Of a stretch of 64,000 nucleotides of DNA, positions 1 through 64,000 are shown piece after piece. Position 1 is the first letter of the stretch, and every line of letters starts with the position of its first letter. The DNA lies in assembly GCA_015295835.1 (NCBI GenBank), contig DVEG01000009.1:1-64000 (forward strand), given 5' to 3'. The notes below the pieces were generated by a model that saw only the letters and a list, made by a program, of their open reading frames with translations, ran no database searches and was not told the origin of the DNA. The position numbers and the translations under genes are program-made. Source of the DNA: Oscillatoriaceae cyanobacterium M7585_C2015_266 (GTDB taxonomy: Bacteria > Cyanobacteriota > Cyanobacteriia > Cyanobacteriales > Oscillatoriaceae).

Positions 1-103
1 ACGAGCAAATTTACAAGCTCAATTAGATGAGGCTACTGCGGCACGAGCAAATTTACAAGCTCAATTAGATGAGGCTACTGCGGCACGAGCAAATTTACAA
101 GCG
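1..103 (+). repeat. 42-bp in-frame tandem repeat in coiled-coil gene
   Basis: Two identical 42-base units (1-42 and 43-84) and an 18-19 base partial third copy (85-103) encode the 14-residue unit RANLQAQLDEATAA. Identity at the DNA level, not only the protein level, points to recent unit duplication. The array may continue to the left of the window. Confidence 0.95.
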
Positions 104-517
104 CAGCTAATTACTATTCAAGAGCAATTGCAGAAAGTTGAAAAAGAGCGCGCTACTGTGCAAGCTCATTTAGATGAATCGAATGTAGAGCGTCAGAAAC
201 AGCATTTGCAGTTAGATGAGTTACAGGAGCGCGTGCAGCAATTGCAACAGGAGCGGGCGATTATACAATCTCAATTAGATAGTTCTAAAGCTGAATTGGC
301 TGCTGTTACCTCTCACTTGGAAAAGTTAAAGATTGAAGGGGCAGCAACAGCTTCAGAGTTAGAGAAAGTGAAAGCAGAAGGGGAGGCAGCGATTACTCAA
401 TTACAAAATGAATTATCGAATACGCGATCGCAAATGCCGACTCTGCGATTGATAGCCGTCGTGGCTCTTCTTATTGGTTCAACGATTGGCTGGTTTTTAT
501 CTGATTTCTTGAACTAA
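2..517 (+). CDS. Coiled-coil, tail-anchored membrane protein (C-terminal part)
   Basis: The frame is open from the left edge of the window, so the gene starts upstream; the first internal Met is at 128 but the coiled coil reads through it. The visible 171 residues are almost entirely Ala/Glu/Gln/Leu heptads. They begin with a 14-residue repeat (RANLQAQLDEATAA) repeated almost exactly. They end in one hydrophobic segment (LIAVVALLIGSTIGWFL) with only a few residues after it, giving a C-terminal membrane anchor. No enzymatic motif is visible. A structural or tethering role is inference from composition only. Its N-terminal domain, which could identify the family, lies outside the window. Confidence 0.8.
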   Translation, partial: RANLQAQLDEATAARANLQAQLDEATAARANLQAQLITIQEQLQKVEKERATVQAHLDESNVERQKQHLQLDELQERVQQLQQERAIIQSQLDSSKAELAAVTSHLEKLKIEGAATASELEKVKAEGEAAITQLQNELSNTRSQMPTLRLIAVVALLIGSTIGWFLSDFLN

Positions 518-705
518 ATAATTTAGTCAATCAAACCAGTACAAATGGCATCGGGAGATTTTATAATACTTTCCGGTGCCGCACTTTACTAAGCTGCTAG
601 AATCATTATAAAAAACAAAGAGTAATTTTTGCAAACCATTGTAGCGCCCATCCCCTAATTCCCCAATTCGGTAACTTTTCAACCCACTCTCCAGAATAAT
701 CTAGA

Positions 706-740
706 CAAAAAACTAGAAATATTCCCAGGCTCAGCCCGGG
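706..740 (-). terminator. Probable intrinsic terminator after aroF
   Basis: Read on the minus strand just past the aroF stop, a hairpin (724-740, arms CCCGGGC and GCCTGGG with one G-T pair and a TGA loop) is followed by a T-rich stretch ending in TTTTTT. The position fits the end of the aroF transcript. Confidence 0.55.
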
Positions 741-755
741 AAGGAAGAAAAAATA

Positions 756-1613
756 TTATGCCACAGCCAATTGACGCTGTGGTTCAACAATCGGCACGTG
801 TCGCCCAACTGCTGCCGCTACAGAGCGCAAACTATGTACTAATTCCACCATTTCTTGGAGTGCTAAAGCCTGTCGGGCGTCAGAAACAGATTTTTCTGGT
901 TGCGGATGACACTCAATCATTAGCCCATCTGCGCCTGCCGCTACTGCAGCCCGCGCTAAAGCAGCTACCAATTCTCGCTTGCCGGCAGCGTGAGAGGGAT
1001 CGACAACTATCGGTAAGTGTGTCAGTTGTTTAAGAGCCACAACTGCGCCCAAATCTAGCACGTTTCTGGTGTAGTTATCGAAACTGCGGATGCCTCGCTC
1101 GCAGAGAATTACGTTGGGGTTGCCATGGCTGAGAATATATTCTGCGGCGAAAATGAATTCTTCAATCGTTGCTGCTAGCCCGCGTTTGAGCATTACTGGT
1201 TTATTAGTTTTTCCTACTGCTTTGAGCAAATCGAAGTTTTGCATATTGCGACTGCCAATTTGGAGCATATCGGCGTGGGCAACGATACTTTCGATTTGAG
1301 CGATCGCCATTACTTCTGTGACGACGGGGATATTGTAACGTTGCCGCACAGCGTCTAAAATTTTTAACCCCGCATCTCCCAAACCTTGGAAAGCGTAGGG
1401 GGAGGTGCGGGGTTTATAGACGCCGCCACGCAACATTTGAACCGGGGCAGCAGCAAGATGGCGGGCGACTTGTTCCATTTGCTCAAGGCTCTCGACGGCG
1501 CAGGGACCCGCGATGATTAGCAAATCTTTTCCGCCGACGCTGACGCCTTCTGATATTTTAATCGTTGTTTGGTGTTCGGAATTAGTTTTGAGTGCGAGCT
1601 TAGCGCTGAACAT
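756..1613 (-). CDS. aroF: 3-deoxy-7-phosphoheptulonate (DAHP) synthase
   Basis: Catalyses condensation of phosphoenolpyruvate with erythrose-4-phosphate, the first committed step of the shikimate pathway to Phe, Tyr and Trp. At 285 residues it is a type I-beta/KDO8PS-like enzyme. Recognisable blocks are AGPC with the metal-ligand Cys at residue 38, the GGVYKPRTSPYAFQGLG substrate loop with Lys67, CERGIRSF, the DPSHAAGKR motif and ECHPQPEKSVSDARQAL. There is no N-terminal ferredoxin-like or chorismate-mutase regulatory domain, so control by feedback binding is not evident from the sequence. The start is set by AAAGGAG eight bases upstream of ATG. An intrinsic terminator ends about 30 bases before this start, and a tandem attenuator precedes the gene (separate entries). 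Confidence 0.93.
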   Translation of the reverse strand: MFSAKLALKTNSEHQTTIKISEGVSVGGKDLLIIAGPCAVESLEQMEQVARHLAAAPVQMLRGGVYKPRTSPYAFQGLGDAGLKILDAVRQRYNIPVVTEVMAIAQIESIVAHADMLQIGSRNMQNFDLLKAVGKTNKPVMLKRGLAATIEEFIFAAEYILSHGNPNVILCERGIRSFDNYTRNVLDLGAVVALKQLTHLPIVVDPSHAAGKRELVAALARAAVAAGADGLMIECHPQPEKSVSDARQALALQEMVELVHSLRSVAAAVGRHVPIVEPQRQLAVA

Positions 1614-1643
1614 TGTTTTACTCCTTTTAATAAACGGGTGGAT

Positions 1644-1674
1644 AAAAAAATCCCGGAACCTTTCGAGTTCCGGG
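1644..1674 (-). terminator. Attenuator terminator 2 of aroF leader
   Basis: A perfect 8-base stem, CCCGGAAC/GTTCCGGG, with a 7-base loop followed by seven T residues on the minus strand. It ends about 30 bases upstream of the aroF ATG, so it can only make sense as a conditional terminator of the leader. Confidence 0.9.
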
Positions 1675-1714
1675 CGGTACTTTTCAGCAACATGACAAAC
1701 CTTACCCAGAACTC
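1665..1714 (-). promoter_or_regulatory. Antiterminator hairpin 2
   Basis: On the transcript GAGTTCTGGG (1714 to 1705) pairs with CCCGGAACTC (1674 to 1665), ten pairs with one G-U. The 3' arm overlaps the 5' arm of terminator 2 (1667-1674) over eight bases, so only one of the two can form. Confidence 0.78.
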
Positions 1715-1767
1715 AGGGTGGGCCAAAAGTAAAATCGGTAAAACCAGTTTTGATTGAAGGTTGTCAT
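1702..1767 (-). CDS. Aromatic leader peptide 2 of aroF
   Basis: A 21-codon ORF, ATG at 1767 and TAA at 1702-1704, located after terminator 1. It carries WFYRFYFW (seven aromatic residues in eight) in its middle and ends PTLSSG. The final codons, from the CTG to the GGG before the stop, contain arm 1 (1705-1714) of the second antiterminator. It has the same logic as leader 1 but no sequence similarity beyond the aromatic run, so the second unit is not a simple recent duplication. Confidence 0.87.
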   Translation of the reverse strand: MTTFNQNWFYRFYFWPTLSSG

Positions 1768-1795
1768 TGTTGCCGTTGTTTCGCTTGTTGTCTTG

Positions 1796-1830
1796 AAAAA
1801 ATAAAAAACCGCAGTATTTATTCTGCGGTT
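1796..1830 (-). terminator. Attenuator terminator 1 of aroF leader
   Basis: On the minus strand an 8-base perfect stem, AACCGCAG (1830-1823) with CTGCGGTT (1814-1807), and an 8-base loop are followed by a T-rich tract (TTTTTTATTTTTT). It overlaps antiterminator 1 by four bases. Confidence 0.85.
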
Positions 1831-1874
1831 CACCGAGGTTTTCCATGGTAAATTACATTCACTCTCGGTGAACC
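1827..1874 (-). promoter_or_regulatory. Antiterminator hairpin 1
   Basis: A perfect 11-base inverted repeat: GGTTCACCGAG as read on the transcript (1874 to 1864) pairs with CTCGGTGAACC (1837 to 1827). The 3' arm shares positions 1827-1830 with the terminator stem, so the two hairpins exclude each other. Confidence 0.8.
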
Positions 1875-1918
1875 TGTCTAAACCACCAAAAATAAAAGTA
1901 AGATTTACTGCTAGACAT
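1859..1918 (-). CDS. Aromatic leader peptide 1 of aroF
   Basis: A 19-codon ORF, ATG at 1918 and TGA at 1859-1861. After MSSSKS it encodes seven aromatic residues in a row, YFYFWWF, then RQVHRE. Its last codons, CAG GTT CAC CGA GAG, contain arm 1 (1864-1874) of the antiterminator that follows. There is no obvious Shine-Dalgarno sequence, which is common in cyanobacteria. A run of seven aromatic codons mixing all three amino acids is very unlikely by chance directly upstream of DAHP synthase and is what a sensor of total aromatic tRNA charging needs. Confidence 0.87.
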   Translation of the reverse strand: MSSSKSYFYFWWFRQVHRE

Positions 1919-1952
1919 TGGCAAAATTTTACCACTATACTACTATAGGCAT

Positions 1953-1981
1953 ACCTTAGCAAAGGTTTTCTGTTTTGTCAA
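1953..1981 (-). promoter_or_regulatory. Promoter of the aroF leader
   Basis: On the minus strand TTGACA (1976-1981) is separated by exactly 17 bases from TAAGGT (1953-1958). This places transcription start near 1946, about 28 bases before the first leader ORF. It lies just after the end of the upstream dehydratase gene, so aroF has its own promoter. Confidence 0.65.
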
Positions 1982-2020
1982 CCCCCAAGAACCCTTAATC
2001 TCCTAATCCCGACAACCCCT

Positions 2021-2998
2021 TTATCTTGCCAGTGCCCGAATATCTACATTTCCGCCGCTGATAATTACTCCTACTCGCTTGCCGACAGCTTTAACGACGC
2101 CTTCCAACAATGCTGCTGCCGCTAATACTCCTGTCGGCTCGACAACTATTTTCATTCTCTCCCAGATAAAAAAAGTCGTTTTTAAAATTGCTTCCTCGGA
2201 TACCGTTACCATGTCGTCAACATAATGTAATATCAGAGGAAAGGTTAACTTGCCTAGAGAAGGTGTGCGAGCGCCGTCAGCAATGGTATCGGGATTGTGA
2301 ATTACTTGCAAAGTTTGGCTGTAAAATGAGCGCGTCGCGTCATCTGCTTGTGCCGGCTCTACGCCTATCACGCGGCACTGGGGAGAAAGGGTTTTTGCTG
2401 CGAGCGCACTACCTGATAGTAAGCCTCCGCCTCCACAGCAAACTAATAATAAATCTAACTCTCCCACTTCCTCAAATAATTCTTTTGCTGCCGTTCCTTG
2501 TCCTGCGATTACCTCTATTTTATCATAAGGCGGTACGATTGTCAATCCCCTTTGTGCAGCAATTTTCTCACCTAATTCTTGACGGTTGTTTTCTGCGCGA
2601 GCGTAAAGGATTATTTCGGCTCCATAACTGCGCGTTGCTGCAAGTTTGACAGTGGGAGCGTCTTCTGGCATAATAATTGTAGCTGGTATATTGAGCAATT
2701 TTCCAGCTAATGCGATCGCTTGAGCATGATTACCCGAAGAATACGTTAAAACCCCACATCGTTTTTGTTCTTCTGAAAGTTGGGATAGGGCATTATAGGC
2801 GCCACGAAACTTAAACGAACCCGTTCGCTGAAAGTTTTCGCATTTAAAAAATACTCTTGCTTGAGTAATTTCATTTACCGTTGCAGAAGTCATCACTGGA
2901 GTTTGGCAAACTACTCCGTACAATCGGCGTGCAGATGCTTCGATGTCTGCATAAGAAACTGACAATGGGAGTGATGCTGTAGAGCGATAATCTGTCAT
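2021..2998 (-). CDS. PLP-dependent threonine/serine dehydratase family protein
   Basis: Fold-type II PLP enzyme of 325 residues. The Schiff-base lysine sits in SFKFRGAYNAL (Lys63), followed by the phosphate/Asn loop SSGNHAQA and the glycine loop CGGGGLLSG. The length is that of the short enzymes (catabolic threonine dehydratase, serine racemase, threo-3-hydroxyaspartate ammonia-lyase). There is no C-terminal ACT-like regulatory domain as in biosynthetic IlvA, so feedback control by isoleucine is unlikely. Substrate cannot be fixed from sequence: Thr, Ser or hydroxyaspartate deamination are all possible. It is upstream of aroF on the same strand but separated from it by a promoter, so co-transcription is not required. 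Confidence 0.85.
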   Translation of the reverse strand: MTDYRSTASLPLSVSYADIEASARRLYGVVCQTPVMTSATVNEITQARVFFKCENFQRTGSFKFRGAYNALSQLSEEQKRCGVLTYSSGNHAQAIALAGKLLNIPATIIMPEDAPTVKLAATRSYGAEIILYARAENNRQELGEKIAAQRGLTIVPPYDKIEVIAGQGTAAKELFEEVGELDLLLVCCGGGGLLSGSALAAKTLSPQCRVIGVEPAQADDATRSFYSQTLQVIHNPDTIADGARTPSLGKLTFPLILHYVDDMVTVSEEAILKTTFFIWERMKIVVEPTGVLAAAALLEGVVKAVGKRVGVIISGGNVDIRALAR

Positions 2999-3014
2999 AA
3001 AAAATCAGTATTAA

Positions 3015-3608
3015 TTAACCTAAGTATAAACTAAATTCTGGCAAGACTTCCTTTCCCGATAAGTCTGTCGGTAGATTTCTCACTTCTACCTTATGCCCTA
3101 GGCGATAAATTTCTACTTGCTGCTGTAGGGGATTAATCAGCCATCCTAATTTTACTCCAGCTTCTAGATATTCTTGCATTTTGTCTCGGAGCATTTCTAG
3201 GGAATCGGTTTCTGAGCGCAATTCGATGACAAAATCTGGGGCAATTGGGGGAATTTTCCGTCTTTCTTCTGTTAGAGGCCAACGTCCCCTACGAATCCAA
3301 GCTACATCCGGAGAGCGATGCCATTTGGTAGTTTAAACATTGTAGACGAACTGAAGGTAAATCCTAGTTTTGTTTTTCGATTCCAAATCACTAAATCTGC
3401 AATTAACTCTGATTCTCGATTGCCGCTTTCTACCAGGAGACATTATAATTAAATTTCCTGTCTTGGTAATTTCAAATTTAAAATTTTGATTTTGCTGACA
3501 AAGCTGATAAAATTGAGTATCTGTCAGGTGGACGGTTTCTATTTTTAATGTTAAAGGTTTAGTTAACATAAAGCCATTTGTTGGTTTGACAATTATTTCT
3601 GTCGCCAA
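3015..3608 (-). pseudogene. Uma2-family (DUF820) endonuclease-like gene, frameshifted
   Basis: Two fragments in different frames make one Uma2-type protein. 3333-3608 gives the N-terminal part (MATEIIVKPTNGFMLTKPLT...) and 3015-3221 gives the C-terminal part (RSETDSLEMLRDKMQEYLEAG...GWLINP...VEIYRLG). Between them the frames still read recognisable blocks (LPNG, SPDVAWIRRGRWPLTEER) but need at least two frame changes. The family has a PD-(D/E)XK-like fold and is highly amplified in cyanobacteria; its role is unknown. The 5' end overlaps the 3' end of the WD40 kinase by 16 bases. Confidence 0.8.
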
Positions 3609-5674
3609 ATTTTTATTGTTGAGTCGCCGCTACCAGAGGCGATCGCATTTCCATCAGCACTGAAAGCGATTGATTCCACCCAACGGGAGTGCCCGGAAAG
3701 AGTTTGCAAAATTTCGCCAGATTTCAAATTCCAGAGAGTAATTTTTCCTGACAAACTGCCAGAGGCGAGTACTTGCCCATCAGGGCGGAAAGCAACCGAA
3801 TAAACACTTCCTGTTTGCCTAGGTAAAATACGTACAATAGAACATTGCCGTTTATTAGTGCGACAATCCTTGCCGACATTCCATAATTTAATAGTTCTAT
3901 CGCCGCTGCCGGAAGCGAGAGTATTGCCGTCGGGGCTAAAAGCGACAGTATAAACGATACCGGAATGCCCAGAAAGAGTTGCTAGCAAAGAGCCATCGTT
4001 GCGATTCCATAGTTTGATTGTACCGTCTTCACTGCCGGAAGCCAGCAAAGCGCCATCGGGGCTAAAAGCGACAGAGCGCACGCTGCCGGTGTGCCCAAAG
4101 AGAGTAGCTTGCAGGGAGCCGCTAGCTAAATCCCAGAGTTTGACGGTAGCATCTTCATTGCCAGAAGCGAGCGCTTTTCCATCAGGGCTAATTGCCACTG
4201 ACGCCACACCTTCTATATTTTTCGGCAGACTGTAGAGGAGTTCGCCAGTTTGCAGGTTCCAGACTTTGATTGTACCGCCATAACTATTACTGCCGCTCAC
4301 CAATATCTTACCGTCGCCAGCGATAGCCACTGCCGAAACCAACTCTTCTGCTTTTAAATGCTCCTTGAGCGTAAGCAATAATTCGCCGCTGTTAAAATCC
4401 CAAATTTTGATAGTAGTGTCAAAACTACCGGAAACGAGGATTCGATTGTCAGGGCTGATGGCCACTGAGCGGACATCTAGGGAATGCCCGGATAGGGTTT
4501 TTGCCAGCTTAAATTTTTTTTCGGAAACAGTAGTTTGTGCAGGCTGAGCGGAGAGATTATTATTAAATGGTTTTTTTTCCTCTACTGGTAGCGGCAGAGA
4601 CATTATTTTTGTATCAGAGTCGAGGTTAGGATTGAAGCGAGGGATAAAATACCCATAAATCACGACTTGTCCGACTCCCAGACATCCCACCAGAGCGAGT
4701 GCTCCCATTGTCAGCCATTTTTCCTTTATTGAAAACTTCTGAAAACCAGGAGTAGGCGACTTTGCAAGTTGTAGTGAAGAATTTTTCAATTCAGCCAAAC
4801 GCTGCAATATCACCTCAGTATTAGGAGGGCGCTGCCCAGGCAAGCGTGCCATCAGTTCGTCGATAAAATCGGCAAATGGCTCACTTACCTGAGGAGCGCT
4901 TTCTCGCCAGTGTAATTTATCGGTACTGACGTCGTAAAAGTCAAGCGGGTGCTTGCCAGTGAGTAGGTGTACAAAAGTACGCCCGATAGCAAAAAAGTCA
5001 GATTGGGGCAAGGTATGTCCACTATCTTGTTCTGGAGGTGTGTAGCCTTTAGAAGCTACTACGGTGCCTTTTTGCCCAACTCCCATTTTAGCGAGATAGG
5101 TGCTGGTGACTTCTCTAGCGCTACCAAAGTCGATGAGCACTATTTGACCATTTGGGCGCAGCATGATATTAGCGGGTTTAATATCCCGGTGAAAAAATTT
5201 TAGTTGGTGTACTTTATGTAAAATTTCTGCCAGTTGTTGTAGCCAGTCGAGTGCTTGTTCTTGGGTGATTGGTTTATTATCTCTGGCGTAGAGCCATTCT
5301 TCTAAATTGGGGCCATTAATTTTCTCCATTACCAGACAGTGTAGCGGTTGTCGGTGATTTTTCGGGGTGAATGTGAAATATCCATCCGGTTCTACTTTGG
5401 GAATTCCCTGATGTTTCAGACGGCTTAATAACTCTGCTTCTTTTTTGAATAGGGAAATTGCTTTCGGCTCTGTGAGTTGAAGTACTTTGAGAACTTTACG
5501 CTCGCCGCGCTCGTCTATTTCGTAAGTTTTAGCAAATCCCCCTTCTGCGAGCAAGCGTATAACTCGATAACGCCCTTGCAGCACCAGCTGGGAGCCACAG
5601 TGACGGCAGATGCGATTTGTGGCGTGCAAGGGATCGGCTTGTTTGGGGCAGTTGGGATTAATACAATAGCTCAT
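3593..5674 (-). CDS. Ser/Thr protein kinase with WD40 repeats
   Basis: 693 residues. Order: N-terminal zinc ribbon (CINPNCP...CRHCG), a Hanks-type kinase domain at about 33-290 with HRDIKPANIM and DFGSARE intact, one transmembrane segment (about 320-345, LTMGALALVGCLGVGQVVIYGYF), then about seven WD40 blades to the C-terminus (DGTIKLW, DSTIKIW). The kinase is therefore predicted to be cytoplasmic and active, with the propeller on the other side of the membrane or, if the segment is not inserted, free in the cytoplasm. This architecture is common in filamentous cyanobacteria; targets are unknown. Confidence 0.9.
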   Translation of the reverse strand: MSYCINPNCPKQADPLHATNRICRHCGSQLVLQGRYRVIRLLAEGGFAKTYEIDERGERKVLKVLQLTEPKAISLFKKEAELLSRLKHQGIPKVEPDGYFTFTPKNHRQPLHCLVMEKINGPNLEEWLYARDNKPITQEQALDWLQQLAEILHKVHQLKFFHRDIKPANIMLRPNGQIVLIDFGSAREVTSTYLAKMGVGQKGTVVASKGYTPPEQDSGHTLPQSDFFAIGRTFVHLLTGKHPLDFYDVSTDKLHWRESAPQVSEPFADFIDELMARLPGQRPPNTEVILQRLAELKNSSLQLAKSPTPGFQKFSIKEKWLTMGALALVGCLGVGQVVIYGYFIPRFNPNLDSDTKIMSLPLPVEEKKPFNNNLSAQPAQTTVSEKKFKLAKTLSGHSLDVRSVAISPDNRILVSGSFDTTIKIWDFNSGELLLTLKEHLKAEELVSAVAIAGDGKILVSGSNSYGGTIKVWNLQTGELLYSLPKNIEGVASVAISPDGKALASGNEDATVKLWDLASGSLQATLFGHTGSVRSVAFSPDGALLASGSEDGTIKLWNRNDGSLLATLSGHSGIVYTVAFSPDGNTLASGSGDRTIKLWNVGKDCRTNKRQCSIVRILPRQTGSVYSVAFRPDGQVLASGSLSGKITLWNLKSGEILQTLSGHSRWVESIAFSADGNAIASGSGDSTIKIWRQK

Positions 5675-6095
5675 TGACGATTATACTCCTATAAAATTTG
5701 GGTTGTTGGCTTTGTCTATACATCCCAAAACTCCCTTAATAATCAATATTATCAAACTCAAAGGCTGGATACTGCCTCCGTCAAACGGATAATTTATTTG
5801 CAGATTCTTAAACCATTTTTGTTATTGGTGAGAATGACAATTGCCTTTTTCAGATTTTTCGCTCCTTGGGCAAAAATTTTAAATATCCAGAGCAGCATTT
5901 GTGTTATACTTGCTTCTGCAGTAGCTGTTTCTATTTTGCCAAAACAAGAACTCCAGATAATTTTACCGTATTTTATTAGAGCGATCGCAATTCAATAATT
6001 ATAGGAAATATAAATTCTTGTAAATGCGAGGGAGCAGAAAAGGCAACTAAGAAATTTTTATTTTAGATTTGAAAAGAAAAAGATATGAGAGAACC
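5675..6095. other. Intergenic region before the efflux adaptor
   Basis: It holds divergent upstream sequence for the WD40 kinase and the RND adaptor. A TTG-started frame at 5798-5998 encodes 66 hydrophobic residues, but it has no ribosome binding site and ends in a GCGATCGC palindrome, so I do not call it a gene. No clear promoter or hairpin was found. Confidence 0.5.
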
Positions 6096-7394
6096 ATGTT
6101 GCAGACAAAACATATCAAAGTCACCATTTTGCAGGTGGGAATATTAATCGCTTTGCAGGGGTGCAGCCTTATACCGAAAACAGAAACCCAGACACAAACA
6201 CCTTCATCAGGTGTGCAGAGAAGAGAGAGGGCGACAGCGGTAGACGCAGCCAGCGCGCAAATAGGCTCGCTGCGAGAAGAAAGAGAATACACCGGAACAA
6301 CACTACCTATGCGAATTGTATCAGTGCGAGCGCAAGTAGAAGGGAGACTGCTAGAGCTAAACACCGATGTAGGGGAGCGCGTAATCAAAGGCAACATCCT
6401 TGCCCGACTAGACGACAGAATATTAGAAACTGCCGTCACCCAAGCCGAAGCCGAACTCGCCTCGCGGCTTTCAGAATTGGCACGTGCCGAAACCCAAGTA
6501 GCCAATGCCCGCACCGCAGTCGAACAAGCGCGTATCCAATGGCAGCAAGCCGAATCAGACGCAGCCCGGTTACAATTACTTGCTCGAGAAGGAGCAATTT
6601 CTGAACAACTTGCCGAACAAGCTCAGACGAAAGCGCAAACAGCCAAACAAGCCCTACGCTCTGCTGAAGTACAAGTGCGAACCGAAAAACAAGCGGTAGC
6701 AGCCGCCAAAGCCAGAGTCGATGCCCAACGCGCCGTCATTGAGCAAGCAAGAGAGCGTCGCTCTTACGCCCTTATCACTGCTCCCATCACCGGCACAGTT
6801 GTAGAAAAAGTCACAGAGCCGGGAAATCTAGTGCAGCCAGGGGGTGAAATTGTCAAAATTGGCGACTTCAGCTCAGTTAAAGTAATAGTTCAAGTTTCAG
6901 AATTAGAACTAAACCAGGTGCGAATTGGGCAGTTGGTGCCGGTGCGTTTAGATGCCTTTCCCGAAAAGCGTTTTCAGGGAGAAGTGATTCGCATTTCACC
7001 ACAAGCCGATCCCATAGCTCGCTTGGTACCGGTAGAGCTATCTATTGCTAATCCTGACGAGCAAATAAGCAGCGGGTTGCTAGCGCGGGTGAAATTTGCC
7101 CCTACTGGCAGCGAGCGCATAATCATACCTGAAACAGCCCTACAAGGCTCTAGACAGGGTGGAGAGCGTCAAGGCAGACAAACTCGCTCTCAAGGAACGA
7201 TATTTATAATCACCGAAGAAGGGAAAAAGACCAAAGTATTAGCGCGTTCAGTGCAGCTAGGCGCTCGCGCTAATGGGCAAGTAGAAATTCTTTCAGGATT
7301 AAATCCCGGCGAGCGTTATGTAATCCGCAGTGAGAAACCCTTAAAAGACGGGGATGCCGTGCGTTTGAGTGTACTTTCAGAAAAATCAAGATAA
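6096..7394 (+). CDS. RND efflux periplasmic adaptor (MFP/HlyD family) lipoprotein
   Basis: Links an inner-membrane RND pump to an outer-membrane channel. The ATG at 6096, preceded by GAGAGA, is preferred over the in-frame TTG at 6069 because it gives a clean signal: a hydrophobic stretch ending LQGC, a lipobox with an unusual Gln at -2. Then come the barrel-lipoyl half (VSVRAQVEGRLLELNTDVGERV), a long Ala/Gln/Glu-rich coiled-coil hairpin, the second lipoyl half (ITAPITGTVVEKVTEPGNLVQPGGEI) and the beta-barrel/membrane-proximal domains. The likely partner pump is at 11065, on the same strand beyond two minus-strand kinases. Confidence 0.88.
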   Translation: MLQTKHIKVTILQVGILIALQGCSLIPKTETQTQTPSSGVQRRERATAVDAASAQIGSLREEREYTGTTLPMRIVSVRAQVEGRLLELNTDVGERVIKGNILARLDDRILETAVTQAEAELASRLSELARAETQVANARTAVEQARIQWQQAESDAARLQLLAREGAISEQLAEQAQTKAQTAKQALRSAEVQVRTEKQAVAAAKARVDAQRAVIEQARERRSYALITAPITGTVVEKVTEPGNLVQPGGEIVKIGDFSSVKVIVQVSELELNQVRIGQLVPVRLDAFPEKRFQGEVIRISPQADPIARLVPVELSIANPDEQISSGLLARVKFAPTGSERIIIPETALQGSRQGGERQGRQTRSQGTIFIITEEGKKTKVLARSVQLGARANGQVEILSGLNPGERYVIRSEKPLKDGDAVRLSVLSEKSR

Positions 7395-7408
7395 ATCCAA
7401 ATCTAAGC

Positions 7409-9298
7409 TTAAACCGCTGTCGAACGAATAGGAAATTCTACGATAAACTCACTTCCCCCGGAAATTGGGTTTTCAACCCAAATGTGCCCCTGATGCATCT
7501 GCACAACAATTTGATAGCAAATAGCCAGCCCTAACCCCGTGCCTTTGCCAATCGGTTTGGTGGTAAAAAAAGGATCGAAAATTTTTGCGCGAATCTGTTC
7601 AGGAATTCCCGGACCATTATCTTTCACTGCGATGCGGACATTCAATCCTTTTGCATTTTCAACCAGTTGTGTATTAATTTCTACGCGCTTGTCTGGCTGG
7701 AGAGAATCGAGCAAGGCATCAATGGCATTTTCTAGCAGGTGCATAAAAACCTGATTGATTTGGCTGGAGTAACATTCAACGGGAGGAAGGGTGCCGTAGT
7801 TTTTGACTATTTGGATTTTACTATTAAATTTATGCTGCAACAAAAGCAAGGTATTCTCGATTCCTTCATGCAAATCTACTTCTTTTCTTTCGGCTTCATC
7901 TAAACGAGAAAAATTTCGCAGGGAGAAAATAATTTTTCGGATGCGTTCAGCTCCTGCTTTCATGGAGGCTAGCAGCTGAGGTAAATCGGTTTCGATGAAA
8001 TGCAAATCTATCTCATGTTCAAAATCTCGAATTTCTGAAGGTATAGCAGGGAAGGCAAGTTTGTACAAATTGACAAGCTGTATTAGATTTTGAAGGTATT
8101 CGCTTACGTGGGGCAAGTTGCCGTAAATAAAACTAATGGGGTTGTTGATTTCGTGGGCAATTCCAGCAACGAGTTGCCCTAAGCTAGACATTTTCTCACT
8201 CTGTACGAGTTGCAGTTGTCTTTGCTGTAATTCGGTTAATGCTTGATTGAGTTCTTCTTTTTGTTGGGCAAGGAGGGTGAGTTGCTGTTGGGTTTGTTCA
8301 AATAATTGCATTTGCCTCCACCCTCCAAGAATGGCGATTACTAGCAGCCCACTTAAAATAACAGCAAGCGAGTTTAGTGCTTCTAGTTGGGATTCAAGAT
8401 TTTCGCGGGGAATGGCAAAAGCAATTGACCATTCAGCTTCTTTAAGAGGAGCATAAGCTATATAGTACCATTTGTCGTTTAGTTGTGTCAATTCAATTCC
8501 TTGCTGTTTGTTTACCATTCGACGAGCGAGCGCAGCTAAATTTGTTTCTTTAACTTCTAGTAAACTCGGAGCGGGTTTTTCTATAGTTCCTTTGAATTTC
8601 GGCTCGGGATGAACGATCGCTCTGCCTTGGGAATTGAGAGCAAAGGCGTAACTATTTGGTTCTTGTTTAAGGCTTTGAACAACTTGCTCGACGCGCTCGA
8701 TTTTAATCGCACCTCCCAACACGCCTATGCTCTGGGAAAGATTTTTAATAGGTGCGCTGACTAATACTTGCACGACTCCGGTAGTGCGACTGATGAGAGG
8801 ATCGGAAACGTAGAGTTCTCCGGCAAGGGATTTTTGAAACCAAAGGCGATCGAGAATGTTTTTTCCAGTAGCAAAATCTACTTTAGTGGTATAATATGAA
8901 CCGTCAGGGTAAGCTAATGTAAAGTGTTGGTATTCTCGCAAACGTTTGACTTCTGACTTTAGATAGGAGCCTGCTATTTCCCAATCCAATGTAGCAACTG
9001 TTGGCGTATTAGCAAGGGTTTCTACTTCTGCTTTGCGCTTTGCCAACCAGCGATCTATTTCGCTAATACCTTTTTGGACTTTTAATAAAGCTTTTTCTTT
9101 GAGCTGTTGCAGGATGAGCTCCCGCACTATTTGATAGCTGAGCAAGGCAACGGCTCCTATGGCAACCGTTGTCATTAATAGAAAAAAGAGGATAAAGAAA
9201 TGACCCGTTCGCCTCTGTGGGGGAATTTGCCTAGGTTTGAACATTGGTTGTAATCTTAGCATAACTTGGGCAATAAAAACAAGGCGCTCATCATACAT
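7409..9298 (-). CDS. Cache-domain sensor histidine kinase
   Basis: 629 residues. N-terminal transmembrane segment (about 30-55), an extracytoplasmic dCache-like sensor (about 60-300, with DGSYYTTK and [17 protein letters not shown]), a second transmembrane segment (about 312-330), a short coiled coil, then a HisKA-type region with the phospho-acceptor His in [13 protein letters not shown] and a HATPase domain (N box [22 protein letters not shown]). No HAMP domain is visible. The start is uncertain: Met codons at 9262 and 9244 are alternatives. It sits between the two RND efflux genes on the opposite strand; a link to efflux control is only positional. Confidence 0.85.
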
Positions 9299-9452
9299 TT
9301 TTGCCTATAATTTTTCCCATATTTCAGTAAAATAGCGTCAAGAAAATGTTAAATTTATTTATGGATTTTCAAGGTAGTTATAATTATGTAAAAATTACCC
9401 CAGTCATGTTTAAGATGCTGGGGCTGAAAGCAAAATTTTGATTTTAACTAGC

Positions 9453-10700
9453 TTAGTTGGAAACGATGGGGATAGCGATCGCAAATTCTGCCCCCTCTCC
9501 TGGTTCAGAAACACACGTTAATTTCCCGCCATGCTTTTCCTCGACAATTTGTTTACTCATAGACAATCCCAACCCAGCCGCTTTACCGAAAGATTTTGTA
9601 GTAAATAAAGGCTCAAATGCCCGTTCTTTCACCTCATCTGTCATTCCTGGACCATTATCTTTAATCCGAATTACGATCTCTGTTTCATCTTTACTCACTT
9701 CGCTGCGAATCCAAATAGTAGGGCTTGGAGGTTTAGCAGCTCCTTTTTCCACTTCCCGATTCCAGGTTACTGTTTCCAGTGCCTCAATTGCATTAGTAAT
9801 AATATTGATAAAAACCTGATTCATTTCTCCAGCGTAGCACTCCACATCTGGCACTTTCCCATATTCTTTGATAATTTGAATGGGAGGGCAGCCATGTTTC
9901 CCTTTCAGCCGCTGTTTCAAAATCAGCAACGTGCTATCGAGGCATTCGTTAAGATTAACTGTTCCTTTTTTAGTGTTATCCGACGAGCGGGCAAAAATCC
10001 GCAATTGATTACTAATCTGATTGATCCTTTCTGTTGCTGCTTTTATCGAGCCTATTATTTTCTCCAAGTCTTCTTTTAGGTATTCTAAGTCAATCTCTTC
10101 TGCGTGTTCCTCGATTTCATCTCCGGGCTCTGGAAATTTTTCCTGATATAGTTCCAAGTGTTCTAAAATATCTTTTATATATCCTTCAACGTGGTTAATA
10201 TTGCCGCCTATGCAGCCAACAGGATTGTTAATTTCGTGTGCTACTCCAGCCGCTACCTGAGCGATACTATCCATTTTTTCATCTTGAATTGTTTTAGCTA
10301 TTATTGGCTCTGTTTTTTTCAAAATTTCTTTTCTTTTTTTTCCTGCTTCTATACTATTTTTGATGACTTTTTCTAATTCTTCTTTATCTATTGGTTTGGT
10401 TAGGAAGTCGAAAGCTCCTTGGTTCATTGCCTTTCTAATATTAACTGTATCTCCGCTTTCCAAAACCGCAATAATTTGAATTTTGCGGTTAATTTCCTTG
10501 ATTTCTAGCCAGCTTTCGTCTAAAAATGGCTTGATATTTGTTATTACCATGTCATAATTATTTAATTTGATTTTTTCTATGGCTTCTTTGCTGTCATTAA
10601 CGAAAATAAGTTCCTCTTCTGCCAAGATATTTTGACTTAATTGTTGCAGCAGTTGTTCTAAGTGCTGGTCGTCATCTACAACTAAAATGCGGGCAGGCAT
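9453..10700 (-). CDS. Receiver-histidine kinase hybrid with degenerate receiver
   Basis: Start at 10700 is chosen because AGAGGG lies about 9 bases upstream and the receiver domain begins at once (MPARILVVDDD). Residues 1-120 are a REC domain that keeps the acidic pair (D9-D11) and Lys102 (LTKPID), but the phospho-acceptor is Asn55 (MVITNIKPF). Then follow a linker, the kinase core with AAGVAHEINNPVG, and a HATPase domain (NAIEAL, DNGPGM, GLGLSMSKQIVEEKHGG). It has no membrane segments, so it is a cytoplasmic kinase. The receiver probably works as a protein-interaction or non-phosphorylated switch domain. Confidence 0.85.
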   Translation of the reverse strand: MPARILVVDDDQHLEQLLQQLSQNILAEEELIFVNDSKEAIEKIKLNNYDMVITNIKPFLDESWLEIKEINRKIQIIAVLESGDTVNIRKAMNQGAFDFLTKPIDKEELEKVIKNSIEAGKKRKEILKKTEPIIAKTIQDEKMDSIAQVAAGVAHEINNPVGCIGGNINHVEGYIKDILEHLELYQEKFPEPGDEIEEHAEEIDLEYLKEDLEKIIGSIKAATERINQISNQLRIFARSSDNTKKGTVNLNECLDSTLLILKQRLKGKHGCPPIQIIKEYGKVPDVECYAGEMNQVFINIITNAIEALETVTWNREVEKGAAKPPSPTIWIRSEVSKDETEIVIRIKDNGPGMTDEVKERAFEPLFTTKSFGKAAGLGLSMSKQIVEEKHGGKLTCVSEPGEGAEFAIAIPIVSN

Positions 10701-11064
10701 TTTGACTATCCCTCTATAGTACACTGGTTTATTATAATAAAATATTGCTGATGTTTATTAAAATTTACAAAATTTTTACAAATAAAATTTTTCTAATGAA
10801 GCATTAGAGGGAGTTGAGATTGAGGGGAAAGGGGATTGAGAGACGTGTAGGGGGGGTCAGAAATATTACTGAATAGTTTGATTAGTTTTGTATGGGGGAG
10901 AGAGGGGGGTGACAAAAGAAAAGCAAAACAAGCAACTTTATAAGTGAGAAAATCGAAGTGGGTTGCCTTGTATGAGAAGAAAACATTAACATTGACTTAA
11001 TATTTTCTAAAAGCAGAGGGAGAATTTTCTCCTGCGGCTATAAAGAAGTCAAGAAACAAACGTC
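10701..11064. other. Intergenic region upstream of the RND pump
   Basis: A divergent promoter region, AT-rich near the kinase and purine-rich (runs of G with AGAGAG) in the middle. No gene-like frame was found. The only structured site I see is the inverted repeat at 11019-11032, listed separately. Confidence 0.5.
11019..11032. promoter_or_regulatory. Inverted repeat upstream of RND pump, possible operator
   Basis: GGAGAATTTTCTCC is a 6-2-6 perfect inverted repeat 33 bases before the pump ATG. It could be a repressor site in the 5' untranslated region or chance in a purine-rich tract. No regulator gene is adjacent. Confidence 0.3.
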
Positions 11065-14000
11065 ATGCAAAATCAGCAGCAGACTGGCTTTAGCCTAAGC
11101 GCGATCGCTATCCGCCGACATATAGCCACCCTCATGTTGACGCTAGCGACGATAGTAGTGGGAGTATTTTACCTAACACAGCTGCAAGTCGATTTACTAC
11201 CATCAATAACCTATCCCCGAATTGGCGTAAGGATAGGTGCTCCGGGCGTTTCCCCAGAAGTAGCAGTCGAGGAAATAACCAAACCCTTAGAAAAGGCGTT
11301 TTCAGCTACAGAGGGAGTCGTGCAGATTTATTCTCAAACGCGGGAAGGGCAAGTAAGTTTAGATTTATTCTTTCAACCGGGGGGCGACATTGAACAAGCC
11401 CTCAACGATGCCACTGCTGCTTTCAACCGCGCCCAGTCTAGACTGCCAAAAATTATTGAACAGCCGCGTGTGTTCAAATTTGATCCCTCGCAACTGCCAG
11501 TATACGAATTCGCCCTCACATCCAAGAACCTGCGGGATGTAGATTTACGGGTTTTTGCAGATGAAGAATTAGCGCGGGAATTGAGCGTAGTACCGGGGGT
11601 GGCGGGAGTAGACGTAGCAGGGGGGGTAAAGGAAGAAATACGAATAAACGTCGATCTCAAACGCTTGCAAGCGCTGGGAGTAGGGTTAAAAGACGTGCTT
11701 GCAGTGCTGCGCGCTCGCAACCAAGATATTTCCGGAGGGCGAATTCAAGGAGAAAATACCGAGCCGCTGACGCGTACAGTTGGCAAATTTAGAAATACCT
11801 GGGAAATAGAAAATCTCTCCTTGCCAATAAACAGCGGCAAATCAATAGAACCTTTGCGCGTCTACCTGCGGGATTTTGCCGAAGTCATTGACGGCACAGA
11901 GGAACAGCGAATTTTTGTTTCTCTCAACGGCGAACCGGCAGTGAAAGTCAGTATCCAGAAGCAGCCAGACGCCAATACCCTTGCGGTAGTGGATGGCGTC
12001 AAAAAACGTCTGCAGGAACTCAAACAATCCGGCTTGATTCCAGAAGACATAACCCTGATTCCCACCCTAGACGATTCCCGCTTTATCCGCAATTCAATTA
12101 ACAACGTCACAAGCGCTGGGGTACTGGGCACGCTGCTAGCTGCCGCAGCAGTACTGCTATTCCTCGGTTCACTGCGCCAAACTTTAATCATCATCATTTC
12201 TATTCCCCTTGCCACCCTTGCCGCGATCATTTTGATGGGAGTTTTTGGCTTATCCATCAACGTTTTCAGTTTGGGTGGTTTAGCTCTGGGGGTGGGTATT
12301 GTCGTGGACAACTCAATCGTCATGCTAGAAACCATCGCCGAAAGCGTGGGCATGACTGCGGGCAAAGATACGCGCTCGCCCTTGCAAATCAAAGAAGTAA
12401 TGCAACAAGCTATAAAAAGCGCCGGCAATGTAGAATCTGCCCTAATTGCCTCTACCAGTACCAACCTAGTCTCCGTCTTACCATTTTTGCTGATTGGCGG
12501 TTTTTTCGCCCTCCTATTCAACGAACTCATTCTCACCATCAGCTTTGCCGTTGCCGCCTCCATTCTAGTTGCAGTAACTGTCGTACCCGCTAGCGCCTCA
12601 CGCCTACTAGCGATTCCCTGGTCGAGTGGCTTAAGTCAATTTGGCCCGCTGTGGCTGTTTAATCGTACCTTTGAGATGACGAGACGGGGCTATGCCGCCC
12701 TCTTATCTTGGGTGTTACGAGTGCGGTTACTCGTCGTCGCCCTGGCATTTGTCATTCTCGGCGGTAGTAGTTTTCAGTTAGCTAGTCAAATTCCGCAAGA
12801 AATTCTGCCCCGCATTAATACCGGACAAGCTAGTCTCATTGCCCAATTTCCCGCCGGCACGCCCTTATCCACCAACCTGCGGGTGATGGAAATTGTCGAT
12901 GAAATTCTCCGTCAGCAACCGGAAACTGAATATGTTTTTACTACTACCGGGGGGTTTTTATTCGGCAGCAATGTCACCCCTAATCCTCTGCGCTCCTCTA
13001 GTACGATTACTTTAAAACCGGGCAGTGATATTGATACTTTTATCGAACGGGTAACGAAAGAGTTTGAAAAGCTCAACTTAGCAGGGATTCGGTTACGGTT
13101 GAATCCAGCTCAGGTGCGGGGGATTATTCTGACAAATTCTCCGGTGCGAGGAGCTGATATCGATATTATCCTCCAGGGAGAAGACGCGGAGCAATTGCGC
13201 AGAGGCGGTAGAATGGTGCTGCAAGCTCTCGATGAACAAGTAAAGTCGGTTCGCTTTCGTCCCGATGCGGAAGAACGACAGCCAGAGATACAAATTCGTC
13301 CTGATTGGGAACGTCTGGCTGGCTTGGGATTGACTTTGGCGGATATCGGTGAGACTATACAAACGGCGATCGAGGGTTCTGTGCCTACTCGTTTGCAGCG
13401 AGGCGATCGCTTGGTAGATGTGCGAGTACAATTAAATAGCGAATCTGTGCAGCGCGCCTCTCAGTTAGCCCAATTACCGCTTTTTGTCAGAAATAATTTC
13501 CCTATTCGTCTAGGGGATGTAGCAACAATTGAAGAAGGGCAAGCCCCTGGAGAAATTCAGCGCATCAATCAGCGAAATGTTTTTATTATTGCAGGCAATT
13601 TGAATAAAGGAGCCCGTCTCAGTGCGGCTCTGGCAGAAGTTGATAAAGTTATTGCCAATCTGGAATTACCTGAAGGCGTCACTATCATGCCTAGCTCGTC
13701 TCGCCAAACTAATCAACAGCTGCAAAATTCTCTGAAAGTTTTAGGAAGTTTAGCAGCTTTTCTGGTGTTCGTTGTTATGGCGGTGCAGTATAATTCTCTC
13801 ATCGACCCTCTGGTAATTATGTTTACTGTTCCTCTGGCGCTTTCTGGGGGAATTTTTGGATTGTACGTCACCCAAACTGCGTTCAGTGCAACTGTGTTGG
13901 TGGGGGCTGTGTTGTTGGTGGGTATTGTTGTTAACAACGCAATTATTATGGTAGAATTTGCTAACCAAATTCGCGAACAAGAAGGCTGCTCTTGTAAAGC

Positions 14001-14313
14001 AGCGATTCTGAAAGCAGCTCCTTCTCGTTTGCGTCCAGTGATGATGACAACTATTACTACGGTTTTGGGAATGTTGCCTCTGGCTCTGGGAGTGGGAGAA
14101 GGTGCCGAATTCCTGCAACCCCTGGGAGTGGTGGTATTTTCTGGGCTATCAATGGCAACTTTTCTGACGCTGTTTATTATCCCCTGTTTGTATGTTATCC
14201 TCCATAGTTTCAGTTTTCCCCAGCAAAAACGGTTTAAATTTCGCCAAAGCGTTGTAGAAAAGAAAGATACGGAAGTTAAAGTTTTGCCAGCAGTGAAAAA
14301 TAAAACTAAGTAG
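11065..14313 (+). CDS. RND multidrug/hydrophobe efflux permease (AcrB/HAE1 family)
   Basis: 1082 residues, the normal size of a proton-driven RND permease. It has an N-terminal transmembrane helix after SAIAIRRHIATLML, a large porter domain, and the helix bundle with GGLALGVGIVVDNSIVMLE, including the paired-Asp-type TM4 region (GIVVDN). A second porter half follows (NQRNVFIIAGNL) and then the C-terminal bundle (LVGIVVNNAIIMVEF, RLRPVMMTTITTVLGMLPL). Expected role: inner-membrane pump exporting toxic compounds with the adaptor at 6096. No outer-membrane TolC-like gene is in the window. A bidirectional hairpin follows the stop. Confidence 0.93.
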   Translation: MQNQQQTGFSLSAIAIRRHIATLMLTLATIVVGVFYLTQLQVDLLPSITYPRIGVRIGAPGVSPEVAVEEITKPLEKAFSATEGVVQIYSQTREGQVSLDLFFQPGGDIEQALNDATAAFNRAQSRLPKIIEQPRVFKFDPSQLPVYEFALTSKNLRDVDLRVFADEELARELSVVPGVAGVDVAGGVKEEIRINVDLKRLQALGVGLKDVLAVLRARNQDISGGRIQGENTEPLTRTVGKFRNTWEIENLSLPINSGKSIEPLRVYLRDFAEVIDGTEEQRIFVSLNGEPAVKVSIQKQPDANTLAVVDGVKKRLQELKQSGLIPEDITLIPTLDDSRFIRNSINNVTSAGVLGTLLAAAAVLLFLGSLRQTLIIIISIPLATLAAIILMGVFGLSINVFSLGGLALGVGIVVDNSIVMLETIAESVGMTAGKDTRSPLQIKEVMQQAIKSAGNVESALIASTSTNLVSVLPFLLIGGFFALLFNELILTISFAVAASILVAVTVVPASASRLLAIPWSSGLSQFGPLWLFNRTFEMTRRGYAALLSWVLRVRLLVVALAFVILGGSSFQLASQIPQEILPRINTGQASLIAQFPAGTPLSTNLRVMEIVDEILRQQPETEYVFTTTGGFLFGSNVTPNPLRSSSTITLKPGSDIDTFIERVTKEFEKLNLAGIRLRLNPAQVRGIILTNSPVRGADIDIILQGEDAEQLRRGGRMVLQALDEQVKSVRFRPDAEERQPEIQIRPDWERLAGLGLTLADIGETIQTAIEGSVPTRLQRGDRLVDVRVQLNSESVQRASQLAQLPLFVRNNFPIRLGDVATIEEGQAPGEIQRINQRNVFIIAGNLNKGARLSAALAEVDKVIANLELPEGVTIMPSSSRQTNQQLQNSLKVLGSLAAFLVFVVMAVQYNSLIDPLVIMFTVPLALSGGIFGLYVTQTAFSATVLVGAVLLVGIVVNNAIIMVEFANQIREQEGCSCKAAILKAAPSRLRPVMMTTITTVLGMLPLALGVGEGAEFLQPLGVVVFSGLSMATFLTLFIIPCLYVILHSFSFPQQKRFKFRQSVVEKKDTEVKVLPAVKNKTK

Positions 14314-14369
14314 TTTTGTTTCTGTAGTTTTGTTTCTGGAGGGTAATTTAAGAAATTTAAGATGATTTT

Positions 14370-14410
14370 CCGGGTGCATCAGTGCTTAAATACGCTTAAG
14401 ATGCTCCCGG
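14370..14410. terminator. Bidirectional terminator-like hairpin
   Basis: CCGGGTGCATC (14370-14380) and GATGCTCCCGG (14400-14410) pair at 10 of 11 positions around a 19-base loop, between two convergent genes. A T-run is weak on both sides, so this may be a Rho-independent terminator of modest strength or an RNA 3'-end stabiliser. Confidence 0.5.
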
Positions 14411-14418
14411 ATATAATA

Positions 14419-14811
14419 TTATCGACTCTTGGTAATCGGCTGTCTGGTTACTGGAGGGGCTGCTCCGTAATTGACGCGACAACCAATGTTAAAAATACTC
14501 GCCCCGCACTCTAGGGGAATTACTTGCTCGTTGAGAATGGCGCTGCAACTTACATATTTGTCGTCATTGGTGTCTTTTATCATGCACTCTATGGGTTGCG
14601 CATGCGAGCGCTTAGCCCAAGCTTTCATACCCTGAACCGCAATAATGTGCTGCCAAAAAAACATTAGCAAACCAATGCCCACCAGCACCGAAATGGCAAT
14701 TGTAATTGCAATTGCTACTTTCAACTGCCAGCTTTTTAAAAACGCTATTAGGCTATCTAGCCATGAAGTAGTATTCGTCAATTCATTTGCAGTTTTTTGA
14801 TTTTCAGTCAT
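14419..14811 (-). CDS. Hypothetical single-pass membrane protein
   Basis: 130 residues from the ATG at 14811, chosen because GGGAG precedes it by about 8 bases; an in-frame upstream ATG at 14877 has no such signal. One transmembrane segment (VAIAITIAISVLVGIGLLMFF) follows a short hydrophilic N-terminus. The C-terminal domain contains four cysteines (IECMIK, VSCSAI, LECGAS, IGCRVN) that may form disulfides outside the cytoplasm. No family recognised. Confidence 0.65.
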   Translation of the reverse strand: MTENQKTANELTNTTSWLDSLIAFLKSWQLKVAIAITIAISVLVGIGLLMFFWQHIIAVQGMKAWAKRSHAQPIECMIKDTNDDKYVSCSAILNEQVIPLECGASIFNIGCRVNYGAAPPVTRQPITKSR

Positions 14812-15004
14812 GGTATGGCTCCCAAAATAGGTCTTTACTATTATTAGTCTAGCGGAAACAGCTAGTCGCCCTCCCACCCACTGCGAGCGCCATCTCTCCC
14901 TACCTGCAATCTTACGAAATTGCTCCCTTTGCTGCCAGCGGCTAACCGAACTTTAAAATAGTATTTTCACTACCTGTATCGCTTGTTTTTTTCAGGTTAA
15001 TTAA

Positions 15005-15460
15005 TTACTCAAAATTCTGCCACCGCCGCAAAATTTCAAAAGGATTAAACCCTCTGTATCGAAGATAATTATACAGTTTATTTTTGGTTTTTTGGTCTAT
15101 TTTATTAAAATTATCTATCTTGTATTTTCTCATTACTTTAGCTTTCAGAACGTCTAGATATCCAGTTTCGCATTCCGATTCTGGCGTGTATTCTGCCCAT
15201 ACTTGTTCAAAGATATCGGCAGAAATACCTTTCTCAAAACATTTGCGCTTGATTACAGATTTTCCGTATTTTTTCTGACAAGAAAGTATGATATTCTCGA
15301 CTAAGCGCCTGTCAGATTGGTAGCCTTGCTCCTGAAGATAGGTGAGCGCTTCCTGTATCTCTTCAGGCTCGAACCCCTTCTCTTCCCCTTTTTTACAAAG
15401 TTCGCTGACGCTGTAATCACGGCGGGCTAATAAATTCATAAAATAAGATTGGCAACTCAT
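15005..15460 (-). CDS. recX: RecX-like regulatory protein
   Basis: Three-helix repeats typical of RecX: an N-terminal MSCQSYFMNLLARRDYSVSEL block (compare the usual YxLLARRxYSxxEL), then EKGFEPEEIQEALTYLQEQGYQSDRRLVEN, KYGKSVIKRKCFEKGIS, and a C-terminal YNYLRYRGFNPFEI repeat. RecX binds and modulates RecA filaments in DNA repair. The start at 15460 gives the usual RecX N-terminus; an upstream Met at 15484 is possible. It stands alone here, not next to recA. Confidence 0.75.
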   Translation of the reverse strand: MSCQSYFMNLLARRDYSVSELCKKGEEKGFEPEEIQEALTYLQEQGYQSDRRLVENIILSCQKKYGKSVIKRKCFEKGISADIFEQVWAEYTPESECETGYLDVLKAKVMRKYKIDNFNKIDQKTKNKLYNYLRYRGFNPFEILRRWQNFE

Positions 15461-15613
15461 AAACGCCACTTTTTTTAAAAACAATATTCTATATTTTAAA
15501 GTATTTAAGTTGAGTCGTCAAACCCTTTTCTAAGGCATTAAATATGCTATGATAGCAAGTAAAAATAAGATATTACTGACTGTGGGGCAAGGCTAAAAGC
15601 AGTGGCGAGCGCG

Positions 15614-16513
15614 ATGAATAACCTCTTAACACTTTTTAACAAAGAACGGCATCTCCTAGAGATGGAAATCGACAAGGCAACCAACCTTGAGCAAGTCGTA
15701 AAATTGATTCACGAACGCATCGACGCGATTGAGCGAGCTTACATTGGCGAACTAAATATCTCTCAGGTGCGTCTAGCATCTTTTTTTCTAGAAACCCTGC
15801 GGCAGTCTATCGCCGCACTCGCAGCAGCAAACACAATTCAAGCCCAGACAAAAGCGACAGTGACTGAAAAAAGAAAAAATTTTTCCAGTCTTTCAATTAC
15901 CCGACTGATACAGGCACTCATCTGCACCCTTATAATAGGAGAATTATTCTCACTTACAGAGCAAGCACCAGGGGCTTGGATGCTCATTTTGTTGACAGCG
16001 GTATTGGTGGGATTAGAAGTGTCACCGCAAGTCAACAAATCCGATAGAGAAAAAAATGAAAACTCTACGCAGCTAGAAGAACTAACGCAACCTGCAATCC
16101 GAGTAAATAGTAAAGTGCTTCTGGATAATTTAGCAGATGCTTTAAACACCATTGAGCAAGCAGTTACCCGCGCCAAAGAAACAAATAAATCTCTCAATTC
16201 TAAGGGCATGGAAGATGTGCCGGAACTATTAAATATCATTCAAAGGTTAATAGGTGCGTCTTTTCTCGCTCGCCCTCAAATGGCGCTGGAATTGGCAAAT
16301 CTGTTACCACAAGTTTTAATGGAGCAAGGAATTCGCGCTCAGATATATCGCCCAGGCGACGCCGATAGCCAGCGCGAATATTTCGATTTCGAGCCAAGTA
16401 TTGATCGCTCATCGCAAGAATATGTTACCATCACTCCTGCTTTGTTGAAAGGCGATCGCTTACTATTAAAAGGTCGAGTCATCGAGCCAGCTTACTCCGA
16501 AGCCAGAGAATAA
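15614..16513 (+). CDS. Membrane protein paired with Hsp70-like ATPase
   Basis: About 300 residues (ATG at 15614; an in-frame GTG at 15602 is also possible). It has an N-terminal helical region, a hydrophobic stretch of one or two transmembrane helices at about 100-140, a hydrophilic linker, and a C-terminal domain (QMALELANLLPQVLMEQG...RPGD...LLKGRVIEP). The C-terminal part faintly recalls GrpE-like exchange factors, but I cannot establish that. It ends 46 bases before the Hsp70-like gene on the same strand, so the two are likely co-transcribed and may work together. Confidence 0.6.
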   Translation: MNNLLTLFNKERHLLEMEIDKATNLEQVVKLIHERIDAIERAYIGELNISQVRLASFFLETLRQSIAALAAANTIQAQTKATVTEKRKNFSSLSITRLIQALICTLIIGELFSLTEQAPGAWMLILLTAVLVGLEVSPQVNKSDREKNENSTQLEELTQPAIRVNSKVLLDNLADALNTIEQAVTRAKETNKSLNSKGMEDVPELLNIIQRLIGASFLARPQMALELANLLPQVLMEQGIRAQIYRPGDADSQREYFDFEPSIDRSSQEYVTITPALLKGDRLLLKGRVIEPAYSEARE

Positions 16514-16559
16514 AGCAGAGAGTTTTTCCTTATAGTAAAAACTAGGAGAAAATAAAACT

Positions 16560-18488
16560 ATGAAAATTTTAGAAACAATAGGTTTCGATTTGGGACACGG
16601 CGAAACGGCTGTAGCAAAAGCAATAGTCGAAAGTACCGAGCCTCCCGAAATGCTGGAAGTAAATAACAAGAAAGTACAAATCACAGCCTTGGGCAAACAT
16701 CCCAAACTCGGCTATTTGGTAGGAGAACAAGCGTTAATTCAAGCAGGTGTAACTCAGCTCGAAATTGCTTTCAAACAAAAACCCAACGCCGATTTAAATT
16801 ACAGACAGACAATCTGTAACTTTCTGACAACATACTACCGTATTTTAAAAGAGAGCCGACAAATTGAAGGAGGAATAGACAGCCACTTTTATATTGGTTG
16901 CCCTTCTGGATGGTCTCAGCAAGAAAGAGAAGAATATCAAAAATTACTACAGCAATCAGGTATTCCCCTGCTCAGCGTCGTTCCTGAATCAAGGGCGGCT
17001 TTCATGCAAGCAAAGGAAGCAGGAAAATTAGATTATGATAAACTAAAATCATCAGTGCTGATTATCGATATCGGTTCTTCGACGACAGATTTTACTTTAG
17101 TCAAAAGCTTGCACGAAATCCCTCTCGATTTCGGCAGTAATGCTTTGGGGGCTTCCCTAATTGACAAGGCGATTTTTGCCCGCACCCTCGCCTACCATGA
17201 GCAAAGAGCGCTGCTTGAAAAAGTGTTTGAAGAATATCCGCATCACAAAGCCCGCTGCGAATTGGCTTGTCGCAAAGCTAAAGAAGATTACTTTTCTAAT
17301 GAACAAGTTTATAGCGAACCTCATACGTTTGCACGAGGCTTTGAATCTATTAACGAAGAGATTTATTTTATACCGCGCGTCAATAAAATGATTGCCCAGG
17401 AAATATTAAATCAGCCTATGCCTGAACTGGGTAATAAAAGTTGGATAGAAGCTTTTCGTGCGGTAGTTACAGAGGCGAAGAAAACTCTTGATGAACAAGG
17501 GCTTGTACCCAAAGTTGTTTTGATGACGGGGGGAGCTTCTCGCATGAAATTTACCCGCGAGATTTGCGAGGAAATTTTCTGCGATCGCGAAACGCAAGTG
17601 CGCCCCGATCCCGAACCAGAAAGGTGTATTGCCCTTGGTTTAGCGCGAGTAGGGAGGTGGGATTTGCGCGCCGCTGCTTTCACCGAAGAAGTCAACAAAG
17701 TTTTGGAAACTAAAAACCTCAAAGAAATTGTCGAAAAACACATCCCCGAATTAATAGAATTGCTGATAGCACCGCTGTCGTGCGGTTTGATAGAAAATGC
17801 CGTCAAACCAGCGCTCAAAGATTGGCAAAGTAATAAACTTCGTACTCTCGCCGAGCTCGAAATTTCCATGAGAAAGCGGGCAGAACAATGGATTGAAAGT
17901 CTTCCTGCTCGGCAAATTTTCGATGAAAAATGCATGACGTGGTTTAACAGCAAAATTCAACCCGCTTTAGCGGAAAAAACCGATCCGATTTGTCAGAAAT
18001 ATCAGATTCCGAAAAGCAGCTTACGGTTTACAGAAGGTATTGCTCCTGGTGTCGTCAATCCAGAGTTATCGATCGCGGATACACTTCTCGCTGACATCGT
18101 GGGATTTATAATCAATCTGGCAGTAGGCGGCAGCACGATTGGCAGCATTATACTAATAATATTAACAGGACATTTAACGTGGCCGATCGCACTGGTTTAT
18201 GGGGCTTCATTGGTGGCAGTAGGGGTGGAAGTATTGCGCACGAAAAAACAACTACAAGATGTCATAAAAACGCAAGTAGATGTCCCCTGGTGGAGCCGTT
18301 CTACTTTGTTGAATAATGCCAAAATCGAAGAGCTTTGCAATAAGATGAATCCCGATTTAGAAAAGCTACTCAGAGAACAACTAACGGCGAATCAACAGGC
18401 ATTCGATGAATTGATTGAAAAAGTCGGGCAAGGGCTGAAAAATACCCTGAATGCTAAAGTTCGCGAGGCAATTATTTTGATTCAGTAA
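16560..18488 (+). CDS. Hsp70/actin-like ATPase with C-terminal membrane segments
   Basis: 642 residues, preceded by AGGAG. The actin/Hsp70-fold ATPase has its phosphate-1 loop in TIGFDLGHGETAVA, the phosphate-2 loop in VLIIDIGSSTTDFTL and the adenosine loop in VVLMTGGASRM. The usual DnaK substrate-binding beta domain is not recognisable. Instead there is a helical region and, at about residues 510-565, two hydrophobic helices (IVGFIINLAVGGSTIGSIILIIL and WPIALVYGASLVAVGVEVL), then an amphipathic helical tail. It is therefore probably a membrane-attached ATPase rather than a general chaperone. Partner: the gene just upstream. Confidence 0.82.
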   Translation: MKILETIGFDLGHGETAVAKAIVESTEPPEMLEVNNKKVQITALGKHPKLGYLVGEQALIQAGVTQLEIAFKQKPNADLNYRQTICNFLTTYYRILKESRQIEGGIDSHFYIGCPSGWSQQEREEYQKLLQQSGIPLLSVVPESRAAFMQAKEAGKLDYDKLKSSVLIIDIGSSTTDFTLVKSLHEIPLDFGSNALGASLIDKAIFARTLAYHEQRALLEKVFEEYPHHKARCELACRKAKEDYFSNEQVYSEPHTFARGFESINEEIYFIPRVNKMIAQEILNQPMPELGNKSWIEAFRAVVTEAKKTLDEQGLVPKVVLMTGGASRMKFTREICEEIFCDRETQVRPDPEPERCIALGLARVGRWDLRAAAFTEEVNKVLETKNLKEIVEKHIPELIELLIAPLSCGLIENAVKPALKDWQSNKLRTLAELEISMRKRAEQWIESLPARQIFDEKCMTWFNSKIQPALAEKTDPICQKYQIPKSSLRFTEGIAPGVVNPELSIADTLLADIVGFIINLAVGGSTIGSIILIILTGHLTWPIALVYGASLVAVGVEVLRTKKQLQDVIKTQVDVPWWSRSTLLNNAKIEELCNKMNPDLEKLLREQLTANQQAFDELIEKVGQGLKNTLNAKVREAIILIQ

Positions 18489-18582
18489 ATTTGGTAGGGG
18501 GAATACAACCAAATAGTAAACGCCCCCTTGTAATTCAGAAATACCAAAAAATCTCACTAAAGAGCTCACTAAAAAACAAGCG

Positions 18583-19491
18583 TTAAGAGCTGCTATCAGA
18601 GTCAAACATCGGCAAAATGCGATCGCAGAAAAACAATGTTCCAGATGTTACACACAAAGGAACCGCTAATAGATTCAGTAGAGGAATACTAACTAAACCC
18701 AAACAAACTAAACCAAAAGTTGCACTTGCTGGTAAGCTGTTTTTGATTACCGCCAGTTTTTTTTCAAAAGATAAGCGACGTCTTTCTAACGGCGCGTCGA
18801 GAAAATCAATACAGACAAGTGTAGCCGCCAGTGCCAGAGCACCAATAGAAGCAAGCGCCATTCCAAAACCGGGCACAAAATTCAACAGTAACAGTGGTAG
18901 CCCTACCTTAAGAGAAAGTATCAATTTATTGACTTCATGCATCAGCGCCCGCCCGATATCCCGCATTATTGATGCCATACTCACAGATTCTGCAGTTGGC
19001 AATTTACCGACACGCAACAGCTCCAACTCTTCCGAAAGTTTACCGTAAAATGGCGCCCCCAATATCACCCCAAATTGTACTAGCAACAAACCAATAGCAA
19101 TTAGCAGCAGTAGACTCAACAACAACCGCAGGAGCCAACCTAGAGCAGCATCTAGTAAATCCAGCACCGCTAACCATTTTGGCAAGTTAGCAATTAGCGC
19201 CTCTGTACGTGCATTTAAATTTAGAATTAAGGCATTAACGCCGCGCCACCCCGGCAGTAATAATACCACATATAAACCAATTCCGACAACAAAGTTTATT
19301 AAAATAGGAATCAGTATATAACCCCACAAACTTGGTTTGTCGAAAAGAATGCCTAGCGCGCGCAAGGGGTAGGTTGCACCTGCCAGTAATTCTATCGGTG
19401 CTTTGATAATACTTGATTTCTGTCTTAGAGTTGGCTTTTTAGTCATTTTGTCATCGCTACTATCTTCTTTAATATATCTTACTCCTTTCAA
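18583..19491 (-). CDS. EI24-domain integral membrane protein
   Basis: About 302 residues (a Met at 19446, MTKKPTLRQK, is an alternative start). The pattern of hydrophobic helices (PSLWGYILIPILINFVVGIGLYVVLLL; LLRLLLSLLLLIAIGLLLVQFGVILGAPFYGKLSEE; LPLLLLNFVPGFGMALASIGALALAA) and the conserved APFYGKLSEELE segment are those of the EI24/CysZ-like family. CysZ in proteobacteria imports sulfate; the role of the cyanobacterial members is not established and no cysteine genes are adjacent. Confidence 0.78.
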   Translation of the reverse strand: MKGVRYIKEDSSDDKMTKKPTLRQKSSIIKAPIELLAGATYPLRALGILFDKPSLWGYILIPILINFVVGIGLYVVLLLPGWRGVNALILNLNARTEALIANLPKWLAVLDLLDAALGWLLRLLLSLLLLIAIGLLLVQFGVILGAPFYGKLSEELELLRVGKLPTAESVSMASIMRDIGRALMHEVNKLILSLKVGLPLLLLNFVPGFGMALASIGALALAATLVCIDFLDAPLERRRLSFEKKLAVIKNSLPASATFGLVCLGLVSIPLLNLLAVPLCVTSGTLFFCDRILPMFDSDSSS

Positions 19492-19492
19492 G

Positions 19493-20380
19493 TCAAGTGA
19501 GCGAGATAGTCAAATTGTAGTTTGTATCGCCAGCAAATTGAGACACTCGGATGAAGTAAGTACCTGCTGGCAATCCGTCAAAACTAATTGATTCTTGAGC
19601 AGTACCTAACTGCGAAGAAATCGCTAAAATATCTTCGGATTCAATTATGCCATTGCCATTGAGATCTTGAATGAGTTCTAGATCAGCATCTGCTGTTAAT
19701 CCATTAAGAAATAAACTTATATTGCTTGAAGTATTGAGGAGGAAGCGGTAGATATCATCGGGATTGGTACTGCCGACAAAATCTTTTACAGTTTGAGTTC
19801 CGCTTAGGGAACCAAGATCAATCGCCGCGTCGAGATTGTCTCTGGCTTCTGGCGGGCTAGTCAGACGCCCCTCTGCTAGTCCAAATAGTAGATAATGTTG
19901 AATCGGACTAGCGATCGCTCCTTTGGCGAACGCTAAAGCAACGTCTGGATTTTTAGCTAAATAAAACTTTGTATCGAAGATAACACTAGGGTCGCGCCCT
20001 TCAAATTGACCGTATTTAACAAAATGCTCAAATGCTGTTGTTACCCCCGCTGCTACTAACCTTCTCACATCAGGATTAAATGCCAGATAAAAAGTCGTAT
20101 CGAACAGAATATTAGGATCGCGCCCTTCAAATTGCCCGTAAGTGATAAAGTGCTTAAACGCCGTCGTCTCACCTGCTGCCACTGCCTCCGCCACGTCTGT
20201 ATAACGTTGTTGATAATACAATGGCTCAAATAAAGCGCTAGGAATGCGGTTTTCAAATTGACCGAATCGCTCGTAGTGTTCCAATCCATTCTTAAAAAGC
20301 CCAGCAGAGACTGCTGCTGCTACATCCGGGTACAAGGTTAGATAAAGGTTATTATCGAATAAGGCGCTGGCGTCTAACAT
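19493..20380 (-). CDS. Repeat protein with C-terminal PPC domain
   Basis: 295 residues. The N-terminal two thirds contain four repeats of about 47 residues of the type LFDxxxYLxxNPDVAxAVAxGxxxAxxHFxxYGQFEGRxPS, found in cyanobacterial extracellular and calcium-binding proteins. The C-terminal part is a bacterial pre-peptidase (PPC) beta-sandwich (LDAAIDLGSLSGTQTVKDFVG...YRFLLNTSSNISLFLNGL...AGTYFIRVSQFAGDTNYNLTI), with a dockerin-like D-rich loop (DLNGNGIIESED) inside. There is no signal peptide at this start; secretion by a type I route is possible but not shown. Confidence 0.75.
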   Translation of the reverse strand: MLDASALFDNNLYLTLYPDVAAAVSAGLFKNGLEHYERFGQFENRIPSALFEPLYYQQRYTDVAEAVAAGETTAFKHFITYGQFEGRDPNILFDTTFYLAFNPDVRRLVAAGVTTAFEHFVKYGQFEGRDPSVIFDTKFYLAKNPDVALAFAKGAIASPIQHYLLFGLAEGRLTSPPEARDNLDAAIDLGSLSGTQTVKDFVGSTNPDDIYRFLLNTSSNISLFLNGLTADADLELIQDLNGNGIIESEDILAISSQLGTAQESISFDGLPAGTYFIRVSQFAGDTNYNLTISLT

Positions 20381-20475
20381 TTTTTGATAAACTATCCCCG
20401 TTGCTTAGGATAAATTTTACCTGTTGTATTATTAAGAATCGCATGATTTGCAACTCATGGGTGTGAGGGTTGATT

Positions 20476-22161
20476 ATGTCAAAGTCTACTCTGATCAGAA
20501 CCCTACAGCAAGCTTGTCATATTGCCAGAGCCTCAATAAAAACTGGAATTTCCCCAGCGGAATTGTTAGGGATGTTTAGGGAAAAAGTCTCTCGCCGCCG
20601 CTTGCTCCAAGGCAGTCTAGCGCTCGCCTCAACAGTCACTACCGCTAGTTTTTTCCGTAACGGTCATTTAAGCGCTAAAGCGGCAGGTACTCCTATCCTG
20701 ATTGTGGGTGCAGGCATTGCAGGGTTAACAGCAGCTTATCGTTTAAAACAATATGGCATTGCTGTCGATATCATCGAAGCGCGCATGGCAGTCGGTGGTC
20801 GCATCCGTACCTTTCCTAAAGCTGCTGGTACTCTAAATCTAGCCGAATTAGGGGGAGAATATATTAATACCAGTCATACTTGCATAAGAACTCTCGCGGC
20901 AGAACTCGGTTTGCAAGAAGTTGACCTAGTAGCAACTCAACAGGGGCTTATACAGGATACCTACTACTTTCAAGGACGTCGCATTTCTCTCGAAGAAATC
21001 CTCAACGATTTTGTCCCCTTAGCGGCACAAATAGATAAGGATTTATCAACAATTGGAAATCAACTGAGCTATAAATTTTTTACGCCAGAGGCTCAACGCT
21101 TAGACAATATTTCAATTGCCGAATATTTAGAAAAAGTTCCGACTACATCGCTAGTACGCAATTTGTTCAGAATTGCTTATACTATAGAATATGGTCGCGA
21201 ACCCGAAGAACAGTCGGCACTCAATTTACTATTTTTAGTGGGAACAGAAACCGACGAATTGAATCTTTTTGGAGATAGTGACGAGCGCTACCAAATAGCC
21301 GGGGGAAATAATCAAATTATCTCTAAATTGGCGGAATTGTTGGCAGGAGCAATTGAAATAGGCACAGTTCTGGAGGCGCTCGCTATTCTACCGGACGGTC
21401 GTTATCGCGTCTCCCTGCGAGCGGGAGAAAGCACATTTGATCGCATTTACGAGCGGGTAGTTTTAACTATACCGTTTAGCGTTCTGCGACAAATTCAGAT
21501 TAACGTCCCTTTACCCCCTGCCAAACGGCAGGCAATTAATACTTTGGGCTACGGCACCAACTCCAAATTCATAAGCGGCTATCGCGAACGAATCTGGCGC
21601 ACCCGCTACGGTTCAACCGCCTCTATTTTTACCGACTTGCCCCTGCAAAATACCTGGGAGGCTACTCCATTTTACCCCGGACCTGATGGTTTAGTGACAA
21701 ACTTTGTTGGTGGTCGTCAGGGTTTACTCCTCGGCAGTGGCACGCCCCTCGAGCAACTGCAAAGAATTCAGCCCCAATACGAACAGATTTTCCCCGGTAT
21801 TAGTAGCGTATTGACAGGCCAAGCCATTCGAGTTTTTTGGCCTGGAGAACGCTATTCGCAAGGCTCCTATTCCTGTTATTTAGTAGGGCAGTGGACAAAA
21901 TTCTACGGCGTCGAAGGCGAACGAGTAGGCAATCTGTTTTTTGCCGGCGAACATTGCTCGCTAGAAAATCAGGGTTATATGGAGGGAGGGTGCGAAACTG
22001 GCGAAATCGCTGCTGCCGAAATCCTGCAAGATTTGGGGTTGGGAGCTGAGGGCGCTCAATTATTGCTGCGCATGAAAAATAACCGTCAGTATCGCCGCCC
22101 CCCTAGCCGCAGACTTCCTCAGCAGCGGTGGCAACCAACCCGTCACCAAATTGCTGTTTAG
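20476..22161 (+). CDS. Flavin amine/L-amino-acid oxidase, Tat-exported
   Basis: 561 residues. Start at ATG 20476 with GTGAGGG upstream. A twin-arginine signal (SRRRLLQGSLALASTVTTASFF) at about 37-60 targets the folded flavoprotein across a membrane. Then comes the FAD-binding motif ILIVGAGIAGLTAAYRLKQYG with DIIEAR and a GGRIRTF loop, and near the C-terminus NLFFAGEHCSLENQGYMEGGCETGE, the conserved FAD contact of monoamine-oxidase family members. Expected reaction: oxidative deamination of an amine or amino acid with H2O2 release in the periplasm or thylakoid lumen. The substrate cannot be read from sequence. Confidence 0.87.
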   Translation: MSKSTLIRTLQQACHIARASIKTGISPAELLGMFREKVSRRRLLQGSLALASTVTTASFFRNGHLSAKAAGTPILIVGAGIAGLTAAYRLKQYGIAVDIIEARMAVGGRIRTFPKAAGTLNLAELGGEYINTSHTCIRTLAAELGLQEVDLVATQQGLIQDTYYFQGRRISLEEILNDFVPLAAQIDKDLSTIGNQLSYKFFTPEAQRLDNISIAEYLEKVPTTSLVRNLFRIAYTIEYGREPEEQSALNLLFLVGTETDELNLFGDSDERYQIAGGNNQIISKLAELLAGAIEIGTVLEALAILPDGRYRVSLRAGESTFDRIYERVVLTIPFSVLRQIQINVPLPPAKRQAINTLGYGTNSKFISGYRERIWRTRYGSTASIFTDLPLQNTWEATPFYPGPDGLVTNFVGGRQGLLLGSGTPLEQLQRIQPQYEQIFPGISSVLTGQAIRVFWPGERYSQGSYSCYLVGQWTKFYGVEGERVGNLFFAGEHCSLENQGYMEGGCETGEIAAAEILQDLGLGAEGAQLLLRMKNNRQYRRPPSRRLPQQRWQPTRHQIAV

Positions 22162-22181
22162 GATATTTCAAAGGTTAGAAT

Positions 22182-22682
22182 ATGCTAAAAAATAACAAGT
22201 GTTTGACAACTCCCTTAACTGCTGTATTTTTCTTTGCTATATCGGGTTTGTTATTCAACCGTCACCTTCCGGCAGAAAGCAATACTCCAGAAATTCCCAA
22301 TTGGGAAATTGACGTGCCGCTTTGCTACATGCAAGCTCCTGATGGCAGGAGAATCAATCTAGATAAACTTTGCGGGCAGCAGCGATCGCCTGCCAATGCA
22401 GTTAAGCAGTGTACTGACAAAATTACAGCAGCTGACTTGCCGCTCGCTAATGTGAATTATAGTGGTGATTTCTTGAGCGGTCAAGTCAAAAATAACACTT
22501 GTAAAACTGTCAAATACCTGAAGGTTAATTATCAAGTTTTAGACGAAATGGGTAATATAATCGATAACGGATTTATATACGCACAACCTTCTACAGTTCC
22601 CCCTGGTGAGTCAGCATCATTTCGAGGGCAAGTCGCAAGGGGAGCAAAGGTAGAAGCTACTCATGTAGATTGGAGTGAGTGA
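22182..22682 (+). CDS. Secreted protein with FxLYD-like domain
   Basis: 166 residues, 20 bases after the amine oxidase on the same strand, so probably co-transcribed. It has an N-terminal signal-like hydrophobic segment (TAVFFFAISGLLFN). The C-terminal half (SGQVKNNTCKTVKYLKVNYQVLDEMGNIIDNG...VPPGESASFRGQV) matches the pattern of FxLYD immunoglobulin-like domains. Function unknown; a secreted or periplasmic accessory protein is inference. Confidence 0.65.
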   Translation: MLKNNKCLTTPLTAVFFFAISGLLFNRHLPAESNTPEIPNWEIDVPLCYMQAPDGRRINLDKLCGQQRSPANAVKQCTDKITAADLPLANVNYSGDFLSGQVKNNTCKTVKYLKVNYQVLDEMGNIIDNGFIYAQPSTVPPGESASFRGQVARGAKVEATHVDWSE

Positions 22683-22692
22683 TGAATTTCGC

Positions 22693-23673
22693 TCAAAGAG
22701 GGCTTGAGAGCGGCGGCGCGAATCCCTTAATTGCGCTCGCCCGCAATGATACATCTTCACTCTCGCTTACAGCCACTAACAATTTTTGGCGAATCACTTT
22801 GGCGGTGCTGCTTGCGATAATAGTTCCCATATTATAATATCTGCTCCCCTCCGCCGCTATTTCCAAAACCGCTCCGTCGAGAACTTTGACAGTACCTGTG
22901 TTGCAGAAGCAGCCGCAGACGTTAACTTGCCCATTTAAATTTAGTTCGCTTCCAAACCGAGAAGTAAGTACTGAAAAATCCCACAAATTTATTTTGTCTG
23001 CTCCCGCGTTGAAAGTTTGAGGACGATTGCCGATAAAATAGAAACTTGGCGTCCCCGAAATCTTGCCACCAGTGCGTTGAAAATCTCCTTCAAAATAATA
23101 ACAGCCTGCTAAAAAAATATTGCCTCCGCTCAGAAGAACATCTCCTTTGATTTTGCCTCCATACCAGACAAGCTCACCGTTTTCAATTATCACATCGCCA
23201 TTAGCAGATAGGTAACAGTGAATATTGCCACTAGCGATCGCCACATTGCCACCCGCTTCTAAACTACCATTGACAACTCCCCCAGCAAGTACCACATCCC
23301 CAAGCGCCTGTAGACGAGCATTCACCACTCCCCCCCGAATCAAAATTGTTTTCCTCGCCCTCAGGCAGCCCGCTGGCCAACTTGTCACAGTGCCGATATA
23401 TTCAGAAGATATCTCCAGACTTTTTACCGTTACTTCGCAGTCTACAACCGCATCGCCAATGCTCCTGCCGTCAAAAACCACACGCTCCCCTGGCAGCGGA
23501 ACTCTTTTACCCCACCAGTTGAGGGGATTGCTCCAGCGCTCGTCGCCACCCCCTCCCTTCCAGACTATCGTCCCCTCAAGATTCTCTGTTGTTTCTAACT
23601 TACTATTTTGTTCTAAAAGCTGCTGCAAATATGAGTCTAGTTGCAAACAACTTATCATATTTTCTCTGAGCAT
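22693..23673 (-). CDS. Beta-helix-type surface protein, paralogue 2
   Basis: 326 residues. After a short helical N-terminus it carries WSNPLNWWGKRVPLPGERVVFDGRS, a module seen in surface proteins that precedes stacked beta-strands. Then comes a run of short G-x-V/I repeats (VVNGSLEAGGNVAIASG, SANGDVIIENG, KGDVLLSGGNI) suggesting a beta-helix or bactofilin-like solenoid. It aligns over most of its length with the C-terminal two thirds of the next gene upstream but lacks the DUF4347 head. Its ATG directly follows the TAA of that gene, so translation is probably coupled. Confidence 0.7.
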   Translation of the reverse strand: MLRENMISCLQLDSYLQQLLEQNSKLETTENLEGTIVWKGGGGDERWSNPLNWWGKRVPLPGERVVFDGRSIGDAVVDCEVTVKSLEISSEYIGTVTSWPAGCLRARKTILIRGGVVNARLQALGDVVLAGGVVNGSLEAGGNVAIASGNIHCYLSANGDVIIENGELVWYGGKIKGDVLLSGGNIFLAGCYYFEGDFQRTGGKISGTPSFYFIGNRPQTFNAGADKINLWDFSVLTSRFGSELNLNGQVNVCGCFCNTGTVKVLDGAVLEIAAEGSRYYNMGTIIASSTAKVIRQKLLVAVSESEDVSLRASAIKGFAPPLSSPL

Positions 23674-25035
23674 TTAAAACACCTCATTAAATACGGTTAA
23701 GTTTTTCAGTGATACTTGATTAATTGACTTAGGCTTTCTGTCAAACTTTTCATCCTGCTGATTTTGGAGGATCTCGGAGGAATTGCTGGCAGTATTCAAT
23801 GTTACCGAGTTGCTATCCGCAGAAATTTTGGCGAGCGCTCCCGTGCTGCGCAAGATTTTACCTTTTTCTATCAGAGTGCCGCTGTTGGAAAAGCAACTCG
23901 TCAGTCGCGCATCCAGCACAGCTTTTGACATCACTGTCAATCTGCCGCTATTAAACAACAAGCCGCTTATAGTTACTTCTCCATCTATTATCAAATCGAA
24001 ATTATTGTATAAATCTCGCAATATCATCCCGTCCTTTCCGGGACTAAAACTCTGGCAGTTGTTTCCATAAAAGCCAAAAATTGGCATTCCTTCAACACTG
24101 CCACCGCTGCGAATGAAATTGCCTTCAAAGATATAGTAGCTGTCATAATTGCTGCAAAAAGACACCGTTCCCCCTTTAATGTTGGTGTCTCCTAATACTT
24201 TGCCCCCATACCAGGTTACTGTTCCGCTGTCAATAGTTAGATTCCCCTTCACATGCAGGTAGCTGTTCATTGTTCCATTTTCTACTTTCAAATCACCACC
24301 TACCTCCAAATCGACGTTAATCGTTCCACCAAATATGAAGATATTTTTGCTGGCGATGAGTTTATTCCAACCGGATATGGTACCGGTATAGTCGGCAGTA
24401 ACCGTTAGACTCTTAATTCGCGGGCAGATGTCTAGCAATACATCTTTATTGCATCTGCCGTCGAAAACTACCTCATCCTGCGGTGAAGGTAGGGTATTAC
24501 CTAACCAGTTGAGGGGGTTGCTCCAATTTTTGTCCTCACCAGCACCTATCCAGTAACGAACGGTTCCGCTAGATGCCTCAAATGTCAGAATCAGAGTGGG
24601 GATGGAGCAAGTGGTGGCGAGCGCTACTTTTGCCCCCATCAGTTGGCTCAAACGCTCAGCAAAAGCCTTGCCCATCTCTCCCAATGCCGCGTTGCAGCCG
24701 TGAAAATACACTCTTACAGGAGAAACCCCTTGCAAACAGGCAGAGTATAATACCGCTGCCCAATGTTGTAAGTCATTGGCATAACAATGTAGATTGTCAA
24801 CATGCAATTGAGAACTTCCCAAATGTAAATAGCCGGGACCACCAGAGGAGATAATGTGGACATTGGCGATCGCACTGTACTCTGTAAGAATTTCTATAAC
24901 TTGGCTTATTCCATCCTGTTGTTGGTTGACGAGGAAAACCTCACCCTCTGGAGCCACAGACGCAACTAACCCTTGCATCTCTTCTACTCCAGAGTCAATG
25001 AAAACTATACTGCGCGGGCTATTCATGGTTTTCAT
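23674..25035 (-). CDS. DUF4347 plus beta-helix-type surface protein, paralogue 1
   Basis: 453 residues (Met at 25029, MNSPRS, is an alternative start). Residues about 1-165 are a DUF4347 domain (IVFIDSGVEEMQGLV...VHIISSGGPGYLHLG...VYFHGCNAALGEMGKAFAERL), a domain typically found at the N-terminus of very large cyanobacterial secreted and calcium-binding proteins. The rest (DKNWSNPLNWLGNTLPSPQDEVVFDG and short repeats such as VKGNLTIDSGTVTWYGGKVLGD) parallels the following gene. There is no classical signal peptide. A short, two-gene version of a domain usually in giant proteins is unusual. Confidence 0.75.
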   Translation of the reverse strand: MKTMNSPRSIVFIDSGVEEMQGLVASVAPEGEVFLVNQQQDGISQVIEILTEYSAIANVHIISSGGPGYLHLGSSQLHVDNLHCYANDLQHWAAVLYSACLQGVSPVRVYFHGCNAALGEMGKAFAERLSQLMGAKVALATTCSIPTLILTFEASSGTVRYWIGAGEDKNWSNPLNWLGNTLPSPQDEVVFDGRCNKDVLLDICPRIKSLTVTADYTGTISGWNKLIASKNIFIFGGTINVDLEVGGDLKVENGTMNSYLHVKGNLTIDSGTVTWYGGKVLGDTNIKGGTVSFCSNYDSYYIFEGNFIRSGGSVEGMPIFGFYGNNCQSFSPGKDGMILRDLYNNFDLIIDGEVTISGLLFNSGRLTVMSKAVLDARLTSCFSNSGTLIEKGKILRSTGALAKISADSNSVTLNTASNSSEILQNQQDEKFDRKPKSINQVSLKNLTVFNEVF

Positions 25036-25425
25036 TTTTTTTGAAAGTTATTTACTACTCGCTAGGTAAATTTTCTCTTACGAAAGTGTATTTTTATGAA
25101 AATGGTAGGGTGGGATTGTAACCCTGTTGGAGTTATAAGATAGCGTTATTACGAGCGAACCCAGCCTTAAGCTAGACCCCCCTGAGCGAATCGAGCCCAA
25201 AATTTAGTTATAGCTAGTCCACCACTGATGCCAAAAAAATTGCTCTTTTCTAAAATATTGACGCTGATAAAGTTAATTTAGATCAGTTTTTTGATGACTT
25301 TTTCAGCTCAGATAAAGGTGCATTTAAAGGTGCAGTTGACGGCTCACTCCTATGCACAAGTGAGCTTTTTTTTTGGGGAAAAACTTGATACTTTAGAGAA
25401 AAGCCTCAGAGTGGTAAGCCTGGTT
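25036..25425. other. Intergenic region before the NB-ARC cluster
   Basis: A divergent region between the DUF4347 gene and the NB-ARC gene. A frame open from 25291 extends the NB-ARC protein by 45 residues of no recognisable similarity. A short direct repeat (AAAGGTGCA twice, 25314-25333) is present. No clear promoter was found. Confidence 0.4.
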
Positions 25426-26682
25426 ATGAGCAGTTTTTTCAAAACAAATGTCCTCAGAGCCTCTCCACAAGGGCTAGAAATCGTTGACTGCGCAAGAAAA
25501 AAGAAAGGCTGGAAAAAAACATCTGCAACTTGGTGCGAAAAAGCACGGGCGACAGAAGCTACTTTAAAACGCTTTTGGCGGGGAATTCCCATTCGCCAAG
25601 ATGCCTTTATCGGCATTTGTCAAGCCGTCGGCATAATGGATTGGAAACAAATCGCCGATGCTATCCCAGAAACAGAGCCGAATGTAGATTGGGGCGAAGC
25701 ACCGGATGTAACAGTTTTTTACGGGCGCGAGCGCGAGCTTGCAATTTTAGAGCAGTGGCTCGTGACGGAGCATTGTCGCCTCGTGGCACTTTCTGGTATG
25801 GGTGGAATCGGCAAAACGGCACTGTCAGTGAAGCTCGCTAAACAAGTTCAGCAAAATTTTGACTGTGTAATCTGGCGAAGTCTCCACCAAGCCCCTCCCT
25901 TACAATATATCCTCTCAGATTGGCTAGACTTCCTTTACCCTCGCCGCCCTAACAATTGTTCAACAGATATTAATGATAGTTTATCACTTTTACTCGACTG
26001 TTTACGCCGTCACCGTTGTCTGCTCGTTCTCGATAATTTCGAGGCGATTCTCAGAAGCGGCGATTTTGTTGGACATTATAAAGAAGGTTATAAAATTTAC
26101 GGCGAACTTTTGAAACGGGTAGGAGAAACACAACACCAAAGTTGCTTGTTAATTGCTAGTCGGGAAAAACTCCGCGAAATCGCTTTATTAGAAGGAGAAA
26201 CTTTACCTATTCGCTCTTACCAAGTTGAAGGTTTGGGAGAGGAAGCGCGAGAAATTCTCAAGGAAAAAAACTTGTTACAGCCTGAAAAATGGGCTACCCT
26301 GATTAATATCTATCGGGGGAATCCTTTTATGTTGAAAATAGTGTCAGCTTTCATTAAAGAAGTTTTCGACGGCAGAGTCGGTGACTTCTTAAAGCTAGGC
26401 ACCACGCAAGTAACACGTGATATTAGTGACTTTATAGAAGTTCACTTAGAGCGACTGTCAGAATTAGAGACAAAAATTATCTCCCGTATTGCTCTAGAAA
26501 AAGCTCCGGTTTCTCTGAGTGATTTACAGGAAAGTTTATCAGAGCATTCTCTCGTTGAATTTTCAAACGCATTAGCTTCTTTAATCGGGCGCTCGCTCGT
26601 AGAAAAAAGTGCAGGATGTTTTGCCTTGCAGCCAGTCGTGATGGAATACATCTCTAATTTAAACACTGCCGAGCTAGACTAG
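25426..26682 (+). CDS. NB-ARC (STAND-type) ATPase
   Basis: About 418 residues from the ATG at 25426, where the conserved N-terminal module begins shortly after (LRASPQGLEIVDCARKKKGW...WCEKARATEATLKRFWRG...IRQDAFIGICQAVGI). This is a helical domain found at the front of many cyanobacterial NB-ARC proteins. The NTPase has a Walker A LSGMGGIGKTALS and a Walker B LLVLDNFEAIL. These ATPases act as signal-triggered switches. Most relatives continue into WD40 or TPR sensor repeats; this one stops after the winged-helix part (VVMEYISNL), so a sensor would have to be supplied by another protein, for example the kinase-TPR gene 14 bases downstream. Confidence 0.82.
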   Translation: MSSFFKTNVLRASPQGLEIVDCARKKKGWKKTSATWCEKARATEATLKRFWRGIPIRQDAFIGICQAVGIMDWKQIADAIPETEPNVDWGEAPDVTVFYGRERELAILEQWLVTEHCRLVALSGMGGIGKTALSVKLAKQVQQNFDCVIWRSLHQAPPLQYILSDWLDFLYPRRPNNCSTDINDSLSLLLDCLRRHRCLLVLDNFEAILRSGDFVGHYKEGYKIYGELLKRVGETQHQSCLLIASREKLREIALLEGETLPIRSYQVEGLGEEAREILKEKNLLQPEKWATLINIYRGNPFMLKIVSAFIKEVFDGRVGDFLKLGTTQVTRDISDFIEVHLERLSELETKIISRIALEKAPVSLSDLQESLSEHSLVEFSNALASLIGRSLVEKSAGCFALQPVVMEYISNLNTAELD

Positions 26683-26696
26683 CCGAGCTAAAATCA

Positions 26697-28358
26697 GTGA
26701 ATTACTGTATCAACCCCAAATGTCTCTCCCGTCAAAATCCTGACAACCTGGCAGTTTGCCAGAGCTGCCATACTCCCCTGCTCGTCAATAACCGCTATCG
26801 GTTAATTAAACCCCTGCGTGAATTAGATGAATTCTCTTCAACTGAAATTTTTGAAGTTGACGACGGGGGAACATTAAAAGTAATGAAAGTTTTAAAACGT
26901 TCCAAATTGAGCCTGATGTTTCAGCGAGAAGCACGGATATTACAGCAGCTCAGACATCCGGGAATTCCCAAGGTTGAACCTGACGGCTATTTTAAGCTTT
27001 TTATAAACGGCAAAGAGTTGCATTGTTTGGTGATGGAAAAAATCGAGGGTTATACTTTAGAAGAGTGGCTAAATTTAACTGGTAAAATATCTCAAAAAAT
27101 AGCAATTAATTGGTTAAAACAAATTTTAGATATAATTAAAATAATTCACGAAAAGAATTTATTTCACAGGGATATTAAACCTTCTAATATTATATTGCGC
27201 CCTAACGGGCAACTGGTTTTGATTGACTTTGGAACAGTTCGGGAAATTACGAGTACTTATCTAGCGAAAGTAGGAAGCGAGCGCAGCATAACTGGTATTA
27301 TTTCTCCAGGATATACACCGCAAGAACAAGCAATTGGTAAAGCAGTGCCACAATCAGATTTTTTCGCTCTGGGGCGTACTTTCGTTCACTTGCTAACCGA
27401 AAAACATCCCCTAGACTTGCCAGAAGATACTAAAACAGGAGAGCTGATTTGGCAGCAAAAAGCTCCGCAAATTTCTCCGGCTCTAGCTGAATTAATCGAC
27501 GAGATGATGGCACCGTTTCCGGGAAAACGCCCAGCTAATGCCCAGATGATTTTGCAACGGCTAGAAAGGTTAAAGCAGAATCAGGGAAATACAGTAAAAC
27601 CCCCTTCTTGGTTATTGACAGGAATGATTCTGATTTGGTTGGGGATGACGAGTTTAGTAGGTTTGCGAAATGCTATGGCGGTTTATTATTATAATCGAGG
27701 GTTGGAGTATCACTTAGCTCGTCAGTCGGAGGAAGCAGAAGCCTATTATAAGCGAGCGCTACAACTGAACCCTAAATATGCAGAAGTTTACAACGCCTTG
27801 GGATTTCTCTGCCAAGAGCAAGAAGATATGGATTGCGCGCGCAGGAATTACGAAAAAGCGATCGCTTTCCAGCCTTCTTTGGCAATTGCACATTTTAACT
27901 TAGGAGTAGTTTGCGAAGAGCAGCAAGATTGGGAATGTGCTAAAATAGCATATCAGCAAGCTAGAAAAAGTCTGCCCGCAGCTTCCAATAACCTAGCTCG
28001 TTTGCAGATTTTAAACAAAGAATATGAAAAAGCAGTTATGCTACTGTCAGAAGCATTTCTGCAAGCCAAAGACGAGCGGACAAAATATGCTATAATGAAA
28101 AATTGGGGATGGGCTTTAATGGGGCAAAAAAGATATCAAGAAGCAAAAGAAAAATTAAAATCAGCGATCGCAATCCAAGAAAAAATGGCTCCGGCTTATT
28201 GTCTGCTTGCACAAGTATGGGAAAGTGAAGGTAAAATGCAAGCAGCACAGGTAGAATGGAAAAACTGTATCCGGTATGCTTCTCAATATAATCCAGATGA
28301 AGCTACTTGGATAGAGATGGCACGCGTTCGCCTCAATGCCGGAGGAAACGAAAAATGA
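26697..28358 (+). CDS. Ser/Thr protein kinase with TPR repeats
   Basis: 553 residues with a GTG start 14 bases after the NB-ARC stop. Zinc ribbon (CINPKCL...CQSCHTP), kinase domain at about 32-290 with HRDIKPSNII and DFGTVREI intact, a transmembrane segment (SWLLTGMILIWLGMTSLVGL, about 302-321), then about four TPR units (EEAEAYYKRALQLNPKYAEVYNALGFL, CARRNYEKAIAFQPSLAIAHFNLG and later copies). The TPR domain is presumably on the far side of the membrane, which would suit sensing of exported partners encoded downstream. It ends in an ATGA overlap with the next gene. Confidence 0.88.
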   Translation: MNYCINPKCLSRQNPDNLAVCQSCHTPLLVNNRYRLIKPLRELDEFSSTEIFEVDDGGTLKVMKVLKRSKLSLMFQREARILQQLRHPGIPKVEPDGYFKLFINGKELHCLVMEKIEGYTLEEWLNLTGKISQKIAINWLKQILDIIKIIHEKNLFHRDIKPSNIILRPNGQLVLIDFGTVREITSTYLAKVGSERSITGIISPGYTPQEQAIGKAVPQSDFFALGRTFVHLLTEKHPLDLPEDTKTGELIWQQKAPQISPALAELIDEMMAPFPGKRPANAQMILQRLERLKQNQGNTVKPPSWLLTGMILIWLGMTSLVGLRNAMAVYYYNRGLEYHLARQSEEAEAYYKRALQLNPKYAEVYNALGFLCQEQEDMDCARRNYEKAIAFQPSLAIAHFNLGVVCEEQQDWECAKIAYQQARKSLPAASNNLARLQILNKEYEKAVMLLSEAFLQAKDERTKYAIMKNWGWALMGQKRYQEAKEKLKSAIAIQEKMAPAYCLLAQVWESEGKMQAAQVEWKNCIRYASQYNPDEATWIEMARVRLNAGGNEK

Positions 28359-29266
28359 ACCGCCTACTATACCAAAAAATCTTACTCATCTCGCTTTTTT
28401 TGCTAAATTGCTCGTGGCTTTTTAGCCCCAAGAGCGTACTCAAGGCAGTTGCACAAACCATTCCACCGGCAAGAGCCGCAACGGGAACCTACACACTCAT
28501 AGAAGTCAAAGGAGAAGTTTTCCTGCACAAACTAGGGGATGCTAATATTAAACCTGCGAGCGCAAATTCAGAACTCAATCCCGGAGATTTAATTATCGTC
28601 ACCAAACGAGCAACCGCCACAATTCGCTGTGCCGACGGGCGAAATTGGACATTACCCGAAGGCATTTCCGGAGTATTCAACGGTTGTCAAGTACTTCGCA
28701 ACAATGATCCCAGAGTTCCCAATCCCCGCAGCCCCATCAATTGTAACTCTCCTTTTATCATTAGCCCCCGCAATACAGGGATATTAGACTCGCAAACAAA
28801 AATACGCTGGAATCCAGTTTCCGGCACAAAGCGCTACACCGTCAAAGTTTGGGGCACATCAGGGATAATGTGGGAAACAGAAGTAAGCGCCCCAGAAGTC
28901 ATATACACTGGCAAACCATTACAAGCAGGAGAAGACTATCTGGTGTTCGTTAAAGACGATAGCACTTATCTTACAGAAGGAGAAACTGCAAAATTCTGGA
29001 TGCTTGACGCCCAAAAGGCGCAGGAAGTGCGGGAAAAAATTACAGCACTGACAAAAGAAAATTTGTCTCCAGAGGCTTTTGCCCTAGCAAAAGCAAACAT
29101 TTATAGTTCTTACAGTTTGTTTGCTGATGCCATCTCTACCTTGGAAGCTGCCCTCGCCAAAGGTAACAAAACTACAGCAGTTTACTTGATGTTGGGCGCT
29201 CTCTATGAACAAGTGGGGCTAAAACCCCTCTCAGAAACATACTATCGCGCGCAATCACGCACTTAA
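28355..29266 (+). CDS. Exported FecR-like/TPR protein
   Basis: About 303 residues, with its ATG overlapping the kinase stop (ATGA), so translation is coupled. Signal peptide (ILLISLFLLNCSWLFSPKSVLKAVA). Then a FecR-like segment (YTLIEVKGEVFLHK...NPGDLIIVTKRATATIRCADG), an Ig-like middle part (ISPRNTGILDSQTKIRWNPVSGTKRYTVKVWG) and a TPR-like C-terminal pair of helices (ALAKANIYSSYSLFADAISTLEAALAKG). Such proteins often sit beside CHAT proteases and kinases in cyanobacteria. No function is established. Confidence 0.72.
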   Translation: MNRLLYQKILLISLFLLNCSWLFSPKSVLKAVAQTIPPARAATGTYTLIEVKGEVFLHKLGDANIKPASANSELNPGDLIIVTKRATATIRCADGRNWTLPEGISGVFNGCQVLRNNDPRVPNPRSPINCNSPFIISPRNTGILDSQTKIRWNPVSGTKRYTVKVWGTSGIMWETEVSAPEVIYTGKPLQAGEDYLVFVKDDSTYLTEGETAKFWMLDAQKAQEVREKITALTKENLSPEAFALAKANIYSSYSLFADAISTLEAALAKGNKTTAVYLMLGALYEQVGLKPLSETYYRAQSRT

Positions 29267-29311
29267 ATTTAGTACGATATAAAATATCTCTTGCTCAGTG
29301 GAAGCAAATTC

Positions 29312-30514
29312 ATGCTTTTTGCAGTCGGTGCTCTAGCGCTCCCCATACACTATGTTGGCGCTCTCACGCTTACTGTTATTCCCCTAATATTTATGGGTGT
29401 CGCTTCTGCTACCTCTGCTCAGCTCTCTCCAGAGCAATTGATGCCTTCTGATAGCGGCAGCAGCCCCCTACAGCAAGAAAATGAACAACTAGAGGCTCTG
29501 CCTTTTCTCGATATTCATTCTCAAAACCACTATAGCACTCTGTCTTTCCCGTCTGCAAGTAAGAAATCTGCTCTCCCTCATTCTATTTCTTTAAATTTTC
29601 CCGCTCCTGCTTCAGAAAACTTGAGTTTTCAACCTGTCAATCACTTGAAAAAATTTCATCGCTCACTTCCTCTTTCTCCCCTGCCACTTTCAAATTTATC
29701 GGCATCTACAGGAAAATGGAAAGTGAGTTCTACTGAGACAACAATAATAGTAGAAGATACAAGGGTTGAGTCAACTACAAGCGATCGCTCCCAAATAACT
29801 ATTGCTGCCGGAAAGGCTCCCAGTCTTCGTTTAATTCCTAAAACTGACTATCAAGCTCCTCCTAGTATTTCAATTGGTGTTCCTTTTGCTTATGGTTTAT
29901 CCCTAGGAAGTGTTGGCATAGGGTTAGGCTTGCAAGAACGTACCCGCTATACTAATTCAGCAGATGGTGGCATGGGAATTAGTATAGGATTGGGAAATCC
30001 CCAGAAAATTGTCGGGTTTGATCTCGGCATTTCTATTTTTGACCTTTCGGATTTTGCTAGTCGCGGCTCGATTAGTTTCAAGTTCCATCGCAAGGTGGCA
30101 AATATTTTTGAAGTTGCCCTTGGCTGGCAAAATGCTATTGTCTGGGGTTCTACTGATGCTGGTAGCAGTTTTTACGGCGTTCTGACAAAAACATTTCGTT
30201 TGCAGGAAAATGTTAATAAACCGTTTAGTTTGTTAGTGGTTTCAGCCGGTGTCGGTTCGGGGCAGTTTCGCTCGGAATCAGATATTTACAAGGATAGAGA
30301 AACTTTGGGTGTTTTCGGAAGTGCGGCGCTGAGAGTGGCAAAACCACTGAATGCGATCGCTGAATGGACAGGTCAAGATATGACATTAGGGTTGTCTTGG
30401 GTTCCCTTTCCAAAAACGCCTTTGGTGCTTACTGGAGGCGTCACTGATATTACAGGTAATGCCGGTGACGGTAGTCGGTTGATTTTTCGACTCGGATATA
30501 TTCTTTCTTTTTAA
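29312..30514 (+). CDS. Exported beta-strand-rich, probable outer-membrane protein
   Basis: About 400 residues from the ATG at 29312 (GGAAG upstream; an in-frame TTG lies at 29291). A signal-like hydrophobic N-terminus ends ASATSAQ. A low-complexity Ser/Pro-rich middle follows. The C-terminal 220 residues alternate Gly and hydrophobic residues (SLGSVGIGLGLQERTRY, GMGISIGLGNP, VGFDLGISIFDL) and end with Phe (RLGYILSF), features of a beta barrel. The family is not recognised. It lies in the same-strand cluster between the FecR-like and CHAT genes. Confidence 0.6.
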   Translation: MLFAVGALALPIHYVGALTLTVIPLIFMGVASATSAQLSPEQLMPSDSGSSPLQQENEQLEALPFLDIHSQNHYSTLSFPSASKKSALPHSISLNFPAPASENLSFQPVNHLKKFHRSLPLSPLPLSNLSASTGKWKVSSTETTIIVEDTRVESTTSDRSQITIAAGKAPSLRLIPKTDYQAPPSISIGVPFAYGLSLGSVGIGLGLQERTRYTNSADGGMGISIGLGNPQKIVGFDLGISIFDLSDFASRGSISFKFHRKVANIFEVALGWQNAIVWGSTDAGSSFYGVLTKTFRLQENVNKPFSLLVVSAGVGSGQFRSESDIYKDRETLGVFGSAALRVAKPLNAIAEWTGQDMTLGLSWVPFPKTPLVLTGGVTDITGNAGDGSRLIFRLGYILSF

Positions 30515-30526
30515 GTAATAAATATC

Positions 30527-32029
30527 ATGAAATTTCGTAAAAATTTTCTTAAGTTTGCTTCTCTCCTTTGCTCTTTGGTTATAAATGCAGGGTTGGCCTT
30601 GGCTCCGGGGCTGGCAACTAAACCTTTCATTATCAGTCAAAAGGGAAATTTTTCTGATTCTACAGGTCCGGCTCTTTCTGAGGGAGCATTAGTTCCTGAT
30701 AGTTCGGATTTTCCACCTTTGTCTTTGTCTGATTTTGGCAATCAGATTCAAGCTGTTTCATTTGACGAAGCCGTCATTCTTTTTGAAGAACTAAGAGCTA
30801 CGGAGTTTTCTCAATATTTCAGAAAGAAAATAGTAGGAAGACCGCCATCACTAGAAGAAATAAGAGATACTTTGTTCGAGTTAGCAGGAGTAACAAAAAA
30901 TAAAACTGCGCTTATTTATACAGAATCTTTAGCAAATGAATTACGGAGTTTATATATTTTACCAGTGCCTAACTCTAATTCAAAAAATGTAAGCTCACAG
31001 ATTATAAACGAGTCAGTTGGGCAAGCAGTTACGAAAAGCGATCGCGAAACAGTAAAAAAATCCGTTATTGCTCTGCGAGAACAAATTGTAATGCCTCATA
31101 TTAGTTCAGAACCAAAATTGCAAGCAGAATCGCAAAAACTCTATCAATTACTGCTGAAGAATCTCGAACCGGTATGGCAAGCAAACAAAATCAATACTTT
31201 AGTTTTCTCAATGGGTACAGGATTGCGCAGTCTCCCCATTGCAGCCCTGCACGACGGCAAACAATATCTGATCGAAAAGTATAGTCTAGCTTTAATACCC
31301 AGTTTCGGACTAACCGATACTCGCTACGTTGACATCAGAAAGCAAAGTATTTTAGCAATGGGTGCAGCCGAATTTGAAGATATCAATCAACCGCCTTTAC
31401 CGGCTGTACCTGTAGAAATATCGACGATTTTGAGAACCCCTTGGCAGGGTATTTTTTTACTCAACGAAGACTTTACTTTAGAAAAATTTTGGTCAGTCAA
31501 CCGTCAGCAGCGTTTCGGAATAATTCATTTGGCAACCCACGCTCAATTTAACCGGGGAAACGTTAATCAATCTTTTATCCAGTTTCGTAATTCCCGACTC
31601 AGCCTTGATCGCGTTGCAGAAGCGGCACAGAAACTGGGATGGCCAAAGCCACCTCCGGTAGAAATGTTGGTTTTAAGTGCTTGTGAAACTGCTTTGGGAG
31701 ATGAGCCAGAATTGGGATTTGCTGGTTTAGCAGTTCAGGCAGGAGTGAAAACTGCTTTGGCTAGTCTTTGGCGCGTCGATGATGTTGCAACTATGGCACT
31801 GATGAGTGAATTTTACCGCCAATTGAGTCAAACGCCGATTAAGGCAGAGGCTCTCAGGCAAGCTCAATTAGGTATGCTGAGAGGAAAAGTCCGCATCGAG
31901 GATGGGAAATTGTGGCTCTCGCAGGGAGAGCCGATTCCTCTTCCTGCCGAAATTGCAGCTAGAGGGAATTTTGATTTTTCTCACCCGCGCTATTGGGCAG
32001 GGTTTACTATCGTCGGCAATTGGAATTAG
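30527..32029 (+). CDS. CHAT-domain cysteine protease, exported
   Basis: 500 residues. Signal peptide (FLKFASLLCSLVINAGLALAPGLA). The C-terminal half is a CHAT (caspase HetF associated with TPRs) domain with the catalytic pair His338 (HLATHAQF) and Cys386 (LSACETALGD), followed by the typical GLAVQAGVKTALASLWRVDD and HPRYWAGFTIVGNW end. No TPR array precedes it, unlike many cyanobacterial CHAT proteins. The upstream kinase and FecR-like genes bring TPRs in trans. It is expected to act as a protease outside the cytoplasm; the target is unknown. Its stop abuts the convergent speE stop with no spacer. Confidence 0.87.
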   Translation: MKFRKNFLKFASLLCSLVINAGLALAPGLATKPFIISQKGNFSDSTGPALSEGALVPDSSDFPPLSLSDFGNQIQAVSFDEAVILFEELRATEFSQYFRKKIVGRPPSLEEIRDTLFELAGVTKNKTALIYTESLANELRSLYILPVPNSNSKNVSSQIINESVGQAVTKSDRETVKKSVIALREQIVMPHISSEPKLQAESQKLYQLLLKNLEPVWQANKINTLVFSMGTGLRSLPIAALHDGKQYLIEKYSLALIPSFGLTDTRYVDIRKQSILAMGAAEFEDINQPPLPAVPVEISTILRTPWQGIFLLNEDFTLEKFWSVNRQQRFGIIHLATHAQFNRGNVNQSFIQFRNSRLSLDRVAEAAQKLGWPKPPPVEMLVLSACETALGDEPELGFAGLAVQAGVKTALASLWRVDDVATMALMSEFYRQLSQTPIKAEALRQAQLGMLRGKVRIEDGKLWLSQGEPIPLPAEIAARGNFDFSHPRYWAGFTIVGNWN

Positions 32030-32974
32030 TTATTGGCTGATAGAACCTTTACCGAAAAATTTCGGGGGTTTTGCTAGGGTGAAGATTTCTGTTTCGGTTG
32101 CGATCACCTGTCGTAGGTGAAGCGGAATTTGCAATATCCCTAGCAGGGTGATGCCGTCAAACATCCGAAATCCACCAGTAGTTTTTTCTGCTAGCAGCTT
32201 ATCGATCGCTTCTGGCTGAGGTCGCTCTGCGAGCGGTTGCTCTGATGCCAGCACGAAGCCCCACGGTCCTCCGTAAGTAGGGGTAAAGCTGCTATAAGAT
32301 TTGACGTTTGGAAATACTGCTTTCATTGTATTCACCAAGCGAGCGTGTAGTTTCATCTCGGCGGGACTAACAGGACCTGCTTGAATTACGAAAAATCCAT
32401 CAGGCAAAAGCACTCTTCGGACTTTTTCAAAATATTCTTTCGTAAACAGTTGAAAGGATGGTCCGGATTCTATCGGATCGGAAAGATCGGAAATCACCAC
32501 ATCCCATTGTTCTGTTGTTGTATCTAAGAAGTGTAGGGCATCGCCTATGACTAATTGGAAGCGGGGCTCGTCGAAAATATTTTGGTGCATTTCCGACAAG
32601 TGTTCTCGGCACGCTTCTACTACTTCTGCGTCAATGTCGATCATTACTACTTTTTCTACACTTTTCCACCTGAGTACCTCCCGCGCTGTTGCGCCTTCCC
32701 CGCCACCGAGGATTAGCACTTTCTTGGGTGAGCCGTGGAAGCACATCGCTGGGTGTACTAGGGGTTCATGGTATAGGTACTCGTCGCCGGTGCAGGATTG
32801 CCATTTGCCATCGAGTATTAGCCCTTTGCCGTAAGCCCCTGTTTCTACTATCAACATTTCTTGATAGGCGGTTTTTTTGTAGACAAGAACTTTTGTGACG
32901 CCATGAACGTAGATATCCCAAGGCGTGATGTATTCGCTCATCCACAGATCCGCCCGAACTTCGCTACCTGCCAT
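32030..32974 (-). CDS. speE: Spermidine synthase-like polyamine aminopropyltransferase
   Basis: 314 residues from the ATG at 32974, with GGAGAG eight bases upstream; an in-frame start at 33019 is less likely. The fold is a Rossmann aminopropyltransferase: the substrate segment YQEMLIVETGAYGKGLILDGKWQSCTGDEYLYHEPLVHPA, the GGGEGATAREVLR loop binding decarboxylated S-adenosylmethionine, VVMIDIDAEVVEAC, and DVVISDLSDP with the catalytic Asp. It transfers aminopropyl to putrescine or a related polyamine. Whether the product is spermidine or thermospermine is not readable here. Confidence 0.88.
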   Translation of the reverse strand: MAGSEVRADLWMSEYITPWDIYVHGVTKVLVYKKTAYQEMLIVETGAYGKGLILDGKWQSCTGDEYLYHEPLVHPAMCFHGSPKKVLILGGGEGATAREVLRWKSVEKVVMIDIDAEVVEACREHLSEMHQNIFDEPRFQLVIGDALHFLDTTTEQWDVVISDLSDPIESGPSFQLFTKEYFEKVRRVLLPDGFFVIQAGPVSPAEMKLHARLVNTMKAVFPNVKSYSSFTPTYGGPWGFVLASEQPLAERPQPEAIDKLLAEKTTGGFRMFDGITLLGILQIPLHLRQVIATETEIFTLAKPPKFFGKGSISQ

Positions 32975-33290
32975 AAAATACTCTCCTTTTTTATTTGCAC
33001 AAAGCTTTAATTCTAGCACTCATAGATGTATTTTGCTGCTCGGGTAAAAATTTTTTGAAATGGCGAATATTTTTATAGGAAGCGATCGCTCCTGTCGCGC
33101 ATTGGCTTTACTAAAAAAAAGTTACTTTGTAATTTCAATTAAAAAATGAATGTAAATAGGGATTTTTTCTATCAATAAAAGGAAGAGAGAGAAAGAAAAC
33201 AATAGAGGAGACAGTTTGAGAGTGGTAAAAATAGAGGTGAATCACCAGCACAATTGCATTGCATAAAAGAAACTATGAGGAAGGCGAGCC

Positions 33291-34616
33291 ATGAATCAGG
33301 TATTGGCGGGCAAGACGTGGCTGAATGCATTCTTGAGAAGGGTGCTGGCACCTTTATTGTGGACCCAAGTTGTATCGGCAGCAACAGATTACGAAACGTG
33401 GCGTCGGCGTTTTATGCAGAGACGGTTGCGGCTGGGCTTGGCGATCGCACTTCTCTGTTTTTTAACCTTTAGCGCTTTGGAACTGAGTAACTTTTTCTTC
33501 AAACCAGAACAATTTCAAGGCACTTGGTTGACAACGCAAATAGTCGTGGAATTGCTCCTGGTTATAGACTGGTTTCTATTGCAAACCGATATTGGTTGCC
33601 ATTACCCAGAGGTAATTTTTCTGATTTTATCATGGTCAGTGACCATCAGTCCCGCTATTAGAGAAACCCTCAACGGGCGAATGCAAGCAGATATAATCGT
33701 TTGGTCTTTAATGTTTTTCGGTCAAGCAACTCTGGTGCCGGTGCGGTGGTTGGTACACTTGCTATCCCAATTGGGGGTATTTTTATATTATTTTGGAGCA
33801 GCGGTGGTGCTGGGTTTGCCAGTAACTATGCCGGCTGATTGGTTTTCGCCGCCTCTACTTTACTTGTATTTTTTTTGGATTTGCGCGATTTGCAATCTTT
33901 CGGTTTATCTTTACGAAAGGGTACAGCGAGCTGAGTTCAAGGCTCGCCGTGCTCTAGAGGATGCCTATGAGAAACTGGAGGAAGAAAAACAGCGATCAGA
34001 GCGCTTGCTGTTGAATATTTTGCCCCAGCCGATTGCGGAGCGCTTGAAAGAACAAACTACGACGATCGCAGAAAGTTTTTCCGAGGTGTCGGTGTTGTTT
34101 GCTGACATTGTCGGTTTTACAGAGTTGTCGGCGCGGATATCTCCTTGCGAAATCGTGCAGTTGCTCAATCAAATATTTTCGGAGTTTGATCAACTCGCGG
34201 AAATACACGGTTTGGAAAAGATTAAGACGATTGGCGATGCTTATATGGTAGTGGCGGGCTTGCCGGTGCCCCGGGAAGATCATGCCGAAGCGATCGCCAA
34301 TATGGCCCTAGACATGCAAGATGCTTTGGCCCAATTCAACAACCGCACGGGGCAAAACTTTCGCATTCGCATTGGCATCGCCACTGGCCCCGTGGTGGCC
34401 GGCGTGATTGGCATTAAAAAGTTTATTTACGACTTATGGGGCGATACCGTGAATATGGCTTCCCGTATGGAATCTCACGGTTTAGCAGACTGCATTCAAG
34501 TTACCCATAGAACTTATGAGTGCTTGCGCGCTCGCTATCTCTTCAAGGAGCGGGGACTTGTGTATGTCAAGGGCAAAGGGGAAATGCGAACTTACTTGCT
34601 TGTTGGTAGGCAGTAG
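33291..34616 (+). CDS. Membrane-anchored class III adenylate cyclase
   Basis: 441 residues. An N-terminal domain of about five or six hydrophobic helices (residues 40-210) is followed by a coiled-coil signalling linker (EKLEEEKQRSERLLLNILPQPIAERL) and a class III cyclase domain. The catalytic domain has both metal aspartates (FADIVGFT and IGDAYMV), the adenine-selecting Lys (EKIKTIGDAYM) and Asp (FIYDLWGDTVNMASRM), and Asn/Arg of the transition state in NMASRM. These residues favour ATP over GTP, so cAMP is the predicted product. The role of the membrane domain as a sensor is inference. Confidence 0.88.
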   Translation: MNQVLAGKTWLNAFLRRVLAPLLWTQVVSAATDYETWRRRFMQRRLRLGLAIALLCFLTFSALELSNFFFKPEQFQGTWLTTQIVVELLLVIDWFLLQTDIGCHYPEVIFLILSWSVTISPAIRETLNGRMQADIIVWSLMFFGQATLVPVRWLVHLLSQLGVFLYYFGAAVVLGLPVTMPADWFSPPLLYLYFFWICAICNLSVYLYERVQRAEFKARRALEDAYEKLEEEKQRSERLLLNILPQPIAERLKEQTTTIAESFSEVSVLFADIVGFTELSARISPCEIVQLLNQIFSEFDQLAEIHGLEKIKTIGDAYMVVAGLPVPREDHAEAIANMALDMQDALAQFNNRTGQNFRIRIGIATGPVVAGVIGIKKFIYDLWGDTVNMASRMESHGLADCIQVTHRTYECLRARYLFKERGLVYVKGKGEMRTYLLVGRQ

Positions 34617-34635
34617 TTCCCTTGCGCTGAAAAAC

Positions 34636-34678
34636 AAAAACGCCCAACAAGTGGGCGCGTCCATCAGGGTGCATCTAC
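34636..34678. repeat. 43-bp direct repeat with hairpin, copy 1
   Basis: Identical over 43 bases to 34752-34794. It contains CGCCCA-ACAAG-TGGGCG, which on the minus strand is followed by TTTTTG(T)n, so it can act as a Rho-independent terminator in the purD direction. Confidence 0.85.
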
Positions 34679-34751
34679 GCTTCTTAATATAGCATTGATG
34701 GGTTTAATACTACATACATCTTTACAAAAATTTACAACTTTTCTGACAACA

Positions 34752-34794
34752 AAAAACGCCCAACAAGTGGGCGCGTCCATCAGGGTGCATCTAC
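34752..34794. repeat. 43-bp direct repeat with hairpin, copy 2
   Basis: Second copy of the 34636-34678 element, 116 bases away. It carries the same 6-base stem CGCCCA/TGGGCG with a T-run on the minus strand, 84 bases after the purD stop. The two copies act as tandem terminators for purD or are remnants of a mobile repeat. Confidence 0.85.
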
Positions 34795-34877
34795 ATGATA
34801 ACTATAGTATAACCAATGAGGGGTTATACCCATCAAATTTTAATAAAAATTTACAATTCGCTTGGGGAGTGGCAAAA

Positions 34878-36161
34878 TTAAAAAGCGCTGCGTACTCGAT
34901 AGCCAATATCCCGTCGGCAGAAGCAATCTGGAAACTGAATGCAGTCAACGGCTGCGTAGGCACGGGCAAATGCTTCGTCAAATGTAGGAGCAGTGGTGGT
35001 AATGTTTAAGACACGCCCCCCATCCGTCAGTACTAGCCCGTCTTGCAGTTTCGTACCGGCGTGAAATACAATCGCTCCTAAAGCTTCAGCTCGCTCAATG
35101 CCAGCGATCGCATCCCCTTTGCGGTAAGAACCGGGATAGCCCCCTGCAGCCACCACCACAGACGCCGCTACCCCTGGCTGCCAACGCAGCGGTGGCAAGG
35201 AAGCTAGTCGCCGCTGTACGCACGCTAGCATCAAATCTGCTAAAGGCGTTTCCAGCAAAGGCAGAATCACCTGCGTTTCCGGATCGCCAAAGCGACAATT
35301 AAATTCCAGCACTTTAATCTCATTGCTGGGTAAAATCATTAAGCCAGCGTAGAGCACCCCCCGGTAGTCAATCTTCCAAGAACGAAATAGAGTAATAACC
35401 GGCTGGAAAACTTTTTGCAGAATCTGCTCCATCAGCTCTGGTGTTACTAAGGGAGCAGGAGCGTAAGCCCCCATACCACCGGTATTTGGACCAGTATCTC
35501 CCTCACCAACCGCTTTGTGATCTTGCGCCGGCAGTAAAGGTAGTACTGTTTCGCCGTCTATTAGTGCCAAAACTGAAACTTCTTCTCCTGTTAAAAATTC
35601 TTCAATTACAACGCATTCCCCCGCAATACCAAATTTGCCGTTGAAGGATTCTTTAATTGCAGCGATCGCTTCTTCTTCAGTTTTAGCAACCGTCACTCCC
35701 TTACCCGCCGCTAATCCGTCTGCTTTCACTACTATCGGCGCTCCCTGCTTTCTCACATATGCAACCGCTGCATCAAATTCGTCATCTGTAAACACTGCCG
35801 CTGTCGCTGTCGGGATTTTCGCTTCCCGCATTATTCCCTTAGCCCAAGACTTGCTAGCTTCTATCTGCGCCCCGGTTTGTGACGGACCAAATACTGCAAT
35901 CCCATTTTGCTCCAGGTAGTCTACAATCCCCATCGCCAGCGGCAATTCAGGTCCTATGGCCACCAAATCTATGCCCCTTTCCCATACAGCTTCTTTTATC
36001 CCGTCGAAATTATCAACACTCAGGGGCAGGTTTTGGCAACGCTCCATCACCGCTGTGCCCCCATTCCCCGGTGCCACAAATACCTGCTCGACTTGCGGAG
36101 ATTGTAGTAATTTCCAAGCTAGGGCATGTTCCCGCCCCCCATTGCCAATAACCAAAACCTT
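34878..36161 (-). CDS. purD: Phosphoribosylamine--glycine ligase
   Basis: GARS, the second step of purine synthesis: it joins glycine to 5-phosphoribosylamine with ATP. About 427 residues from a GTG start at 36161, which is preceded by AAAGAGGA and begins VKVLVIGNGGREHALAWK, the conserved family N-terminus; an in-frame GTG at 36185 lacks a signal. ATP-grasp blocks visible: APGNGGTA, KADGLAAGKGV, EEFLTGEEVSVLALIDG, QDHKAVGEGDTGPNTGGMGAYAPAP and EFNCRFGDPETQVILPLL. The C-terminus is slightly extended (CRRDIGYRVRSAF). Confidence 0.92.
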   Translation of the reverse strand, partial: KVLVIGNGGREHALAWKLLQSPQVEQVFVAPGNGGTAVMERCQNLPLSVDNFDGIKEAVWERGIDLVAIGPELPLAMGIVDYLEQNGIAVFGPSQTGAQIEASKSWAKGIMREAKIPTATAAVFTDDEFDAAVAYVRKQGAPIVVKADGLAAGKGVTVAKTEEEAIAAIKESFNGKFGIAGECVVIEEFLTGEEVSVLALIDGETVLPLLPAQDHKAVGEGDTGPNTGGMGAYAPAPLVTPELMEQILQKVFQPVITLFRSWKIDYRGVLYAGLMILPSNEIKVLEFNCRFGDPETQVILPLLETPLADLMLACVQRRLASLPPLRWQPGVAASVVVAAGGYPGSYRKGDAIAGIERAEALGAIVFHAGTKLQDGLVLTDGGRVLNITTTAPTFDEAFARAYAAVDCIQFPDCFCRRDIGYRVRSAF

Positions 36162-36396
36162 CACAATATCCTCTTTTACGGCCACTTTCTTTTATACCCG
36201 CCTGCCGCGCAGGCAAGTTTCTTTTATCATCCTATGTTATTCCCGCCCAGTTTTTCGCAGGCTAGTGCCACTCCCTCCCCTTTATCTTTTTTTCTTGATT
36301 ATCTTATCTATTTTTTAACACCTATCTGTATATTATAGCATTGAATCTACAGGTTGTCAACAGGAGCAAAAATATCACCTCAAGGGAAGTCTTAAA

Positions 36397-36745
36397 TCAA
36401 CTCCAAATCTCTGTTAAATCCAAGCTCAACCCCGGTAAAACATCTTCCCCAGAAATAGCTGGATTTTCCAGCACTTCTACTTCTTGTTTACTGACTCTGT
36501 AAATCTCTACTTTTTTATTTTTACTGTCAATCAACCATCCTATGCACACTCCATTATCAAGATATTCCTTTATTTTATCTCGCAGCCGTTGCATATTATC
36601 ATTTTTAGAACGTAATTATACTACAAAATCTGGACATAAAGGGAGAAAAATTTATCGCAGCTCTGGCTCGCTTGCCACTTATCTAAACGCCACCAGCATC
36701 AGGAGAGCGAATGCTTCCATTGGGAAGTTGAAAGTTGAATAATTG
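36397..36745 (-). pseudogene. Uma2-family (DUF820) remnant
   Basis: The C-terminal 65 residues (MQRLRDKIKEYLDNGVCIGWLID...VEIYRV...EDVLPGLSLDL) are a clear Uma2 end. Upstream, the minus strand still reads LPNGSIRSPDA and LCPDFVV but with stop codons and frame changes between them. The gene is dead, and decay differs from the copy at 3015-3608. Confidence 0.75.
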
Positions 36746-36815
36746 AAAACAATACCATTATTTCTCTGTCGTTTCCACAGCCAAAGTTTACCTTCAATTG
36801 CGGCATGACAATTAA

Positions 36816-37055
36816 CTATACTGTTGCAGTACGTTCTAATTGTAACTCTCGGTTTGCTAAAGCTAATTGCACGGCTCGTGAGTTATAGAAAAGACAATGT
36901 TGGTAGGAATAAACTGCAATTGTTTGTAGTTGGCTTGTGCCATTTTCATAAAAACGATAAGCTAACAGTAAACCATCACTATTATTTATGGAAATAAAAG
37001 CACAGCTTTTGAATCGAAAATTGATCGCACTAGCAAATAGCCTGCCCCAATTCAA
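36816..37055 (-). pseudogene. Short uncharacterised ORF, possibly a gene fragment
   Basis: 79 codons directly upstream of the Uma2 remnant and 3 bases after the photolyase stop. It has no ribosome binding site and no recognised family. The protein (NWGRLFASAINFRFKSCAF...YSYQHCLFYNSRAVQLALANRE) has ordinary composition, so it may be the tail of a lost coding region. Confidence 0.3.
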
Positions 37056-37058
37056 ACC

Positions 37059-38495
37059 TTAACTTTCAAAAAATTTCTGCTGCTGATACAACTCCTTAAA
37101 ATAGCGCTGCTGCTGATTATGCTCAACAATAGGCGCTGGATAGCCAAGACGTTGACGCTCTAACGGCAAAATTTTTCCACTCAAAAGCGCTTTTGTTTCC
37201 ACCCCTGCCAATTCCGGAAGCCACCGCCGAATATATTCCCCCTTCGGATCGAACTTTTCAGCTTGCGTCGCCGGGTTGAAAATCCGTAGCGGTTTAGCAT
37301 CCATGCCACTCGACGCACTCCACTGCCAACCGCCATTATTTGCCGACAAATCCCCGTCAATTAACTTTTGCATAAAATATTTTTCCCCCCACTGCCAATT
37401 AATAATTAAATCTTTAGTCAGAAAACTGGCGACAATCATGCGACAGCGATTGTGCATCCAACCGGTTTGATTCATCTGGCGCATAGCAGCATCGACAATT
37501 GGATAACCAGTTTTACCTTCACACCAAGCTTGAAAATAATCTTCCCGATTCTGCCAGGGAAAATTTTTAAATGGCTGGCGGTAAGCACCTGCTGCTAATT
37601 CCGGAAAGTGATACATCGCGTGCTGGTAAAACTCTCGCCACGCCAATTCTTGCTGCCAAGTTTGTACACTAGCTCGCGCTTCCTCGTTACCGCTCTTTTC
37701 TAATGCATTAACACTCGCCGCCCAAACGGTGCGAATCCCCACTGCACCAAATTTTAGGGCGGCACTCAGCCCAGAGGTTCCGTCTTTCGCCGGCAAGTTT
37801 CGCTCCTGTTTGTACTCGTAAATTGCTGAGCTGCAAAACTCCTGTAATTTTTTTAGTGCCGCCGTTTCCCCCGGTTGCAACACTAGGGGATTATCCCATG
37901 CAAACCCCAAATCTTTGGCTGTGGGCAAGTCACCTGCACCTGCGGCAAGCGCCGCTTCTAATTCTTTTTCTGTTAGCCCCTCTACGCTCTGTAGGGCTTC
38001 TACGGGTTGGGGCTTTGGTTTGCTATTCCAGTTTTTCCAGAAGGGAGTATAGACGGTGTAGGGCTGTTTGCTGCCGGCGTAAATCTCTTCGGGAGAGTGT
38101 AGAAGTTGATCCCAAAATTGGCGCGCAGCGATGCCTTTTTGTTTGAGGGCGTCGCTTACTAAGCTATCGCGTTTACGTGAATAGGGTTCTACATCTAAAT
38201 TCCAGTAAACTGCCTTAGCGTTTAGTGCTGCCGCCAGTGCCGGAATCCCCCGGCTCGGTTCATCTTTAAGAATTAACAACCTTGTGCCTGCTTGCGCATA
38301 CCGCAACGCTAGCTCCTGTAAGCAGCCTATCATATATGTAACTCTGGCAGGTGCTGTGTCTTCTTGCTTGAGTAAATTGCTATCAAAGCAAAAAACCCCC
38401 ACCACCTTAGGGCTGACACGTCTTGCCTCGGCAAGCCCCACATTATCCACAATCCGCAAGTCGCGTCGATGCCAGAATAATATTAATTCAGACAT
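37059..38495 (-). CDS. phr: Deoxyribodipyrimidine photolyase
   Basis: 478 residues. It repairs UV-induced cyclobutane pyrimidine dimers using light. The N-terminal alpha/beta antenna domain starts LILFWHRRDLRIVDNVGL. The FAD domain contains TSGLSAALKFGAVGIRTVW, WQQELAWREFYQH, the helix GYPIVDAAMRQMNQTGWMHNRCRM and SANNGGWQWSASSGMDAKP. These are hallmarks of class I CPD photolyases with a deazaflavin or folate antenna. It overlaps the Nudix gene by 8 bases on the same strand, so it is part of the folK-HMA-Nudix-phr group. Confidence 0.92.
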   Translation of the reverse strand: MSELILFWHRRDLRIVDNVGLAEARRVSPKVVGVFCFDSNLLKQEDTAPARVTYMIGCLQELALRYAQAGTRLLILKDEPSRGIPALAAALNAKAVYWNLDVEPYSRKRDSLVSDALKQKGIAARQFWDQLLHSPEEIYAGSKQPYTVYTPFWKNWNSKPKPQPVEALQSVEGLTEKELEAALAAGAGDLPTAKDLGFAWDNPLVLQPGETAALKKLQEFCSSAIYEYKQERNLPAKDGTSGLSAALKFGAVGIRTVWAASVNALEKSGNEEARASVQTWQQELAWREFYQHAMYHFPELAAGAYRQPFKNFPWQNREDYFQAWCEGKTGYPIVDAAMRQMNQTGWMHNRCRMIVASFLTKDLIINWQWGEKYFMQKLIDGDLSANNGGWQWSASSGMDAKPLRIFNPATQAEKFDPKGEYIRRWLPELAGVETKALLSGKILPLERQRLGYPAPIVEHNQQQRYFKELYQQQKFFES

Positions 38496-39048
38496 TGATT
38501 TCAGTTAAAAATGGTCTCGCTAAAAAAAAGCTAGAAATCGATTTTGCATCTACTGGTTCCCCAGCTAGAATTGCTTTCTCTAATTCTGGCGGCGAAAATA
38601 AAACTGTTTCTATATCTTCGTCATCATCTTGACTGGGAGGCATTTCTAGCTTTTCTAAATCTAAGGCTAGGAAAGCATATATTATTTCGTCGGAATAACC
38701 AGGAGCAAGGAAAAATTCTCCTAATTTTTGCCAGCGGTGAGCTCTATAGCCTGTTTCCTCTTCAATCTCTCGCTTTATTGTTTCAGCTGGATCTTCATTA
38801 GGCTCGATAGTGCCGGCGGGAAATTCTAAAATACGCCCCTGCGCCGCAAAGCGATATTGTCGCAGTAGTATCAGTTTGCCTTCTGGAGTTACGGGAATGG
38901 CAAGCGCCCCGCCGGGATGGCGGATGCATTCCCAATCGCCTTCAGCACCGTTGGGCAGTTTGAGGCGGCTGACTTCAAATCCGAATTTGCGCCCTTGGTA
39001 TGTCAGACGCCGTTTGAGAATTTTGGCTGGTTCTTTACCTAGTGGCAT
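38488..39048 (-). CDS. Nudix hydrolase (ADP-ribose pyrophosphatase type)
   Basis: 186 residues with a complete Nudix box, G79-x5-E-x7-REIEEETGY (GTIEPNEDPAETIKREIEEETGY spans 79-101). The preceding PGGALAIPV and LLRQYRFAAQGRILEFPAG are typical of ADP-ribose or nucleoside-diphosphate-sugar pyrophosphatases (NudF-like). It hydrolyses a nucleoside diphosphate linked to another moiety; the exact substrate is not readable. It overlaps phr by 8 bases, implying coupled translation with the photolyase. Confidence 0.87.
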   Translation of the reverse strand: MPLGKEPAKILKRRLTYQGRKFGFEVSRLKLPNGAEGDWECIRHPGGALAIPVTPEGKLILLRQYRFAAQGRILEFPAGTIEPNEDPAETIKREIEEETGYRAHRWQKLGEFFLAPGYSDEIIYAFLALDLEKLEMPPSQDDDEDIETVLFSPPELEKAILAGEPVDAKSISSFFLARPFLTEINV

Positions 39049-39111
39049 ATTTTTTTAGATTTTATCCTGTTAGGGTTGAGTCACCAAACTCAACCCAAGC
39101 AAGAGCTTTTA

Positions 39112-39306
39112 TTATTCTACAGTGTGACCTGTATCGATGATCGCTTGTTTTAAGGAAGCTTCCGAAGCTTGGGATTCTAAGGTTACTGTTTTGCTTGGTA
39201 AATCTATGGTGACGTTGGCATTAGCATCAACTGTTTTGATGGCTTTGGTGACGGTTTCTACACAGCCAGAGCAAACCATCGACGGGACTTTAAATTGTAA
39301 GACCAT
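39112..39306 (-). CDS. Heavy-metal-associated (HMA) copper chaperone
   Basis: 64 residues forming a single ferredoxin-like HMA domain. The metal site is MVCSGC (Cys12 and Cys15), followed by VTKAIKTVDANANVTIDLPSKTVTL. It matches Atx1/CopZ-type chaperones, which in cyanobacteria pass Cu(I) to the P-type ATPases that load plastocyanin and cytochrome oxidase. No copper ATPase is nearby. Confidence 0.88.
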   Translation of the reverse strand: MVLQFKVPSMVCSGCVETVTKAIKTVDANANVTIDLPSKTVTLESQASEASLKQAIIDTGHTVE

Positions 39307-39361
39307 AGTTTTAAAAAAGTAAGTGTACGCATTTAATTTTCTATTTTAATGTTGTTGTTGG

Positions 39362-39853
39362 CTAGTCTCTTTCTAACCGCCGCACTCCAGTAGAGTCTAA
39401 ATTTTGGGCAAGAATTGCGATCGCAATCCCCGTCACTGGTTCGATCCAATCTGGGGCAATCTCTGCTAATGGCACTAGCACGAACGCTCTTTCTCGCATA
39501 CGCGGGTGCGGTATTTTTAGCTTTGGTGTATCCAAAATCAAATTGTCAAATAATAGCAAATCTAGATCAAGAGTTCGCGCCCCCCAGCGTTCTTTTCTGA
39601 CTCGCCCAAATTGTGTTTCAACTGCCAAAATGGTTTGTAAAAGTTGCTGCGGTGTCATTTCTACTTGTAACAATGCGCAACCATTGATATAATCTGGCTG
39701 CGGCGGTCCTACTGGTGCTGTTTGATACCAATGAGAGCGAGATAAAATTGTGATACCTGGAGTTTTGTCTAAAATTTTCAGAGCATTTTCTAGAATAGTG
39801 CGGGAGTCTCCTAGATTGCTGCCCAGCGCTAATGCAGCTCGTGCTAATTTCAT
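39362..39853 (-). CDS. folK: 2-amino-4-hydroxy-6-hydroxymethyldihydropteridine diphosphokinase
   Basis: HPPK, folate biosynthesis: transfers pyrophosphate from ATP to 6-hydroxymethyl-dihydropterin. 163 residues, the normal length. Visible motifs: ALGSNLGDSRTILENAL, the pterin loop SHWYQTAPVGPPQPDYINGCALLQ, and the signature RWGARTLDLDLLLFD with the Mg-binding aspartates, then IPHPRMRERAFVLVPLAEIAP. First gene of the minus-strand group folK-HMA-Nudix-phr. Confidence 0.92.
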   Translation of the reverse strand: MKLARAALALGSNLGDSRTILENALKILDKTPGITILSRSHWYQTAPVGPPQPDYINGCALLQVEMTPQQLLQTILAVETQFGRVRKERWGARTLDLDLLLFDNLILDTPKLKIPHPRMRERAFVLVPLAEIAPDWIEPVTGIAIAILAQNLDSTGVRRLERD

Positions 39854-40195
39854 ATTTATTTTGTTTTATTTTCTTCGCTTATTTACAATTTACTTAAAAG
39901 ATGCTCTCTTTTGTCTTCGGTAATAAGTTGTAATTTTGGCTAGATTTTTATTATAGCATGGCTCGTCGAGGCGAGCGCTATGATAGTTTTTCAAAAAATG
40001 GCATAAAAATATTAGAAATGCATGAAAGAGACAGGAGATTTAGTAATTTTAAATAAAATAGGGGTGGGGAGGGAACGGAAAAAGTGAATAAATCAATGTG
40101 GGGAAATATAAAAAAAATATTATAAATAGCCGGAGGGGAATACACAGACATGAGGCTAGATACAATGGTAAATAAAAGAGCGATCGCATGTACCC
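39854..40195. other. Intergenic region between folK and the pseudokinase
   Basis: A divergent promoter region. It contains a nested inverted repeat at 39953-39981 (ATAGC..GCTCG..CGAGC..GCTAT) that could form a cruciform or an operator, and a purine-rich stretch before the plus-strand gene. No ORF of interest was seen. Confidence 0.45.
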
Positions 40196-42088
40196 ATGAG
40201 TCTGTGCATCAATCCCTTCTGCCCGAACCCCAAAAACCCGGATAACCTGCTATTCTGCCCTGCCTGCGGTTCGGAATTGCTATTGGAAGGGCGCTATCGC
40301 GTAAGGCGCCAGATTGGGGAAGGAGTTTTTAATAAAACTTATGAAGTAAGCGAGCAAAACACTGCAAAAGTTCTGAAAGTTCTGACAAACAACATTCCTG
40401 AGCATGTAGAGTTTTTCACTCGCCAAGCCTTAATACTTAGTAAATTCAATCATTCAGGAATTCCAAAAGTAGAACCAGAAGGCTACTTTACAGTATTTCC
40501 CAAAAATAGCAATTTTCCGCTGCACTGCTTAGTGATGGAACGTATAGAGGGAATAGATTTAGAAACATATATCAAACAGCGGGGCGAGCGCCCGATACCT
40601 CAAAAATTAGCAATAGAATGGTTAAGGCAATTAATAAATATCTTACAGGAAGCCTATAGCCAGGAATTTTTTTATTGGAATATAGTACCATCGAAAATTG
40701 CCGTCAAACCCGACGGCAATTTGGCTCTGATTGACTTTCGCAGCGATTTTGAGATTGCCAACAATAATCACTCTCCCTCAACAGGCAGCAACTGGAGAGC
40801 AAGGGCGCAATCAGATTTTTCGGCTGTGGGCAGCACATTTGTCTTTTTACTAACCGGCAAAAACAGTATAGAATTAGCATCTTGGCGCGCCAGCGCCAGT
40901 CACATCTCACCCCTGCTATTAGACTTTATCGACGAGCTGATACAATTCCCTGCGCAGCCTAGTCGCGCCAGCGCCGAGAAAATTTTACAGCGCCTGGCAG
41001 AAATTGAGGCAGCTTTGTATTTTCCAAAGCTAGAAACGTTGCCAGCAGGAAGTGAGAAATTACCATTATCTTGTGCTCTACAAAACGCAAAGGCAGAAGT
41101 GGCAGCGATCATTTCGCCGCATCCTTCAGCTGTCAAGCCCGCAATTGATTTACAGGTAGACGCAAAGGCACAGCAAGGGCTGACACCGGAAGAATGGGCG
41201 CAAAAAATAAATCTCTGCAATACTATTAAGGCTCATTCTAATATAATTTATTCCGTGGCAATTAGCCCAGATGGGCAGACTATTGTCAGCGGCAGTCGGG
41301 ATTATACAATTAAGGTGTGGCACCTTGTTTCAGGCAAATGTATCCACACTTTTAAAGGTCACTTGGGGTGGGTTCATTCTGTGGCGCTCGCTCCAGACTC
41401 ACAAGTGATAGTAAGCGGCAGCGATGACAATACTATAAAAATATGGAGTTTAAACTCCGGGCAGTTGCTGCGCACTCTCAAAGGGCATTCCGATTGGGTA
41501 AAATCAGTAGCGCTCGCTCCTGATGGCGAAACTATCGTAAGTGGTAGTTATGACGGCACCATCAAAGTCTGGAGCTTGAATTCTGGGCAGCTACTGCGTA
41601 CCCTCAACGGGCATTGCGGGCGCATTAATTGTATAGCGATCGCACCCAATGGCCAAATTCTTGTCAGTGGCGCCGAAGATAAAACCCTCAACATCTGGAA
41701 TCTCAAATCCGGTGAGCGCCTTCGTACCCTCAAAGGGCATTCAGACAGTATTGTTTCTATTGCCATCGCTACCAACGGCAAAACTTTAGTTAGCGCCAGC
41801 TATGATAACACACTAAAAGTCTGGAACCTGCAAACAGGTGAAGTTACAAGCACCCTGAAACGACATTCTCACTGGATTAATTGTGTAGCAATTGCCTCCG
41901 ACAGCCGTACTGCCATCAGTGCTAGTGCTGATAAAACTCTTAAAGTCTGGAACCTTGACACTGGACGTTGTTTGCGCTCGCTCAAAGGACATTCTAACTC
42001 TGTTTTTTCTGTCGCCATCAGCCCAGACGATTTAACAGTCGTCAGCGGCGGTTATGACGGCACCCTCAAAGTTTGGCAGATTCAATAA
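40196..42088 (+). CDS. WD40-repeat protein with pseudokinase domain
   Basis: 630 residues built like the active kinases of this window: zinc ribbon (CINPFCP...CPACG), kinase fold, then seven WD40 blades (about 345-630, e.g. SRDYTIKVWHL, SYDGTIKVWSL). The glycine loop (GEGVFNKTYEV) and Lys61 remain. The catalytic loop HRD is YWN (160-162, FFYWNIVPSKI), DFG is DFR (180-182), and the helix-C Glu position reads RQALIL. The domain should not transfer phosphate. Unlike the kinase at 3593 there is no transmembrane segment. Probable role: a scaffold or allosteric partner of an active kinase. Confidence 0.87.
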   Translation: MSLCINPFCPNPKNPDNLLFCPACGSELLLEGRYRVRRQIGEGVFNKTYEVSEQNTAKVLKVLTNNIPEHVEFFTRQALILSKFNHSGIPKVEPEGYFTVFPKNSNFPLHCLVMERIEGIDLETYIKQRGERPIPQKLAIEWLRQLINILQEAYSQEFFYWNIVPSKIAVKPDGNLALIDFRSDFEIANNNHSPSTGSNWRARAQSDFSAVGSTFVFLLTGKNSIELASWRASASHISPLLLDFIDELIQFPAQPSRASAEKILQRLAEIEAALYFPKLETLPAGSEKLPLSCALQNAKAEVAAIISPHPSAVKPAIDLQVDAKAQQGLTPEEWAQKINLCNTIKAHSNIIYSVAISPDGQTIVSGSRDYTIKVWHLVSGKCIHTFKGHLGWVHSVALAPDSQVIVSGSDDNTIKIWSLNSGQLLRTLKGHSDWVKSVALAPDGETIVSGSYDGTIKVWSLNSGQLLRTLNGHCGRINCIAIAPNGQILVSGAEDKTLNIWNLKSGERLRTLKGHSDSIVSIAIATNGKTLVSASYDNTLKVWNLQTGEVTSTLKRHSHWINCVAIASDSRTAISASADKTLKVWNLDTGRCLRSLKGHSNSVFSVAISPDDLTVVSGGYDGTLKVWQIQ

Positions 42089-42300
42089 AAATATCGGTGT
42101 CGGTACTTCACCTAAATCAATCTTCGGTAAAATTACTCAGTGATTAGCGATTCTCACTGAATTCCCAGCTAAGTAAAAGTAAAAATTAAAGTCTCAAGGG
42201 GAAACTTATTACCTAGGTTAGATTTCCTAGTGGAAGCATCTAATATCCCATCATGTCCGACATTGCTATTACAAATTTGCAATAGAGCCAAGTAAATAAA

Positions 42301-43476
42301 ATGTCACATCGTCCTATTTACCTCGACAATCACGCCACCACTCCAGTAGACGAGCGGGTGCTAGCCGCGATGCTGCCCTACTTTAGTGAACATTTCGGTA
42401 ATGCCGCCAGCATCAATCACTACTACGGCTGGGAAGCCGAAGCGGGCATTAAAAAAGCAAGACAGATTATAGCAGAATCTATTAACGCCATACCAGAAGA
42501 AATAATTTTTACCAGCGGTGCCACGGAAGCCAATAACCTAGCAATCAAAGGCGTTGCAGAAGCGTACTTCAGCAAAGGGCGTCACATCATCACAGTTCAA
42601 ACCGAACACAACGCCGTTCTTGCCCCGTGTCGGTACTTACAATCTCTGGGGTTTGAAGTAACATTCCTGCCAGTACAGCCAGACGGGCTAATTGACTTAA
42701 AACAACTTGAGCAAGCCTTCCGCCCAGATACGATTTTAGTATCAGTAATGGCAGCCAATAACGAAATCGGTGTCATACAGCCTTTAGCAGAAATTGGGGC
42801 AATGTGCCGGGAACGCTCTGTTTTATTGCACAGCGATTGCGCGCAAGCATTTGGAAAAATACACTTAGACGTAAAGGCGATGAATATCGACCTAATGTCC
42901 CTGACTGCACATAAGATTTATGGCCCCAAGGGGATCGGTGCCCTCTATGTTCGGCGGCGCAATCCAAGAGTGCAACTCAGCCCTCAAATTCACGGCGGCT
43001 CTCAGGAGTGGGGAAGGCGAGCGGGAACTTTGTTTACTCCGCAAATTGTCGGCTTTGGTAAAGCTGTAGAGCTGGCAGTTACGGAACTGGAGACAGAGGG
43101 GCAACGCATCGCACAGCTCAAGCAAAGATTGTGGGAAAAGTTGAGTCAGTTGCAGGGTATTTATCTCAATGGCCATCCAATTAAGCGCCTACCCTGTAAC
43201 CTTAATATTAGTGTGGAAGGGGTAGATGGCCAAGCGCTCCACTTGGGCTTGCAACCTGTGGTAGCAGTGTCTTCGGGATCGGCTTGCAGTACTGCTAAGA
43301 CGACGCCTTCCCATGTGCTGACTGCTTTGGGACTTCCTGAAAACCTTGCCTATGCCTCGATCAGGTTTGGAATTGGGCGATATAATACCCAGGAAGAAAT
43401 TGACAAAGTGGCTGAACACGTAATTGCTACTATACAAGCTTTACGCCAAGCTCAAATACCAATAAAAACTCGGTAA
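42301..43476 (+). CDS. Cysteine desulfurase (NifS/IscS family)
   Basis: 391 residues. PLP enzyme converting cysteine to alanine and passing persulfide sulfur to Fe-S cluster, thiamine or tRNA pathways. The N-terminus PIYLDNHATTPVDERVL, the PLP lysine in SLTAHKIYGPKGIGALY and the active Cys loop SSGSACSTAKTTPSHVLTALGL are all intact. The long active-site loop is that of group I (IscS/NifS) rather than SufS. No iscU or nif genes adjoin it, so it is a stand-alone supplier. Confidence 0.9.
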   Translation: MSHRPIYLDNHATTPVDERVLAAMLPYFSEHFGNAASINHYYGWEAEAGIKKARQIIAESINAIPEEIIFTSGATEANNLAIKGVAEAYFSKGRHIITVQTEHNAVLAPCRYLQSLGFEVTFLPVQPDGLIDLKQLEQAFRPDTILVSVMAANNEIGVIQPLAEIGAMCRERSVLLHSDCAQAFGKIHLDVKAMNIDLMSLTAHKIYGPKGIGALYVRRRNPRVQLSPQIHGGSQEWGRRAGTLFTPQIVGFGKAVELAVTELETEGQRIAQLKQRLWEKLSQLQGIYLNGHPIKRLPCNLNISVEGVDGQALHLGLQPVVAVSSGSACSTAKTTPSHVLTALGLPENLAYASIRFGIGRYNTQEEIDKVAEHVIATIQALRQAQIPIKTR

Positions 43477-43524
43477 ATCGGTGAACAGCTCTTTGCCCGC
43501 TTCGGTGTTGTGTTGTATAATCTT

Positions 43525-44712
43525 TTACCAGTTCGTGACAGCACGCTCCTCGACGACTCTTTGGTAGACGCTTTCTGTCTGCTTGGCAATTTTTACCCAG
43601 CTAAAGCGCTGCTCTAAATCTTTGTAGGCGTTTTCAACTAGAAACTGCGCTAAATCGGGATTTTTTAAAACCTGCAGAATTCCCCATGCCAAAGAATCGG
43701 GATTGTTGGTATAAGTGGTGATGCCGGTTTGGCCATGCTTGACTACCTCTGGAAATCCCCCCGTATCGGAAACGACTACGGGCACGCGGGCGGCGAAACT
43801 TTCAAGGGCCACGATTCCAAACGGTTCATACAAGCTGGGAAAAACGGCACAATTGGCGATCGCCTGGAATTTATTAAGATCTTCATCTGACATGAAGCCG
43901 GTGAAAAAACACTTGTGCCAAATTCCATTATCCCAAGCTTGCTTTTTGTAATCGTCTGCATTCCCTCCACCTATGAGCACGAATTTCACCGCTCCTCCCA
44001 TTTCCCTAATCACTTTCAAAGCAGCATTGAGCATCACTGATACCCCCTTCTCATAGGTCATCCTACCTACGTAGTAGACTATTTTTTCGCTGTCGTCCGC
44101 AAAGCGACGGCGAAAATTCCAAGCATCAAATTCGTGCCAACGCAGTTTTTTCTCCGCTCTGATGCCATTGTAAATTTCGTCCATTTTGTCCCACGGTACT
44201 TGCAACACCCGCTCTACCTCCCGCCGCATGTAGTTGCTGCAAACAATTACTCGCCATGAGTTGTGAACTAAGTCTTTTTCTTTACCGCTGATATACCACT
44301 GTTCCCAGGTATGCAGCCCGTTGTGACGACCATGTTCTGTAGCGTGAATTGTGGCAATTAGCGGAATCTTAAAGTGGTGCTTGAGGGCGATCGCTGCATC
44401 CCCCACTAACCAATCGTGAGCGTGAATTATATCAAAACTACCTTCCTCTAATATCAGCTTGCCCCCATGGTGCCCCATGCTCTTATTCATATTCGCCACC
44501 CAATCAAAAAAACTGAAGCTGTGCGGCACCGGCACCCTATGTACATGTACTCCTTCTACTACCTCGTAAAGCGGCGCACGTCCAAATTCTGTCGTCAACA
44601 AGTGAACCTCATGCCCTAGCTTGACTATCTCCGGATATAACTCCGCTACATGGCGCGCAATGCCACCCACAATTTTTGGGGGAAATTCCCAGCTTAATAC
44701 CAATATTTTCAT
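43525..44712 (-). CDS. GT4-family glycosyltransferase
   Basis: 395 residues from the ATG at 44712 (GGAGAG upstream). GT-B fold: an N-terminal half starting MKILVLSWEFPPKIVGGIARHVAEL with FDIIHAHDWLVGDAAIAL, and a C-terminal half with VVYYVGRMTYEKGV-like nucleotide-sugar binding and the E-x7-E motif SLYEPFGIVALESFAA. It resembles glycogen-synthase-like and sucrose-type family 4 enzymes. The acceptor cannot be named. Next to a DUF2079 membrane protein on the same strand. Confidence 0.83.
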   Translation of the reverse strand: MKILVLSWEFPPKIVGGIARHVAELYPEIVKLGHEVHLLTTEFGRAPLYEVVEGVHVHRVPVPHSFSFFDWVANMNKSMGHHGGKLILEEGSFDIIHAHDWLVGDAAIALKHHFKIPLIATIHATEHGRHNGLHTWEQWYISGKEKDLVHNSWRVIVCSNYMRREVERVLQVPWDKMDEIYNGIRAEKKLRWHEFDAWNFRRRFADDSEKIVYYVGRMTYEKGVSVMLNAALKVIREMGGAVKFVLIGGGNADDYKKQAWDNGIWHKCFFTGFMSDEDLNKFQAIANCAVFPSLYEPFGIVALESFAARVPVVVSDTGGFPEVVKHGQTGITTYTNNPDSLAWGILQVLKNPDLAQFLVENAYKDLEQRFSWVKIAKQTESVYQRVVEERAVTNW

Positions 44713-44934
44713 CTCTCCTACTTTCAAATATCCTTATACATTGTTGTTTTATATAAATTCATTATTTTTCATTTTATTCAGAGTCAGCAAATCTAAAAAA
44801 ATCAGATTTATTAATTTCTATACCTGCTGGCTTACCTGCTACTAACTTTTCCGCTCCGGGGCATAATTTCTCTTGAAAACTGGCAGTTTTGGAAAAAATC
44901 CTTTGCATCCTGCCAGTGCCTTTTCTTTATTCTT

Positions 44935-46683
44935 CTATACGGGTTTGTGTAATATCGGCTCTATTTCTTTTCGGAACGCTTGCCATGCAGCTACCGCTGT
45001 TGGCTCTGAAGGAACCCCTTTACGCATGAAAATTACTCCATCTTTGAACCCGATTATCCCATACTCCCCACTGGCGCTCTTTTGTTCGATTACTGGTACC
45101 ATCTGCTGTAGTTTCTGACGATCATTTTTAAAGGCTGCTTGATACTGCACCAGTTGCCAGAGATCAGAAATTACGTATTCCACATTTATCACTTCTCGAG
45201 CATCGTTGCGCACTTGTAAGGCTGGAAAGCGTACAATCTCCCGGCGGCTCGATAGATGGGGCACTATGTAGGTACTCGCTGAGACGCTGGCATCTGCTGG
45301 GATTTGAGCAAGAAATGAGCGAATGTAACCTACGTGTTCCCACTGTCGGGGCAATGAGACGAATACCCAGGGCTGAATCGAATCGGGAATTAGGAAATAA
45401 AAGGTTCTATTTGGATTAGATGTGAAGGAAAAAAATATGGAAAGACTCATGCATATTGCCCAAAAACGCCGCACAGAGATTTGCAATAGTTTCGGATGAG
45501 CCGCTAAAAAACGACGGCTTGCTTCAACTATGTCAGCGGCTGGTACAAACCTCAACCGGGTTTTTGCTTCTGTGAGAAAATTATCTAATACCTGTCGCAG
45601 GGTGAGGCGGAATACTTGCGAGTGTCGATGCCACCAAATTATTGCTCCGTAGAATAGTCCGGGAACTACAGCGATCGCATAGCGAATGTTGATCGCTAGG
45701 GCAGAGGTTCCTTGCTGGGCAAAAATTTGTAACAGGGGAAATCCAGCGATCGTCCACGCAGTCGGGGAAATGGCAGGTACTAAAGCTAATGGTAACCACT
45801 GACCTAATAAATACATTAGCTTGCGCGGTAGCGGTGTGGCTAATTCGATGACTAACCGCCAAGGATGACTGATAAATGCCCAGAGAATGTCTAAAGTTGT
45901 GGCGCGCTCGCTATCTACATATTTGCCAAACCGCTCGATCATAAACCGCCGGGAAATGTCCTGGGAAAACAAGGGCATGATTAAATTGGTTATAACTAGC
46001 ATGTAAGCAAAGCTTAAGATACATAACGCTAAGCCAGCCCTTGGATACCTCTTGCTTATAATCATGTATAATCCAATCCCGAAAAGGGAAACTCCTCCAT
46101 CTGCTCTCACCCCTAAAACACAAATGGCCATTATCCAAAACAGCCACCACCAACGCTTTTCCATCGCTAGTAGCAGCGTGAAGATAAATAGGGGAAGCTG
46201 ACAATTATCGTGAAAATTGGATAAAGTCGGGCCAATTACTGCATTGGCTGCGTAATAGCTTAGGGCGAGCGCAGCAGCAATTGGCGGTTGTAGATACTGT
46301 CTGGCTAATATATACAGCACTAGCCCGGCACTGGTAATCAAAGTTACCATCAGCACGGTTAGGGTTGCCGGTGATGGAAATAAAGCATAAATTGGCAACC
46401 ACAGCAATAAGCTTGGGGTAAAATGCTGCCCTAGTCGGTGATAGTAAACCTCCGGTACTTGGCCATCGTGGACTACGTTTGTAGATAGGGTGGATGACAA
46501 GGAACTTTGGAAAAAGCGACCGTGAATTCCGTTCCAAAAAACTTGATTGAAAATGCCTTGATCAAAGGAAGCGTAAAAACTGTAGTAGCGGTGCAGGGAA
46601 AAGATTAATCCCAGTACAAAAAAGGCGATCGCTGCACTAATAACAGTTCTAAGCCACGGATTTTTCTGTAAGTAAACAATCAT
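44935..46683 (-). CDS. DUF2079 polytopic membrane protein
   Basis: About 582 residues from the ATG at 46683 (AGGAAGG upstream; GTG at 46695 also possible). Multiple transmembrane helices, with the family's conserved segments YYSFYASFDQGIFNQVFWNGIHG at the N-terminus and YHRLGQHFTPSLLLWLPIYALFPSPATL. The C-terminal domain is soluble. The topology recalls GT-C glycosyltransferases, but activity is not demonstrated for the family. It lies upstream of the GT4 gene on the same strand. Confidence 0.8.
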   Translation of the reverse strand: MIVYLQKNPWLRTVISAAIAFFVLGLIFSLHRYYSFYASFDQGIFNQVFWNGIHGRFFQSSLSSTLSTNVVHDGQVPEVYYHRLGQHFTPSLLLWLPIYALFPSPATLTVLMVTLITSAGLVLYILARQYLQPPIAAALALSYYAANAVIGPTLSNFHDNCQLPLFIFTLLLAMEKRWWWLFWIMAICVLGVRADGGVSLFGIGLYMIISKRYPRAGLALCILSFAYMLVITNLIMPLFSQDISRRFMIERFGKYVDSERATTLDILWAFISHPWRLVIELATPLPRKLMYLLGQWLPLALVPAISPTAWTIAGFPLLQIFAQQGTSALAINIRYAIAVVPGLFYGAIIWWHRHSQVFRLTLRQVLDNFLTEAKTRLRFVPAADIVEASRRFLAAHPKLLQISVRRFWAICMSLSIFFSFTSNPNRTFYFLIPDSIQPWVFVSLPRQWEHVGYIRSFLAQIPADASVSASTYIVPHLSSRREIVRFPALQVRNDAREVINVEYVISDLWQLVQYQAAFKNDRQKLQQMVPVIEQKSASGEYGIIGFKDGVIFMRKGVPSEPTAVAAWQAFRKEIEPILHKPV

Positions 46684-46695
46684 TTCCTTCCTCAC

Positions 46696-47004
46696 TTTAA
46701 CTTTATTTTATTATTAATATCACTTTTTAATTCACTTATTCAACATTCATTGGTGAGCAGCGAAAATGAAAATCTCTCTTCCCAAGCAGTGTCTAACTTT
46801 TCCCCAAAATAATTTACTGACTTAGCCAATGCCCTTTGCCTTTTGAGATAACGGTTTCATTTTCCCATACCTTCCTCTTACTCGTACTCTGTTCACTTTT
46901 TAAGCACGAGCGCGCAAAAGTCACTCCTCCACTAGGTGACTAAATGACAAAAACAGGATAAGTTATAAATAATAAAGAAAAAACTAAGACTGTTCTTCCC
47001 GGCA
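46696..47004. other. Intergenic region between the DUF2079 gene and sasA
   Basis: A divergent promoter region, AT-rich and without an ORF. A 6-base inverted repeat AGTCAC/GTGACT (46919-46941) lies about 60 bases before the longest possible sasA start. No canonical promoter pair was recognised. Confidence 0.4.
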
Positions 47005-47070
47005 ATGGTGGATTCGCTATTGCCGCGAAAAATACCTCGCTTATATGTATCTCCTGAACCAAGGGGGTCA

Positions 47071-48222
47071 ATGTTAGCATCGCCAAAAAAACTCACCAGT
47101 GCCGAAGTGCCGCTGCAATTGTTACTGTTTATAGACAAGCGACCGAGTTCTCTAGAACAGAGCCGACAAATTCAACGTTACCTGCAACAGACCAAAGCTA
47201 AACATGCTTTCGCTCTCCAGGTGATCGAAGTCGGAGAACAACCTTATCTGGCAGAACATTTTAAAATCGTCGCTACCCCTGCTTTAATCAAGATCTATCC
47301 CGAACCCAGGCAGATAATTGCCGGCAGTAACTTACTCGCTCAGCTTAAAAATTGCTGGGCGCGCTGGCAGCACTCGGCAGCTGCATCTCAAGTTTCAGAA
47401 ACAACTTCTACTGGCAACTGCATCAATTCGATCACTTACTCGGCAGAACTGATGCGTCTCTCGGATGAGATTTTTCGCTTAAAGCAGGAAAAAGAAGAAT
47501 TACAAGAGCGGTTACGCTTTAAAGATCGATTGATAGCAATGTTGGCCCACGAACTGCGCAATCCGCTTACGGCAGCTTCGATAGCTTTGGAAACCTTGGA
47601 GTCACATTATCACCCAGAAAAAGGGGGGACTTTTTCCCTGACACCAGCACTTACGGCTCAGCTGATTAAACACGCCCGCACTCAGACTCGTATTATCGAT
47701 AAGATGATCTCTGATTTGCTGCAAGCTGATCAAGCAACCAGTGCCAAATTGTGCATTCAACCCCAATCTCTGGATCTGGGTGCCCTTTGTCAAGAGGTTT
47801 GCGCTCAATTTCGCGCTCGCTTGCAAGCTAAATCCCAAGAATTAAAAACCGATATCCCCCCAGACTTACCTTATGTTTATGCCGATCCAGAGCGGGTGCG
47901 CCAAGTTCTAGTTAATCTCTTAGACAATGCCATTAAATATACCCCAGAAGGTGGTAAAATTACCCTCTCTGCCCTTCACCGCACTACTCAAAAAGTTCAG
48001 GTTAGTATTTGCGATAATGGTCCCGGTATTCCGCCAGAAAGTCAAAAGCATATCTTTGAAGAACATTTCCGTTTACCGCGAGACGAAATGAAAGAGGGTT
48101 ATGGTATCGGATTGTCATTGTGCCAGCGTATTATCCGCGCTCACTACGGACAAATTTGGGTAGACTCAACACCCAATCAAGGCAGTAGCTTTCACTTTAC
48201 TCTACCCGTTTATCGATTTTAG
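47071..48222 (+). CDS. sasA: Adaptive-response sensory histidine kinase SasA
   Basis: The KaiC-interacting kinase that passes circadian timing to the response regulator RpaA. The start at 47071 has AGGGGG at the right distance; an in-frame ATG at 47005 would add 22 unrelated residues. Residues 1-95 are a thioredoxin-like KaiB-homologous domain ([47 protein letters not shown]). The kinase core follows with [21 protein letters not shown] (phospho-acceptor His), [23 protein letters not shown] and [18 protein letters not shown]. kaiABC are not in the window. Confidence 0.9.
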
Positions 48223-48245
48223 AAGTTTTTTCATAAAATAAACTC

Positions 48246-49115
48246 TCACTGCGGCGGATGGGGCGGATTAACGGCGTCAAATAGTGCCGAATAATCACTG
48301 TCAGTTAAACCTCTAGAAACAGCTATTTCTAGAATCTGGCGGATGCCCTCGAGACTGCTGACATTTAAGCCCATTGAGCGGGCTTCAGCTAGAAATAACT
48401 TAGTATCTTTGAGCAAATGTTTAGTGGGAAAATTGGGATTGCTATAATCCCGTTGGAGCATCCGCTGCAATTTTTTATCAAATGTCGGCGCATATAAAGC
48501 GCTATGTCTTAAAATTTGCATGAAATCTTCTACTTTGACTCCCTGCTGCTGCACAAAACCTAAAGAAAGGGCAAAAGCAGTTGTTAAAGAAGCAATTAAT
48601 TGATTGAGAGCTAATTTGGCGGCAGCGGCAGTGCCAACAGGACCAATTAATTTAGGATCTGGGCCAAAATTTTGTAGTAAGAAACGCCAGCGATCGCATT
48701 GTTCTGGCGTACCGCCTACCATAACAATTAGATTACCAGATTTTGCCTCTGGTATGCTGCCAAGAACCGGGGCTTCTAAATACTCCCCTCCAAAAGAGAA
48801 AACTTGTTCGCCAAGGTGGCGACTTTCTGTTGGAGCGATCGTTCCCATTTGAATTATAGTTTTCCCCTGGAGATGGCAACGACTGCTTTCTGACAACAAC
48901 ACTGAAGCGATAGCATCAGCATCTGTCAGCATTAGAATCACACAGTCACTTACTTGCAGCACTTCTGCTGGGGAAGAAGCAATCATCGCCGCTCCCCGCA
49001 GCCCCCGCAATTTTTCAGTTGTGCGATTGTACACTACCACCGCTAGCTCAGCCTCTATCAATCTTTGTGCCATCGGCAACCCCATCAAACCGGTGCCAAT
49101 AAATCCCACCTTCAC
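48246..49115 (-). CDS. NAD(P)-dependent beta-hydroxyacid dehydrogenase
   Basis: 289 residues of the 3-hydroxyisobutyrate/6-phosphogluconate dehydrogenase superfamily. N-terminal cofactor site MKVGFIGTGLMGLPMAQRL. The second motif EAPVLGSIPEAKSGNLIVMVGG is the substrate loop. The catalytic Lys is in GTAAAAKLALNQLIAS, and DTKLFLAEARS is near the C-terminus. Likely substrates are 3-hydroxyisobutyrate, tartronate semialdehyde or succinic semialdehyde/glyoxylate; these cannot be told apart by eye. It converges with sasA with a 23-base spacer. Confidence 0.82.
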   Translation of the reverse strand: MKVGFIGTGLMGLPMAQRLIEAELAVVVYNRTTEKLRGLRGAAMIASSPAEVLQVSDCVILMLTDADAIASVLLSESSRCHLQGKTIIQMGTIAPTESRHLGEQVFSFGGEYLEAPVLGSIPEAKSGNLIVMVGGTPEQCDRWRFLLQNFGPDPKLIGPVGTAAAAKLALNQLIASLTTAFALSLGFVQQQGVKVEDFMQILRHSALYAPTFDKKLQRMLQRDYSNPNFPTKHLLKDTKLFLAEARSMGLNVSSLEGIRQILEIAVSRGLTDSDYSALFDAVNPPHPPQ

Positions 49116-49159
49116 CCTTAACTTCTCCCTATTTTTCCTGCTACTGCCACCAATTCATC

Positions 49160-49741
49160 CTAACCATAATAAGGCGGCTCGTTGCCAGGGCGCCACTTTA
49201 TATTACAGCCAACACTAGGCTTTTGTTCTGGGGAAATCGGTTTCCCTGCCAGCAATGCATCCATTGCCGAACGCAAATCTGCACCCGTAACTGGCTTATT
49301 ATTTCCTGGGCGGCTGTCATCCAATTGCCCTCGATATACTAACTCCCTGTTAGCATCAAATAAGAAAAAATCCGGGGTGCAAGCAGCCTTATACTCCTTA
49401 GCGGTTTCCTGAGATTCGTCATAACAGACTGGAAAATTAAATTCCATTTCCAGTGCCATTTCTTTTAACTTTTCAGGAGCATCTTCTGGGTGAGTATTAA
49501 TATCGTTGGCACTAATTGCTACTATGCCAATCTCTTTGTCAGCATAATCTTTGCCAATCTTCGCCAGTTCTCCCTTTACGTGCTGGACAAAAGGACAATG
49601 TCGGCATATAAACATTACCAACAGCCCTTTCTTACCTGCAAATGTTTCCAGAGAAATAGTTTTGCCAGAAACCACGTCTGGTAGTAGGAAGGAAGGTGCT
49701 TTTGTTCCCAGTTCTAGCATAGTTGAATTAGTTAATACCAT
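49160..49741 (-). CDS. Thioredoxin-fold (AhpC/TSA-like) protein
   Basis: About 193 residues; Met at 49717 (MLELGTKAPSF) may be the true start. Peroxiredoxin-like N-terminus (LGTKAPSFLLPDVVSGKTISL), active site in FICRHCPFVQHVKGEL, where the CxxC is CRHC, then a conserved TPDFFLFDANRELVYRGQLDD and RSAMDALLAGKP. This subgroup is widespread in cyanobacteria as a thioredoxin family protein. The CxxC suits a disulfide reductase more than a peroxidase. The C-terminal VGCNIKW Cys is also conserved-looking. Confidence 0.82.
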   Translation of the reverse strand: MVLTNSTMLELGTKAPSFLLPDVVSGKTISLETFAGKKGLLVMFICRHCPFVQHVKGELAKIGKDYADKEIGIVAISANDINTHPEDAPEKLKEMALEMEFNFPVCYDESQETAKEYKAACTPDFFLFDANRELVYRGQLDDSRPGNNKPVTGADLRSAMDALLAGKPISPEQKPSVGCNIKWRPGNEPPYYG

Positions 49742-50143
49742 TGCGGCTGCTCCTTTTTTTGCAAAAGCCTTTTAAAACCTGCCCTCTCGGTATGACAGCA
49801 ACGGCTCATAGGCAGAAAATTAATGTCAGAGATTCTAAAGAAATTATTAATTTTTTCTGCTCTCACACCTAACCCTCTTAACATTTTAAGTCCAAATACG
49901 GTTCCCCTGAAAGGAACCACAGAGGGCACGGAGGGCACGGAGGGCACGGAGGATGAACCACAGAGGGCACGGAGGGCACGGAGATTTTACTGAGATTTAT
50001 TAAGGTTTTTTATACATTTTTTACATAAACTGTTTTGTCTTAAACTTTAATATAACTTCAGGGAAAATTCGGTATCATTCAACGGCTAATCTGGCATACG
50101 ATCCCAATAGAAAAATAAAGGAATTTAAAAGTGCAGGCTTAAG
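49742..50143. other. Intergenic region with short tandem repeats
   Basis: It holds the GAGGGCACGG array (49915-49984, listed separately) and AT-rich upstream sequence for the pentapeptide gene. No ORF was recognised. Confidence 0.5.
49915..49984. repeat. Tandem GAGGGCACGG repeat array
   Basis: AACCACAGAGGGCACGGAG... occurs twice (from 49915 and from 49956). Each copy is followed by 10-base GAGGGCACGG units (three, then two). Related ACCACAGAGGACACAGAG-type arrays are common dispersed repeats in cyanobacterial intergenic regions. Confidence 0.9.
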
Positions 50144-51184
50144 ATGACTGCTGATCTAATATCCCGAACTAGACCCAGTTTTACCAGAAATGAGATCCTA
50201 CAGCGATATGCAGGAGGTAATAGGGATTTTACTCACGCTAACCTCACTAAAGTCGATCTCAGCGGTACGGAATTAAGTAGAGCTTATCTGAGTGGAGCTA
50301 TCTTAAGTAAAGCCGATTTGAGAGGGGCAAACCTCAGAGGGGCGAATTTGAGCGGCGCTTGCCTCAGTGGAGCTAACCTCAGTGGCGCAGATTTGAGTGG
50401 CGCAGATTTGAGTGGCGCACATCTGAATTGGGCAGAGCTGAGCAAAGCTAACCTGAGTGGGGCAATCCTGACAAAGGCAGATGTTAGTGGGGCAAATTTG
50501 AGGGATGCAAAATTAAAGGGCGCTCAGTTGAGTCAAACTTATCTAATCGGCACTAATCTCAGTAGAACTGACTTACGGCAAGCTAATCTCGCGCAAGCTA
50601 GTCTGAATAAGGCGGATTTGACTGAGGCAAATTTGAGTCAGGCAAACTTGACAGGAGCTAAATTCCGACAAACTAATCTGACTGGCGCTGATTTCACAGG
50701 GGCAAACCTCAGTGGAGCTATTCTTAATGGAGCAGTACTCAATGAAGCCCTTTTTAATAGAGCAATTCTCAAGCAGGCTGATTTGAAGGATGCTATGTTC
50801 GTTAGGGCAAATCTCAGTAGAGCAGATTTGAGTAATACGGATTTGCGCACTACCAGTCTGAAACAGGCTAACTTAAGTGGGGTAAACCTGAGCGGAGCTG
50901 ATTTGAGTGGGGTAGACTTGAGCGGAAAATTGCTCACTGGAGCTAACTTCAGCGGTGCTGATTTGAGTTTGACTAATCTCAGCGGCGCTTTTCTTATTCA
51001 AGCTAATTTGAGTCAAGCTAACTTGACGGGAGCTAATCTCACAGGAGCACATCTGATTGGTGCTAATTTGTCTAATGCAGATTTGAGTGGAGCGAATCTC
51101 TATAAGGCGAATGTGGAAAATACTGAGCGGCGCGGAGTTAAGCTGAAGGGGACTATATTGCCGAATGGTAAAATCCACGAGTGA
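50144..51184 (+). CDS. Pentapeptide-repeat protein
   Basis: 346 residues, nearly all pentapeptide repeats of the A(D/N)LSG type (about 60 units, e.g. ANLSGADLSGADLSGAHL), forming a right-handed quadrilateral beta-helix. The N-terminal 25 residues (NEILQRYAGGNRDFTHANL) are the usual cap. There is no membrane segment or signal peptide, so it is cytoplasmic. Functions of this large cyanobacterial family are mostly unknown. The C-terminal cap is short (KLKGTILPNGKIHE). Confidence 0.93.
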   Translation: MTADLISRTRPSFTRNEILQRYAGGNRDFTHANLTKVDLSGTELSRAYLSGAILSKADLRGANLRGANLSGACLSGANLSGADLSGADLSGAHLNWAELSKANLSGAILTKADVSGANLRDAKLKGAQLSQTYLIGTNLSRTDLRQANLAQASLNKADLTEANLSQANLTGAKFRQTNLTGADFTGANLSGAILNGAVLNEALFNRAILKQADLKDAMFVRANLSRADLSNTDLRTTSLKQANLSGVNLSGADLSGVDLSGKLLTGANFSGADLSLTNLSGAFLIQANLSQANLTGANLTGAHLIGANLSNADLSGANLYKANVENTERRGVKLKGTILPNGKIHE

Positions 51185-51430
51185 AGTTGAAAGTCAATAG
51201 TATTAGCGATCGCCTGTCTATATCTGTAAATATTCGTAAGTGTTTTCATGGATACGTAGATGACGTTAATAAATTCCCCCCCCAGGAAAGCGAGCGCGCT
51301 TAGGGTTCGCCCACCTGCCAAACTCAAAGCTGCTAAAATAGCAAAATTAGACGAAAACTTAGAATTGCTTACCAACTGGTAGCCTCATCCAAGCTACCAA
51401 CAGCTTTCATTAAATAAGGATAAATTATTC

Positions 51431-52252
51431 ATGGGGTATTCTATAATCGTCAATAGCAACAACTTTGAAGTAGAAGTTTTCCAGAAATCTTTTCAAAAAC
51501 CAGTACTTGTGGACTTTTTCGCCGTCTGGTGCGGACCATGTCAGCTCCTTAAACCTATACTAGAAAAACTAGCCTTAGAATATGACTTAATTCTTGCCAA
51601 AATTAATATCGACGAAAATCCCGACTTAGCTCACGATTATGGTGTCCAAGGAGTGCCCGATGTGCGACTCCTCTCTCAAGGCGAGACAATCGATAGATTT
51701 GTCGGCGTCTTACCCGAACCGCAATTACGGCAGTTTTTGGAACGTCACAATATCACTTCTGAGCTAGAGCAAATCTGGCAATCTATCTTAGCCGCTCAAG
51801 TTTCAGGAAACCAGCTAGAAGCCGAAGAAAAACTAAAAACCTTACTTCAAAAATATCCAGAAAACCTTTCTCTGACTCTGAAAGCATCTAAATTTCTTAT
51901 TGAAATAAACCGCCTCGATGAAGCTGAAAAAATATTAGATTCTATTAAAGAATACGAGAAAGAATATTTTTCTACCGCCCAAGCTCTCAAACAGTTAATC
52001 ACCCTCAAACGAGAATGCAATAACCCAGTTCTCGACAATGAACTAGACAAATTATTTTCCCGTGCCGCTTGCTTGACAGTCGAGGGAGACTATGAAAAAG
52101 CTCTAGAAGGATTTTTAGAAATCGTCCGCAAAGGTAGAAGTTATAAAAATGATGGCGCCAGAAAAGCTATGATTGCAATTTTTGAATTATTGGGCAGTGA
52201 GCACCCTTTAACTAAAGAATACAGAAAACAGCTAATGATGGCACTTTACTAA
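51431..52252 (+). CDS. Thioredoxin-TPR protein (CnoX/YbbN-like)
   Basis: 273 residues. N-terminal thioredoxin domain with the active site FFAVWCGPCQLLKPIL (CxxC intact) and the cis-Pro loop GVQGVPDVRLL. It is followed by TPR-like helices (NQLEAEEKLKTLLQKYPENLSLTLKASKFLIE, LDEAEKILDSI) and a C-terminal helical unit (DYEKALEGFLEIVRKGRSYKNDGARKAMIAIFELLGSEHPLTKEYRKQL). This layout is that of the chaperedoxin CnoX, which protects proteins from oxidation and hands them to GroEL/DnaK. The WCGPC site suggests reductase activity is retained. Confidence 0.85.
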   Translation: MGYSIIVNSNNFEVEVFQKSFQKPVLVDFFAVWCGPCQLLKPILEKLALEYDLILAKINIDENPDLAHDYGVQGVPDVRLLSQGETIDRFVGVLPEPQLRQFLERHNITSELEQIWQSILAAQVSGNQLEAEEKLKTLLQKYPENLSLTLKASKFLIEINRLDEAEKILDSIKEYEKEYFSTAQALKQLITLKRECNNPVLDNELDKLFSRAACLTVEGDYEKALEGFLEIVRKGRSYKNDGARKAMIAIFELLGSEHPLTKEYRKQLMMALY

Positions 52253-52292
52253 CTTTACTAAACTTTTAGTAACGCAGGTTCGGTAAAAAAAT

Positions 52293-52316
52293 AGAAGGGG
52301 CGTCAGCCCCTTTTCT
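52293..52316. terminator. Bidirectional terminator between convergent genes
   Basis: Stem AAGGGGC/GCCCCTT with loop GTCA and TTTT after it on the plus strand, and a TTTTTTT run beyond it on the minus strand. It lies between the thioredoxin-TPR gene and the SLH gene, which converge. Confidence 0.8.
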
Positions 52317-52369
52317 ACCTGTGAAATTTAAGAGAATTAATGTACGCGGTTTATAAAAATTACAATATA

Positions 52370-54721
52370 CTAGGCTCTGAAAATTCCTAAAGCATTGTGA
52401 ATGCGAGCTGCTGTTTCAGGTGCGCGATTCAAAAGTTGACCTCCTAAATATAAACTTGTAGAACTGCCTCCATCTAAATTTAGAGCGTCAGTTACTTCCA
52501 ATTGTTGCATCAGTTGGGCTGTTTCTACTAAAGTAGGTCCTCTACCGCCGATCCGATTGTGGATAGCGGCAAAAATTACTGCTCCTGTCGCCGTTATGCC
52601 TAAACAACTGCGAATTGCTGCCTGTTTGGCAAAGGCATCGCTAAACCCTTCGGCTGAAGGATTTAAAACAATTTTTTTTTCTTGAATCAATAGTGGCCCA
52701 GCTCCCAAAATATGCGGAAATTCGTTAAAATCAGGATCAGAGGTGCTGCTTTCTATTTTTAGCTGGGTGCCAGGATTGAAAGCCGCTGCGCTCGCTACAT
52801 TAGCACGGAAAACAAGCAAATACCCGTCGCGGGGAATTGGACAAACTGTTTTTCCGGCTGAAGCAATTGCCATCTGACTTATGACTTGATTATTAGAGAC
52901 AAAAATAACAATTTCACCATCGCTTAAAGGTGTGTAATTTTCTCCCCACTCCGGCGTATAATGGGCAATTCCCCGCTGCACTAATCCGGTGTTTAACAAG
53001 GCGATCGCATAGTGTTCTCCCGCTTCAGTAATTATAGTTTCTTGTAGTGTTAGACGACCAATTTTCACTGCCCCTGTATCATTCCATGCTACCGCTGCTC
53101 GATTGAGAATTGGTCCCGAAAGCCACTTTCCATCTCGGCGAATTGCCCCTAAAGGTAACAAATTGGTACGATTGAAAAAACCACCGTTGATAGCGGCAAT
53201 CACTTGCCAGTTTGCAGCCATTTGTAAAAGAGAAGCAGTGCCTACCATTTGGGTGCGATCGCTGTGAATCACCCGCCATATTAATTGAGGAGATTCAGGA
53301 TTTAGTATTAGAGAAAAAACAGGAAAGCGATCGCTTCCCAGTTGGAGATATTGCTGCTGCCATATCAAGCCACGAATCCAGATAATTTTTCGCTTGACTA
53401 GCGCATCAGGGCGCAATTCAATAATAACCCGATAAGGAGCTGTTAAAGTATAAACTCGCAGCTCTAGCCCTTCGGTGAGATTGCCCCGAATCATGGTCTG
53501 ATTATTACTACTTTCTCCCGTGGGTGGAACGGGTTTTTCTTGACTGCCGCCAGTTTCTCCTTCATTTCTATCTCCCGTCTTAACAGAGGTTGAATGAGTG
53601 GGATTTGGTGGCGAATATTTTAGGGATTTCAAGCTTTCTATAATTTCTGGCGCTGCTGTTGCTTCAAGGGTAACTATCCAAGTATAATTTTGCTGGCGGA
53701 TTTCTAGGGGAGCTGGTTGGTTGAGATTAATTGTCAGACGATAACCAGAAGATTGTTCTTCAAATGTAAGAGTTTCTATGGTAGCCAAGGAAGTGAAAAT
53801 ATGCAGGATTTTGCCGTCAGCACGCACCTGCCAATTTTGAGATTTTAGCAAAGCTGTAATATCTAAATAGCGGCATGTACCAACTTGTAAGACAGGGAGA
53901 ATTAAAGGGTTATTAGCGGGGGAAAACCACGCTGCAGGCTGTCGGGTTGCGTCGTCTGAATTTAAGAGTTCTATACCTATTAGAGATGCGCTCGCAGCGT
54001 CACTAATTCCGGTTCGCTCTGAGGTGGCAAAACTCCACTGACTCCACGGGCAAATTTTGGTTCGCCCATTGAAAGCAACGTGAGTACCTTCTCGTATGAA
54101 TTTAGGAGTAGGGAGGGAAACAATATAATCTGAATCAATTGCCGGAGCTTGCCCAATAGATACTAACGCCTGATAAATTAAGGCTGCTACTTCCCCACGG
54201 GTTATTTCTCGGTTGGGATTGAGGAGTTTGATATCGGGAACACAGACTACGATTCCTGCAAAAGTTGCTGTAGCGATCGCTTCTATAGCATAACTGGGAA
54301 TTTGCTTAGCATCGCGATAAAAATCCGAAAGAAAAATAGTTGTGGAATCGGTAGCAAATAGTGAGGCAAGTCTTAAACCAGCAACAAGGGAAACCAGGGC
54401 TTGTACACGAGTAATATTGTTTTGAGGAAGAAAAAGGCGATTGGGAAAGCCTGATAAAAAGCCAGTTTCAAAGGCATTTTGAATAGCAGCAGACGCCCAG
54501 AAAGTAGCAGGAACGTCGAGAAAGGGAACGTACTGTCTTCTTGGCGGAAGAGGAAAGGCTTTTTGCAGAATAGCAGCAAATTCAGCCCGCGTCAGACGGC
54601 GAGCGGGTTGAAAAGTACCGTCTCTAAATCCGCTGACTATACCGCGCTCGCGCAAACCAGAAATAAAAGGGCTTGCCCAGTGATTTTGAGTATCGGAAAA
54701 ACTCGGCAAGGATTTGAGCAT
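52370..54721 (-). CDS. SLH-domain phosphodiester glycosidase-like protein
   Basis: 783 residues. Three SLH units (about 8-190; FSDTQNHWASPFISGLRERGIVSGFRDGTFQPARRLTRAEFAAILQ is shown here only by its ends, WASPFI and TRAEFAAIL). Then come a middle beta-rich region resembling an AMIN-type wall-binding domain, and a C-terminal NAGPA/phosphodiester glycosidase domain (AAINGGFFNRTNLLPLGAIRRDGK, ALNLDGGSSTSLYLGG). Expected location: outside the cytoplasm, attached to cell-wall polymers. No start codon gives a signal peptide; an in-frame stop lies 16 codons upstream of the only ATG. Confidence 0.82.
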   Translation of the reverse strand: MLKSLPSFSDTQNHWASPFISGLRERGIVSGFRDGTFQPARRLTRAEFAAILQKAFPLPPRRQYVPFLDVPATFWASAAIQNAFETGFLSGFPNRLFLPQNNITRVQALVSLVAGLRLASLFATDSTTIFLSDFYRDAKQIPSYAIEAIATATFAGIVVCVPDIKLLNPNREITRGEVAALIYQALVSIGQAPAIDSDYIVSLPTPKFIREGTHVAFNGRTKICPWSQWSFATSERTGISDAASASLIGIELLNSDDATRQPAAWFSPANNPLILPVLQVGTCRYLDITALLKSQNWQVRADGKILHIFTSLATIETLTFEEQSSGYRLTINLNQPAPLEIRQQNYTWIVTLEATAAPEIIESLKSLKYSPPNPTHSTSVKTGDRNEGETGGSQEKPVPPTGESSNNQTMIRGNLTEGLELRVYTLTAPYRVIIELRPDALVKRKIIWIRGLIWQQQYLQLGSDRFPVFSLILNPESPQLIWRVIHSDRTQMVGTASLLQMAANWQVIAAINGGFFNRTNLLPLGAIRRDGKWLSGPILNRAAVAWNDTGAVKIGRLTLQETIITEAGEHYAIALLNTGLVQRGIAHYTPEWGENYTPLSDGEIVIFVSNNQVISQMAIASAGKTVCPIPRDGYLLVFRANVASAAAFNPGTQLKIESSTSDPDFNEFPHILGAGPLLIQEKKIVLNPSAEGFSDAFAKQAAIRSCLGITATGAVIFAAIHNRIGGRGPTLVETAQLMQQLEVTDALNLDGGSSTSLYLGGQLLNRAPETAARIHNALGIFRA

Positions 54722-55067
54722 ATTAAAAGTAACTGAATTGCAATTCTTAGGCTGGTATGGTGCTTTTTTCTATAAAACTTTCAGATAATCGGGAAGGAGC
54801 GGTTTGCCGATTTAACAGCTGAAGCTTTGGGAGTTTGGAAAACAGTACAAAGAGCAAAATTGCTGCAACGGAAGAGAACTTTAGTCATTTTTCATTTAAA
54901 TGTCAACACAAAATTATATAAAAATATAAAAATTGTTTTTTGAAGGGGTTTATGAAAATTTACGATTCACATCGTTATAAAATAAGTGGCAAGCAAAAAA
55001 TTACCCCCTCCCCGGCATTTAAAATAAATAGTCAATAAGATAAGATAACTAGGCGTACTTGTAAACC
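54722..55067. other. Intergenic region upstream of the cobalamin riboswitch
   Basis: AT-rich. A 26-codon frame starting at ATG 54952 (GAAGGGG upstream) runs up to the riboswitch; it has no recognisable similarity and may be spurious. A promoter for the riboswitch transcript should lie here, but I cannot pick it confidently. Confidence 0.4.
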
Positions 55068-55161
55068 GTAACAGAGTGGGGAAACATCGGTGCAAGTCCG
55101 AGGCTGTGCGGCAGCTGTAAGCGAGAAATCTCTCTCGCAAGCCAGAATGCCTACCTGTTAC
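55068..55161 (+). promoter_or_regulatory. Cobalamin (B12) riboswitch
   Basis: It contains the conserved core GGTGCAAGTCCGAGGCTGTG, GGCAGCTGTAAGCGAG and the B12-box-like AAGCCAGAATGCCTACC, closed by the P1 helix GTAACAG (55068-55074) with CTGTTAC (55155-55161). It lies 44 bases before the cbiX start. I see no T-run hairpin, so control is probably at translation through the AAGGAG site. Binding of adenosylcobalamin would shut off cobaltochelatase synthesis. Confidence 0.93.
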
Positions 55162-55204
55162 TTATCCACATAATTTCCTGCCTCGCACGGGAAAGGAGTT
55201 TGAA

Positions 55205-56269
55205 TTGACGTCTAGTATTAATCCTTTTGATTTATCTAGCCTTGCCAAGCCAGCCGAGCCTTCTTTGAAGTTACCAGCTTTGAGCGTAAATCGTCCGCTA
55301 TTGTTAATTGGGCACGGCAGTCAGGATGAAGAGGGGCGGCAGGGGTTGTTAGATTTTGCTGCTGCCTATCAAGCTTTAGATACATCGCGCCCAGTGGTGC
55401 CCTGTTTTCTGGAACTTACCCAACCTTCGATTCAGGAAGGGGTTGCTCGCTGTGTGGAAGAGGGCTACACGGAAATTTCTGCTCTGCCGCTACTTTTGTT
55501 TGCCGCGCGTCACAATAAGTTTGACGTTACTAATGAATTAGATAGGGCGCGAGAGCGTTATCCAAATATTAAGTTTTATTATGGGCGTCACTTGGGTATA
55601 GCCCCCGGTATTTTGGAATTGTGGCGAGCGCGTCTTGCTAAACTCGACAAAGAAGCTTACAAGCGGGAAGAGACTGTACTTTTGTTTGTCGGGCGCGGTT
55701 CCAGTGATCCTGATGCTAATGGTGATACCTATAAAATGGCGCGCATGCTTTGGGAAGGCAGCGGCTACCTGACAGTAGAAACCTGCTTTATCGGAATTAC
55801 CCATCCCCGTTTGCAAGAAGGTTTCCGCCGTGCTCGCTTCTATCAGCCGAAGCGAATTATAGTTTTGCCCCATTTGCTGTTTACTGGAGTTTTGGTGAAA
55901 AGGATATTCCAAATCTCTCAAGAGCAGCAAGAGCAGTATCCGGATATTTCGATAACTTGTCTGCCAGAAATAGGTATCGAGCCGCAGTTGCTTTTACTGC
56001 TGCGTGAGCGCGAAATTGAAACCCAGCTTGGGCAGGTGCAGATGAATTGTGAAATGTGTAAGTTCCGACTTGCGGCACTTGTGGGTGAGGGTAAGGCGCC
56101 TTCTCATGAATATCATTACCATTCTCACGAACATGCCTACGAGCACCCACACCGGCACGGAAATGGACACCATCACTTTCACTTTCACGCTCACGAGCAT
56201 TCTGACGCTGCTGCCGATCCTTATGTGGATTTAGAAAAGTATCACCAGCGGATTTGGCAAGTTCCTTAG
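55205..56269 (+). CDS. cbiX: Sirohydrochlorin cobaltochelatase, His-rich CbiX
   Basis: Inserts Co(II) into sirohydrochlorin in the anaerobic-type cobalamin pathway. 354 residues with two chelatase halves ([22 protein letters not shown] with the catalytic His, and [25 protein letters not shown]). After [10 protein letters not shown] a His-rich tail (about residues 302-335; [27 protein letters not shown]) probably stores or delivers cobalt. The start is TTG with a strong AAAGGAG eight bases upstream. The cobalamin riboswitch in front and the enzyme identity confirm each other. Confidence 0.92.
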
Positions 56270-56397
56270 ATCTTTGATGCTGTGACATCCTACCGACGTT
56301 AACCTTTGAGAAGGGGGGATTTATAGCTCTTTTGCTTTTGAACTCCTCACCTCATCAGTTAAACTGAAAGCTGGGAACCCCTGGAAGTGTTGCTGTT

Positions 56398-56649
56398 ATG
56401 TCTAAGGAATTTAAAATCGGTGATCGCGTAAAAGTGGTAGCAATACCACCTTATGTTAAAACCGCTGAACCGATGCCAATGCTTCGCCCCCCTAATGTGA
56501 TTCGTCTTGGTGAAGAGGGCATAGTCATCGAGCGCCGTCCTGGGGAATATTGGGGTGTTCGCTTTAATAAAGGGGCTTTTCTTATGGAGAGTCAATATAT
56601 TGAGCTGGTGGAAGAAACTCCTTCTGTTGATGCCCCTGCCGATGCTTAA
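56398..56649 (+). CDS. sipA: SipA-like DUF3148 protein
   Basis: 83 residues, a small SH3-like beta protein: KIGDRVKVVAIPPYVKTAEPMPMLRPPNVIRLGEEGIVIERRPG followed by YWGVRFNKGAFLMESQYIELV (motif positions 6-71). It matches the DUF3148 family, whose founding member SipA binds the stress-response histidine kinase NblS/Hik33 and modulates high-light and nutrient responses. NdhS is a different small SH3-like family with another signature. A terminator follows directly. Confidence 0.78.
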   Translation: MSKEFKIGDRVKVVAIPPYVKTAEPMPMLRPPNVIRLGEEGIVIERRPGEYWGVRFNKGAFLMESQYIELVEETPSVDAPADA

Positions 56650-56666
56650 TTAGTAATAATATAGTC

Positions 56667-56706
56667 CCACTCTGGTGGCTGTCAATGCCATTTGAGTGGT
56701 TTTTTG
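56667..56706 (+). terminator. Intrinsic terminator after sipA
   Basis: CCACTC (56667-56672) pairs with GAGTGG (56694-56699), with an inner TGGC/GCCA pairing, followed by TTTTTT. It lies 18 bases after the sipA stop. Confidence 0.8.
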
Positions 56707-57013
56707 TTGGCGAACTTTTGTGATACTTTTTGATGATTTCGATATCTTCTCACTTCAATCTTACAGACGTTAGATAGTTAGAGTTTTTGGGTTGTGGTTA
56801 TTTTTATTAGATGTAATTTACCTATTTTTATCTAATAGCTATTGCGATTGAAAAATAAGATAATGTTTGGCTCAGCGATGGAGTTTTTAGCCAATGGGCA
56901 GTTGCTGTAGCGCGAGCGCGCCACAAGAGTGTGCTATACTTTGGAATCGACAAGCGCTTATTATTATATTGAGATAGAGTTTCGCAATAGTGCAATAGGC
57001 AAAGCAAAATCTC
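56707..57013. other. Intergenic region upstream of coaD
   Basis: AT-rich with no gene-like frame. It presumably contains the promoter of the coaD-cdv3 operon. A GCGCGAGCGC-like motif occurs at 56912-56922. Nothing else recognised. Confidence 0.4.
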
Positions 57014-57577
57014 ATGTCTTCAAGCGCGATCGCTGTCTATCCCGGTAGTTTCGATCCCATTACTTTTGGCCACCTGGACATAATCGAGCGCGGCTGCAAA
57101 CTTTTTGGTCGGGTGATAGTAGCTGTCGTGCGCAATCCCAATAAGACTCCCTTATTTAGCGTACAAGAGCGGCTCAACCAGATTCGCCTTGCTACCGAAC
57201 ACTTATCTAATCTTGAAGTAGACAGCTTTGAGGGTTTAACGGTGAACTATGCCAGAATGCGGCAAGCCACAGTTCTACTCAGGGGACTGCGGGTTTTGTC
57301 AGACTTCGAGATGGAGCTGCAGATGGCCCACACCAACAAAACCCTTTACAATCAAATAGAAACTGTTTTTTTAGCCACCTCTAACGAGTACAGTTTCCTG
57401 AGTAGTAGTGTAGTCAAAGAGATCGCCAGGTTTGGTGGCTCTGTCGATCATCTTGTTCCCAAACATGTCGCCCTAGATATTGCCAGATGTTACGCCAGGA
57501 CACATCCCGAATCGATCCCGATTTCTCCGAACTCCCTTCTCAAGACGAATCACTCCAGGGGGGAGCGGGAGGCATAG
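57014..57577 (+). CDS. coaD: Pantetheine-phosphate adenylyltransferase
   Basis: PPAT, the fourth step of coenzyme A synthesis: ATP plus 4'-phosphopantetheine to dephospho-CoA. Signature [21 protein letters not shown] with the nucleotidyltransferase Tx[24 protein letters not shown], and the C-terminal [20 protein letters not shown]. 187 residues, about 25 longer than the usual 160. The extra C-terminal tail ([21 protein letters not shown]) exists only because the frame runs 91 bases into the next gene. Confidence 0.93.
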
Positions 57578-58215
57578 ATATTCAGCGGGAACTCAATCGA
57601 CTTGAAGAGATGATTCTCGACAGCCCGCGTATTCCCCTTACCCGACGCACCCTTATAGACGAGGAACAGGTACTTGATCAGCTTGACTTAGTGCGCCTGA
57701 ACTTGCCGGCGGCTTATCTTGAAGCTGAGGAAATTATTCGTCGCAAAGAGGAAATTCTAGCACAAGCGGAGCGGTACGCCCAAGAAATAATTGCTGCTGC
57801 CGAGCAAGAAGCAGCTCAGATTTTGGATGAAATGGGTTTAGTTAGGCAAGCGAAGATAGAAGCCGAACAGATCCGGCGGCAAGTGCAGGAGGATTGCGAA
57901 CTCGTCAGGGAACAGACTCTTGCCGAGCTTGAACAGATGCGGCGTGCGGCGCAACAGGAAATCGAAGAAATGCGGATGCGAGCGTTAAAAGAGTGCGAAG
58001 AGATTCAGGCTGGTGCGGACGATTACGCTGATAGGGTGTTGCGCAATATAGAACAGCAGCTAAGCGACATGCTGAGAGTGATTCAAAATGGCCGACAGCA
58101 GTTGCAACAGGAATCAGCTGCTTTGAGAGGGCGGGAAATAAATAACACCACCCCTCCGACGAGGAGCCAGCCTCCCCAGCCGCGCTCGCCAGAGCGAGGC
58201 AAACATCAACTCTAG
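57487..58215 (+). CDS. cdv3: Cdv3-like DivIVA-type coiled-coil division protein
   Basis: 242 residues. N-terminal block [45 protein letters not shown] (shown by its ends [13 protein letters not shown] and [11 protein letters not shown]), then a long charged coiled coil ([20 protein letters not shown] and on), and a disordered Pro-rich tail. The same gene follows coaD in other cyanobacteria, where it is known as Cdv3, a DivIVA-like factor required for mid-cell division; the assignment rests on that synteny and pattern from memory. It overlaps coaD by 91 bases in another frame. Confidence 0.75.
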
Positions 58216-58308
58216 GAGGGTAAAGGGCTTTGCCAAACTAAACAGCCTCTAATCCCTGAAACTAATTTTTTCAGAAACTGCGTTTCACTCTCTCAGTCTT
58301 TCAGTCTC

Positions 58309-58860
58309 TTAGTCGGGATACCAAAACATGCCTTTAATTCCTTCTGGATCGGGCATGAAACCCAAGCTCCGGTAAAAATCGACGACGTGGGGATCGGCAA
58401 AGAGAGTGATGTTGCTGATGTCCTCACTGCGCAGTTTCTCGATTAGGAATTTCATTAGCGCCTTGCCCAAGCCTTTTCCCTGATAATCCGGGTGGACCAC
58501 GACATCCCAGAGGGTAGCGTTGAAGGCGTGGTCTGAGGTAGCGCGTGAAAAGCCGATTAATCGACGTCGGGTTCCCCGCTGCTCCCACATCGAGACTACC
58601 AGAAAGCTGTGCTGGATGGCTTTCCTGACTTTGCGCAGGGGACGGCGGGACCAGCCGACGGCATCGCACAGTTCTTCGAGTTCGTACAAGTCAATATCCC
58701 GGTCGGTGGTGAAGTAGATGCGAACGGGGTTGCCGAAGCGATCGCGCACTATCTTGCTTACGTAAGACTCGCCCGCCTCGACTGCAGATCCTCCACTTGC
58801 GGCTGTCTCGGCAGCATTGGAGGTGTCAGAACCGCTAAATAAGTGTTTCCAAAAACCCAT
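58309..58860 (-). CDS. GNAT-family N-acetyltransferase
   Basis: 183 residues. A disordered, Ala/Ser-rich N-terminus of about 35 residues precedes the GNAT fold: [23 protein letters not shown], the acetyl-CoA loop [16 protein letters not shown] (motif A) and [17 protein letters not shown] (motif B). This subgroup is shared by cyanobacteria and plastids (NSI/SNAT-like enzymes acetylating protein lysines or serotonin). Substrate is unproven here. Confidence 0.84.
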
Positions 58861-58889
58861 GCAGGCTTGGTGATAGTACTAGAGTTGAC

Positions 58890-58910
58890 ACTCCGCCCGA
58901 CCTTCTTAGT
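58890..58910. repeat. Right-end hairpin of the IS605-type remnant
   Basis: CCCGAC-CTTCTTA-GTCGGG, a perfect 6-base stem flanked by GGGG on one side and CCGC on the other. In active elements the equivalent sequence is the transposase-recognised end and also the 3' part of the guide RNA scaffold. Confidence 0.75.
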
Positions 58911-59279
58911 CGGGGGATTCTTGGTTCAACCAACCCACTTACTCACCTACCCTCTCCGATAGAACAGGTAGAATAAGTAGAGGTGGTTCTTTCCCCAAGC
59001 GTTCCCGTGTTGTCCACGGTACTTAGTCCCAAACTAAAAATTGGCTTTTACTAAGTTGCTTTCCGCTTAAGCTTGGTTTTTAGAGAGGTTGATTACTCGT
59101 CTGCTAATTGAATCATAGCACAGAAACAGCTACTAAAATCGCGCTTACGGACTTTCATGAGCTTTCAGTCATTCCTTGGCAAAGACAAGACAACCAGTTG
59201 GACGTTATCGGCTGGTTTACAGACAACCCCAAAAGGGTTGTTTTAGATTTATAATTAGCCATTTCTGCTACAAGAAGTG

Positions 59280-59840
59280 ACCTCATCTGTTACATTTGAT
59301 ACCCGCACGACAGGTTTTGCTTTTCGGGGAAAAGCGGTTTATTTCAATGTAGGTTTCTCCTTCTCTTGAGCCTTGTGATTGAGCATGGTCTAAAACATCC
59401 CCCAGCTCGCGTCGTAGAAAGTCTACTCTCAACGAGCTATTTTGCAGTGTAGCAGAGCAATTTTTAGTCTTGCTCTCTCCTTCTTTCTTTGTTTCTGCTT
59501 ACGACTTAGTTTTTGAAACTTACGTAAGAGATTATTCTCATGGATGGGCTAAATGTCAAGGGTTTTCATATTTTGCCCCATCACTGGTGACGGCAAAATC
59601 AGTCAGCCCCAAGTCAATCTCTCCGGCTTTACCTTTCTTACTTGCAGGCTTAGCCGTTTTAGCCGCCTCTACTAGAACAGAAACATGGTACTTACCATCA
59701 GGGTTCTGAGAAACTGTAACACCAAGCTATTCCTTGGTGTTCATGCATAAATTTCTGGAAGAGTCCATGTATCCATTTAACTCTGAGTGTAGGAATTATA
59801 GCTCTCCCAGCTTACCTTATTTTGTTAACTTGTTTGTGGA
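59280..59840 (-). pseudogene. tnpB: Degenerate tnpB (RNA-guided nuclease family)
   Basis: Minus-strand translation gives SVTVSQNPDGKYHVSVLVE-like sequence and then the RuvC-I segment IDLGLTDFAVTSDGAKYENP. It becomes broken by stops, then KERARLKIALLHCKIA. Further on, TYIEINRFSPKSKTC precedes a ruined zinc-finger region (one Cys pair mutated). Stops, frameshifts and deletions of most of the middle and the last RuvC motif show it is inactive. Confidence 0.8.
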
Positions 59841-59850
59841 CAAGTGGGGA

Positions 59851-60256
59851 TGCGCGCAAAACGCTCGCTGAAAAATAATAGATTTATAGATGTTCTCAGA
59901 ACTCCTATATGCGGGACACCCGAAAGCTTGTTTACCTTTGGCCAAAGTTTCTCCCTCCTCACTACGAATAGGATATTAGGTGTAGCGACAAATCTCCTAT
60001 TTTCTCGTACAGATTCTCTTCCCCGCCCTGCCTGTTTTCGTCAACTGCCAATTATGGTTATTCTACCCCAACTCATTTTTGCAGTTATCCTCTCTAGGAT
60101 AGAGCGAGAGTGCGCTTTGAAACCTTAAATCAGACCGTTAAATCATTGCATAGTTTTTCTTTCGAGAATTTGTGAGACATTGAATACAACAAAGGGATAA
60201 GTCAGTGTTCTATTTCGATTGCATTTGACGCCAGCAAGCAAGTTTTTCTCCCAATT
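59851..60256. other. Stretch without recognisable genes
   Basis: A 94-codon plus-strand frame at 59844-60128 has no ribosome binding site, no family resemblance and atypical composition. I treat it as chance or as debris next to the dead element. The promoter of the ACT-like gene should lie near its right end. Confidence 0.4.
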
Positions 60257-60982
60257 ATGGCTCCGGGTTTAAAATCTTCCACACTAGAACTACTGAAACG
60301 CTTTAACCGGGCGTTTCCCCAGTTCTACGAGCAATTTGTCAGCAGCGAAATCCAACTACAAAACCTGAAGCTAGCTTACCAGCTCTATAAAACCCGGCAA
60401 GCTGTGATTGAGCTGAAACCCGAAGGTAACAAAAGTGCCCTGCATTTTGCCTATCGCAACCAGTCTTTTTTGCTCAGCGATATATTTGGTGTTCTCGCTG
60501 CTTATGGGCTGACTATCCACAGCCTCAGTTTGTATGGCCAGATATACCCACCTATGTTGGTGTTTATCAAACTGGTGGTTTCCCGAGGCGGTAAAGCCCT
60601 TACGGAAAAAACCTCAGAAAATGTCTGTAGAGCTATTCGGGAGGCGTTGGCAGGTCACTTTGAGGTAGAGGAGATGCTGGCGGTTGAGTTTAATCTTGAT
60701 GCGGGTTTAGAGGATGTGGAAACAGAATTTTACGTTGACCCTGTTTTCCACCTGCCAGCTCTGTTAATCGAAGCTGATAATCAACCTGGTCTTTTCTATA
60801 AAATCATGTATGCTATCTGGCAAGAAGACTTATTGGTGGTCAATGCTAACTTGCTGGTCTGGCGGGGGCGCACTCGTTTGATTCTTTATCTTTTAGGCCC
60901 CAATGAAAGTTTGATCCCGGATTACCTCGGCCACAAAATTGCTGAAAGTGTCCGTCAGCGATTGCTGGGGCGGCGATTTTAG
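60257..60982 (+). CDS. Conserved protein with ACT-like domains
   Basis: 241 residues. Two segments have the beta-alpha-beta look of ACT domains, at about 60-110 (NQSFLLSDIFGVLAAYGLTIHSLSLYGQIYP) and 165-230 (LLIEADNQPGLFYKIMYAIWQEDLLVVNANLLVWRGRTRLILYLLG). The second is close to the GlnD-type ACT pattern. There is no catalytic domain. Proteins of this kind usually sense small molecules such as amino acids; the ligand is unknown. Confidence 0.65.
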   Translation: MAPGLKSSTLELLKRFNRAFPQFYEQFVSSEIQLQNLKLAYQLYKTRQAVIELKPEGNKSALHFAYRNQSFLLSDIFGVLAAYGLTIHSLSLYGQIYPPMLVFIKLVVSRGGKALTEKTSENVCRAIREALAGHFEVEEMLAVEFNLDAGLEDVETEFYVDPVFHLPALLIEADNQPGLFYKIMYAIWQEDLLVVNANLLVWRGRTRLILYLLGPNESLIPDYLGHKIAESVRQRLLGRRF

Positions 60983-61009
60983 ATGGAGGTATTGTATATG
61001 CCGACGGTT

Positions 61010-62050
61010 TTAGTTATAAAGCTGCATGACATCTTTGATATCCAGGCGGGATTGAACCCCTAAGGTGAGGGGGGAGGTATGACCTCGATTTAGGTGTTCG
61101 GCTGCTGCACAGCCAATCATGGCGGCGTTATCAGTGCAAAATTTTAAAGGCGGAAATAAGACGCGCAATCCTTGAGCATCGGCTGCTGCTTGCAGGTGCT
61201 TTCGCAGCCCGCTGTTGGCGGCAACGCCACCGCCAACGGCGATCGTTTTTAAGCCGTAATCAAGGGCGCAGGCGATCGCTCTGCGGGTCAAACTCTTGGC
61301 GACACTTTCCTGAAAACTGGCTGCAATATCACTCACTGGTAGGGCAGTGCCTTCCTGTTTCAATTTTTGCACCAGACGCAGTACTGCTGTTTTCAAGCCG
61401 CTAAAACTTGAATCATAAGGATGATATCCCCCTCCTGGTAGGGAAATATTTCCCTCCGGTAAAGGAAAGGCTTTTGGGTCCCCTTGGCTTGCCAGCTTGT
61501 CAATAATTGGGCCTCCTGGATACCCTAAATCTAGTAATCTGGCAACTTTATCGAAGGCTTCGCCTGCGGCATCGTCGCGGGTTTGTCCGAGGGTTTGGTA
61601 TTCTCCGCAATTTTTAACCCAAATTAAGCTTGTGTGCCCTCCTGAAACTAACAGGCATAGGAAGGGTGGTTGCAAATTCGGATCGCTGAGGTAGTTGGCG
61701 TAGATATGTCCTTCTAGGTGGTGGATGCCCAGAAAAGGTTTGTTACGGATAATGGCCAGGGTTTTGGCAACAGTGACTCCTACTAATAGGGCGCCTACTA
61801 AGCCGGGAGCGCAAGTTGCTGCTACACCGTCAATGTCTGCCCAACTGAAATTGGTATTTTTAAAGCATTCTGCGATCGCCCAATCTACTTTTTCTACATG
61901 TTGCCGCGATGCTACTTCCGGCACCACCCCTCCATACTGGCGGTGTGTTTCGATTTGTGAAGCCATTAGGCTGTAAATTACTTCACGATTTTTAACAATT
62001 GCTACAGCTGTTTCGTCACAACTTGTTTCTATCGCTAAAACTGTCGCCAT
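61010..62050 (-). CDS. tsaD: tRNA N6-threonylcarbamoyladenosine synthase subunit TsaD
   Basis: 346 residues. Transfers the threonylcarbamoyl group to A37 of ANN-decoding tRNAs together with TsaB/TsaE. Conserved blocks: [16 protein letters not shown], the metal-binding His pair in [53 protein letters not shown], and [11 protein letters not shown], with [11 protein letters not shown] and [10 protein letters not shown] at the C-terminus. Divergent from psaF; I recall this neighbourhood from other cyanobacteria. Confidence 0.95.
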
Positions 62051-62521
62051 TCCCCTCTTCCCTCGACACTTATCTTGTGCTGTCGAGCAATGTACCTACA
62101 TAATAAATAAAATCTTATTAATTATATTAATATTTGTTAAATTTGGCTTTTCTTACGGTAACATAAGGTACTCTACCAATCCATAACCTTAACAAAACAA
62201 TAACAGGTATGCGGTTAAACCCAAAAGATCGCAGTAGCCTTAAAAGCGGTAAAATCTGTTGACAACTGGCTTGGGGCATTTCTGTTCTAACTTTTTTGCT
62301 TCCCTTGAGGGCAAGGAAAGGAGTGGAAAATTGACGTCCCCAAGCAAGAAGAAGGTAAAAAATCCCAAATGCCCGCCTACTATGGGATATGGTTGACACT
62401 CCCATTGACAAATCAGAACTAATTATTGCACCCTCTACAAGCTAGCTGGTACAAGCGGTACAAGCACTGCCGCTAGTTTTGTAACAAAAACTTAGGGTTC
62501 GTAACAAAAGGAAACAATTTC
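62051..62521. promoter_or_regulatory. tsaD-psaF intergenic region with repeated motifs
   Basis: The divergent regulatory region of psaF. It contains GGTACAAGC twice in tandem (62449-62466) and TTGTAACAAAA/TCGTAACAAAA as a direct repeat (about 62477-62510) just before psaF. The reverse complement of the latter reads TTTTGTTACGA and TTTTGTTACAA; the GTTAC cores resemble half-sites of light-responsive RpaB elements, but the spacing is not canonical. A 94-codon minus-strand frame (62127-62411) is not convincing as a gene. Confidence 0.4.
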
Positions 62522-63016
62522 ATGCGACAATTGTTTGCGATCGTTATCTCTATCTGCCTCTGGTTTACTTTTGTCCCAGTTGCTGCGGCTGATGTCGCAG
62601 GTCTAGTCCCCTGCAGCGAATCCCCTGCTTTCCAGCAACGCGCCCAGAATGCACGTCCCACGACCGATGACCCAGCTTCCGGGCAAAAGCGTTTCCAACG
62701 CTATTCACAAGCGTTGTGCGGGCCAGAAGGGCTGCCTCACTTAATTGCTGATGGCCGTTGGAGCCACGCCGGTGACTTTATTATTCCTAGTATTCTGTTT
62801 CTGTACATTGCCGGTTGGATTGGCTGGGTTGGTCGCGCTTACTTAATTGATATCCGCAAGTCGGAAAACCCTGAGGAAAAGGAAATCATCATCGATGTTC
62901 CTTTGGCGATTCAGAAAATGCTTATGGGCTTTATCTGGCCCCTGGCAGCTGTTAAAGAAACTCTCAGCGGCGAACTTTATGCTAAGGACGATGAAATCCC
63001 GGTTTCTCCCCGCTAG
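62522..63016 (+). CDS. psaF: Photosystem I reaction centre subunit III
   Basis: PsaF, the lumenal/transmembrane subunit of photosystem I near the plastocyanin/cytochrome c6 docking side. 164 residues: signal peptide ([20 protein letters not shown]) cleaved before DVAGLVPC, the conserved Cys pair (VPCSES and [12 protein letters not shown]), one transmembrane region ([23 protein letters not shown]) and the stromal C-terminal [11 protein letters not shown]. The ribosome binding site AAAGGA is upstream. In operon with psaJ. Confidence 0.97.
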
Positions 63017-63051
63017 TATCAACTATCGATTTTTTCTAGGAGAATCTGCTC

Positions 63052-63180
63052 ATGCAATATTTCCTTAAGTATCTCTCTACTGCCCCAGTGCTGGCTGCTC
63101 TTTGGATGACTATTACCGCTGGCATTCTGATTGAATTTAATCGCTTTTTCCCCGACTTGCTTTTCCATCCTCTACAGTAA
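63052..63180 (+). CDS. psaJ: Photosystem I reaction centre subunit IX
   Basis: A 42-residue single-helix protein ([18 protein letters not shown]...[22 protein letters not shown]), 35 bases after psaF, with AGGAGA upstream. PsaJ stabilises PsaF in photosystem I. The sequence is typical in length and in the [12 protein letters not shown] end. Confidence 0.96.
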
Positions 63181-63594
63181 AGCGAGCGCCCCTTATTTCC
63201 CCTCTACCCAGGGTGAACGCTGATCTTTGACTCTTTACCTAGCTCGCGAGCGCGCAAAGTTTACCCTTCTGGTGCCCACTTTCGCCTCTCGCGAGTCTCT
63301 TCTTTTATCGGCCTCTTAAAGCAACTCCCCTATTTACAAAAATTTACATAAATATTCTCTAAATACCTTGTCAATATGAAAAAAGTACGCTAAGCTAGAA
63401 TTATTTATAGAAAGTATAAGTTTGATAAAAAATGCAAAGCTTGATGCCACATAGAAGCATAACACGACTAAGACAAATTGGGGCTAGTATATAGCAATTT
63501 TGAGGTTGCAAGACAGTCTCTGAGGAGAAAGTAGGGTGGGGTGGCATAGGGTTTTGGGAGTTTTTGAAACCGAAGAAAACGAAGAGGTGTATCA
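63181..63594. other. Intergenic region after psaJ
   Basis: C/T-rich near psaJ and AT-rich later. It contains a promoter-like pair (listed separately) that would give the right-edge gene a leader of about 190 bases. No terminator hairpin with a T-run was seen after psaJ. Confidence 0.45.
63368..63396 (+). promoter_or_regulatory. Candidate promoter for the right-edge gene
   Basis: TTGTCA (63368-63373), 17 bases, TAAGCT (63391-63396). The match is moderate at both hexamers with ideal spacing. Confidence 0.35.
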
Positions 63595-64000
63595 ATGGCA
63601 ACGAAACTCGTAGAACTAATAGGTCGAGAAAATCTGTGGATAGTGCTTTCGGAAGTGGCAGCTTATTTGGGAATTTCTACGAGAAGTATAGTCCTAATAG
63701 ACTTGTGGAGAGTGGGGGTGTGGGTGCATCGGCGACATCAGCTGGCAACCATTGTTAGCTATCGCCGTTTAAACTGCTGGATTCCGGTAATAAGACAAGC
63801 GATCGCCAACTGTCAAGAACTCAACCACCTTGCGCAACTACGGAGTGTGCTAGAAGAGGAATTTAACAAATGCGCTGAAGTATATACCTCAGAAGTCATA
63901 GAAGAATTGCAGGAGTTAATACAAACGCGTCAGGCGCAGTTAGAAGCAGAGAAAGCACCGCGCTGGAAAGCCGAAATTCTCATGCATGGCAACTTGACGA
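63595..64000 (+). CDS. Unrecognised protein, N-terminal part, runs off the window
   Basis: ATG at 63595 with GAGG upstream; the frame stays open for 135 codons to the window edge. The visible part starts MATKLVELIGRENLWIVLSEV, has a stretch (VAAYLGISTRSIVLIDLWRVG) that could be a helix-turn-helix-like segment, and becomes charged and helical (LRSVLEEEFNKCAEVYTSEVIEELQELIQTRQ, by its ends). No family recognised. Confidence 0.6.
   Translation, partial: MATKLVELIGRENLWIVLSEVAAYLGISTRSIVLIDLWRVGVWVHRRHQLATIVSYRRLNCWIPVIRQAIANCQELNHLAQLRSVLEEEFNKCAEVYTSEVIEELQELIQTRQAQLEAEKAPRWKAEILMHGNLT

Follow-up and report, generated by a model that had tools for sequence, protein, structure and literature searches.

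Two leader-peptide units in series as candidate transcription attenuators upstream of a cyanobacterial DAHP synthase gene

The leader region and the aroF1 enzyme

The window, i.e., the whole stretch of 64,000 nucleotides that was analysed, carries at 1613-756 of its minus strand the gene aroF1, which encodes a DAHP synthase of 285 aa (Pfam DAHP_synth_1, E 1.4e-79) and is the presumed target of the leader region described here. All elements of this region lie on the same strand and are given in the direction of transcription. A sigma-70-like promoter made of TTGACA (1981-1976), a spacer of 17 bases and TAAGGT (1958-1953) occupies positions 1981-1953, and 34 bases separate its -10 box from the ATG of a first leader ORF. 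The preliminary description of this DNA had recognised the same promoter and had set it 28-30 bases upstream, a distance that the interval to the ATG does not bear out and that would suit a start point a few bases downstream of the -10 box. A TTGAC-N-TA...T pair can be read by eye at a similar place above the first leader in 17 upstream stretches, some organisms being represented twice. Upstream, the promoter adjoins a pyridoxal-phosphate enzyme gene (Pfam PALP) of the same strand at 2998-2021.

The first leader peptide, LP1 (MSSSKSYFYFWWFRQVHRE, then a stop codon), is encoded at 1918-1859 and contains seven aromatic codons in an uninterrupted run. Its VHRE codons include the first arm of the unit 1 antiterminator (GGTTCACCGAG, 1874-1864), which pairs perfectly over 11 bp with a second arm (CTCGGTGAACC, 1837-1827); the latter overlaps the 5' arm of terminator 1 (1831-1796), composed of GAACCGCAG (1831-1823), a loop, CTGCGGTTT (1814-1806) and a T-rich tract. 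The terminator stem AACCGCAG/CTGCGGTT counts 8 bp, or 9 with a G-U pair (1831-1806). Thus far the locus is as the preliminary description had it: the ORF of seven consecutive Tyr, Phe and Trp codons, the 11-bp hairpin formed by its 3' codons and the overlapping 8-bp intrinsic terminator were all found in place. That account, correct for unit 1, stopped there and overlooked a second leader, antiterminator and terminator at 1767-1643. LP2 (MTTFNQNWFYRFYFWPTLSSG, then a stop codon) is encoded at 1767-1702; its last codons include antiterminator arm 1 (TGAGTTCTGGGT, 1715-1704), and arm 2 (GCCCGGAACTCG, 1675-1664) overlaps the entire 5' arm of terminator 2 (1674-1643), which consists of CCCGGAACT (1674-1666), a CGAAA loop, GGTTCCGGG (1660-1652) and a T tract. 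Since the second ORF has its own arms and its own terminator, the feature has to be regarded as a tandem that spans the distance from the promoter to aroF1 (1613). In each unit antiterminator and terminator share one strand and are mutually exclusive.

Short ORFs (up to 30 aa) with at least seven aromatic codons in nine number two on both strands of the 64 kb, and these are LP1 and LP2; the mean in 20 Markov-1 simulations was 0.05. At six aromatic codons in nine the window holds seven short ORFs for a simulated mean of 0.35, which indicates that the Markov-1 simulation understates the background of real DNA. A plain fold of the leader region gives a long LP1 hairpin that uses the WW codons of the window. 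No Rfam family (T-box and others) reached its gathering score in the leader region, and the two matches obtained were at chance level (E 0.3 and 0.74). An unrelated ORF runs off the window start on the plus strand (1-517); it is made of repeated ARANLQAQLDEATA units, looks coiled-coil-like and has a C-terminal hydrophobic stretch.

The match of aroF1 to the 276-aa protein 1vs1 begins at residue 4, and the 338-aa protein 1rzm is matched from residue 80 onward only; from these starting points aroF1 is without an N-terminal extension. We take the extension of 1rzm to be the feedback domain of that enzyme. The same genome encodes a paralogue of 352 aa that has an N-terminal extension and whose upstream region contains no aromatic leader, and it is tempting to suppose that at aroF1 control of transcription stands in place of allosteric control. 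Neither a leader pair nor an ORF with at least six aromatic codons in nine was found in any of six upstream regions of paralogous aroF genes or in any of 20 upstream regions of deeper homologues. At lower thresholds one ORF with four aromatic codons in nine is seen in the paralogue regions L126 and L127, and some AT-rich ORFs reach four to five in nine among the deeper homologues. An ORF at the matching place in the related loci L152 and L153 was considered as a leader and left uncounted, there being no terminator-like stem.

Conservation and covariation of the two units

The preliminary description had proposed to look among relatives for the leader ORF, its aromatic run, both pairings and compensatory changes in both hairpins of unit 1; all of these are conserved, and the compensatory changes exist. 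Eighty named loci were obtained from a single scan across bacteria and archaea; 76 of them have at least 400 bases upstream, and a pattern search retrieved both leaders in 72 of these 76. In the other four, the pattern missed an LP2 (L011, L023), LP1 is shortened (L032, Trichodesmium) or LP1 is absent (L026). A larger set comprised 131 aroF1 upstream regions, none shorter than 400 bases; the six paralogue controls were excluded from it, and certain organisms entered it under two loci. LP1 was retrieved in 124 of these regions and LP2 in 125. A pattern was missed in 12 regions. On reading, L011, L023, L095 and L124 do have LP2, the LP1 of L032 is the shortened one already mentioned, LP1 is absent from L026 (= L136), L120 and L141, and LP2 is absent from L121; L105 has LP2 alone and L118 a single leader of another kind. 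Phenylalanine, tryptophan and tyrosine are all present in 98 of 99 distinct LP1 peptides and in 97 of 98 distinct LP2 peptides, and F, Y and W interchange at single aromatic positions of both leaders. A tryptophan stands at position -8 in 96 of the 99 LP1 peptides; in LP2 a tryptophan is found at -7 in 83 and a proline at -6 in 52 of the 98. The N-terminal parts of the leaders are variable.

Covariance models of unit 1 (R1) and unit 2 (R2) were searched against 242 genomes of the class and matched 86 and 83 of them, respectively, with one match of each in the source genome. An aroF1 orthologue was called at E 1e-95 in 87 genomes; 82 of these have R1, 76 have R2, 74 have both and three have neither. 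Every one of the 82 R1 and 76 R2 matches lies on the contig and strand of aroF1; the distance to the downstream aroF1 match is 108-368 bases for R1 and 19-181 bases for R2. All 76 genomes with both units have unit 1 first, 15-173 bases ahead of unit 2. The three genomes with neither unit are members of family f71; the aroF of this family has an identity of 58%, and no leader is present in the stretch read. Leaders are weak in G684, LP2 stands alone in G811, and in G734, G773 and G815 LP2 is present though R2 missed it. In family f70 (L216-L220), LP1 is retained and LP2 was not found in any of the five genomes, which are natural one-unit variants.

Four genomes have R1 and no called aroF1 (G739, G725, G030 and G735). 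The contig of G739 ends just below LP2 and that of G725 extends 422 bases beyond unit 2, so that in both some or all of aroF1 may be missing from the contig; G735 has LP1, and aroF1 was not found in it. In G030 (L201:2005-2360) LP1 is fused to the remains of a decayed aroF1, and leader and gene appear to have been lost together. R2 matches without a called aroF1 occur in seven genomes, namely G725, G739 and five small genomes of family f26. The five f26 matches are weak (E 0.001-0.004) and were taken as chance from the one examined, in G163 (G163:C1:320074-320138), where the match falls on the strand opposite a coding frame that is presumably part of a cytochrome b6f-like gene pair.

The pairing of the arms was followed in two alignments, A1 with 48 of 50 diverse unit 1 sequences (two long ones left out) and A2 with 41 of 67 diverse unit 2 sequences; as the more divergent units were left out of A2, covariation of unit 2 covers its better-aligned part. 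The 500 shuffles used as controls do not preserve relatedness. In A1, 92.2% of the cells of antiterminator 1 pair, with double-sided changes in 6 of 11 pairs (reached by 22 of the 500 shuffles) and 40 double-change cells (0/500; slid controls give at most 13 cells). At one pair of the LP1 arm, 56-97, 6 sequences have G-C and 42 have A-U, and the LP1 histidine is replaced by arginine in 6 peptides. Terminator 1 pairs in 98.7% of cells and shows 8 double-change cells (0/500; slid controls at most 1). For antiterminator 2, 90.0% of the A2 cells pair and double-sided changes are found in 5 of 11 pairs (1/500) and 17 cells (0/500); slid by +2 it gives 6 pairs and 13 cells at 24% pairing, and slid by +3, 5 pairs and 10 cells at 15% pairing. 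Terminator 2 pairs in 94.2% of cells with 3 double-change cells (6/500), compared with 5 when slid by +3, so that terminator 2 is clearly conserved but does not clearly covary. Judged from these alignments, compensatory changes support both helices of unit 1 clearly, antiterminator 2 well and terminator 2 only slightly.

Proposed switch and its alternatives

When arm 1 is masked, a terminator of at least 6 bp forms in 105 of 105 folds of unit 1 and 111 of 113 of unit 2. When arm 1 is free and the terminator 3' arm is still unmade, an antiterminator of at least 6 bp forms in 105 of 105 and 108 of 112. Once the RNA is complete and arm 1 is free, none of the four terminator pairs closest to the T tract survives in 77 of 105 folds of unit 1 and 51 of 112 of unit 2, and all four survive in 21 and 57; under a stricter test (terminator below 6 bp, arm 1 free) the counts are 25 of 105 and 18 of 113. 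A short upper stem, at a distance from the T tract, can remain in unit 1, and the fold of the window is an example. From these equilibrium counts unit 1 would be mostly a thermodynamic switch, and unit 2 would need its antiterminator to be formed first, by the order of synthesis. Three segments (leader tail, arm 2 and terminator 3' arm) account for the observed pairing; an extra, protecting helix between the start of LP2 and bases past its stop was considered and dropped as weak (mean z 1.2, above 2 in 27% of 108).

Given the size of the ribosome footprint, a ribosome held on an aromatic codon that ends at least 9 bases ahead of arm 1 should leave this arm free, and such codons make up 415 of 610 in LP1 and 734 of 757 in LP2; in LP1 the gap between the final aromatic codon and arm 1 is usually just 5 bases. 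A Shine-Dalgarno-like 4-mer precedes 2 of 124 LP1 and 59 of 125 LP2.

It is highly probable, on the strength of the DNA and its comparison among relatives, that two serial ribosome-mediated transcription attenuators control aroF1 and that each senses the charging of tRNA-Tyr, tRNA-Phe and tRNA-Trp. The parts, their order and conservation, the compensatory changes (weak for terminator 2), the geometry and the tie to aroF1 are observed in the sequences compared; translation of the leaders, stalling, termination and a multiplicative output would follow from them as sketched here. Transcription would start about 27 bases above LP1, as judged from the -10 box. With all three tRNAs charged, the ribosome would reach the stop codon of LP1 and cover arm 1, arm 2 would join terminator 1, and transcription would stop. 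Should any of the three be scarce, the ribosome would stall in the aromatic run and leave arm 1 free to pair with nascent arm 2, the base of terminator 1 would be blocked, and the polymerase would continue to LP2 and terminator 2, where the decision would be repeated. As aroF1 would be transcribed only after both switches are passed, its basal level may be lower and its response steeper than with a single switch.

One may ask whether both units are sensors. If one alone sensed aromatic amino acids, the other would be a structural or constitutive terminator whose leader aids translation or RNA stability, and such a division would be in keeping with the lineages that retain a single unit and with the weaker covariation of unit 2 and its weaker behaviour as an equilibrium switch. 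However, F, W and Y codons, an arm close to the stop and helices that compete with each other are retained in both units, and both are present in 74 of the 87 aroF1-bearing genomes, for which reasons we hold a single sensor to be unlikely. We give still less credit to nascent-peptide arrest of the TnaC type, where free aromatic amino acids, and not uncharged tRNA, would stall the ribosome, and a stall near the stop would mask arm 1 and favour termination. The effect of covering arm 1 near the stop would indeed go in the same direction, and the strong conservation of some residues (W at -8 in LP1, W at -7 and P at -6 in LP2) is what an arrest peptide might display; yet F, Y and W swap at the other aromatic positions, as would be expected were the class of codon what matters, the pairing arms account for the conserved tails VHRE and SSG, which change along with these arms, and a copy associated with a PvcA-like gene (see below) has other residues and nevertheless retains the unit 1 architecture. 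That the ORFs are conserved small proteins or RNAs of other function, or that a riboswitch or T-box lies here and the aromatic runs are incidental, seems to us the least credible, indeed very improbable. Nothing speaks directly for it; a leader peptide can act in trans, as the available part of the account of peTrpL describes, but the N-terminal parts of LP1 and LP2 vary freely while their tails follow the RNA pairing, the Rfam families all stay below gathering score, and the matches of the class in aroF1-bearing genomes are all directly above aroF1.

Two serial attenuators of this kind can be set against known systems. The E. coli trp, pheA and pheST attenuators each read one amino acid per leader and form a four-segment RNA. 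By comparison with E. coli, the aroF1 leader would work with three segments, has its first arm within the last leader codons, and comprises three amino acids and two copies; the enterobacterial trp/phe logic invoked in the preliminary description is therefore upheld as an attenuator reading and would depart from E. coli trp in having three segments instead of four. Tandem riboswitches and tandem T-boxes place two attenuators on one mRNA and sense by binding of a ligand to RNA. In contrast to these and to the tandem attenuators of Mg2+ transporters, which according to the part of PMC4974804 available stand in series on one mRNA and receive mixed inputs, both units here carry leader-peptide codons for the identical three amino acids. 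What is shared with E. coli trp, pheA and pheST, as far as the accessible text of PMC11802643 goes, is the use of end-product codons in the leader and of mutually exclusive antiterminator and terminator. The closest known case is, as a functional likeness drawn by analogy, aroR-aroF of Corynebacterium glutamicum, where a leader with aromatic codons likewise precedes a DAHP synthase gene: the aroR leader (Phe-Tyr-Phe) controls by ribosome stalling an operon with this gene (Neshat et al. 2014, through the accessible text of PMC11802643). According to the same text the Corynebacterium operon, which belongs to a different phylum, has one leader, and this responds to Phe but not Tyr, whereas two leaders are found here, each with Tyr, Phe and Trp. 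The passages available on leader peptides of Actinobacteria (PMC8079986, PMC1262725) and on hisS leader peptides of Firmicutes (PMC2965389) similarly describe ribosome-mediated attenuation outside Proteobacteria, with single leaders and other amino acids, and contain no cyanobacterial case. Two leader peptides also stand upstream of ermB, in an antibiotic-induced switch that the accessible part of PMC8274638 presents as translational.

The preliminary description had known of no ribosome-mediated attenuator of this kind in cyanobacteria, and in the literature searched, most subscription papers being out of reach, we likewise found no leader-peptide attenuator described in this phylum, nor any biosynthetic gene preceded by two such attenuators in tandem; the accessible part of a 2016 paper states that reliable data on attenuation are absent for cyanobacteria (PMC4833913). 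The comparison of sequences supports as new, then, the putative tandem attenuation, the three amino acids per leader and the occurrence in a phylum without a described case in the searchable literature. It is a strongly conserved candidate attenuator in dozens of named genomes, situated at the first step of the shikimate pathway, and it suggests how feedback could still reach a DAHP synthase that has no N-terminal extension like that of its paralogue. If a serial pair reading three amino acids does operate, transcription and translation would have to be coupled tightly enough for attenuation in these bacteria, which offers a natural system for asking about ribosome-RNA polymerase coupling in cyanobacteria. 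The serial arrangement raises the question as to whether doubling the unit serves to multiply the range of control or to make the response sharper, and it is relevant to the engineering of aromatic compounds in cyanobacteria.

Occurrence in the sister class and a relocated copy

Outside crown cyanobacteria, the units were sought in the sister class, that of genome G343, where the photosystem reaction-centre family is absent from all 11 genomes tested. R1 matched 25 of 117 genomes of this class, all of family f59. Of the 29 f59 matches, 27 share the strand of an aroF1 match and precede it by 81-292 bases; the remaining two are one near a contig start in G654 and a moved copy in G611. R2, which was built from crown sequences, matched nine genomes at E 0.05; three of these places are above aroF1 (G638, G633 and, weakly, G611) and the rest resemble chance. 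Among 15 f59 upstream regions read by ORF, 12 have LP1, 10 have LP2 and nine have both, and G633, through R2, makes a tenth with both; L185 and L186 have no leader and L180 is too short for LP1. Pairing of the LP1 tails in f59 is good, and several LP2 tails (L173, L177, L178) do not rise above shuffles.

In families f42 and f63 a single aromatic leader and a terminator-like stem precede the aroF1 orthologues L118, L188, L189, L191 and L192, and no aromatic leader was seen in L190 of the same set. Their antiterminator pairing is individually weak, being reached by 3 to 31 of 200 shuffles. The single leader of f42 and f63 is a possible ancestral, one-unit form.

A protein tree of 51 rows, rooted at its midpoint and with many inner forks open, places the leader-bearing group on one side of a well-supported branch (41 rows, 99/96), G646 and G602 among its rows showing no leader; on the other side are the paralogues, f71 and the deeper homologues. 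Families f42 and f63 fall outside a 36-row group of crown and f59 sequences (99/95). The crown rows form one clade (72/97), and a single f59 clade is not rejected (p-AU 0.293). The sharing of the two units between crown and f59 may reflect either descent or transfer.

Taking these observations jointly, we lean towards the view that serial attenuators, each reading the three aromatic amino acids, are an old control in the cyanobacterial phylum, which would have begun as one leader, as in f42 and f63, and would have doubled before it came, through inheritance or transfer, to crown and f59; the module would moreover be movable, with re-tuned codons, as before the PvcA-like gene.

The moved leader arrangement corresponds to the second R1 match of G611, on another contig (L207, G611:C20:700-3400, minus strand), and represents one case. 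Its leaders are MNRSYYYYCFLEVHQG and MRNCYYGYAYQARGEPRVT, the GTG start of the latter having been chosen by position, and they precede a DIT1_PvcA gene (E 1.8e-74) and a TauD-type dioxygenase gene (E 3.2e-46). Enzymes of the PvcA type are isonitrile synthases whose substrate is Tyr or Trp. The moved leaders are rich in Tyr and have no Trp codons; the best helix of unit 2 is off the expected arm, and the pairing of unit 1 is good (1 of 200 shuffles).
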